A stretch of DNA of 36,489 bases from the NCBI GenBank assembly GCA_009784515.1, contig WRBN01000007.1, positions 1 through 36,489 of the forward strand, in the 5' to 3' direction. Under the pieces are notes generated by a model that did no database searches, was not told where the DNA came from, and worked only from the letters and a program-made list of their open reading frames with translations. A program made the position numbers and the translations under genes. The stretch is from Spirochaetaceae bacterium. GTDB lineage: Bacteria > Spirochaetota > Spirochaetia > WRBN01. Position 1 is the first letter of the stretch. Each line of letters opens with the position of its first letter. This document shows, in pieces, positions 1 to 36,489 of the stretch.

Positions 1-330
1 AACCGCACCTTTGTAGCGCTGCGCGTGCCTGTGCCATCGGGGGCTACCATTTTAAATGCCAATTTTGCCAATAGCGCTATTCCTTTAGACCAAGCAGCCG
101 GAACAACGGCGCAAAACCCTTTTATCTTTGATGGTATAAGCAGCCAAACTATTAACGCTAACGAAGTGCAATATTTTTGGAATGTTTTCCCGCAGGGCCG
201 ACAAGAAGTAAGTTTTTTATTTACCGCCGATAGACGCGGAGTTTACCCTACGCCCCCTGTAATGGCAGAGGCTATGTATATGCCCGAAGTATTTGGCCGC
301 ACAGCCGGTGTGCTTTATAGTATTAGGTAG
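1..330 (+). CDS. Alpha-2-macroglobulin-like protein, C-terminal end (partial)
   Basis: This frame is open from base 1 and ends at TAG 328-330, giving the last 109 residues of a larger protein whose start lies outside the window. The end of the chain reads as the terminal receptor-binding-like domain of bacterial alpha-2-macroglobulins: an aromatic/basic strand, then a PTPP turn, then AEAMYMPEVFGRTAG, which matches the family pattern of Pro-rich turn, acidic-Met-Tyr-x-Pro-Glu and Gly-Arg. Bacterial members are large periplasmic protease traps, often lipoproteins and often next to a penicillin-binding protein; neither the thioester region nor a neighbour is visible here. GTG at 25 is an internal codon, not a start. 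The gene ends in a strong terminator. The family call rests on this short tail only. Confidence 0.72.
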   Translation, partial: NRTFVALRVPVPSGATILNANFANSAIPLDQAAGTTAQNPFIFDGISSQTINANEVQYFWNVFPQGRQEVSFLFTADRRGVYPTPPVMAEAMYMPEVFGRTAGVLYSIR

Positions 331-342
331 GTAAATGATTAG

Positions 343-379
343 AAAGAAGCCATCAATAAAAATTGATGGCTTCTTTTTT
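343..379 (+). terminator. Rho-independent terminator of the alpha-2-macroglobulin-like gene
   Basis: Perfect 15-bp stem (343-357 with 362-376), four-base AAAA loop, then a T run to 379. It lies 12 bases after the stop codon. Confidence 0.93.
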
Positions 380-485
380 ATAACACTTATTATAGCGAAT
401 TAACCGCCTTACTTCATTAATTGATAAACAAAACTATCTTTTCTAGCTATTATCACTCCACTATTTATTACTCAATATATATGCA

Positions 486-636
486 TTAATAATGAATAAA
501 TTTTTGCTCAGTAAACGATGTTAAATATTTTTGTAACTCATCATCTTAATAAGCCATTATAAAATATTTATATAGCGGCCATAACTCCATTAGTAGCAAT
601 AATTAATGATAAGAAAATTAATAATAATTTATTCAT
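486..636 (-). pseudogene. Decayed small secreted-protein gene
   Basis: On the minus strand an ATG at 636 with a GGG-containing ribosome site 8 bases upstream opens a typical signal peptide (Met-Asn-Lys, hydrophobic core, then GVMAA) and runs into TAA at 568-570 after 22 residues. Another frame then carries DDELQKYLTSFTEQKFIHY up to TAA at 486-488, which reads like the natural end of a small exported protein. At least one frameshift near 571-575 plus a stop (or a second shift near 545) separate the halves. The product is not recognised. The rest of 380-702 is AT-rich and I see nothing else in it. It could instead be a real 22-residue peptide. Confidence 0.4.
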
Positions 637-702
637 AAATAATGCCCTGTTTTAGTTTAAAATCTTTTATTCCATAATGAATCAATTACAGACAGCGCTC
701 CA

Positions 703-1245
703 TTACTCTCTTATAATAATATTATTTACCCCATTATCAATAATATTGATAGTACTATCATTGATATAAATTATATTATCATTTCCCTTAAAAACAATAT
801 TATTGCTGTGTAATGCGTTAGAAATATTCATAGTTATCATAGTATTATTACCGCTAAAAATAATATTATTACTATGCAACATACCGATAACATCCATAGT
901 TATTGTATTATTATGGCCCATAAAGGTAATATGGTTATTATGATTAATATCCATATTATTAAAAATAAATACATTATTATAACCGACACTAATGTCAATA
1001 ATATTACTATGTATAGCCTTAAAGGTAATTACTTCAAAACTCGTATTAACATAAGCCATATTAAGAGTAACGTCGTTGGTATGACCAATACTTAAGACAG
1101 AACTACTATAATGCTGATTAAGATTGACAGTAACATCTTGATTGTATCCAATATTTACCGTAACAATATCATCAGGGTTTTCCTTCATACAGCTAGAAAA
1201 TAGCCACAAAACTGTTACAGATAAAACAATTATTTTTTTGTTCAT
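703..1245 (-). CDS. Repeat-built lipoprotein, predicted beta-solenoid
   Basis: The 180-residue product begins with a lipoprotein signal peptide: basic start, hydrophobic core and lipobox F-S-S-C with the acylated Cys at 19. The mature part is made of short repeats centred on Gly-x-Asn-Asn-x-Ile-Thr-Met. The Gly residues fall at 33, 54, 88, 110, 132 and 154, the last four exactly 22 residues apart, each repeat opening with His-Ser/Asn-Asn. Alternating hydrophobic and Asn/Thr residues with this period suggest a right-handed beta-helix, like DUF3060-type surface proteins; that family link is inference. It is very rich in Asn, Ile and His and AT-rich, unlike its neighbours. AGAGGAA lies about 7 bases before the ATG. 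It follows uvrA on the same strand by 62 bases. Function is unknown. Confidence 0.8.
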   Translation of the reverse strand: MNKKIIVLSVTVLWLFSSCMKENPDDIVTVNIGYNQDVTVNLNQHYSSSVLSIGHTNDVTLNMAYVNTSFEVITFKAIHSNIIDISVGYNNVFIFNNMDINHNNHITFMGHNNTITMDVIGMLHSNNIIFSGNNTMITMNISNALHSNNIVFKGNDNIIYINDSTINIIDNGVNNIIIRE

Positions 1246-1261
1246 TATTAATTTCCTCTTA

Positions 1262-1307
1262 AGTTTTCAGTCTTATCTTTCTCTAATTTTCACTTTTCAT
1301 CTTTCAC
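1262..1307 (-). repeat. GTGAAA-rich intergenic repeat, copy 1
   Basis: Read on the minus strand this spacer is an A/G-rich string of TGAAA units (GGTGAAAGATGAAAAGTG, then ACTGAAAAC). A similar string lies at 12308-12338 on the plus strand. It may be a dispersed low-complexity repeat; two copies only, so the call is tentative. Confidence 0.35.
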
Positions 1308-4145
1308 CTATAACAGCGGCTTTAAATATTGTCCTGTATAACTTTCGGCACAGGCTGCCACCTCTTCGGGTGTGCCGGTAACCACCACATTACCGCCCTT
1401 ATCGCCGCCTTCGGGGCCTAAATCTATTAAATAGTCGGCGCACTTAATTACCTCTAGATTATGCTCAATCAAAATAACGGTGTTGCCTTTATCTACTAAA
1501 CTTTGTAAGCTGGTAAGTAATTTTTTTACATCCAAAAAATGTAAGCCGGTGGTAGGTTCATCAATAATATAACAAGTTTTACCGGTACTGCGTTTGCTTA
1601 GCTCCAGCGCCAACTTTACGCGCTGTGCCTCGCCACCACTTAAAGTTAAGGCCGATTGACCAAGCGTGATGTAACCCAGCCCAACTTCAACTAAAGTATC
1701 TAACTTCTTTTTAGCCTGAGGAATGGCCTCAAAAAAGCTGCTGGCCTCTTCAATAGTCATAGTTAAAATGTCGTAAATATTTTTACCTTTGTAGCGTACC
1801 TCAAGGGTCTCTTGGTTAAAACGTTTACCGCCGCAAACGTCGCAAGTTACAAAAACATCGGGCAAAAAGTGCATCTCAATTTTTTTAACACCACTGCCCT
1901 CGCAGCTCTCACAGCGTCCGCCGCCACGTTTGCTGCTCACATTAAAGCTAAAACGGCCTTTTTTGTAACCACGCGCCTTGCTCTCGTTAAGGTCGGCAAA
2001 GAGGTCGCGGATTGGGTCCCACAGCTTCACATAAGTTGCCGGGTTACTGCGCGGCGTGCGGCCAATCGGCGCTTGGTCAATGCTGATCAGGCTATCAAAA
2101 TTTTCCTTAATACCCTCAATGTTACCCACTTCACCCACCGAATGATGGCTGCCATGCAAAAAATTGTTCATAGTAGGAAAGAGAATATCGTTAAGTAAGG
2201 TGCTTTTCCCGCTGCCCGATACCCCCGTAATAATGGTAAAAGCGCCTATAGGAAAGCTCACACTAATATCCTTTAAGTTATTTTGGCGCGCTCCATTTAT
2301 CTTAATAAAATTACCGTTACCGCTGCGCCGTTCTTTAGGCAGCTCTATTACCTCTCTGCCGCTTAAATAACGACCGGTGGGGCTGTTCTCAATTAAGGCT
2401 ACCTCCGCTGGAGTACCGGCAGCCACTACCGTACCGCCATGCACACCGGCGCCGGGTCCAATATCGATAAGATAGTCGCTATCTTTGATAATTTGTTCAT
2501 CGTGTTCTACCACAATGAGGGTGTTACCTAAGTCGCGCAAATGTTTTAAAGTGGTTAATAACCTATCGTTATCACGTTGATGCAGGCCGATAGTGGGCTC
2601 ATCTAAGATGTAAAGCACACCCATTAAACTGCTGCCAATTTGTGTAGCTAACCTAATGCGCTGGGCTTCGCCGCCGCTTAAAGTGGCCGATTTACGGTTT
2701 AACGACAGATAATCTAGCCCCACCGCCTGCATAAAGTTTAACCTATCAAAAACCTCTTTAAAGATTTGCCGGCCAATCTTTTGCTCATTCTCGCTTAGTT
2801 GTAACCCTTTAAAGAAATCTATCTCATCGCGTACCGCAAGGCCGGTAACTTGGTTAATATTTTTACCGCCCACACGTACCGCCAAAGCCTCGTGGCGCAG
2901 GCGTTCGCCCTTACATTCTGGGCAGAGCTGTTCCTTCATAAACTCTTCGTAATATTTTTGCACACCTTCGCTATCACTTTCTTTGTAACGCCGCCACATC
3001 TCACTAATAACACCTTCCCAACTATCATTTTTTTCGTAGGTGTTGTTGGTGCTTTGCGTTACATATTTAAAATGAATTTTTTCTTTACCGCTGCCGTACA
3101 GCATAATATGCACAATTTTGGGGTCAATTTCATTGATGGGGTCATCTAAACTAAAGTTATAGTGTTTAGCAAGACTTTCAAACCGGCTGTTATACCATGC
3201 CGATTGCCCGCTAAAGATAGCAAAAGCCCCCTCGTTATAACTTAAAGTTCTATCGGGAATAATTAAATTTTCGTCAAATTCTAACGTGTTGCCCAGCCCG
3301 CTGCAAGTAGGACAGCTACCAAAGGGGTTGTTAAAACTAAACAATCGTGGCTCGAGGGCCGGCATAGCAAAGCCACAGGTAGGGCAGCTGCCATTTTCGC
3401 TAAAAAATAAATCTTTACGTTTGCTGTCATCGGCAAAGGCCACCAACATATCGCCTTGCCCCACACTTAAGGCTACTTCAACGGCTTCGGCTAAACGCTT
3501 ACGAATATCGGCGCCCATTACCAGCCTATCTATCACCACATCTATGCTATGTTTTTTTTGTTTCTCTAAGTTAAACTCTTCTTCTAAGCTATAAAGAGCG
3601 CCATTTACCCGCACCCTTGTAAAGCCCATCGTACGGGCATCATCAAAAACTTTTTGATGTTCACCCTTGCGCCCCTTTACTACCGGAGCTAATATCATTA
3701 GCTTTTCTCCATCTTCTAGGGTCATCACACTGGCAATAATTTGGTCTAAGCTTTGTTTATCAATGGGAGTATCATCTTTGGGGCAAAAAGCTTTGCCAAT
3801 GCGGGCATAAAGCAGCCGTAAATAGTCGTAAATTTCGGTAATGGTGCCAACGGTACTGCGCGGGTTGCGGCCGGTGGTTTTTTGCTCAATACTAATGGCC
3901 GGCGACAGACCTTCAATATAATCGACATCGGGCTTATCTAAACGCCCTAAAAATTGGCGTGCATAAGCCGATAGGCTTTCCACATAACGCCGTTGCCCTT
4001 CGGCAAATAACGTATCAAAGACAAGGCTGCTTTTGCCGCTGCCGGAAACCCCCGAAACCACCACTAATTTATCACGAGGGATAGATAAATCGATATTTTT
4101 TAAGTTGTGCTCACGGGCACCTTTTACCACAATTTTATTATTCAT
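1308..4145 (-). CDS. uvrA: Excinuclease ABC subunit A
   Basis: UvrA, the damage-recognition ATPase of nucleotide excision repair, acts as a dimer with UvrB in the cytoplasm. The 945-residue length is normal. It carries both ABC modules: Walker A GVSGSGKSS at 32-40 and a second near 640, and two signature motifs LSGGEAQR followed by DEPT Walker B segments. Zinc-binding CxxC pairs are present in the first half (CPTC, twice, around the FSFNNPFGS stretch) and in the C-terminal half (CESC, CDVC). The start at 4145 gives the usual beginning NNKIVVKGAREHNLK. There is only a GAG 4-6 bases upstream, and a promoter -10 lies 8 bases before ATG, so the mRNA is probably leaderless. No uvrB or uvrC is in the window. 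Confidence 0.98.
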   Translation of the reverse strand: MNNKIVVKGAREHNLKNIDLSIPRDKLVVVSGVSGSGKSSLVFDTLFAEGQRRYVESLSAYARQFLGRLDKPDVDYIEGLSPAISIEQKTTGRNPRSTVGTITEIYDYLRLLYARIGKAFCPKDDTPIDKQSLDQIIASVMTLEDGEKLMILAPVVKGRKGEHQKVFDDARTMGFTRVRVNGALYSLEEEFNLEKQKKHSIDVVIDRLVMGADIRKRLAEAVEVALSVGQGDMLVAFADDSKRKDLFFSENGSCPTCGFAMPALEPRLFSFNNPFGSCPTCSGLGNTLEFDENLIIPDRTLSYNEGAFAIFSGQSAWYNSRFESLAKHYNFSLDDPINEIDPKIVHIMLYGSGKEKIHFKYVTQSTNNTYEKNDSWEGVISEMWRRYKESDSEGVQKYYEEFMKEQLCPECKGERLRHEALAVRVGGKNINQVTGLAVRDEIDFFKGLQLSENEQKIGRQIFKEVFDRLNFMQAVGLDYLSLNRKSATLSGGEAQRIRLATQIGSSLMGVLYILDEPTIGLHQRDNDRLLTTLKHLRDLGNTLIVVEHDEQIIKDSDYLIDIGPGAGVHGGTVVAAGTPAEVALIENSPTGRYLSGREVIELPKERRSGNGNFIKINGARQNNLKDISVSFPIGAFTIITGVSGSGKSTLLNDILFPTMNNFLHGSHHSVGEVGNIEGIKENFDSLISIDQAPIGRTPRSNPATYVKLWDPIRDLFADLNESKARGYKKGRFSFNVSSKRGGGRCESCEGSGVKKIEMHFLPDVFVTCDVCGGKRFNQETLEVRYKGKNIYDILTMTIEEASSFFEAIPQAKKKLDTLVEVGLGYITLGQSALTLSGGEAQRVKLALELSKRSTGKTCYIIDEPTTGLHFLDVKKLLTSLQSLVDKGNTVILIEHNLEVIKCADYLIDLGPEGGDKGGNVVVTGTPEEVAACAESYTGQYLKPLL

Positions 4146-4153
4146 AGCTCAAA

Positions 4154-4182
4154 ATAATAACAAAATCGTAGCCATTTTACAA
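4154..4182 (-). promoter_or_regulatory. uvrA promoter, probably leaderless
   Basis: On the minus strand TTGTAA (4182-4177), 17-base spacer, TATTAT (4159-4154). Only 8 bases separate the -10 from the uvrA ATG, so transcription would begin at or within two bases of the start codon. Confidence 0.6.
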
Positions 4183-4223
4183 TAGGTAAAACAGTTACAA
4201 AACCTTTATTACAAAAATAACCC

Positions 4224-4474
4224 CTAACCGCCTGTAACGGTTATTTCGCCAGTAATGAAATTATAGTTATATAGTAAGATAAATCCTGATGGCCCTTCAA
4301 TAAGATTAGGAGTATTGGCTTTACAGTGATGATAAGCCGCTCTTAACTCGTTTCTAAGGTTATTGTCATTATTTATATCCCACAAGTCAAGCGCTAAATT
4401 ACCTACCGTATTATCATTAAAACTAAAGCCGTAATAAAAAGCTCATCTTTAAAACTAGTTTTAACCAGCTCCAT
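4224..4474 (-). pseudogene. Frameshifted small unknown gene
   Basis: On the minus strand an ATG at 4474 opens MELVKTSFKDELF. Restoring one T in the T5 tract near 4437-4441 continues as YYGFSFNDNTVGNLALDL, then a stretch with WDINNDNNLRNELRAAYHH, and ends ITGEITVTGG before TAG at 4224-4226. The second frame is open for 73 codons but has no start and is closed upstream by TGA at 4443-4445, so the two halves fit one protein of about 84 residues broken by a single-base deletion. I do not recognise the family. No ribosome site is visible before 4474 and TAG directly precedes the ATG, so the original N-terminus may have been longer. A sequencing error in the homopolymer is an alternative explanation. 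Confidence 0.45.
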
Positions 4475-4544
4475 CTAGCAGGATAGCATATTTAGCTTAA
4501 AATAATCAATCATTAACAACAATTAGTAAAAATATGTTACCTAC

Positions 4545-4571
4545 TTGCAACTTTATAGCAGATAGTATAAT
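4545..4571 (+). promoter_or_regulatory. Promoter of the purine permease gene
   Basis: TTGCAA (4545-4550) and a perfect TATAAT (4566-4571), but with a short 15-base spacer. A ribosome site AAGGAGAGAGAG follows directly. The upstream region shows no purine-riboswitch core. Confidence 0.45.
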
Positions 4572-4594
4572 AATAATTAAGGAGAGAGAGTTTT

Positions 4595-5896
4595 ATGACA
4601 CTAGAAAAGATGTTTAAGCTCAAAGAATATGGAACATCGGTAAAAACCGAGTTAACCGCTGGAGTAACCACCTTTATGGCGATGGCCTACATTATCGCCG
4701 TAAACCCGGCCATTTTATCGGCCACCGGTATGGACAGAGGGGCCGTAATGACGGCCACTATCGTAAGCGCTGTGGTGGCCACCTTAATTATGGCTTTTTA
4801 CGCCAAGCTGCCCTTTGCTATGGCCAGCGGTATGGGGTTTAATGCCTTTTTTACCTACACCATTGTTTTAGGTATGGGTAAAAGCTGGCAATTTGCCTTA
4901 ACGGCCGTTTTTGTGGGCGGTATTATTTACTTATTACTTACCTTGTTTAAAGTACGCGAGCTGCTTTTAGAGGCTGTGCCGCCTACTTTACGTAAAGCTA
5001 TCGCCGCCGGTATCGGTTTATTTGTAGCTACCATCGGTTTAACCAATGCCGGTATTATTGTACAAGGCCCGCCTTTAGTTAGTTTAGGCGATATTACCGG
5101 TGGCGGCGCTGCCAGTCTTGCTTTTATCGGTATTATCATAACTTCGGCCCTGCTTGTATTAAAAATAAAAGCTGCCTTATTATTAGGGATTATTATTACC
5201 ACTATTATTGGTATACCTTTAGGAGTTACCGATATAGCCGGTTTAACCAGCCCCGTTAGCTTGCCACACTCGCTGGCGCCGGTTTTTTGGCAGTTCGATT
5301 TTAGCGAGCTGTTTAGCTTTGATATGCTTTTAGTAATTTTTGTCATTATCTTTTTAAATATTTTTGACACGATGGGCGCCCTCATCGGTATAGCTTTAAA
5401 AGTTGGTTTGGTAGATAAAAAAGGCAATATCCTTAACAGCAGGCAGGCTTTTTTAACCGATGCTTTTAGCAGCATCTTTGGCGCTGCTTTAGGTACCAGC
5501 CCGCAGGTTATCTTTGTAGAAAGCGCTGCCGGGGTAACTGCCGGCGGACGCACCGGTCTTACCGCCGCTACCGTAGCCGTCTTATTTGCCTTAATGTTAT
5601 TCTTTTCGCCGCTTTTTTTAATTATCCCGGCGGCGGCTACCACTCCGGCCTTAGTAATGGTAGGGGTATTTATGTTGGCCTCATTAATAGATATAGATTT
5701 AACCGATTACGCCAACGCTATACCGGCCTTTATTACCATCATAATGATGCCTTTAACCTACAGCATTGCCAGCGGGGTAGCCATTGGTTTAATTACTTAT
5801 ACTCTAATAAGATTACTAACCGGCCGCTTTAAAGAAGTAAAGCCGATTACCTTAATAATGGCGGTATTTTTTGTTGCCATGCAGTTTTTAATTTAG
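4595..5896 (+). CDS. NCS2-family purine permease, AzgA/PbuG type
   Basis: This 433-residue integral membrane protein imports purine bases (adenine, guanine or hypoxanthine) by proton symport in the AzgA branch of NCS2. Family marks visible are the N-terminal ELTAGVTTFMAMAYI stretch, NPAILSATGM, the substrate-region ASGMGFNAFFTY, and the later FDTMGALIGIA and SAAGVTAGGRTGL segments that contain conserved Asp, Glu and Thr/Gly residues. Most of the rest is hydrophobic helix, about 12-14 segments. Length is normal. The ATG at 4595 is preceded by a very strong ribosome site. The gene stands alone between the uvrA relic region and glgC and ends in its own terminator. Exact base specificity cannot be read from the sequence. 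Confidence 0.93.
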   Translation: MTLEKMFKLKEYGTSVKTELTAGVTTFMAMAYIIAVNPAILSATGMDRGAVMTATIVSAVVATLIMAFYAKLPFAMASGMGFNAFFTYTIVLGMGKSWQFALTAVFVGGIIYLLLTLFKVRELLLEAVPPTLRKAIAAGIGLFVATIGLTNAGIIVQGPPLVSLGDITGGGAASLAFIGIIITSALLVLKIKAALLLGIIITTIIGIPLGVTDIAGLTSPVSLPHSLAPVFWQFDFSELFSFDMLLVIFVIIFLNIFDTMGALIGIALKVGLVDKKGNILNSRQAFLTDAFSSIFGAALGTSPQVIFVESAAGVTAGGRTGLTAATVAVLFALMLFFSPLFLIIPAAATTPALVMVGVFMLASLIDIDLTDYANAIPAFITIIMMPLTYSIASGVAIGLITYTLIRLLTGRFKEVKPITLIMAVFFVAMQFLI

Positions 5897-5930
5897 GATA
5901 AATCACGCAAGAACAACGTATTAATTTATT

Positions 5931-5976
5931 ACCCCTTTTATAAATAAAAATTAGTAAAAGGGGTTACTTATTTTTT
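5931..5976 (+). terminator. Terminator after the purine permease gene
   Basis: Stem ACCCCTTTTA (5931-5940) with TAAAAGGGGT (5955-5964), 14-base loop, followed by a T-rich run to 5976. Confidence 0.8.
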
Positions 5977-6109
5977 ACACATTTTTTTTAATCTTTACTC
6001 ATAGCCTCATTTTCATTATAACACAGTCTACTTGATTAATCTTTGAATTTAATACAATTATAATACTTTTTATTTCTTTAACCGTTTTTTAAATATAAAA
6101 ATAATTTAA

Positions 6110-6138
6110 TTGACAAATATTTAAAGATAACTTATAAT
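6110..6138 (+). promoter_or_regulatory. Upstream promoter P1 of glgC
   Basis: Exact consensus: TTGACA (6110-6115), 17-base spacer, TATAAT (6133-6138). It would give a 5' leader of about 225 nt before glgC. Confidence 0.85.
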
Positions 6139-6143
6139 TTACG

Positions 6144-6290
6144 AGCAACTGGCTGTTGGCCATTTGCAGCTATAGTTTAAGTAGTATATAGTTACCTAAG
6201 TTTACTATTTGCCTAATGCTATAGTTTAAAAAAATCAAGTTTTAACTAATTAATTTTTTATTAACTAAAAAAACTTGCTTTTATAGCATT
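6144..6290 (+). promoter_or_regulatory. Structured glgC leader with motif shared with the mcp leader
   Basis: Just downstream of P1 comes a hairpin (GCAACTGGC with GCCATTTGC, one mismatch, 6144-6166), then the conserved block 6169-6216. That block contains GCTATAGTTTA, ATAGTTACC (6188-6196) and CCTAA, and matches 22051-22098 upstream of the chemoreceptor gene almost base for base. The 12-mer GCTATAGTTTAA occurs twice (6169-6180, 6218-6229). A larger inverted repeat follows: AATGCTATA (6215-6223) with TATAGCATT (6282-6290) and CAAGTTTT (6236-6243) with AAAACTTG (6270-6277). Its right arm overlaps the -35 of a second promoter. No known riboswitch class was recognised. It may be a leader RNA, a small RNA or an operator. 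Confidence 0.6.
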
Positions 6291-6303
6291 ACCGGTTTAT
6301 AAT
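6275..6303 (+). promoter_or_regulatory. Proximal promoter P2 of glgC
   Basis: TTGCTT (6275-6280), 17-base spacer, TATAAT (6298-6303). The -35 lies inside the right arm of the inverted repeat ending at 6290, so a protein or RNA structure there could block this promoter. Confidence 0.65.
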
Positions 6304-6371
6304 GGTGAAAACATATAATTTTATTTTTAAAAAATTTTATCTTATATAATTAGATTAAATAAGGAGAGAGT

Positions 6372-7658
6372 ATGGAAAACGAAGTATTATCTATTATATT
6401 GGGCGGCGGGCAAGGTACCAGGCTTTTTCCTTTAACCGAGCAACGCTCTAAACCGGCCGTGCAATTTGGCGGCAAATATAGGCTTATTGATGTGCCTATC
6501 TCTAACTGTATTAACAGCGATTTACGGCGCATCTTTATTTTAACACAGTTTAACAGTGCCAGCCTTAACTTTCATATTAGCAGCACTTACCAGCTAGATA
6601 CTTTTAGCGGTGGGTTTATTTACACCCTATCGGCCGAGCAAAGACCCGACCGTACCGAATGGTATCGCGGCACCGCCGATGCCGTGCGTAAAAATTTGTA
6701 CCACTTTACTACCAGCGCCGAAAATTATAAATATTATTTAATTTTGTCGGGCGACCAACTGTACCGTATGAATTTTCGTAAATTTCATAACGAACATCTT
6801 AAATCGGGAGCCGAACTATCTTTGGGTATCTTACCGGTTTCCCGCGAACGCGCCGGCGATTTAGGCATACTGCAAATTGATGAGAAAGGGTTCATTACCA
6901 AATTTGTCGAAAAACCGGGCGCTACGGCCGATATTAGTGAGCTTAAAATACCTGATGCTTACCGTAAAGCTCACAATATTCCAGCCGAAAAGGAGTATTT
7001 GGCCAGTATGGGTATTTACTTTTTTAACCGCGATACCCTAGAGGAGTTACTGGCTAGCGATAAAGACGATTTTGGCCACGATATTATTCCTAATTGTATC
7101 GGTAAGCTAAAGGTTTCCAGCTATTTACACCAAGATTATTGGGAGGACATTGGTACTATCAAAAGCTTTTACGAGGCTAACCTCGATTTAGCCAGCCCCG
7201 TACCGGCTTTTAATATGTACGATGCCGGCTCGCCGCTTTATACACGCCGACTGGATTTACCGCCCTCTAAAATTAACCAATGTACTATTAATAATAGTAT
7301 TACCAGCGAGGGCTCTATTATTAGCGGTGCCTTTATCCAAAATAGTTTAATTGGTATCCGCACTATTATCCGTGAGGGCGCCAGTTTAGAAGGCGTACTT
7401 TGTATGGGTGCCGACTTTTACGAAACCGCTAAACAAATAGAGCAAAACGCCAAAGAGGGTATCCCTAACGTGGGTATTGGCAGTGGCAGCATTATTAAAG
7501 GTACAATTATTGATAAGAACGCCCGTATTGGCCGCAACTGCCGTATTGGGATTGACCAACTTAAACGCAAAGACGGCGATTACAGCCAATATATGATTAG
7601 AGACGGCATAATTGTACTACGCAAAAATGCCGTGCTTAAAGACGGCACTTCTATTTAG
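6372..7658 (+). CDS. glgC: Glucose-1-phosphate adenylyltransferase
   Basis: GlgC makes ADP-glucose from ATP and glucose 1-phosphate, the committed step of bacterial glycogen synthesis. The 428-residue length is normal. The nucleotidyltransferase domain shows the P-loop-like GGGQGTRLFPLT at 11-22, the Lys-Pro-Ala-Val segment, WYRGTADAVR, the catalytic SGDQLYRM near 125-132, and KFVEKP. The C-terminal third is a left-handed beta-helix with hexapeptide repeats (SIIKGTIIDKNARIG type) that carries oligomer contacts and allosteric sites. The ATG is preceded by AAGGAGAGAG. Two tandem promoters and a long structured leader suggest unusual control. No glgA or glgB is next to it; pgi is about 17 kb away and shares the leader motif through the mcp gene. 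Confidence 0.97.
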   Translation: MENEVLSIILGGGQGTRLFPLTEQRSKPAVQFGGKYRLIDVPISNCINSDLRRIFILTQFNSASLNFHISSTYQLDTFSGGFIYTLSAEQRPDRTEWYRGTADAVRKNLYHFTTSAENYKYYLILSGDQLYRMNFRKFHNEHLKSGAELSLGILPVSRERAGDLGILQIDEKGFITKFVEKPGATADISELKIPDAYRKAHNIPAEKEYLASMGIYFFNRDTLEELLASDKDDFGHDIIPNCIGKLKVSSYLHQDYWEDIGTIKSFYEANLDLASPVPAFNMYDAGSPLYTRRLDLPPSKINQCTINNSITSEGSIISGAFIQNSLIGIRTIIREGASLEGVLCMGADFYETAKQIEQNAKEGIPNVGIGSGSIIKGTIIDKNARIGRNCRIGIDQLKRKDGDYSQYMIRDGIIVLRKNAVLKDGTSI

Positions 7659-7681
7659 TTAATAGGTAACAATTAAGAGTT

Positions 7682-7717
7682 TAATTAAAAGACCACCATT
7701 AAGTGGTCTTTTAATTA
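7682..7717. terminator. Bidirectional terminator between glgC and the M23 gene
   Basis: Perfect 15-bp stem TAATTAAAAGACCAC with its complement, six-base loop; A/T tracts on both sides let it serve converging glgC (plus) and the leuS-M23 unit (minus). Confidence 0.9.
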
Positions 7718-7738
7718 TTAACTATGGTGCAACCTAAC

Positions 7739-8647
7739 TTATTGGCAGCTTGTACCCTTATTGCTAGCAAAAAAGCCTCTGCTTATGTGGCTGCCGTCTG
7801 GTGCAAAACTGGTTGGTTTGCGTTTATATTTGTTAGCGTAATCCTGCGCTAACTTTAAATTAATATTTTTAAAGTTAATCTTTAGAGAATTAGAGGCAAA
7901 GAAGCTTGAGCCGGCCGCTACCTGAAAGTGAATATGCGGCTCCGATGAATTACCGCTATTGCCGCATTTGGCTATTAACTGCCCTCTTTTAACGGCCTCC
8001 CCCACTTTAACATTAAAGCTGTCCTTGATAATATGGGCTATTAAGCTATATTCATCTTCGTGCTTTATGACTATGTAATTGCCTCTTATATCTTTTTTAT
8101 AGGCATCTAGCAGGCTAAAACGCATAATGTTACTCTCACGGCAACGGTTGCCTATCTCCACCACCACACCATCGGCCGGCGCTAAAATAGGTTGATTATA
8201 GCAGTAATAGTTTTCTAGTTTATATTTATTTTCTTTATAACTATTGCAGTGCTTATCAGTTATAAAAAAATCGTAGGCGTAACGTTGTGCCTGTATATCC
8301 CATGAGTGACTATTTTCTTTATCTATCCCGCCATTAACCACCAACCACTCATCTTCAAAAGGTAAAGAATACTCTATAGCCGAGTTATTATTAGGTTTTT
8401 TCTTTAAATTACATATAAATAAATACACTTCACCGAAAAATTGCATAAATACTTGTAAAGTAAATTTTGGCCTAAGGATAATTTCGGCAAGCCAAGATAA
8501 TAAAAAAACCATTACAACAAAACTTACCACACTGGCAGGAATATTATTTACCGCGGGCAACCTAAAAGTTCTTGCTAAAGCTATTAAAACCGAAAAGATA
8601 CAAAACAGCCATTTAACACCTACAATAATATTGATTAATACTCTCAT
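7739..8647 (-). CDS. Membrane-anchored M23 (LytM-like) peptidase
   Basis: The 302-residue protein has two hydrophobic helices at about 5-28 and 38-60, then a soluble M23 domain. Visible domain marks are the APADGVVVEIGN strand, the IKHEDEYSLIAHI segment and the zinc motif HIHFQV near 243. The usual first motif His-x-x-x-Asp is here Arg-Tyr-Ala-Tyr-Asp, so the Asp is kept but the first His ligand is missing at that spot. Other M23 branches have this too, and it leaves open whether the enzyme is an active peptidoglycan endopeptidase or a regulator. It follows leuS by 11 bases with GGGTAG upstream, probably cotranscribed. The function link to leuS is not obvious. Confidence 0.82.
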   Translation of the reverse strand: MRVLINIIVGVKWLFCIFSVLIALARTFRLPAVNNIPASVVSFVVMVFLLSWLAEIILRPKFTLQVFMQFFGEVYLFICNLKKKPNNNSAIEYSLPFEDEWLVVNGGIDKENSHSWDIQAQRYAYDFFITDKHCNSYKENKYKLENYYCYNQPILAPADGVVVEIGNRCRESNIMRFSLLDAYKKDIRGNYIVIKHEDEYSLIAHIIKDSFNVKVGEAVKRGQLIAKCGNSGNSSEPHIHFQVAAGSSFFASNSLKINFKNINLKLAQDYANKYKRKPTSFAPDGSHISRGFFASNKGTSCQ

Positions 8648-8658
8648 CTAACTACCCT

Positions 8659-11067
8659 CTACCCTATAACAATATTAACAATTTTACCCGGTATAGCTAT
8701 TACTTTCTTAACGACCTTGCCGGCGGCCAGCTCGGCCACCTTTTCATTGGCCAAAGCTAGCTCACTTAATTTTTCACTGGTTATATCTTTTGCTACTGTT
8801 AATTCAGCACGTAACTTACCATTTATTTGTACACCAATGGTTACTTCATTATCTATTGTTAGGGCCTCATCGTAAGTCGGCCAAACCTCGTAACTTATGG
8901 TGTCATTATGGCCTAATCGCTGCCAAAGTTCCTCACTCAAATGCGGCGCATAAGGAGCCAATAACTTAACAAAGTTTGGCCATAATTTTGTATAACAATA
9001 TTCTTCTTTGGTGGCTTCATTAATAAAAATCATCATAGCGCTAATGGCGGTGTTAAACTCAAAGTTAGCGGTATCGGCGGTAACTTTTTTAATGGTTTTA
9101 TGCAACAACCTTGTTAAAGCAATGGGCGGCTCAGCGTTGCCGGCAGGTTTGCTAGCTACATCGTAAACTCTGCCCAAAAAGCGACTTATGCCCGATACCA
9201 CAGCGGTAGCCCACGGTTTGGTAGCTGTGAGCGGGCCCATAAACATTTCATAAAGGCGCAAGCTATCGGCACCAAACTGGGTAATAATGTCATCGGGATT
9301 AATCACATTGCCGCGGCTTTTACTCATCTTTTGGTTATCTTCACCCAATATCATACCTTGATTGATAAGCTTAATAAAAGGTTCCGGCGAGCTAACCAAG
9401 CCCATATCATAAAATACCTTATGCCAAAAACGGGCGTAAAGTAGATGCAACACAGCGTGTTCTACCCCGCCTACATACAAATTAACAGGCAGCCAATATT
9501 TTTCTTTAGCACCATCACAAAAAGCTTTATCATTTAAAGGGTCGGTATAACGCAAATAGTACCAGCAGCTGCCGGCCCACTGGGGCATCGTATTAGTCTC
9601 GCGCTTGGCTGGGCCACCACAGGCAGGGCAAATAGTATTTACCCATTCGGTTATGGCCGCCAATGGGCTTTCCCCAGTACCGCTAGGAGTATAACTACTC
9701 ACGTTAGGCAAGGTTAGCGGCAATTCGCTTTCGGGCAGCGGTACAATTCCGCATTCTGTACAGTGCACAATAGGGATAGGCTCGCCCCAATAGCGTTGGC
9801 GGCTAAACAGCCAATCGCGTAATTTGTATTGTACAGTTTTTTCACCTAAGTTATGCTCTTGTAAATAATCAATAATAAGTTTTTTGGCCTCTGTGGTGCT
9901 TTTGCCATTAATAAAATCACTATTCATAGCAACACCCTCGCCGGTAAAGCATTCTCCCGGTTGGCCGCCGTTTACCACCTCTATAATGGGCAGGTTATAC
10001 TGTTTGGCAAATTCATTATCACGTTCATCGTGGCCGGGCACCGCCATAATAGCGCCGGTACCGTAACTGGCCAGCACATAGTCACCCAACCATATCGGTA
10101 CCCTTTCCTTGTTAATAGGGTTAATGGCATAAGCCCCGCTAAAAACACCGGTTTTATGCTTAGATAAATCGGTACGTTCCAGCTCGCTCTTTAAGGCCAC
10201 AGCCTCTATATATTTATTTACCTCATCTTTTTGATTAATAGTTACAATTTTACTCACCAATTTATGTTCAGGGGCTAGCACCACATAGGTAGCGCCATAC
10301 AAGGTATCGGGCCGAGTGGTATACACCTTAATAACATCGTTACTACCCTCTACGGTAAAATTGATACAAGCTCCTTCGCTACGGCCTATCCAGTTTTGCT
10401 GCATAGTTTTTAATGATGGCGGCCAATCTAACTCATCTAGGCCGGCTAACAATTTATCTCCGTAAGCCGTTATCTTTAATAACCATTGCCTAAGTTGTTT
10501 ACGCGTTACTTTAGTGCCGCAACGCTCGCAAGCGCCATCGTTTAACACCTCTTCATTGGCAAGGCCGGTTAAACAGCTGGGGCACCAATTGATAGGCGCT
10601 TCACTTTCGTAAGCTAATCCTTGTTTGTATAGTTGTAAAAAAAGCCATTGTGTCCATTTGTAATAAGATGGCTCGTGGGTAGAAAGTTCGCGGCTCCAAT
10701 CGTAGCTAAAACCTAAGGCCTTAATTTGTTCTCTAAAACGTTTAATATTGGCTTCGGTCGTAACAAGCGGATGAGTGCCGGTTTTAATGGCGTAATTTTC
10801 GGCGGGTAGGCCAAAGCTGTCAAAGCCCATCGGGTGCAATACATGGTAACCGTTGGCACGCAGGTAACGGCAGTAAATATCTGTAGCGGTATAACCTTCG
10901 GGGTGGCCAACGTGCAGGCCGGCGGCGGAGGGATAAGGGAACATATCGAGGATATATTTACGTTTATCCTTTGCTATGTTTTCATCTTCGGTAACTTTAA
11001 AAGTTTGGTTGCTTTCCCAGTAGTTTTGCCATTTTTTTTCGATTTCACTAAAATTGTATCGTGCCAT
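8659..11067 (-). CDS. leuS: Leucyl-tRNA synthetase
   Basis: Class I synthetase that charges tRNA-Leu and proofreads misactivated amino acids. The 802-residue chain has the HIGH-type motif LHVGH at 51-55 (after MFPYPSAAG), a zinc-like CxxC set (CPSC, CERC), the CP1 editing domain with [13 protein letters not shown] and GHDERD, and the KMSKS loop ([10 protein letters not shown]) before the anticodon-binding domain. The C-terminus is intact. The start at 11067 gives [14 protein letters not shown], the usual beginning. There is no good Shine-Dalgarno and the -10 lies 8 bases before the ATG, so the mRNA may be leaderless. Divergent from an unknown gene at 11169; followed by the M23 gene. Confidence 0.98.
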
Positions 11068-11075
11068 AATGTCTT

Positions 11076-11104
11076 AGTTTAGCTTATTTTGCTAAAGTTG
11101 TAAA
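11076..11104 (-). promoter_or_regulatory. leuS promoter, probably leaderless
   Basis: Minus strand TTTACA (11104-11099), 17-base spacer, TAAACT (11081-11076). Eight bases remain to the leuS ATG and there is no ribosome site. Confidence 0.55.
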
Positions 11105-11120
11105 GAGCGCCTGCCTTTAG

Positions 11121-11149
11121 TTGACAGCAGCATAGTTATTGTTTATTAT
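11121..11149 (+). promoter_or_regulatory. Promoter of the gene at 11169
   Basis: TTGACA (11121-11126), 17-base spacer, TATTAT (11144-11149). It places transcription start near 11156, which excludes a translation start at 11139 and supports 11169. Confidence 0.7.
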
Positions 11150-11168
11150 AACAAACACAGGAGAGCCT

Positions 11169-11756
11169 ATGCGTTATCACTTTGCCAACTATCATGATGA
11201 AGAACAAGATTATAAGGACAATTTATTACGAAAACGTTATCGGCAAGAGTTTGAAGAGCTGTACTCAAAATGTTCTCCCTCTATGCAGTTGGCTTTAAAA
11301 TACCCTAAAATGTCGCGTACCCCCGATTGGTGGTTTAACTTTCATGATGCCTTTATTTTAGCCACCACTCTCGATGAAGTGCGTAACATCTTTATTATGG
11401 AGGTAATGGCTTGGGCCGCCGGCGAACTTATAGAGGAGGAAAACCGCTGGGACGGTTTTTGGTTTAAAAGAATCTTTAGCTTTACCGGTTTTGATAACAA
11501 CCATAGCTTTGTACCCAAAATTTCATCAAAAGAATATTTTGAAATTATTGATAGCGAGTTTCATTATAACCATTACTATAAACAATATGAGTTTTACCTG
11601 CGCTCATACGGCGAGCGACACAAAGCTTGGCTGTGGTGGCAACCCAACGAATTTAAGCTAACCTTTACCGATATGCACATCATAAAAGACAAACCTATAC
11701 CCGATGATTACGACCGTTTTGCCAACTTACTACAAAAAAGAAAGCGAGTTTTCTAA
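11169..11756 (+). CDS. Hypothetical protein, Trp- and Tyr-rich
   Basis: I do not recognise this 195-residue cytoplasmic protein. It has no signal peptide or membrane segment. It begins with an acidic, helical stretch (HDEEQDYKDNLLRKRY), carries a Trp-rich patch (TPDWWFNFHDAF) and a later AWLWWQPNEFKLTF segment, and ends in basic QKRKRVF. The ATG at 11169 was chosen over one 30 bases upstream because AGGAGAG sits 4-10 bases before it and the promoter overlaps the earlier start. Codon use matches the neighbours, so it looks resident. It has its own promoter and stands between leuS and the dut operon. Confidence 0.75.
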   Translation: MRYHFANYHDEEQDYKDNLLRKRYRQEFEELYSKCSPSMQLALKYPKMSRTPDWWFNFHDAFILATTLDEVRNIFIMEVMAWAAGELIEEENRWDGFWFKRIFSFTGFDNNHSFVPKISSKEYFEIIDSEFHYNHYYKQYEFYLRSYGERHKAWLWWQPNEFKLTFTDMHIIKDKPIPDDYDRFANLLQKRKRVF

Positions 11757-11860
11757 TAATAGTATTAATTTAATTAATATTTAATGAGAGTAAAATAAAT
11801 TGCTGCATTACATGCAAACGGGTTGCAGGCCCTCTTTTAAAGCTGTAGGCTGGCAAACCC

Positions 11861-11866
11861 GATAAT
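11861..11866 (+). promoter_or_regulatory. Possible -10 element of dut, leaderless type
   Basis: GATAAT lies six bases before the dut ATG, which lacks a ribosome site. No good -35 is present 17 bases upstream. A hairpin pairing CGGGTTGC (near 11818-11825) with GCAAACCCG (one bulge, ending near 11861) occupies the spacer, so a structured site or terminator remnant is an alternative reading. Confidence 0.3.
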
Positions 11867-11872
11867 TTAACT

Positions 11873-12304
11873 ATGAAGAAAATTAAAGTACGGCAGCTGG
11901 CAGGCCATACTCCGCTTTATGCCACTAACCATGCCGCCGGTGCCGATTTAACAGCTTTAATTGCCGCAGATATTACTTTAAAACCACTAGCTAAAGCTAT
12001 CATTAGCACCGGCTTAATATTAGCTATCCCTAACGGCTACGAAGGGCAAGTGCGCAGCCGCAGCGGCCTATCCAGTAAATATGGCATTATGGTAATAAAT
12101 GGGGTAGGCACCATCGACAGCGATTATCGCGGCGAAATTAAAGTACCCTTAATTAACTTAAGTAACGAAGATTATACCATTAAAAATGGCGACCGCATTG
12201 CCCAATTAGTTATTAGCCCTGTAGTGCAAGCTAAATTTATTAAAGTAAGCAAATTAAAGGCAACGAGGCGAGGAGCAGGCGGCTTTGGCAGCAGCGGTTA
12301 CTAA
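11873..12304 (+). CDS. dut: dUTP pyrophosphatase (dUTPase)
   Basis: Trimeric dUTPase hydrolyses dUTP to dUMP and pyrophosphate, keeping uracil out of DNA and feeding dTMP synthesis. All five family motifs are present in 143 residues: AGADL, RSRSGLS, NGVGTIDSDYRGEI, NGDRIAQLV and the C-terminal RGAGGFGSSG lid. The catalytic Asp lies in TIDSDYRG. Length is normal. The ATG has no clear ribosome site. It begins a run of seven plus-strand genes ending with the helicase, with 18 bases to the next start. Confidence 0.97.
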   Translation: MKKIKVRQLAGHTPLYATNHAAGADLTALIAADITLKPLAKAIISTGLILAIPNGYEGQVRSRSGLSSKYGIMVINGVGTIDSDYRGEIKVPLINLSNEDYTIKNGDRIAQLVISPVVQAKFIKVSKLKATRRGAGGFGSSGY

Positions 12305-12307
12305 ATA

Positions 12308-12338
12308 AGTGAAAGGTGAAAATTGAAAACTGAAAAAA
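12308..12338 (+). repeat. GTGAAA-rich intergenic repeat, copy 2
   Basis: The dut-lipoprotein junction is an A/G-rich TGAAA string (AGTGAAAGGTGAAAATTG, then AAAACTGAAAA), resembling the spacer at 1262-1307 read on the minus strand. It runs into the start of the next gene and supplies its ribosome site (AAGGTG). Confidence 0.35.
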
Positions 12339-13381
12339 TAATTTGGGCGCCATTACAAGCCGCTATAAACGGTGCCGCAACCCATCGTTGTAGGATAACT
12401 TTATTATTTATATTACTAAATTTGCTCTCCTGTGCGACTATTCCCTCAAATAATTTAGAGGGAGCGGCACAACCTTTAAATGAACCAACCCCTATAAATA
12501 ATCCTGTCGAACTACCCTCAATGGCACCGGAACCGGTTTTAACCAATGATGAGTTAACCCTTTACCTCTTTGAGCAGTTTACCGCAGAGCAGCAACAGCT
12601 GACTAAAGCTTTACTTTTAACAATTAACCCTAAAAATTTAAATGATGATTGGCTGCCCCATTATCATCGCTTAGTTTTTAGTTTATTTATAACTCAGCTA
12701 AATTATCACGAAGTTGGCCTTACTAGTCCAGCGATTACTACCTTAGCCTATGATAATAATAGCTTATGGCTAGGTGATGAAGCCGGCAGCATTGTTAAAT
12801 ATAATTTACAAAACAATCATATACTAACTTTACGGCAAAGCGGCGGCCAAATTAATAGCTTTTACATAAATGAAAACGAAGTATGGGCTATCGCCGTCGA
12901 CGGCTTATTACGTTATCACAAAGAGAGCGAAGCTATTAGCTTTTTTCCTTTAGCAAATAGCCGGCAACTGGTTAGCTATAATGGCCAGCTAGTTTTATTA
13001 CGGGAGGGAAATCTTTTTACCCTAAACGGCCATAACTTTGTGGCCAGTGATACCCCATCTTTAGCTAAAGTAAGCGAAATTTTTATTTTTTTTAACGATT
13101 TAGTGGCCATTGCAGAAAGCGATGTATGGTTTTACTATGAAGATAAATGGCAGCCAGCTTCTTTTTTTTCTAGCGCTGCCCTGTTTGAGCACGCAAACCT
13201 TAACCTAGACCAGCCAACCGAAGAGTTAGTAACTAAAATAAATAATTTTTTGCCAAAAAATGACCCTTTCTTAACTAACTTTGAAGGCTTAAAGCTGCTG
13301 GCTACTAGCCCTCATCACCTATTTTTGGTAAGCTACGGAGCGGTGATAATAGTTGATAAAGCTTTTTTACAAACACTTTAG
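12323..13381 (+). CDS. Hypothetical lipoprotein with propeller-like repeats
   Basis: The 352-residue product uses a TTG start (AAGGTG about 5 bases before); TGA lies two codons upstream in frame and no ATG exists early. A hydrophobic segment RITLLFILLNLLSC ends in a lipobox with Cys at 37, so the N-terminal extension before it is unusually long for a signal peptide. A Pro-rich linker follows, then short repeats such as NSLWLGDEAGSIVKYNL and NEVWAIAVDGLLRYH that resemble beta-propeller blades (strand, turn, Trp). It sits between dut and lptF/lptG and overlaps the lptF start, so a role in the cell envelope is possible but only inferred. Family not recognised. Confidence 0.7.
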   Translation: MKTEKIIWAPLQAAINGAATHRCRITLLFILLNLLSCATIPSNNLEGAAQPLNEPTPINNPVELPSMAPEPVLTNDELTLYLFEQFTAEQQQLTKALLLTINPKNLNDDWLPHYHRLVFSLFITQLNYHEVGLTSPAITTLAYDNNSLWLGDEAGSIVKYNLQNNHILTLRQSGGQINSFYINENEVWAIAVDGLLRYHKESEAISFFPLANSRQLVSYNGQLVLLREGNLFTLNGHNFVASDTPSLAKVSEIFIFFNDLVAIAESDVWFYYEDKWQPASFFSSAALFEHANLNLDQPTEELVTKINNFLPKNDPFLTNFEGLKLLATSPHHLFLVSYGAVIIVDKAFLQTL

Positions 13382-14597
13382 TAAACATTTTAATATTATA
13401 GAGCGTTACTTGCTTAAAAGCTACCTACAATATCATTTGGTAACTTTAAGTTTGCTTTATCTTATATTAGTTATTAACCAATTATTAGTAGAGATTGAGC
13501 TTTTAGTGGCTAACAATATTAGCTTATGGCTTATTCTAGAGCTTATCATTGCTTTTTCACCCATTATTTTTATGTGGGCCTTTCCTTTTTCTAGTATGCT
13601 GGCCACCTTATTAGCCTTAACAAGCTTTAGTAAAACTAACCAAATATTGGCTATGCGGCTGCAAGGTTTTACCACCAAAGAAATTTTTAAACCCTTTGCT
13701 TTATACAGCTTAATGGCCTTTATCGTAGCTTTTATCGTTACCAACTGGCTTATGCCTATTTCTACCAATAATTACGAAGAAGTAGCCCGCCGTATTGCCA
13801 GCAGTAACCCGCACATTATTTTAGAAGAAGGACGCTTTAGTGAATTTGCCGGGCGTTTTATTAGTATAGATACGATTGACGGCGATAACTTTCAGGGCAT
13901 ATTTATTATTGATAACGACGAAGATGGCCGCCGGCGCGTTTCATTTGCCCCCAGCGGTCGTTTAGTAAATGCCGACAATGCTTTTGTTTTACAGTTAAAT
14001 AATTTTAGCTCGCTGGCTACTCCTAATAACTTTTGGCAACTAGACTTTAGAACGATAGAGGCCGATACAATGATTTATAGTTTTACTTTTGATAACCTTG
14101 CTAACATTAATATTGGTGAAGAAAGCGGCCTAGAGCTGCTGCGAAGTTTTGACCTAGAGTACCAAAGACTGCAAAGGCTTATCAACGAACGGCTTAATAA
14201 CAACGAAGGCATTAGGTTAGCTATGCACCGCGCCTACCAAAATCAAAATGAAACCGAGCTAAGAAACCTCTATCAACAATATATCCAAAATTTAAACTAC
14301 AGACCCTCTTTAAATACTTTAAAACGCAACTATATTAAATTGCACGAAAGAATAATGATGCCGGTATTGGTTGTACTTTTTTGTTTTTTAGCTTTTAGCC
14401 TATCTTTAAATAATTACAAAAAATACAACGAATTACTGTTAATTATCGGAGTTATTTTACTTTTTGTTTACTGGCTTTTACTCATCTTTGTACGCGGGCA
14501 ATATTTAAGCGGTGATTTTCCGCCTATCTTTTTATTTACGCCCGATATTATTTTTATTATCCTAGCCGGCAGCTTGTACCTTAGGGGGCAGCGATGA
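13353..14597 (+). CDS. lptF: LptF/LptG-family (YjgP/YjgQ) permease, first copy
   Basis: One of the two inner-membrane permease subunits that, with LptB ATPase, extract lipopolysaccharide or a similar glycolipid and pass it to the envelope bridge. The 414-residue protein has three hydrophobic helices near the N-terminus, including the family stretch FPFSSMLATLLALTSFSKTNQILAMRLQGF, a long periplasmic domain (about 130-325), and three C-terminal helices. The start is uncertain: TTG at 13353 overlaps the preceding gene by 29 bases and directly follows TAG; homologues begin near IIERYLLKSYL, about 14 codons later, where no ATG exists. The next gene overlaps by four bases (ATGA). Whether this copy is F or G cannot be decided by eye. 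Confidence 0.88.
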   Translation: MIKLFYKHFSKHFNIIERYLLKSYLQYHLVTLSLLYLILVINQLLVEIELLVANNISLWLILELIIAFSPIIFMWAFPFSSMLATLLALTSFSKTNQILAMRLQGFTTKEIFKPFALYSLMAFIVAFIVTNWLMPISTNNYEEVARRIASSNPHIILEEGRFSEFAGRFISIDTIDGDNFQGIFIIDNDEDGRRRVSFAPSGRLVNADNAFVLQLNNFSSLATPNNFWQLDFRTIEADTMIYSFTFDNLANINIGEESGLELLRSFDLEYQRLQRLINERLNNNEGIRLAMHRAYQNQNETELRNLYQQYIQNLNYRPSLNTLKRNYIKLHERIMMPVLVVLFCFLAFSLSLNNYKKYNELLLIIGVILLFVYWLLLIFVRGQYLSGDFPPIFLFTPDIIFIILAGSLYLRGQR

Positions 14598-15676
14598 TAA
14601 TTGAACGTTACTTTTTATTTTATTATTTGCGTATTTTTTTAATAACTATGGCCCTTTTAACTTTTTTGGCCCAACTTATCGATTTACTAACTGTATTATG
14701 GCCTTTGCTTAACGATGAGGAATTTACCTTAGCTACGATTATGCCGCTGTGGCTTTATCACTTTCCCAACAGTTTGCTTACGATGCTACCTTTTGCCATT
14801 TTATTTAGCGTAGCTTATATGGTAGCCACTATTATGAGTAACGGCGAGTTACTTGGGGCTTTAAGTATGGGTTTTTCTATTTATAGGTTATTTAGGCTAT
14901 GGCTATTATTAGGTATTTTGTTTAGTATAGCGGCCTTTTTTTTAAGCGATTTAACACCTATTAACAACCAAAGACGCAGCCACATTAACCACAACACGGC
15001 CCTTACCCGCCAAAGCGGTTTAACTATACGCACAGCTAACGGTTTTTTTCATAGCGCCAGCCATAATGTTAATCAAAACTCCTTTAGTAATGTCATTATC
15101 ATCGAGATAGAGGCCGGACAAATAACCCGCCGTCTTGATGCCTTAGTGGCGCGTTACTTGGGCGAAGGCGAAGAGCGTGCTTTACAACTGAGCGATGTAC
15201 GGATTATCACCGATAACGAAGCCAGTTTTTTTAGTGAATATACCTATGAAGAAATTTTTGAAAACCCTATCATCGAGCATTTAAATGTTAATACCTCTTT
15301 TCTTACTTTAAGGCAATTAAGAGAGCATAGTAATTTTTTGCGTATTAATGGTTTATCTTATCGCTCGGCTTTATTTACTTATTATAGCAGGTTAGCTAAA
15401 CCCTTAGAGACGTTGCTTATAACTTTAATGATATTTGTTATAAGTAAAAGAATTGTTAAAAATAGCTTATTTTATACTATCACTACCTGCTTTATTAGTG
15501 CTATAGTACTTTATGTTTTAGTAATGATGAGTAATTATTGGGCACAAAATACATTTAATTTAATTTTGGTAGCTTATTTGCCATATTTAATTTTTTGTGC
15601 TATAATACTGTTGTATATGAGCGACAGCCAAAGCTACTTAAAACAGTTCTTATTTAAATTAAATTCAAGGAGATAA
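14594..15676 (+). CDS. lptG: LptF/LptG-family permease, second copy
   Basis: Partner of the preceding permease in the LptBFG transporter. The 360-residue chain starts MIIERYFLFYYLRIFL, the typical beginning of the family, has the LPNSLLTMLPFAILFSVAYMVATIMSNGELLGALSMGFS helix-loop-helix region (only paraphrased order: Pro-Asn, hydrophobic, then Asn-Gly-Glu), a periplasmic domain and three C-terminal helices. It overlaps the upstream gene through ATGA, which indicates translational coupling and equal amounts. No lptA, lptB or lptC is in the window. Spirochaetes without classical lipopolysaccharide also keep these genes, so the cargo is open. Confidence 0.88.
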   Translation: MIIERYFLFYYLRIFLITMALLTFLAQLIDLLTVLWPLLNDEEFTLATIMPLWLYHFPNSLLTMLPFAILFSVAYMVATIMSNGELLGALSMGFSIYRLFRLWLLLGILFSIAAFFLSDLTPINNQRRSHINHNTALTRQSGLTIRTANGFFHSASHNVNQNSFSNVIIIEIEAGQITRRLDALVARYLGEGEERALQLSDVRIITDNEASFFSEYTYEEIFENPIIEHLNVNTSFLTLRQLREHSNFLRINGLSYRSALFTYYSRLAKPLETLLITLMIFVISKRIVKNSLFYTITTCFISAIVLYVLVMMSNYWAQNTFNLILVAYLPYLIFCAIILLYMSDSQSYLKQFLFKLNSRR

Positions 15677-15678
15677 AC

Positions 15679-16116
15679 ATGAAAAAATACTTGCCAATTT
15701 TATTTTTGTTAATATTAATTATGCCGGCACTGGCTCAAAATCAATTTGACCACGGCTACACGGTGCAAACGGTTTATGTTATTAGGGTAGCACAGCATGC
15801 CAATGGTTATTTGGTACGTTATGTTAAAACCAGCGATGGCCAGCCGGCTACTACCTTTATCCCTCATAGCTGGTTTAGGACTGTTGATGCCGATGGTAAC
15901 CCACGTGCTAACCAAAATGAGCAAAGCCAACTCTTTTGGGGACGGGGCGATACCTTTCCACGCTTATCGGTCCTCTCGCGTGATGGGCAAGTTGTATCGG
16001 TGCGTTTATATTTAAGCAGTAACTTAAACGATTTTACTTGGGCTACTTTTAATAATAACTCGGCCTTTGCCGCCGAATTTAGCCGTATGGAGGAAAACCC
16101 TACTTTTGAATTTTAA
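15679..16116 (+). CDS. Small secreted protein of unknown function
   Basis: The 145-residue product has a clear signal peptide (MKKYLPILFLLILIMPALAQ, cleavage expected after ALA). The mature part is beta-rich, with HGYTVQTVYVIRVAQH, a PHSWFRTVDADGNPR stretch and FEF at the end. I do not recognise a family. AAGGAGATAAAC precedes the ATG and only two bases separate it from lptG, so it is cotranslated with the lpt genes and may be an exported partner of glycolipid transport. That role is inference from position only. It is followed by nrnA after one base. Confidence 0.72.
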   Translation: MKKYLPILFLLILIMPALAQNQFDHGYTVQTVYVIRVAQHANGYLVRYVKTSDGQPATTFIPHSWFRTVDADGNPRANQNEQSQLFWGRGDTFPRLSVLSRDGQVVSVRLYLSSNLNDFTWATFNNNSAFAAEFSRMEENPTFEF

Positions 16117-16117
16117 G

Positions 16118-17146
16118 ATGGAAAAAATTAAACAATATATATTAGAGCACAATTCTTTTATTATTACCGGCCATGAAGGACCAGATTTAGATACCGTCGG
16201 CAGCGTACTCGCCTTAACCTCTTTTTTAAAACGTTTAGGTAAAGAGGCAGTAGCTTGTTCGGCCGGCCCCTTTACCCGCACCGAAGTAATGAGATATGAA
16301 AAAGAGTTTAATAAAATTAAAGGGTTTGACCCAAATACCCTTCCGCTCCCCTTTTTTATCAACGATAAACCGGTAGATGCCGCCATCTTGGTAGATTGCA
16401 GCAGTATTAAACGTACAGGATATACGGCTTTACCTTGCAGTTTTATGGTCATAGACCACCATGCCCTAAGCGAAGACGATAGCGGCAGCGGTTATATCGA
16501 CCCAGATTCGCCCTCTACGACCTTGCTTATCGCTCGGCTTATTAAAGATTTTGGCTATCAAATTACCACCGAAGAAGCTAACTGGCTGCTTTTAGGCTTT
16601 TGCGCCGATACTGCTTTTTTTAAACATCTTAACGACGGATATGCCGGTAATTACCTGCGGGAAGTAGCCGATTTACTAGATGCCGGCGCTTCGTTAAAAG
16701 AAACTGGTAATAACCTTGAGGCATTATTTAATTTACCTAGCCGCCATTATTTAGGTCATTTGATTTACCACACCGTCAGCCATTACGCGGGAAAATTATT
16801 AATTGTTAAAGAAAGCCGGCAAGAAAAAATGAATTTTATTGAAAAACTTACGTGGGAAAATAAATTGCCGGTAAACTTTGATGAAGATATTTTACGCGAT
16901 AGCGATATGCTTTACCAGTTACTGCTTACCGTTAGCGGGGTGGAAGTAGTGGCACTGCTTAAGGAAGATGAACGTGGTATTAATGTAAGTTTACGCTCTA
17001 AAAATTTAATCGATGTAAATAGCATAGCTTATCAATTTGGCGGCGGCGGCCATAAAAAAGCGGCCGGCTTTTCAAGCCAAACTAAAACTTTAAAAAATGT
17101 AGAAAAAAATTTACTAAAGAGCTTTAAGCCTTTATTAGATAGATAA
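16118..17146 (+). CDS. nrnA: DHH-family phosphoesterase, NrnA type
   Basis: Bifunctional oligoribonuclease/pAp phosphatase family: Mn-dependent removal of nucleotides from very short RNAs and dephosphorylation of 3'-phosphoadenosine 5'-phosphate. Motifs in order: GHEGPDLDTVGS (motif I), the VDCSS motif, VIDHH (the DHH triad), a later FCADTAFFK and the C-terminal DHHA1 motif GGGGHKKAAGF. The 342-residue length fits NrnA. An ATG 51 bases upstream (16067) is in frame, but family alignment begins at MEKIKQYILEHN, one base after the previous stop, so coupling rather than a ribosome site is likely. Close relatives hydrolyse cyclic dinucleotides (GdpP/DhhP), so a signalling role is the main alternative. 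Confidence 0.88.
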   Translation: MEKIKQYILEHNSFIITGHEGPDLDTVGSVLALTSFLKRLGKEAVACSAGPFTRTEVMRYEKEFNKIKGFDPNTLPLPFFINDKPVDAAILVDCSSIKRTGYTALPCSFMVIDHHALSEDDSGSGYIDPDSPSTTLLIARLIKDFGYQITTEEANWLLLGFCADTAFFKHLNDGYAGNYLREVADLLDAGASLKETGNNLEALFNLPSRHYLGHLIYHTVSHYAGKLLIVKESRQEKMNFIEKLTWENKLPVNFDEDILRDSDMLYQLLLTVSGVEVVALLKEDERGINVSLRSKNLIDVNSIAYQFGGGGHKKAAGFSSQTKTLKNVEKNLLKSFKPLLDR

Positions 17147-17161
17147 AGGCTTAAAATAACT

Positions 17162-19435
17162 ATGCAAAACTTTCCTGTTTACGAACAAAAAGCCAAAATT
17201 TTACAGGCTTTACAAAATAACCAAGTAATTATTGTTGAAAGCCCAACGGGCAGCGGCAAAACCACCCAACTACCAATTATTCTTTACGAAGCCGGTTATA
17301 CTCAAGATGGCCTAATTGGCGTAACACAACCTCGCCGCATAGCGACCTTAAGCGTGTGCAGCTTTATTGCTAACCAATTAGCCAGTCCGGTAGGCGATTT
17401 AATTGGCTACAAAATGCGCTTTGAAGACAACACCGGCAACCGTACCCGCCTTAAAATAATGACCGATGGGATGTTGCTGCAAGAGCTTAAGCACGACCCC
17501 TTACTCTCTAACTATAACGTTATTATTATTGATGAAGCGCACGAACGCAGCTTAAACATCGATTTTATACTTGGTTTGTTAAAAAGTATTTTGCGCGAGC
17601 GCCCTAGCTTTAAAGTGGTTATTAGCAGCGCCACCATTAACAGCGCTATTTTTAGTAACTATTTTAACTTTGCCCCAGTTATAAATATTAGTGCCCAAAT
17701 GTACCCGGTGGCGATAATTTACGACCCTATCCCCAGTAATGATGACGACCTTTTAACCCAAAAAATTAACGATTTGTGCGAGCATATCATTTTAGAGGAA
17801 GAACGGGCCGGTGATATTTTAATTTTTTTACCGGGCGAAAAATTAATTAAGCAAGTTATTAAAGCCTTAAATAACGGGAAAGCCCGTCATAAAATTTGGA
17901 CGCTGCCTCTTTATGGTATGCTAGGCAAAGAGGAACAAGAGCGCGTCTTTTTGCAGACCGAAGGTAAGGTAAAAATAGTTGTTAGTACCAATATTGCCGA
18001 AACCAGCATTACTATAGATGGGGTTACCACCGTTATCGATAGCGGCCGTTGTAAAGAAAATCGTTATAATTTAAATAGTTATACCTCCAGCTTAATAGAT
18101 ACCACCATTAGCAAAGCTAGTGCCGGCCAACGGCGAGGGCGGGCGGGCCGCACGCGGGCCGGCTTTTGTTACCGCCTTTACAGTAAAGAAAGTTTTGAAA
18201 GCTGGCCCGATTTTACCTTAGAAGAAATTTACCGCACCGACCTTGCCGAAGTAGTGCTGCGTATGGCCGGGTTAGAGATAAAAGATTACACCAGCTTTGA
18301 TTTTATTAGCAAGCCTAATGTTGCCGGTATTAAAAACGCCGTAGAAACTTTAATTTTATTAGGAGCATTAGATAATGCCGGCACTTTAACGAACATTGGC
18401 CAAACTATGCTGGCATTTCCGCTATTACCGCGCCATAGCCGTATTATGGTAGAGGCTATGCTTAGTTATCCCGATGTGCTAAGCGAATGCGCCATTGTTA
18501 CTGCTTTTCTAAGTACCAACAGCCCCTTTTTACTGCCGCCAGATGAGGAAGAGGAAGCTCGGTTTAGCCACCAAAGTTTTAAAAGCGACAAAGGTGATTT
18601 TATGAGTTACCTTAATTTATATGCTAAATACGAAGCTTGTACCGTTCATAAACGCACCGATTTTTGCGGGCGTTACTACCTTGACCAAAAAACAATGGAC
18701 GAAATTGTTAATGTTAAAGGGCAGCTGGAAGAAATAGCCGGCCGCTTTGGCTTAACCATTAACAACACAACTAATCTTAATATTAATCACCTTTTAATTT
18801 GCTGCGCTAAAGGGCTTATTCAGTTTATTTGTATTAAAGACGGCAAAAACTATCGGAGCCTCACGGCGGACCGGATTATCATTCACCCCAGCAGTAACCT
18901 CTTTCATAAAGGCCCGCTTTATATTGTGGCCGGCGATATTATGCGTACCAGCCGCACCTATGCCCGCACCGTTTCGCCTTTAACTAAAGAGATATTAAAT
19001 AAAGTTGACGGCGGGCTTATTGCTAAATTAGAGAGTTTTAAAGAAAACAAAGCGCCGAAAGAAGATAAAAATTATTTAACTATTGGCCGGCTGCAATTTC
19101 CTCGCAGCGAAATAGCAAGCAGTTACCCTAAAAAGAAATATATTATTACTAATAAGCAAAACTTTAACGAGCTTATCCAAAATCTAAGCTTGCTTGGTAA
19201 ATTATATTTTAAAAAGAGCAAAAAAAATAAAGAGGCTAATTTTAGCGGTTTTATTACTTTAGCGAGTAATAACGATAATGTGCTCTACTTTAGAATAACC
19301 CAAAAGTTTAAAAACTATAAAGATGAAACAACTTTTAATTTAAACCAATTAAACAAAGCTGCTCCAACTAAAGCTAGTAAAGCCAGCTTTAGTGCCATAA
19401 AAGCAGCTTTAGTTAAGATTAATAAACTAAATTAA
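17162..19435 (+). CDS. DEAH-box RNA helicase, HrpA-like, short form
   Basis: ATP-driven helicase of the DEAH/RHA group. Motifs: Walker A TGSGKTTQLP (about 29-38), DEAH near 124, SSATIN, VSTNIAETSITIDGV (motif V region) and QRRGRAGRTRAGFCYRLY (motif VI). A winged-helix/HA2 region follows (LGALDNAGTLTNIGQTMLAFPL). At 757 residues it is much shorter than proteobacterial HrpA (about 1,300) and lacks its large C-terminal region; the last 110 residues are Lys/Asn-rich and not recognised. Last gene of the dut-lpt-nrnA run, 15 bases after nrnA, with no clear ribosome site. Its 3' end overlaps the converging gene by nine bases and I see no terminator between them. Confidence 0.9.
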   Translation: MQNFPVYEQKAKILQALQNNQVIIVESPTGSGKTTQLPIILYEAGYTQDGLIGVTQPRRIATLSVCSFIANQLASPVGDLIGYKMRFEDNTGNRTRLKIMTDGMLLQELKHDPLLSNYNVIIIDEAHERSLNIDFILGLLKSILRERPSFKVVISSATINSAIFSNYFNFAPVINISAQMYPVAIIYDPIPSNDDDLLTQKINDLCEHIILEEERAGDILIFLPGEKLIKQVIKALNNGKARHKIWTLPLYGMLGKEEQERVFLQTEGKVKIVVSTNIAETSITIDGVTTVIDSGRCKENRYNLNSYTSSLIDTTISKASAGQRRGRAGRTRAGFCYRLYSKESFESWPDFTLEEIYRTDLAEVVLRMAGLEIKDYTSFDFISKPNVAGIKNAVETLILLGALDNAGTLTNIGQTMLAFPLLPRHSRIMVEAMLSYPDVLSECAIVTAFLSTNSPFLLPPDEEEEARFSHQSFKSDKGDFMSYLNLYAKYEACTVHKRTDFCGRYYLDQKTMDEIVNVKGQLEEIAGRFGLTINNTTNLNINHLLICCAKGLIQFICIKDGKNYRSLTADRIIIHPSSNLFHKGPLYIVAGDIMRTSRTYARTVSPLTKEILNKVDGGLIAKLESFKENKAPKEDKNYLTIGRLQFPRSEIASSYPKKKYIITNKQNFNELIQNLSLLGKLYFKKSKKNKEANFSGFITLASNNDNVLYFRITQKFKNYKDETTFNLNQLNKAAPTKASKASFSAIKAALVKINKLN

Positions 19436-20053
19436 AGTTAAAAACAAAAAGGTAATCCCGCCTACCGCTAAAGGAATAGCTAAATTATCAAAACTTTTTA
19501 AAGGCATCACCTCTACCACAGTGGTGGTTAAAGCAATAACTAAAGCTAACGGTAAAGCCGGCAAAAAAGACAAGCCGTAGTAGCTGGCTAATAAAAAACT
19601 AGCAATTAATACTACTAAAAAGCAAGCCAGCGACCCCTCTAGGCTTTTACCTAATAAAAAGCGCGGCCTTCTTACTCCAAACGGACGGCCAATTAAGCTG
19701 GCAAAACCATCACCTAAAGTTAAAGCCACTATAGCTAAACTGGCTATTTGGTAAGGAAAAATAGCTAATGTAAGTAATATACCCATAGAAAGCGTAATAG
19801 GGCCGGCGGCAATTTGGTTGGTCATATCCCCGCGCCCGGCTAGTTTAGTAACATAGTGGATAAGCGGAACGGGAATATTTTTAAGGCGCATAGCCTCCGA
19901 GACAATATAAAGCAAAGTTACACCACTTAAGGCTATAAAAGTTAGTTCGTAGTTAATGTTAGCTAAAATAACTGTAACTATCCCGCTAATATGAATGGCT
20001 TTACGAACAACCTCTTGTTTAATAATTAATCTGGCAATAGCAATATCACTCAT
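19427..20053 (-). CDS. SEC59/dolichol kinase-like membrane lipid kinase
   Basis: Integral membrane protein of the COG0170 group (dolichol kinase, phytol kinase, CTP-dependent diacylglycerol kinase). Marks: QEVVRKAIHISG near the start (the Arg-Lys-x-x-His motif), LTLGDGFASLIGRPFG and GKSLEGSLACF, where the Gly-Asp-Gly and Lys-Ser-x-Glu-Gly segments form the CTP site, and a late Glu-x(7)-Asp-Asn pair. Six to seven helices. ATG at 20053 (MSDIAIARL, 208 residues) is preferred; TTG at 20098 is in frame but lies upstream of a TATAAT-like -10 (20092-20087). The ribosome site is weak. Converges with the helicase gene, overlapping nine bases. The substrate, a polyprenol or diacylglycerol, cannot be told. 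Confidence 0.78.
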   Translation of the reverse strand: MSDIAIARLIIKQEVVRKAIHISGIVTVILANINYELTFIALSGVTLLYIVSEAMRLKNIPVPLIHYVTKLAGRGDMTNQIAAGPITLSMGILLTLAIFPYQIASLAIVALTLGDGFASLIGRPFGVRRPRFLLGKSLEGSLACFLVVLIASFLLASYYGLSFLPALPLALVIALTTTVVEVMPLKSFDNLAIPLAVGGITFLFLTLI

Positions 20054-20166
20054 AATTATATTAAGTTTATTCCTCTCACTAAGCGTATTATATAACAAAG
20101 TTTATATTTTTCCTAGTGGGTTTTTTAACAAAATGGTTACAAATTTTTGTGGTTACATAATAAACT

Positions 20167-20192
20167 AACCCTGCAGCTTTAGCTGCAGGGTT
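20167..20192 (-). terminator. Hairpin terminator after the oppA-like gene
   Basis: Perfect 11-bp stem AACCCTGCAGC with GCTGCAGGGTT and a four-base loop, 32 bases downstream of the stop on the minus strand. The following tract (AGTTTATTATG) is only partly T-rich. Confidence 0.6.
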
Positions 20193-20223
20193 AAAAGAAA
20201 AACAAAATAATTTTTAATAATTA

Positions 20224-21822
20224 CTAACGCGGCCTAATACCTACCCACATGTGGTAGTTAACAGGGTTTACACTCCAGCCAGCCCAGCGGTTAAGGTCTA
20301 TTAAGTTACTGGTGGTGTAGTTGTAAAGCGGTAATACCGCTTGGTCTTCGGCTATAATAATCTCTTCTATCTGGCGCATAAGCTCTGTACGGCGGGCGCT
20401 AGGCGGTAAAGTAATAATTTGCTCTACCAACGCATCTACAGCCGGGTTGCTGTAACCAAAGTTATTGTTATCGTCATCGGTGTGGAAAATGCGTAAAAAG
20501 CCAAAGGCATCGTTAGCACTGGCTAACCAACCAAAAAAGAAAATTTGGGTTTCGGGGTTACCGCGCGCCTCTAAAAAGCTTTGCCACTCCATGTTATTTA
20601 AAGTTACATTTATCCCTAATTCGCGCTGCCAAGTATGGCTAATAAATTCGGCAATTAAGCGGTGTCCTTCTAGGGTATTATACAAAATAGTTAAGGTAGG
20701 AAAACCCTGCCCACCGGGAAAACCGGCTTCGGCCATTAAGCGACGAGCCTCATCGGGGTTCCACATATCACCGGCCGCATTATCGTTAGGAAAGTGCGGG
20801 TAGTTAAACGGGGAGCCGGTAATGCCTAGCGGCACAATACCGCGTACAGGTATTTGACCGGTACCTAAAACAGGCGAAGTTACCAAGCCCGGCCTATCCA
20901 TAGTCATAGCTAAGGCACGGCGCACACGTGAGTCGCTTAAATTAGGGTGGCTATTATTCATAGCATAATTGTAAGTACCCCAAGTAGGGCCAACTTGCCA
21001 CTCGGAAAGCAATCTAATTTCGTCAAGACGGCCCGAAGGCAACCCGGCTTGCCAATCTATTTCGCCGTTTCTAAAACCATTATAAGCGGTATCGGCATCG
21101 GCTATACTTAAAAGAACTAACCTATCAATAAAAACGTTGGCCCGGTTATGGTAAAGCTCGTTAGGTACAAGCACCAATCTATCTTGCGGGATACGCTGCT
21201 CAATAATAAAAGGGCCGCTGCTTACGTGGTTTTGTACTTGTGTCCATTGCTCGCCAAAACGGGTTACTACGTGCATAGGCAGTATCATAAACAAAGGGGC
21301 ACCCCAGTCGTCTACCACTACGGGCGAAATACGGCTATGCCGCACGGTAAAGTCGTCAACAACTTCCCAAGCTACAGCCTGCTGCGGGGTTATTTCGCCG
21401 TTAATAGCGGCGCCGGCGCCTTCCCACTCTTGTATAATATCTGAGGCAAAACTCGAGATAGTAGATGGCGTGTAATGGTACTGCATACTAGCCACTACTT
21501 CGCGGGCAGTAATAGGGTGGCCATCGCTAAAAACGGCTCCGCGCCTAAGGTAAAAAATTACCGTAAGGCCATCTTCGCTAATTTCCCAGCGTTCGGCTAA
21601 GTGGGGGATAACATCGCCCTGTTCACTGTAAGTAGTTAAACCGATGTACAAGGCATGGGCAATACGACGTTCTGGCACACCGCGGGTTTGGCTAGGGTCT
21701 AGCGATTGCGGCTCGGTACCATTGGCCATAATAAACTCTACACCATCAAAGCTGTTGCGGGGACAGGCAAATAAAGCCAAAGCCACTACCAGCAAGACAG
21801 CAAATTTAATAAATTTTACCAT
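20224..21822 (-). CDS. Peptide ABC transporter substrate-binding lipoprotein, OppA/SBP_bac_5 family
   Basis: The 532-residue product has a lipoprotein signal peptide with lipobox LFAC (Cys at 20). It then shows the family layout: NGTEPQSLDPSQT near the start, GLTTYSEQGDVIPHLAERWEISEDG, TVIFYLRRGAVFSDGHPITA and a C-terminal NFGYSNPAVDALVEQI. Family members bind oligopeptides, or nickel or sugars, in the periplasm and hand them to an ABC permease; no permease or ATPase gene is in the window, so this is an orphan receptor. AAGGAGAG lies before the ATG and the promoter carries an inverted repeat. It is divergent from a chemoreceptor gene 360 bases away, which makes a sensing role thinkable. Confidence 0.93.
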   Translation of the reverse strand: MVKFIKFAVLLVVALALFACPRNSFDGVEFIMANGTEPQSLDPSQTRGVPERRIAHALYIGLTTYSEQGDVIPHLAERWEISEDGLTVIFYLRRGAVFSDGHPITAREVVASMQYHYTPSTISSFASDIIQEWEGAGAAINGEITPQQAVAWEVVDDFTVRHSRISPVVVDDWGAPLFMILPMHVVTRFGEQWTQVQNHVSSGPFIIEQRIPQDRLVLVPNELYHNRANVFIDRLVLLSIADADTAYNGFRNGEIDWQAGLPSGRLDEIRLLSEWQVGPTWGTYNYAMNNSHPNLSDSRVRRALAMTMDRPGLVTSPVLGTGQIPVRGIVPLGITGSPFNYPHFPNDNAAGDMWNPDEARRLMAEAGFPGGQGFPTLTILYNTLEGHRLIAEFISHTWQRELGINVTLNNMEWQSFLEARGNPETQIFFFGWLASANDAFGFLRIFHTDDDNNNFGYSNPAVDALVEQIITLPPSARRTELMRQIEEIIIAEDQAVLPLYNYTTSNLIDLNRWAGWSVNPVNYHMWVGIRPR

Positions 21823-21858
21823 TTATACTCTCCTTTTCTAAAGCTAATCTTAAATGGT

Positions 21859-21887
21859 ATTTTAACGTTATGTATAACATTTGTCAA
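21859..21887 (-). promoter_or_regulatory. oppA-like promoter with operator-like inverted repeat in the spacer
   Basis: Minus strand TTGACA (21887-21882), 17-base spacer, TAAAAT (21864-21859). The spacer contains GTTATGTATAAC (21867-21878), an inverted repeat with 5-base arms that extends to flanking AA/TT with one mismatch. Its position between -35 and -10 is typical of a repressor site. Confidence 0.7.
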
Positions 21888-21979
21888 CCAAAGCTACTTA
21901 TAATACAATTACGACAACTAATACATACATAGCAACAAATAAACTAAAAAAAATTAGTAAAAAAATTTAGATAATGGCT

Positions 21980-22008
21980 TTGGCCTACTTATAAATATTA
22001 CTTATAAT
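21980..22008 (+). promoter_or_regulatory. Upstream promoter P1 of the mcp-pgi unit
   Basis: TTGGCC (21980-21985), 17-base spacer, TATAAT (22003-22008). It would produce a leader of about 165 nt containing the motif shared with the glgC leader. Confidence 0.55.
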
Positions 22009-22014
22009 TGCAAC

Positions 22015-22098
22015 TTTTTTATAGCTTCTATCGTTAAAGCGGTGGTTTTAGCTATGGTTTATAACAACGGATAGTTACCAAATTTAATTATTACCTAA
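22015..22098 (+). promoter_or_regulatory. mcp leader element, conserved with the glgC leader
   Basis: The block 22051-22098 matches 6169-6216: GCTATGGTTTA, an 8-9 base variable stretch, ATAGTTACC (22071-22079), AAnTTTAnT, then CCTAA. CTAT at the start can pair with the ATAG in both copies. In this copy CTATCGTT (22028-22035) can instead pair with AACGGATAG (22066-22074, one bulge), giving mutually exclusive structures as in a switching leader. Not matched to a known riboswitch by eye. Confidence 0.55.
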
Positions 22099-22115
22099 AC
22101 AACACCGGCAGCTGC

Positions 22116-22144
22116 TTGTTATTAAAAACAATAAAGCCGATAAT
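22116..22144 (+). promoter_or_regulatory. Proximal promoter P2 of the mcp gene
   Basis: TTGTTA (22116-22121), 17-base spacer, GATAAT (22139-22144). The -10 lies inside GCCGATAA (22136-22143), the exact -10 consensus for the flagellar sigma-28, though no TAAA is at the sigma-28 spacing. Either sigma factor could use it. Confidence 0.5.
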
Positions 22145-22182
22145 GGTATTACACAATAAAATATATAAGTGAGGAAAAACTT

Positions 22183-24378
22183 ATGCTTAAGCTAAAGCTT
22201 AAAAGCTATAGTACTTTAACCATTTGCGCCAGCATAGCTATATTATCTATTGCCGGTACTTTTTTTACTAGACACTTTGCCGCCGACCAAGCTTATACCA
22301 GCGCTACTTACATTGCTACTGCCGAAAGCGGCCGTGTAGCGACATCTATTGAAATGTTATTTACTAACCAACTTAATTATTCGCAAACTATTGTAAGTAT
22401 GATAGAAAATAGTATGATTAACATAGCTGCCGAGCAAAGGCGCACCGCTTTAATTGGCAACACTCTTCGTTATGCTCAAAGTATCACCGACCAGTTCGAT
22501 TTTTTATATGTTATCCTTGAGCCTAATGCCCTCGATGGCCTTGACGGCGAACATACCGCCACCTTAGGCAACGACCAAAGCGGCCGCTTTGCCCTTATCC
22601 TTAACAATAACCGGCAAATAATCGATTTACGCGGCGAATTTTTTAACAACGCAGCAGCTTATTATGCTAGGTCGTTTAGTAGCGGCTTACCGCAACTAAT
22701 AGAGCCCACTACGATGCGCGGCCAGCAAGTAATAGGGGTAAGCACCCCCGTACGCAACCAGCAGGGGCAGCTTATCGGCACAGTTGGCATAGCTTTAAGT
22801 ATAAATAATGTACAAAATTACTTAATTGGCCAAGCTATCGAAATGTTTGGGCGCAGCGAAGGTATTTACACCAACTTAATGACCAATAATTTTGAATCTA
22901 TCGCCGGTTTACAAGGAGCCGATATAGCTATCTTAAGAAATATTTGGCCCACCATAGCCCCGCCCCTAGAGCAATCTATTACCAGCGGTACAACTTTTAG
23001 CGCTTCCTTTTTTAATAACCGCCTTAACACTACTACCTTACTAACCACCAGCCCGGTAAGAATAAGCGGCATCAATACCTTATGGAGCGCCGGTTTTATT
23101 ATTCCTATAAATATTGTTAATATTCCTGCCAACAATATAACTTTAATTTTAATTGCTGTTAATGCCGCCATTATTTTAGCCTCTATTGTTGTTGTATTTG
23201 TACTTATTAACAGTATTGTAGACCCTATTACCAAAGTAGAGCACCTAGCCCACACCTTAAGCAACGGCGACTTAAGAGCCGAAATTGCCGAAAAACTTTT
23301 AAAACGGCACGATGAAATTGGCGGTATGTCTAAAGCCTTAAACCAAATGAAACAGCAGCTAACCACCGTTATTGTTAATGCCCAGCAAAGCATTAAAGCC
23401 GTTAATATTGGCAGTACCGAAATTAACAGCGTTAGCAATGCCATTGCCAGCGGCAGCAGCGAACAAGCCGCCAGCGCCGAAGAAATAAGTGCCAGCATAG
23501 AAGAAATGACCAGCACCATTGTGAGCAATACCGAAAATGCTAGTAATACCGAAAAAATTGCCGAGCATGCCTCTAAAAATGCCCTAGAAGGCGGTACGGC
23601 CGTTAGCCAAACGGTAATGGCAATGCGGGCCATTGCCGAAAAAATTGGCATTATTGAGGATATTGCCAGCCAAACTAACCTGTTAGCCCTTAACGCCGCC
23701 ATCGAAGCGGCCCGAGCCGGTGATGCCGGACGCGGGTTTGCCGTAGTAGCCGGTGAGGTACGCAAATTGGCCGAACGCAGCGCCCTTAGCGCCACCGAAA
23801 TAAGCGAGCTATCTAAAAATAGTTTAACGGTAGCCGAAAATGCCGGTACGCTTATTGATGAAATTGTACCGCAAATTCAGCAAACGGCCGAACTGGTGCA
23901 AGAAATTGCCAGTGCCAGCCGCCAGCAGCGCATAGGTATAGAGCAAATAGAAAAGGCGATGACTCACCTAGACAGCACTACCCAAAGTAATGCTGCCAGT
24001 GCCGAAGAACTGGCCAGCAGTGCCAGCTCGCTTATCGAGCAAATTAACGTTTTGCAGCACGAAATCGACTTTTTTAAAACCAGCAAAGATAGCAAAACCA
24101 AAAACCATGCTTTACCGGCTCCTACTCATAGCGCTCCCTCGGCATCAAGCAGCCACACCAAAGCTGCAGTAACTCCTCCTGTTAAAACTGCACCGCCTAA
24201 GGCTGCCCCTAAAACCATTAATACCGTTAAACCGGCTACCGCTCCAAAAGTTGCTGTTAAAGCTGCCAAGCTCGAAGTTAAAAAAGAGCCGCCGCCCGCC
24301 CCTAAGGTTACCCCGATAGAGAAGCCGCTGCCGGCAGCAACCAGTATTATTGACGATGACGAATTTATCAGCTTTTAG
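22183..24378 (+). CDS. Methyl-accepting chemotaxis protein
   Basis: Transmembrane chemoreceptor, 731 residues. TM1 at about 11-28, an extracytoplasmic Cache-like sensor domain (about 35-315, with [20 protein letters not shown] and [20 protein letters not shown]), TM2 at about 317-345, a HAMP linker, and the long helical signalling domain. The tip, [22 protein letters not shown] near 490-511 (given here in order of key residues), is the conserved CheA/CheW contact. The last 90 residues are an unusual Pro/Ala/Lys-rich tether ending in acidic DDDEFISF, whose aromatic end recalls the receptor-tail pentapeptides that dock CheR/CheB. GAGG lies before the ATG. It is followed by pgi after 47 bases. 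Ligand unknown. Confidence 0.95.
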
Positions 24379-24425
24379 GCCGTAATCGGCCAAAAAAGCT
24401 ATTTACAGCCTAAAGGAGTAAGTAA

Positions 24426-25982
24426 ATGCACCAAAACCTCGACCAATTAACCAGTTTTAACCAGTTAAAACAGAGCACTAAAATTCACCTTAAAGATGTT
24501 ATTACCCCCAGCCGTATTAGCGGCTGGCAGCTGGAGGCCGGCGGCGGCTTAACTTATAACTATGCCTTTAAAGCCATTAACGATAATCACTTAAAGTTAC
24601 TAAGCAGCTTAGCGGACGAGCAACAGTTAATAGCTAAATACCACGCTTTACTTAAAGGCGAAGTGATGAACACCGGTGAAAAACGGCTAGTGCTTCATCA
24701 CTTAACCAGAGGTGAACTATTGGGGCCGGTTAGCCACGAAGGGAAAGATTTAGGGGCCTTTTACCGCAGTGAACAAGAAAGGATAGCCGAATTTGCCGGT
24801 CAAATCCATAGTGGGCAGCTGGTAGGCAGCACCGGTAAACAATTTGATACCGTAGTGCAAATTGGTATTGGCGGCAGCGATTTAGGGCCGCGTGCTTTAT
24901 ATTTAGCCCTAGAGAGAGCCTCCCCTAAGCTTATGCAAGCTTACTTTATTAGCAATGTAGACCCCGATGATGCCGCTAATATAATGGCTAAACTTAACCT
25001 AGAAAGTACTTTATTTATTTTAGTAAGTAAAAGCGGCACTACCCAAGAAACTTTGGCTAACTACCAATTAGTAAACAAATTAGCCAAAGAAAAAGCGCCG
25101 ACTAACTATAACCCAAGCAAGCACATTATTGCCATTACCAGCCAAAGCAGCCCGATGGCTAATAACCCTAACTACCTTAATAGTTTTTATATTGATGATT
25201 TTATTGGTGGCCGCTACAGTAGCACCAGCGCCGTTGGTGGGGCTTTGCTTAGCTTAGCCTTTGGCAGTAAAGTATTTGCCGAATTGCTGGCCGGCGCCCA
25301 CGAAGCCGATAAACTAGCTTTGCAGGCTAACCCGCTGCAAAACGCTGCTATGCTTGATGCTTTAATAGGCCTTTACGAACGTAATGTGCTTGGTTATGCC
25401 GCTACCGCCGTCCTTCCCTACAGTGAGGCTTTAAGCCGTTTTGTAGCCCATCTACAGCAGGTAGATATGGAAAGTAACGGCAAAACCGTCAACCGCTTTA
25501 GCCAGCCCATAAGTTATGCTACCGGGCCGGTTATCTTTGGTGAGCCCGGTACCAACGGCCAGCATAGTTTTTATCAGCTTCTACATCAAGGCAGCGATAT
25601 TATTCCTTTGCAATTTGTCGGCTTTAAACACAGCCAGTTAGGCAGCGATATAACTTACGAAGGCAGCAGCAGCCAAACTAAACTTAAGGCCAACTTAGCT
25701 GCCCAAATAATGGCTTTTGCCTTAGGCCACCGGAATACCGATGCTAATAAAAATTTTACGGGTGAACGGCCGGCCAGCTTAATTTATGGCGATAAACTTA
25801 ATGCTAAAGCTTTAGGGGCTTTACTAGCCCACTTTGAAAATAAAGTGATGTTTCAGGGATTTTTATGGAATTTAAATAGTTTTGACCAAGAAGGTGTACA
25901 ATTAGGAAAATTACTTACTAATAATTTATTAGCCGGTAAAGCCGATGAAAATTTAACGGCTTTAGCCGGGCTGTTTTTATAA
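24426..25982 (+). CDS. pgi: Glucose-6-phosphate isomerase
   Basis: Interconverts glucose 6-phosphate and fructose 6-phosphate in glycolysis and gluconeogenesis. The 518-residue chain shows GIGGSDLGPRALY, the phosphate-binding VSKSGTTQET loop, GGRYSSTSAVG, and the active-site EPGTNGQHSFYQLLHQG with the catalytic Glu/His region, plus Lys near the C-terminus (SQTKLKANL). Length suits the bacterial form. AAAGGAGTAAG precedes the ATG. It lies 47 bases after the chemoreceptor gene with only a 5-bp hairpin (24378-24391) between, so the two are probably cotranscribed. Its leader would then carry the motif also found before glgC, another glucose-phosphate gene. Confidence 0.97.
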   Translation: MHQNLDQLTSFNQLKQSTKIHLKDVITPSRISGWQLEAGGGLTYNYAFKAINDNHLKLLSSLADEQQLIAKYHALLKGEVMNTGEKRLVLHHLTRGELLGPVSHEGKDLGAFYRSEQERIAEFAGQIHSGQLVGSTGKQFDTVVQIGIGGSDLGPRALYLALERASPKLMQAYFISNVDPDDAANIMAKLNLESTLFILVSKSGTTQETLANYQLVNKLAKEKAPTNYNPSKHIIAITSQSSPMANNPNYLNSFYIDDFIGGRYSSTSAVGGALLSLAFGSKVFAELLAGAHEADKLALQANPLQNAAMLDALIGLYERNVLGYAATAVLPYSEALSRFVAHLQQVDMESNGKTVNRFSQPISYATGPVIFGEPGTNGQHSFYQLLHQGSDIIPLQFVGFKHSQLGSDITYEGSSSQTKLKANLAAQIMAFALGHRNTDANKNFTGERPASLIYGDKLNAKALGALLAHFENKVMFQGFLWNLNSFDQEGVQLGKLLTNNLLAGKADENLTALAGLFL

Positions 25983-26051
25983 TTTTATAATAACTAATAC
26001 TTTATTATTAAAATTATGAGCGTATTTAAAAAAATAAAATTAGTAATACAG

Positions 26052-26071
26052 GTGTACTTCTTTTAGTACAC
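26052..26071 (+). terminator. Hairpin after pgi
   Basis: Perfect 7-bp stem GTGTACT with AGTACAC and a six-base TCTTTT loop, followed by only moderately T-rich sequence. It may be a weak terminator for pgi or an operator just upstream of the promoters for 26175. Confidence 0.4.
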
Positions 26072-26076
26072 TTATA

Positions 26077-26105
26077 TTGATTACTGCACAAAAATTACCT
26101 ATAAT
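26077..26105 (+). promoter_or_regulatory. Distal promoter of the 67-residue protein gene
   Basis: TTGATT (26077-26082), 17-base spacer, TATAAT (26100-26105). Confidence 0.6.
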
Positions 26106-26107
26106 AC

Positions 26108-26136
26108 TTGACAATTTTTTTTGTCTAAATTAAACT
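26108..26136 (+). promoter_or_regulatory. Proximal promoter of the 67-residue protein gene
   Basis: TTGACA (26108-26113), 17-base spacer, TAAACT (26131-26136), directly abutting the distal promoter; strong expression of the small gene is implied. Confidence 0.6.
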
Positions 26137-26174
26137 TAGTTTTGTAAAAGTTTGTAGAAGGAAGTAAAAAAATA

Positions 26175-26378
26175 ATGACAAAACATACAGGAAAGGTATT
26201 AGGCAAAAACCAAATTTGTGTTTTAAAAATTGATGGGATTGACGAGTATATTACTGTCCCTGTGGCGCTTTACCGGCAAATTAAAAAAAATGCTGTAGTA
26301 GAGATTGAATACGAAGTTATAGAAGAAACTATTACTAAATTAAAAATTGTTAATATAAATAAATTAGCAGACAATTAA
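26175..26378 (+). CDS. Small protein of unknown function
   Basis: A 67-residue, mostly beta-strand protein (KNQICVLKIDGIDEYITVPV, then KKNAVVEIEYEVIEETITKLKIV) with alternating hydrophobic residues and no cysteine, signal or membrane segment. The pattern of short strands with an acidic/basic balance resembles a small beta-barrel such as an OB or SH3-like fold, but I do not recognise a family; it lacks the IF-1 signature. AGAAGGAAG lies before the ATG, and two back-to-back near-consensus promoters suggest high expression. It converges with the histone-fold gene and shares its terminator. Confidence 0.75.
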   Translation: MTKHTGKVLGKNQICVLKIDGIDEYITVPVALYRQIKKNAVVEIEYEVIEETITKLKIVNINKLADN

Positions 26379-26431
26379 AGTAATACTTGCCGCTATAACT
26401 ACTACCCGTAAAATATGCTTTTTTACCTAAA

Positions 26432-26459
26432 AAAAAGCTCCATTAAAATGGAGCTTTTT
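26432..26459. terminator. Bidirectional terminator
   Basis: Stem AAAAAGCTCCAT with ATGGAGCTTTTT, four-base loop TAAA; A and T tracts on both sides serve the converging genes at 26175 (plus) and 26464 (minus). Confidence 0.92.
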
Positions 26460-26463
26460 AACA

Positions 26464-26658
26464 TTACATTACATCTTTTTCTTGTACGGTTTTACGCTTA
26501 TCGCTTTTAGCATTGTTAATGGCATCATCGCATAATTCGCGCACTTTGTCCGATAAGGCATCAATAACTTTAGCCGAGCATTTCATATCCCCTACAGTTT
26601 TGATATAGTTTTTAACCTTACTTGTAATAACTAAAACTTCTTTGTTTTCTTCCGACAT
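26464..26658 (-). CDS. Bacterial histone-fold protein
   Basis: This 64-residue protein matches a single histone fold in outline: helix 1 (SKVKNYIKTVG), a loop, a long central helix (AKVIDALSDKVRELCDDAINNAK), then the loop KRKTV and a short third helix (QEKDVM). The Arg-Lys-Thr followed five residues later by Asp is the hallmark of archaeal histones, where Arg and Asp clamp the loop and Lys/Thr contact DNA. Short histones of this kind are known in Bdellovibrio and Leptospira, where they are abundant DNA-binding proteins. The chain has an acidic N-terminus and a very short third helix, also as in the bacterial forms. AAAAGGAGA precedes the ATG. It is monocistronic with a strong terminator. It lacks the beta-arm of HU/IHF proteins. 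Confidence 0.75.
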   Translation of the reverse strand: MSEENKEVLVITSKVKNYIKTVGDMKCSAKVIDALSDKVRELCDDAINNAKSDKRKTVQEKDVM

Positions 26659-26681
26659 AATTGTCTCCTTTTCTTTAGCTA

Positions 26682-26710
26682 ATTACCACTAACATAGCTA
26701 AAAATTGCAA
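26682..26710 (-). promoter_or_regulatory. Promoter of the histone-fold gene
   Basis: Minus strand TTGCAA (26710-26705), 17-base spacer, GGTAAT (26687-26682), followed by a short leader with AAAAGGAGA. Confidence 0.45.
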
Positions 26711-26836
26711 CCTTGACTAGCCCCTTTTAACAAATTTTTACTAAAATAAAAGCTTTTTTTATTTAATACCTTGCTATTAGCACCATTACCATCATAACTA
26801 TAGATTAAAGCCTTGAAAGTCGTTATATTAACTACA

Positions 26837-27940
26837 ATGCGTTATAAATTTATTGCTTACCTTTTACTTATCCCCGTAAGCCTTTGGGCCGACATTAACG
26901 ATAACTTTAATCGGTTAGTTATTAGTGCCGGGCAAACCTTTACTGCCGCTATGCAAAGCATCGGGGTACCGGTGAGCGAAAGCAGACAAATTGTAAGTGC
27001 CACCGCCAGCCATTTTAACCTTAACCGCATTAGTCCCGGCCAAGTTATTTATTATAGGTTAAGCACCACAGCCGGCCCGGCCGTTATTGCCGAGCTGCGT
27101 ATCGATTTAGGCGATAGTGAAGTGCGTTACTTTGAAGATAGTGCAGCTATTGTTACAGGAAAAGAAATTTTTGTAAGTAATTACTTAACCCGCTTATCTG
27201 CCGCCGAACTTTACGAGCGTGATAGGCAGCTTTACCTTTTTATAGAAAGGCTTTTTGTTTTTAACATTAACCACAGTACCGAAAGTTTTGCTAATAGTCA
27301 GCTAACCATACTTTTTAACCGTTACACCGATGAATTTGGTAACTTTATTAAAAACGGGCCGGTAAATTTTGCCGCTATGACGATTGGCCGTACTACAAGG
27401 CAAGCCTATCGTTTTAACAATATTTTTTACGATGAGCGCGGTCGGGCCATTACCACTCAGCTTTTTAGTAACCCTTTAGCCACTATGGTTATTACCAGCG
27501 GCTTTGGCTGGCGACTGCACCCAACCAGACGCTTTAGAGATTTTCACGCCGCAGTCGATTACCGCGCCGCCACCGGCACACCGGTTATGGCGATAGCCGC
27601 CGGGACTGTAGAACAGATGGGTTACGATTATTGGCTGGGCAACTTTGTAGTTATACGGCATGCCAATGGTTGGCATAGCCTTTATGCTCATTTTTCGGCC
27701 TTTGCTAACCGGTTAAGAGTTGGGGCTAATATTCAGGCAGGAGCTATCGTTGGTTATGCCGGAGCTACCGGCGTAGCCACCGGCCCTCATTTACACCTCG
27801 AGCTTCATAAGGGGAATGTACCGGTCGACCCGCGCCTTTTTTTAGGCGGTGAACAAGCTCCTAATTTAACTCGCAGCGAAATGTCCGGCTTTAACGAGCT
27901 TAGGCGACGAATTGACCGGCAGGTAAATATCCGTATTTAA
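26837..27940 (+). CDS. Secreted M23 (LytM) peptidoglycan endopeptidase
   Basis: The 367-residue product has a signal peptide (MRYKFIAYLLLIPVSLWA), an N-terminal OapA/LysM-like region (AGQTFTAAMQSIGVPVSES, later SPGQVIYYRL), and a complete C-terminal M23 domain. The domain carries GWRLHPTRRFRDFHAAVD with the His-x-x-x-Asp zinc pair, LYAHFS, and HLHLEL. All catalytic ligands are present, in contrast to the M23 protein at 7739. Family members cut peptide cross-links during cell-wall growth or division. A TTG 24 bases upstream is in frame, but the signal peptide fits ATG 26837 better. No ribosome site is visible; TATATT lies 7 bases before the ATG. Confidence 0.9.
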   Translation: MRYKFIAYLLLIPVSLWADINDNFNRLVISAGQTFTAAMQSIGVPVSESRQIVSATASHFNLNRISPGQVIYYRLSTTAGPAVIAELRIDLGDSEVRYFEDSAAIVTGKEIFVSNYLTRLSAAELYERDRQLYLFIERLFVFNINHSTESFANSQLTILFNRYTDEFGNFIKNGPVNFAAMTIGRTTRQAYRFNNIFYDERGRAITTQLFSNPLATMVITSGFGWRLHPTRRFRDFHAAVDYRAATGTPVMAIAAGTVEQMGYDYWLGNFVVIRHANGWHSLYAHFSAFANRLRVGANIQAGAIVGYAGATGVATGPHLHLELHKGNVPVDPRLFLGGEQAPNLTRSEMSGFNELRRRIDRQVNIRI

Positions 27941-27942
27941 AC

Positions 27943-27974
27943 CGCCTGCCATAAACTAATTTGCTTGGCAGGCG
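27943..27974. repeat. Intergenic inverted repeat between converging genes
   Basis: Perfect 8-bp GC-rich arms CGCCTGCC and GGCAGGCG, 16-base loop, just after the M23 stop. Neither side has a T run, so it is not a standard terminator; it may protect the 3' end of mRNA. Confidence 0.55.
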
Positions 27975-27992
27975 ACCATAAATAATTACCAA

Positions 27993-29111
27993 TTATAACT
28001 GTAACTTACCATCGATTAAAATAGCTACTTTAGTGCCATCGGCCATTAAAGCGGTAATTGTTGGCTTTAAACAAACACAATCTTGGTGGATTAAACTATT
28101 AGCATCGTCATCGTAGTTACTACCAATAGCAAAGTGGCACGTTTCGTAAGCTTTTTCATCGATAAGCATATTACCAATAACTTTTGCCGCCGGATTTAAA
28201 CCAATACCTAACTCACCAATGTGGCGGGCATTCTTTTTGTATTCGGCCCCTTGCCCCGCCGGTAACTTACCGCTCTTTTCCCATTCTAAAGCTAAAACTT
28301 CGCCATCGGTAATAGTTTTTAACAAAGCTTCAGCCTCGCTACCACCCGTTACGGTGGTTACATAACCTTGCTCTACCTTAACAACTACCGGTTTATCCTT
28401 AATGATTAAAGTACCGTTTTGCACAGCCACGCAGCCATCAAAAACAATAGTTCCTTCGCAGCTGGCTACTTCTGGACTAATATAAGTTTCGCCGGCCGGC
28501 AAATTTCCGCCGCTGCCCGCTAAAGCAAAGTTACCGTCATCGCTGGTAGCTAAACGCCCCTTTACGCCAATGGTTATATCCATGCCGGCCGGGCTAGTAA
28601 TGTGTACTTTATCGGCTTTATCTAAGACATCTTTGATAGTCGCCGCTTCGCGCTTAAGCCGTTCGTAATTAATGGCCACCGCCGTACAGAATATCTCTTC
28701 GGTTACACCGGGTGCCCAAAAACTGCGCGCTTCTTTAATTTCCATTAAATAACTAAAATGGCTGGTTACCTCTTTACCATTAACCACATAAGGCTTAGCC
28801 AAAGCTAAACTATCTTTGCCCATTTTTTCGGTGCTTAAACTAATGATAATATCGGGGTTAGCCCGTATCGCCATTGTAACCGCTTGTTCGGCCATATCTA
28901 AGATGGTTTTAACCGGCTGTACAATTAAGCTAACCTTTACACCTAAAGCAATGAGCTCGTCGTATAAACATAAGGCAATGGCGTGTACATCTTTACTATT
29001 ATTAGTAATAATAAGAGCAGTTTCACCGGCCCTAGCCTTTAATACCTCGCCGGCCGTAACTTTACAGGCCGCTACCAATTTTTCGTTAAATCTTGTAAAA
29101 TTTGCAAACAT
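27993..29111 (-). CDS. M29-family aminopeptidase
   Basis: Cytoplasmic metallo-aminopeptidase of the thermophilic aminopeptidase T/AmpS group, which removes N-terminal residues from peptides. In 372 residues the C-terminal metal site is visible: NLPAGETYISP (first Glu), the GELGIGLNPAAKVIGNMLIDEKAYE segment in order Glu, Gly, Asn-Pro, Glu, then CHFAIGSNY and IHQDCV, which gives the His and His-x-Asp ligands. The N-terminal half is a Rossmann-like domain. Length is slightly short of the usual 400-410. GGAGATAAATTCTT precedes the ATG, and a near-perfect promoter lies upstream. It follows clpA and a small membrane peptide on the same strand; all act in peptide breakdown, though it is separately promoted. 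Confidence 0.85.
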   Translation of the reverse strand: MFANFTRFNEKLVAACKVTAGEVLKARAGETALIITNNSKDVHAIALCLYDELIALGVKVSLIVQPVKTILDMAEQAVTMAIRANPDIIISLSTEKMGKDSLALAKPYVVNGKEVTSHFSYLMEIKEARSFWAPGVTEEIFCTAVAINYERLKREAATIKDVLDKADKVHITSPAGMDITIGVKGRLATSDDGNFALAGSGGNLPAGETYISPEVASCEGTIVFDGCVAVQNGTLIIKDKPVVVKVEQGYVTTVTGGSEAEALLKTITDGEVLALEWEKSGKLPAGQGAEYKKNARHIGELGIGLNPAAKVIGNMLIDEKAYETCHFAIGSNYDDDANSLIHQDCVCLKPTITALMADGTKVAILIDGKLQL

Positions 29112-29131
29112 AAGAATTTATCTCCTAACTT

Positions 29132-29160
29132 ATTTTAACAGCAGTTATCTTAGTTGTCAA
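29132..29160 (-). promoter_or_regulatory. Promoter of the M29 aminopeptidase gene
   Basis: Minus strand TTGACA (29160-29155), 17-base spacer, TAAAAT (29137-29132). Confidence 0.8.
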
Positions 29161-29196
29161 ATAGATAGTCAAGAAAAATTTTAATTTACGGCCTTA

Positions 29197-29295
29197 TTAC
29201 TGCTTATCTGCCTTGTCTTTTTTATCACGTATATCCCACAGAGTAAAGAGTATTAAAGCTAATAGCACCACTTGCGCAATTTGTAAACCTAACAT
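29197..29295 (-). CDS. Predicted 32-residue single-pass membrane peptide
   Basis: A short frame downstream of clpA: ATG 29295 preceded by AAAGGGGA about 7 bases upstream, stop TAA 29197-29199. The product has a hydrophobic helix (LGLQIAQVVLLALILFTLW) followed by a strongly charged tail (DIRDKKDKADK). The good ribosome site, the helix and the charged end make it a likely real membrane peptide, of the type seen for small regulators or subunits of larger complexes. No family recognised. It lies between clpA and the M29 gene. Confidence 0.6.
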   Translation of the reverse strand: MLGLQIAQVVLLALILFTLWDIRDKKDKADKQ

Positions 29296-29317
29296 TTTTT
29301 ATTCCCCTTTAAGAATT

Positions 29318-31588
29318 TTAGCTGAGTAAAGCCTTTTGTTTAAACATTTTTAAGGCTTCATGCTCTTCTATACTGTAGCTTAGTTTACCTTTTTTAACAT
29401 TTAGCTGTACCTGCTTACTTTTTAAAGCTAAGCTTAATAACTGGTCTACCAAAGGCTCTTTCACTTCGTCTTCTATCAAGCGAGCTAACGGCCTTGCGCC
29501 AAATTCTTCGCTGTAACCTTTTTCGGCTAAATAAGCCACCGCCTTATCGCTGTAACCAAAGGCTACCTCTTGGCCGGCCAGCATAACCGCCAAAGCCTCA
29601 AGCTCTTTAACTGCCACCTTAGCCATACTGGCTTTATCTAATGGATTAAAAAAGATAACTTTATCTAAACGGTTTCTAAACTCGGGGCTAAAAGCTTTTT
29701 CTACGGCGCTTTCCACCGCCTCACGGCTTTGTTTTTGCCCATCAAAACCGATGGATACCTTACCTAAATTAGCGGCTCCCGCATTACTGGTCATAATAAT
29801 AATAACATTACGCAAATCGGCTTTACGGCCTTGACTATCGGTGATGGTAGCATAATCCATCGCCGATAAAAGTACATTGTAAATATCACGGTGAGCCTTT
29901 TCAATTTCGTCCAGCAACAGCACCGAATGCGGATTTTTACGAATGGCATCGGTTAAAAGACCACCTTCTTCGTAGCCTACATAACCCGGCGGCGAGCCAA
30001 CTAAACGAGCCACCGTATGTTTCTCTTGGTACTCACTCATATCAAAGCGGTGCAGCGGCACAGCTAAAGCTTCGGCTAGATTTTTGGCCAGTTCGGTTTT
30101 ACCAACACCGGTTGGCCCCACAAATAAAAAGCTGCCCATTGGTTTAGTTAATTGCCGCAGGCCGGCCCGGCTGCGTTTAACGGCTTTAGCTAGAGTTGCC
30201 GTCGCATCGGCTTGACCAAAAACTTTTCCTTTTAACACTTCTTCTAAATTAACCAATTTTTCGTGCTCACTGGTGCTTACACTTTTTTCGGGGGCACGAG
30301 CAACTTTGGCCACAATCTTTTCGATAATTGCCTCATCAATTACCCGTTTGTCTTCGGTTAAATTAAGCACCGCCCAAGCCCCAGCTTCGTCAATTATATC
30401 GATAGCTTTATCGGGCAATTTGCGCTCGGGTAAAAATCTAATAGCTAAATCTACCGCCGCCTTTAAAGCCTCCGGCGTATAAACAGCTTTATGGTGCTCG
30501 GCAAAACGTTTATTTATCCCTTCAATGATGGCATAACTGGTTAAAGCCGAAGGTTCGTCAATTTCTACACTCTGGAAACGCCGTGTTAAAGCCCTTTCGC
30601 GCTCAAATATCTTTTTATATTCATCGTAAGTCGTACTGCCTATACAGCACAGCGAACCGTTAGCTAAAGCCGGCTTGAGCAAGTTGCTTACATCCATCGA
30701 GCCGCCGCCGGTACTGCCGGCCCCAATAATGGTATGAATTTCGTCTATAAACAAAATGACATTTTTACGCTCTTTTACCTCATTTAATAACTTTTTAAGA
30801 CGTTCTTCAAAGTCACCCCGGTAACGCGTACCGGCCAGTAAGGAGCCTAAATCTAAGCTCCACACTTCTTTATTAAGTAAATTATCGGCTATATCGCCCT
30901 TAGTAATTTTAATGGCTAAAGCTCCGGCTAAGGCTGTTTTACCCACCCCACTATCACCAATAAGCAAAGGGTTATTTTTCTGCCGGCGGCTTAACACCAT
31001 AGTAAGACGCAGCAGTTCTTCTTCGCGGCCAATCACCGTTTCGATACGGCCTTCGGTAGCCTCTTTATTTAGATTTACCGCAAACCTTTGCAAAAAGCTA
31101 CGTTTTTTATGGTCTCTATCTTCGTAATGCTCCTCTTCAAAGGGCAGCTCTTTTTGCTCAAAATCTTCAAGGATACTTTGGTTTACCACCTCGATAAGCT
31201 TAACTTTTTTTAAGCCGGCCAGCCTTAAATAATAAGAGGCATAACTTTCTTCAAGGTCGAACAGTCCCAGTAAAAAATCGGATACCCCTACTTCTTTACG
31301 GCCCATATTTAAGGCCGCCCCTAAAACACGGTTAAATAACTCTTTTAACAGTACCGATTGCCCCAGCATATTACTGGTTTTAGCTATTTTACTATCCAAA
31401 TAATCGGACAGGTCGTCTACTAATCTTTCAATATTAACGCCGCATCTTTCGATAATAATGCGCGGGCTTTCAAAGGCAAGTGCCGATAAAAGTACATGTT
31501 CGGCCGTAAATAGCTCATGTTTTTGGGTTTGGGCCGATAAATAAGCATGGTTTAAAATTTCTTGTAACTCGTTATCAAACTTCATCAT
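29318..31588 (-). CDS. clpA: ATP-dependent Clp protease ATP-binding subunit ClpA
   Basis: AAA+ unfoldase that feeds substrates to ClpP, working with the ClpS adaptor in N-degron degradation. The 756-residue chain has the Clp N domain with its double repeat, D1 with Walker A GDSGVGKTALAG and Walker B ILFIDEIHTIIGAG, and D2 with GPTGVGKTELAKNLAEAL and LLLDEIEKAH. An Ile-Gly-Phe in KVSIGFDGQ fits the ClpP-binding loop, and EFGARPLARLI near the end is the sensor 2 region. Absence of a long middle coiled coil separates it from ClpB/ClpC. Start ATG 31588; GTG nine bases upstream is possible. Second to last in the operon with clpS; no clpP in the window. Confidence 0.97.
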   Translation of the reverse strand: MMKFDNELQEILNHAYLSAQTQKHELFTAEHVLLSALAFESPRIIIERCGVNIERLVDDLSDYLDSKIAKTSNMLGQSVLLKELFNRVLGAALNMGRKEVGVSDFLLGLFDLEESYASYYLRLAGLKKVKLIEVVNQSILEDFEQKELPFEEEHYEDRDHKKRSFLQRFAVNLNKEATEGRIETVIGREEELLRLTMVLSRRQKNNPLLIGDSGVGKTALAGALAIKITKGDIADNLLNKEVWSLDLGSLLAGTRYRGDFEERLKKLLNEVKERKNVILFIDEIHTIIGAGSTGGGSMDVSNLLKPALANGSLCCIGSTTYDEYKKIFERERALTRRFQSVEIDEPSALTSYAIIEGINKRFAEHHKAVYTPEALKAAVDLAIRFLPERKLPDKAIDIIDEAGAWAVLNLTEDKRVIDEAIIEKIVAKVARAPEKSVSTSEHEKLVNLEEVLKGKVFGQADATATLAKAVKRSRAGLRQLTKPMGSFLFVGPTGVGKTELAKNLAEALAVPLHRFDMSEYQEKHTVARLVGSPPGYVGYEEGGLLTDAIRKNPHSVLLLDEIEKAHRDIYNVLLSAMDYATITDSQGRKADLRNVIIIMTSNAGAANLGKVSIGFDGQKQSREAVESAVEKAFSPEFRNRLDKVIFFNPLDKASMAKVAVKELEALAVMLAGQEVAFGYSDKAVAYLAEKGYSEEFGARPLARLIEDEVKEPLVDQLLSLALKSKQVQLNVKKGKLSYSIEEHEALKMFKQKALLS

Positions 31589-31605
31589 TTTATCCACTCT
31601 ACAAA

Positions 31606-31902
31606 TTACACTCTTTCATAAATGGCTTGCAAAGGGTAGCTTTTCCTTCGGGCAAGTTCGATGGTCATCTGCACCTTAGTTGCCGCTACATCGTAACAAT
31701 AAACACCAACTGTAGCCGAACCTTCTTTATGCACCATCAACATTAAATTGATAGCTTCATTTTCATTTTTTTGATAAATTTCTATAAGCACTTCAATAAC
31801 AAATTCTTGAGTAGTATAATCGTCGTTTAATAAAATAACACGGTAGCTTGGCGGCTCGCTAAGCTTATTAATAGTTTTGGTTTGCCCCTGATACTCTGCC
31901 AC
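31606..31902 (-). CDS. clpS: ATP-dependent Clp protease adaptor ClpS
   Basis: Small adaptor that binds N-terminal Leu, Phe, Tyr or Trp of substrates and delivers them to ClpA. The 98-residue chain has the disordered N-terminal tail, then YRVILLNDDYTTQEFVIEVL with the Asn-Asp-Asp-Tyr-Thr substrate pocket, MVHKEGSATVGVYCYDVAATK with the conserved His and Glu-Gly, and a C-terminal strand. GTG start at 31902, seven bases after the preceding stop. Cotranscribed with clpA (17 bases before its start). Confidence 0.96.
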   Translation of the reverse strand: MAEYQGQTKTINKLSEPPSYRVILLNDDYTTQEFVIEVLIEIYQKNENEAINLMLMVHKEGSATVGVYCYDVAATKVQMTIELARRKSYPLQAIYERV

Positions 31903-31909
31903 GCTTAAA

Positions 31910-32143
31910 CTACTCCCACTCGGCTAAGGCATGCTGCATAGCCGCAATAGTGGCCTCTATGTTAAGGTCGCCCACTCGGCCGCGCCCATGATAATCGAGC
32001 CCTTCTAAAATACATATATCTCTAAACTGACGATTAAGCTCGGCCTTAGTAAAAGCCACATCTATCTTACGCCGCTCGTAAATGGTGTTTAAGATAGAAC
32101 TATATATTTTGTCGTAGTAAACATCTTCCCAATCGTTACGCAT
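31910..32143 (-). CDS. Small unknown protein, first gene of the clpS-clpA operon
   Basis: A 77-residue acidic-basic helical protein (NDWEDVYYDKIYSSILNTIYE, then RKIDVAFTKAELNRQFRDI, DYHGRGRVGDLNIEATIAA) with no signal or membrane segment. I do not recognise it. Seven bases separate its stop from the clpS GTG, so it is translated with the Clp pair and may be a partner, adaptor or regulator; this is inference. No other Met occurs before residue 68, so ATG 32143 is the only start. It has no ribosome site and the -10 lies six bases before the ATG, so the operon mRNA should be leaderless. Confidence 0.75.
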   Translation of the reverse strand: MRNDWEDVYYDKIYSSILNTIYERRKIDVAFTKAELNRQFRDICILEGLDYHGRGRVGDLNIEATIAAMQHALAEWE

Positions 32144-32149
32144 AGAGTA

Positions 32150-32178
32150 ATTATAGCATATTATATAACCGATAGCAA
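32150..32178 (-). promoter_or_regulatory. Promoter of the clpS-clpA operon, leaderless
   Basis: Minus strand TTGCTA (32178-32173), 17-base spacer, TATAAT (32155-32150). Six bases separate the -10 from the only possible start codon, so transcription should begin at or next to the ATG. Confidence 0.75.
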
Positions 32179-32217
32179 GAGCTTTACTCAGCTTACAGCC
32201 ATTAAAGAGGTTACCGC

Positions 32218-32249
32218 AATTAAAAACCCTCTTACGAGGGTCTTTAATT
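32218..32249 (-). terminator. Terminator after the secreted protein gene
   Basis: 14-bp stem (32218-32231 with 32236-32249, one wobble on the minus strand), four-base loop, T run in the descending arm. It overlaps the stop codon of the gene at 32248. Confidence 0.85.
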
Positions 32250-32799
32250 AAATGGCCGTTACAACTAACCTATAAACACTTTGGTTAATAAAACTAAAGC
32301 TAATATTCATGGTACCATCGTTAATGCTGCCATCTTGCTGGGCTTGCACAATTAAAAGATACGCCTCTGATAAACTTAAATTACTATCAAAAGCCCTTAA
32401 AGCATTAGCGGCAGCAAATAACCATTGCCTAATATCGTTATTATTAGTAAGTTCTGCCGAGTTTATGGTAACCTGCTGTATCCGCCCGCTATGAGCACCG
32501 GCCTCTACAAGCACCTCTACCCCGGTAACGGTAAAGTAACGAGTAGTGCGTACCCCCGTAGCATTATCGTTATTAATAACACGTGGAGCGAGCAAACTTG
32601 ATTGGTTTTGGTGCATAGTTTGCACAAAGCGCGGCACTATTAAATTAAAAAACGAACCCTCTTCGGTTACCGGCACTGGGCTTGTTTGCGCAACATTTGC
32701 CGTAAGCTGCTGATTAGTTATGGCAGGCACATCTTCTTCTTGGGCAAAAAGTTTTAACCCCACCCCCAATAGTAATAATATTAAAATAGCTTTGGCCAT
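32248..32799 (-). CDS. Secreted protein of unknown function
   Basis: The 183-residue product has a signal peptide (MAKAILILLLLGVGLKLFAQ, cleavage expected near FAQ). The mature part has a Thr/Pro-rich beginning, then NLIVPRFVQTMHQN, YFTVTGVEVLVEAGAH and a hydrophobic C-terminal strand. I do not recognise a family; the alternating strands and SLSEAYLLIVQAQQDG pattern suggest a small periplasmic mixed domain. GGAGGAAAG precedes the ATG and a TTACAA-N17-TATAAT promoter lies upstream. It has its own terminator, so it is monocistronic. Confidence 0.75.
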   Translation of the reverse strand: MAKAILILLLLGVGLKLFAQEEDVPAITNQQLTANVAQTSPVPVTEEGSFFNLIVPRFVQTMHQNQSSLLAPRVINNDNATGVRTTRYFTVTGVEVLVEAGAHSGRIQQVTINSAELTNNNDIRQWLFAAANALRAFDSNLSLSEAYLLIVQAQQDGSINDGTMNISFSFINQSVYRLVVTAI

Positions 32800-32831
32800 A
32801 TCTTTCCTCCAATTTATTTACCTATTACTTA

Positions 32832-32860
32832 ATTATACACCTTTTTACCTTAAGTTGTAA
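32832..32860 (-). promoter_or_regulatory. Promoter of the secreted protein gene
   Basis: Minus strand TTACAA (32860-32855), 17-base spacer, TATAAT (32837-32832). Confidence 0.7.
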
Positions 32861-32904
32861 GGGGGTAAATATAAAATAAACTCCCTCTGGGGCAATCTAG
32901 TCTG

Positions 32905-33996
32905 TTAGCGGCCCGGTACAACCCCTAAGCTGCCTAACATCTCTAAATCCTGAATAATTAAAGTAGACGGCCATTGATTTTCGGCCCGGCGCCTAATAGC
33001 GGCGGCTTCGGCCTCACCAACTATCTCGATAACCCGTATTTCGGCCTGCTGCCTTTGCACATTGATGGTGCTAGATAATATTTGCGCCTCTTGTTGGGCC
33101 GTACGTGCTCTAATTAACGCTACTTCTTGCTCCGATTGAGCATTAATTTGCTCTTGCCTTAAAATATTTTCACGCATACTGGCTACAGCTAAATCGTTAA
33201 TCCGGGCCTGAAAGTTAATATCGTCATAAATTAAACCATCGGTGGAGGCTAAGGTCATAATGGTAATACCATATTGTTTAGCTTCTTCTTGCGCCAGCTC
33301 AAAGGCCATACGTACAAAATCTACCCTGTTTCTTTCGGCTTCAACAATAGGCACCGTTAAAAATTGCTCGCTAAGCCTATTGGTAACAATAGGTAAAATA
33401 ACATTATTTAAAGCTTGCTCTAATGACATCGCCTCTTCGCGGATACCGCCGCTGCTATCGCTCGACCTAAACCAGCGCAAATAAAGCTCGGCATCTTCGG
33501 CCGATTGAATACTGGCATTAATAACCAGCGGAATTCTAAAACCTACACTCTCCATACTAACGGCCCTCACATCGTCCCAAATTAAATTAACGGGACGCTG
33601 CGAAACTACCAATACCCGATGGGTTGGCCTAAAGTGGCCGCTGGGCCTGAAAAAGCCGGTTTGTATCCAATGGCCGCGTATAACAATATCGCGCCTGTTA
33701 TCCAGCGAAAACTCTTGCTGCCCGGCCTCGTGCGAGGCATCTACCATCGATACCAAAAAGGCTATCTCGTTAGTTTCTACCTGCACCACCGTAGGGCGGT
33801 TAAAAGGGGTAAAACGCGTTAAATATAAAAAATTGGCCGTACCGCCAACTACTAAAGCTACGACCAAAGCTATGGTAAAAAGCGGCTTAAAATGCGCCCT
33901 TTGCCCGCTGCCAATAAAATTACTTACTAGCCCGGCCAGCGAAGCCACCGCAATAAGATAACAAACCGCAATAAAGCCAATAATTAAGCTTTCCAT
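32905..33996 (-). CDS. SPFH/band 7-like membrane protein
   Basis: The 363-residue protein has two hydrophobic helices at the N-terminus (about 3-24 and 40-60), then an SPFH-like beta-rich domain (RPTVVQVETNEIAFLV, VSMVDASHEAGQQEFSL) and a long Glu/Gln/Arg-rich coiled coil near the C-terminus (LRQEQINAQSEQEVALIRAR, EIVGEAEAAAIRRRAE), the arrangement of stomatin/flotillin/HflC proteins. Those proteins scaffold membrane microdomains or regulate FtsH-type proteases. It follows a small two-helix protein by six bases in one operon. Sequence identity cannot be judged, so the family call is by architecture. Confidence 0.72.
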   Translation of the reverse strand: MESLIIGFIAVCYLIAVASLAGLVSNFIGSGQRAHFKPLFTIALVVALVVGGTANFLYLTRFTPFNRPTVVQVETNEIAFLVSMVDASHEAGQQEFSLDNRRDIVIRGHWIQTGFFRPSGHFRPTHRVLVVSQRPVNLIWDDVRAVSMESVGFRIPLVINASIQSAEDAELYLRWFRSSDSSGGIREEAMSLEQALNNVILPIVTNRLSEQFLTVPIVEAERNRVDFVRMAFELAQEEAKQYGITIMTLASTDGLIYDDINFQARINDLAVASMRENILRQEQINAQSEQEVALIRARTAQQEAQILSSTINVQRQQAEIRVIEIVGEAEAAAIRRRAENQWPSTLIIQDLEMLGSLGVVPGR

Positions 33997-34002
33997 ATTT
34001 TT

Positions 34003-34305
34003 TTATTTTCCTCTCTCCCTAATATGTTCTTTGTAAAACCTAAACCATCTTTTATACAAAACATTATACACAAATATAATAACTATAATTGACTGTACCA
34101 TATTGATAGTATTTACAAAATTTTCTAAAATAATTAAATTTGCTCTACCCTGAAAATTTAACACCGATAAATGGCTAAATAAAATGGGCCGCCACATGCC
34201 AATTAAACCAAATAAAAAAGCTATAACTATAACGTTTGCAACTGTTGCCACTATGGCTTGCTCTAGGGTTTGTTTTGATTCTTTATTTAATGAAAATTTT
34301 TCCAT
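34003..34305 (-). CDS. Small two-helix membrane protein
   Basis: A 100-residue protein with two hydrophobic helices (about 18-40 and 60-85) and a basic C-terminus (RWFRFYKEHIRERGK). No family recognised. It starts the operon with the SPFH-like gene, six bases between stop and start, so it is likely its membrane partner. GAGATTACC lies before the ATG. Confidence 0.7.
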   Translation of the reverse strand: MEKFSLNKESKQTLEQAIVATVANVIVIAFLFGLIGMWRPILFSHLSVLNFQGRANLIILENFVNTINMVQSIIVIIFVYNVLYKRWFRFYKEHIRERGK

Positions 34306-34350
34306 AAGGTAATCTCTTTTTTACAGGTTTTTGATAATAATTTAAAGGCT

Positions 34351-34379
34351 ATATTACTAAAAGTAGCTGTTACTGTCAA
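34351..34379 (-). promoter_or_regulatory. Promoter of the two-helix/SPFH operon
   Basis: Minus strand TTGACA (34379-34374), 17-base spacer, TAATAT (34356-34351). The divergent plus-strand promoter begins 15 bases away. Confidence 0.7.
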
Positions 34380-34394
34380 CTATGAAAAATGGTG

Positions 34395-34423
34395 TTGACT
34401 AGCCGGCGAACTATGTTTACAAT
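34395..34423 (+). promoter_or_regulatory. Promoter of the ATPase/TOPRIM cassette
   Basis: TTGACT (34395-34400), 17-base spacer, TACAAT (34418-34423). Transcription should begin near 34430, which rules out the in-frame start at 34389 and fixes the start at 34443 behind AAGGAG. Confidence 0.75.
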
Positions 34424-34442
34424 ATTACTCAAGGAGCCTACT

Positions 34443-35519
34443 ATGCACTTAAAAAGCTTACACATACAAAACTACCGTGGCATTAAAGAGTTAAAGTTGG
34501 AAAATTTGGGGCAGATAAATATTTTTACAGGAAATAATAATAGCGGTAAGAGTACGGTGCTGGAGGCGGGGTATCAGGTTACACAGATTAGTAATCCGGA
34601 TGCTATGATAAGTATATCTGAACTGAGAATGGACACTATTCGTGATAACAATGATTGGTTAAATTTTTTTTATGAGAATGATCCAGTTAACGAACCAATC
34701 TTTGAAGCTGAATTTAATAACAACGAAGAACGAAGATTGACTATAAGTGCTAACCTAAAAGATTTAATAGTTAATAGTCCGATCGATGGGTTTCCTTTAT
34801 TGAAAAATAAAATATTTACTAAACAGGTTGAAGCCCTTGCTAGAGGCTTAGTTATTACAATAGAAGTTAATAGGAATAAATATGAATATAAACTTAGTTT
34901 AGTGAGTGTTAGTGGTTCGCTAAGATTAATTATTGAGAAATCAGAGGGATTAACAGGAGATAATTACAAAGAAAAAATAAAAACTGCCTTTATTAAGAAC
35001 CCATTCTACATGAATACACTACCCACCTTATTGATTATGCAAGAAGACGAGCGAGAAAATTTAATTAATGAAGATTTACGAAAACTATATCCATTAATTT
35101 CTCGTTATATAGTAGACACGCAACGAAATGCCGTAAAACTTAAATTAAATAATAACAAGACTATTCCATTAAGTGCAATGGGTGATGGTATTCGTAACCT
35201 CATTAACATCTCCACCCACTTGCGCAATAAAAACCACATCATCTTTATTGATGAAATAGAAAATGGCTTTCATTACAGCTTTTACCCTACCTTATGGCAA
35301 AGCCTAATTAGCATAGCTAAGGAGGCCGGTGTGCAGCTCTTTATAGCTACCCATTCTTATGAGTGTTTAAAAGCATTAAGCCAAAACCTTGATGGCGAAG
35401 TAGATACAAAACTCTTTAAACTAAGGCACAAAGATGAAACCCATAAAGTGTCTGTACTAGATAATAAGGGGATAAGAACGGTTATTGATGACGAAATTGA
35501 AAGAATTGAGGTACTTTAA
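34443..35519 (+). CDS. OLD-like/AAA15 ATPase of a two-gene cassette
   Basis: ABC/SMC-like ATPase of 358 residues: MHLKSLHIQNYRGIKELKL is the typical first strand of RecF/OLD ATPases, then Walker A TGNNNSGKSTVL (29-40), the signature-like SAMGDGIRNLINI, Walker B IIFIDEIENGFH, and the H-loop ATHSYECLKAL. The coiled-coil insertion is short. The C-terminus ends two residues into the next gene's start (TAATG overlap). The gene is AT-richer than its neighbours and poor in the GCC/GGC codons common around it, which suggests transfer. With its partner it resembles OLD-family defence ATPases such as those of PARIS and retron systems, but is shorter; function in phage defence is inference. Confidence 0.85.
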   Translation: MHLKSLHIQNYRGIKELKLENLGQINIFTGNNNSGKSTVLEAGYQVTQISNPDAMISISELRMDTIRDNNDWLNFFYENDPVNEPIFEAEFNNNEERRLTISANLKDLIVNSPIDGFPLLKNKIFTKQVEALARGLVITIEVNRNKYEYKLSLVSVSGSLRLIIEKSEGLTGDNYKEKIKTAFIKNPFYMNTLPTLLIMQEDERENLINEDLRKLYPLISRYIVDTQRNAVKLKLNNNKTIPLSAMGDGIRNLINISTHLRNKNHIIFIDEIENGFHYSFYPTLWQSLISIAKEAGVQLFIATHSYECLKALSQNLDGEVDTKLFKLRHKDETHKVSVLDNKGIRTVIDDEIERIEVL

Positions 35520-36028
35520 TGGAAAATTTTATTCTTTGTGAAGGAATAAGTGATAAAGAGTTTTTAAAACAGCTTATTAAAAAAATAGGTTACCCAGATA
35601 AAGCCATTTTTGTTAAAAATATGAAAGGAAAACCTAAAATAACCCATGCAGAGCAAACTGTTGTTGATAACTACACCGAAGATAATGTTTTAATTATAGT
35701 AGACGCTGACAATGATAATGTAATAGCTTTACGAGAAACTATCAAAGCCAAATGGAACATAACCGATGACCGCATTTTTATTATGCCCAATAACCAAAAT
35801 GAAGGCTGTTTAGAAACCTTAATGTTAAATTTTTACAAAAAAGCCAATTTTTTACAACCACTTATTATTTACCTAAAAGAAAAAAATTGTGATGATAAAG
35901 CCATAGTTGCCGCTTGCCGTTTTTGCTACAAAGAGCTGCCCGGTATACAATTTAACAACTTTGGAGACCCACTTTTTGATAGCCTTAAAGCCACCATTCA
36001 GCAAAATTTTCCCTTGCTTAATCCCTAG
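35519..36028 (+). CDS. TOPRIM-like DUF3226-type protein, partner of the ATPase
   Basis: A 169-residue protein with the TOPRIM layout: FILCEGISDKEFL (Glu8, Asp12) followed by VLIIVDADND (Asp62-x-Asp64), the acidic residues that bind Mg in TOPRIM nucleases and primases, and IMPNNQNEGCLETLML, typical of DUF3226. It starts one base inside the ATPase stop codon, so the two are coupled. Such a split ATPase/TOPRIM pair is a known form of OLD-type toxin or defence module; the TOPRIM half is the presumed nuclease. Same AT-rich composition as the ATPase. The fusA promoter begins inside its last codons. Confidence 0.8.
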   Translation: MENFILCEGISDKEFLKQLIKKIGYPDKAIFVKNMKGKPKITHAEQTVVDNYTEDNVLIIVDADNDNVIALRETIKAKWNITDDRIFIMPNNQNEGCLETLMLNFYKKANFLQPLIIYLKEKNCDDKAIVAACRFCYKELPGIQFNNFGDPLFDSLKATIQQNFPLLNP

Positions 36029-36042
36029 CAATTTGCTAAAAT
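36014..36042 (+). promoter_or_regulatory. fusA promoter inside the cassette end
   Basis: TTGCTT (36014-36019), 17-base spacer, TAAAAT (36037-36042). The -35 lies in the last codons of the TOPRIM-like gene. Confidence 0.65.
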
Positions 36043-36071
36043 AGCCTATCTTTCTTAGGTAAGGCACAACT

Positions 36072-36489
36072 ATGACAAACAAACTGCGTAACATTGGCAT
36101 TATGGCCCACATCGATGCCGGCAAAACCACCACCAGCGAGCGTATCCTCTTTTACAGCGGCAAAAGCCACCGCTTGGGCAATGTGGACGATGGCAACACT
36201 CAGCTGGATTGGATGGAGCAAGAGCAAGAGCGCGGCATTACCATTCAAAGTGCGGCTACTACTTTAACGTGGCAGGGTTATCAAATTAACTTGGTAGACA
36301 CGCCCGGCCATGTCGATTTTACTGCCGAAGTAGAGCGCAGTTTGCGTGTGCTTGATGGTGCGGTGGCCGTTTTTTGTGCCGTAGGCGGCGTACAGCCGCA
36401 AAGTGAAACGGTGTGGAAGCAGGCCAACAAATACAAGGTGCCGCGCCTAGCCTACATTAACAAAATGGACCGCATTGGCGCTAACTTTA
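36072..36489 (+). CDS. fusA: Elongation factor G, N-terminal part (partial)
   Basis: GTPase that moves tRNAs and mRNA through the ribosome. The first 139 residues are visible before the window ends. G1 [10 protein letters not shown] (12-21), G2 region [14 protein letters not shown]3 DTPGH and G4 NKMD are intact. The sequence [19 protein letters not shown] differs from the usual HKIGEVHDGAATMDW, and TIQSAATT is typical of the spirochaete/mitochondrial EF-G1 branch, so a second EF-G elsewhere in the genome is likely. AGGTAAGG lies before the ATG. Confidence 0.93.

Follow-up and report, generated by a model that had tools for sequence, protein, structure and literature searches.

A 64-residue protein of a Spirochaetaceae bacterium is a histone, probably of the bacterial dimer class

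A small open reading frame (ORF) in a 36,489-nucleotide stretch of DNA from a Spirochaetaceae bacterium (contig WRBN01000007.1; the whole stretch is referred to below as the window) encodes a 7.2-kDa protein of 64 residues that is a histone. We consider it very likely that this protein is a single-domain member of the 'bacterial dimer' subclass of alpha3 histones, and so of the same kind as HBb (Bd0055) of Bdellovibrio bacteriovorus. This reading is based on homology, on the predicted monomer fold, on conservation of the clamp, DNA-contact and dimer-core residues and on the absence of the residues that mark tetramers, as well as on purifying selection and the single-gene transcription unit. 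Proteins of this kind, the class itself and its presence in Spirochaetia have all been published already. Schwab et al. (2024, PMC11390915) list bacterial dimer histones for class Spirochaetia as well as for five other phyla, so that the view taken in a preliminary description of this DNA, that bacterial histones are limited to a few groups (Bdellovibrio, Leptospira), was too narrow. A modest point that is slightly new is the presence in most Spirochaetia members of Lys-Cys where HBb has Asn-Thr.

Results

The 64-residue product is a histone

When the protein (MSEENKEVLVITSKVKNYIKTVGDMKCSAKVIDALSDKVRELCDDAINNAKSDKRKTVQEKDVM) was searched singly against the PDB with phmmer, it matched HBb/Bd0055 (2.1e-12), HLp of Leptospira perolatii (4.4e-9) and HTkC of Thermococcus (1.5e-5). 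A profile built from 35 family sequences retrieved HBb at 2.6e-23, followed by archaeal HmvA and an Asgard histone, and Foldseek placed HBb (TM 0.76, 49% identity), HLp and HTkC, in that order, as the closest PDB structures. HBb was thus the top match in phmmer, profile and fold searches alike, ahead of the face-to-face histones. The Pfam family CBFD_NFYB_HMF (PF00808) gave a divided answer: the protein alone scored 20.5 bits against a cut-off of 21.4, whereas the genome search, in which frame neighbours were included, gave 21.9, above the cut-off. The NCBIfam archaeal histone superfamily matched at 6e-6, below its own cut-off. The AlphaFold2 monomer (mean pLDDT 87) has helices at residues 3-23 and 30-52 and a one-turn helix at 60-63, in agreement with the three-helix outline first proposed from the sequence; the preliminary description would have given way to a lack of histone matches or a different helix pattern, and we found both the matches and, for the monomer, the predicted order of helix, long helix and short helix.

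No match to the HU/IHF profile (PF00216) appeared in a Pfam search reaching E 10, which bears out the earlier remark that HU/IHF features are missing. By analogy, HU/IHF and the histone probably have a similar role, as small, abundant and non-specific DNA benders, but they are unrelated in sequence and fold. A pseudodimeric DUF1931 histone (PF09123) was considered and rejected, the protein being a single fold of 64 aa that scores 13.6 against a cut-off of 21.8. A PHROGs search gave no match, and plasmid records yielded only more distant halophilic archaeal histones of at most 45% identity. Next to phage-like genes, the IMG/VR viral contigs L100 (at 3001-3189) and L101, of about 44 kb, carry a gene for a 62-aa histone of this type, with about 40% identity and an RKTVMDKD motif; these likely belong to the published category of phage histones.

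The histone gene is a single transcription unit

The features of the locus are collected in Table 1. The gene is monocistronic, as described previously, with an M23 peptidase gene divergent on one side and a 67-aa ORF (26175-26378, plus strand) convergent on the other. The ribosome site reported earlier was confirmed a few bases before the ATG, and an AGGAG-type site also lies upstream of most related histone genes. The hairpin beyond the stop codon folds on both strands (z -3.1 on the minus and z -6.0 on the plus strand, relative to shuffled sequence), and since a T run flanks it on either side it could terminate both convergent genes, in keeping with the bidirectional terminator of the preliminary description. 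A simple consensus terminator scan did not list this hairpin. A hairpin with a T run after the stop is also present in many histone relatives.

Table 1. Features of the histone locus in the window
Feature	Position	Strand	Basis
Histone gene, 64 aa, assigned as very likely to the bacterial dimer class of alpha3 histones	26464..26658	-	ORF (ATG at 26658, TAA at 26464; 195 bases), sequence, profile, fold, alignment
Ribosome binding site AAAGGAGAC	26663..26672	-	Sequence inspection; few bases 5' of the ATG
Intrinsic terminator, bidirectional: 12-bp stem, 4-nt loop, T run on both strands	26432..26459	both	RNA folding
Codons of loop 2 and alpha3: D53, R55-K56-T57 DNA-contact loop, K61, D62	26467..26502	-	Alignment

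We looked for a conserved operon partner and found that the window's neighbour genes do not recur consistently beside the histone relatives. The histone gene is under strong purifying selection (mean pN 0.029 and pS 0.478 over 56 close pairs). Taken with the kept ribosome site, the terminator that is often present and the lack of recurring neighbours, this is what would be expected of a constrained gene with its own expression rather than of a stray ORF.

Other features of the window were noted in passing. The convergent 67-aa ORF, which has the terminator in common with the histone gene, has a weak partial match, below cut-off, to a spermine/spermidine synthase domain. At 34389-36028 (plus strand) an AAA_15/AAA_21 ATPase (376 aa) adjoins a DUF3226 protein (169 aa); PADLOC matched this pair to AbiLi/PDC-M38A and weakly to PDC-M38B/AbiLii, and it is a probable two-gene anti-phage defence pair. 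Finally, a 180-aa ORF at 703-1245 (minus strand) has no Pfam match and is predicted to be lipoprotein-like, with a Cys near its N-terminus and repeats such as HSNNIVF together with Asn-rich units.

The protein closely resembles the DNA-bending histone HBb

HBb/Bd0055 (PDB 8CMP, 8FVX, 9EZZ, 9F0E) is a bacterial dimer alpha3 histone, and the two proteins have in common their length, the three-helix fold, an S-K motif at the start of alpha1 and a Cys in alpha2. They also share the outline of a shortened alpha2 and a minimal alpha3 of 3-4 residues, which is matched by the predicted helices. The Arg-Asp clamp and DNA-contact loop first recognised by eye were recovered in the alignment: the RKT loop at 55-57 and Asp62, in R55-K56-T57-V-Q-E-K-D62, have the same spacing as in RKTVMARD of HBb, and the clamp R55-D62 with its helper D53 corresponds to HBb R51-D58 with helper D49. 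R55, K56, T57 and D62 are invariant in all 59 distinct relatives, as are the alpha1 lysines K14, K16 and K20 (HBb K10, K12 and K16). The dimer-core residues V11, L31, I35, L38 and I59 of HBb are represented by V15, L35, V39, L42 and V63, residues that are compatible, as far as sequence can tell, with a handshake dimer. Only about half of all residues are identical to HBb, however, and the protein differs in having K26-C27 for N22-T23 in loop 1, K61 for R57, an acidic N-terminal tail and a lower net charge.

The reported DNA contacts of HBb are T8, S9, K10, K12, K16, N22, S24, K52, T53 and R57 (PMC11317129), and the equivalents here are T12, S13, K14, K16, K20, K26, S28, K56, T57 and K61, so that eight of the ten positions are identical, with one Arg to Lys and one Asn to Lys exchange. 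These correspondences suggest how the protein may work. Two copies would pair through antiparallel alpha2 helices, and the dimer would contact the DNA backbone, with no sequence preference, at successive minor grooves, using the alpha1 N-termini (T12, S13, K14, K16, K20) and the paired loops (K26, S28, K56, T57, K61). Most likely, by analogy with HBb, the dimer would bend DNA and contribute to nucleoid compaction alongside HU.

The preliminary description had pointed to an edge-on mode of DNA binding. Such a mode was indeed reported for Bd0055 (PMC10627809), but it has since been reinterpreted as bending of DNA by the dimer (PMC11317129). A histone of this kind that forms edge-on filaments along straight DNA, without bending it, would draw on membership of the same subclass and on loop residues identical to those of Bd0055 (PMC10627809); we nevertheless think it unlikely, given that the later HBb crystals, tethered-particle experiments and simulations favour bending (PMC11317129).

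The residues that mark face-to-face tetramers are absent

Bacterial alpha3 histones have been divided into face-to-face tetramers, which carry R48 and N52 as their hallmark, and bacterial dimers, in which neither residue is found (Schwab et al. 2024, PMC11390915). The equivalent positions here are N49 and D53, in keeping with the bacterial dimer class, with which the protein agrees in each feature examined. Across the 59 distinct relatives, position 49 is Arg in three and position 53 is Asn in none. This bears directly on the idea that the protein forms a stable tetramer in the manner of HLp (PDB 9QT0), a bacterial face-to-face histone that wraps about 60 bp of DNA as a tetramer (PMC12701072). 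HLp, which belongs to the same phylum, ranks second among the relatives, shares the histone fold, S-K motif and clamp, and is the best-known spirochaete histone; moreover, histones of the face-to-face type are common in Spirochaetota (PMC11390915). However, HLp has the Arg/Asn tetramer residues that the window histone is missing, and it is outscored by HBb in every search, making a wrapping tetramer a very unlikely solution. HTkC of Thermococcus kodakarensis (PDB 9F2C), an archaeal face-to-face histone of the tetramer type, likewise shares the fold, an S-K-V-K start and the RKT loop, and differs in having Arg at the loop-1 position that is Lys here.

Codon usage is consistent with high expression, and net charge is low

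Codon adaptation was scored with 18 ribosomal-operon ORFs as reference and 90 ORFs from the sampled contigs and the window as background. The histone gene had an index of 0.781, compared with a background maximum of 0.729 (n=90), 0.699 for HU and 0.662 for S20, and it exceeded 99% of chunks of 63 codons and 98% of sequences in which the same protein was recoded at random. The codon usage of the histone gene, over its 63 codons, is consistent, if weakly and indirectly, with high expression, and the histone is probably abundant. For comparison, Bd0055 is 12th in abundance among 2,125 proteins, and in Leptospira the histone comes second among 2,433 (PMC10627809).

The protein has a net charge of about +0.5 and a pI of 7.7, as against about +2.5 and 9.25 for residues 1-59 of HBb. 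With so low a charge its affinity for DNA may be weaker or salt-dependent, and this is the main caution on DNA bending of the HBb type. Histone folds also occur outside chromatin, as in TAFs and MHF, and near-neutral charge would suit a regulator or a protein-protein adaptor. Against such a non-chromatin use, all ten HBb contact positions carry suitable residues, most of them invariant over the 59 relatives, and there is no conserved operon partner; we regard it as highly improbable.

The histone gene occurs alongside HU in some Spirochaetia lineages

A search of genome contigs found 44 related loci, mostly from Spirochaetia, with others in Myxococcota, Bdellovibrionota and Planctomycetota. 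Per-family counts were tallied from the histone and HU tables over 395 sampled genomes of the window's class, identified as Spirochaetia from the named relatives and from the tree described below: the histone gene is present in 64 of these and HU in 382. These 44 loci and 64 genomes exclude a stray or chance ORF. Of the 26 genomes that represent family f26 in the sample, 25 carry the gene, and every sampled member has it in f1 (to which the window belongs; n=2), f9 (4), f13 (2) and f39 (4). No sampled genome from f8, f19 or f24, all of them large families, has it. The sister genus of the window's genome also has it.

HU accompanies the histone in 63 of the 64 histone-bearing class genomes, the exception being 81% complete. 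The window's genome encodes one histone and one HU (G000:C16); neither a protein search nor PF00808 detected a second histone in it. The earlier term 'lone' therefore holds in the sense of a single histone, but not as regards HU, which is also encoded, and replacement of HU by the histone is ruled out. In three genomes of one f26 genus (G162, G216 and G228) the histone and HU genes share a contig and are separated by about 5.6 kb, possibly a matter of within-genus synteny and nothing else.

A tree on 52 alignment columns resolved few forks and grouped the window histone, with weak support, with Spirochaetia sequences. With so patchy a distribution (64 of the 395 genomes sampled from the class), recent capture of the gene or contamination of the assembly might be suspected, but this can be dismissed as next to impossible in view of the gene's position inside a 36-kb contig amid ordinary chromosomal genes, its presence in the sister genus, its grouping, albeit weakly supported, with Spirochaetia sequences, and a codon usage that fits the host's ribosomal genes.

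Loop 1 carries a Lys-Cys variant in most Spirochaetia members

Among the 59 distinct sequences, position 26 is Lys in 40 and position 27 is Cys in 43, the Lys usually being followed by the Cys. HBb has no equivalent of Cys27, and Myxococcota members have Lys-Thr at 26-27. In the alignment K26 falls opposite N22 of HBb and the Arg of HTkC, a position that we take to be that of the sprocket arginine, Arg19, of HMfB. Bacterial histones are reported not to conserve the sprocket arginine (Hocher et al., PMC10627809). Since K26 stands at this minor-groove site of archaeal and eukaryotic histones, it could restore a sprocket contact; since C27 is typical of Spirochaetia and would lie at the DNA face, binding might be sensitive to redox state. 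That the Spirochaetia members form a Lys-Cys subgroup of the bacterial dimer histones with these properties is a tentative and rather doubtful proposal.

Discussion

Bacterial histones have been studied in few species only, and the Spirochaetia now offer small, strongly selected histones that occur alongside HU. How the work is divided between histone and HU could be studied by setting sister lineages that have the histone against those that lack it, and the loop-1 Lys-Cys variant offers one concrete site at which the debate between DNA bending and edge-on binding may be addressed.
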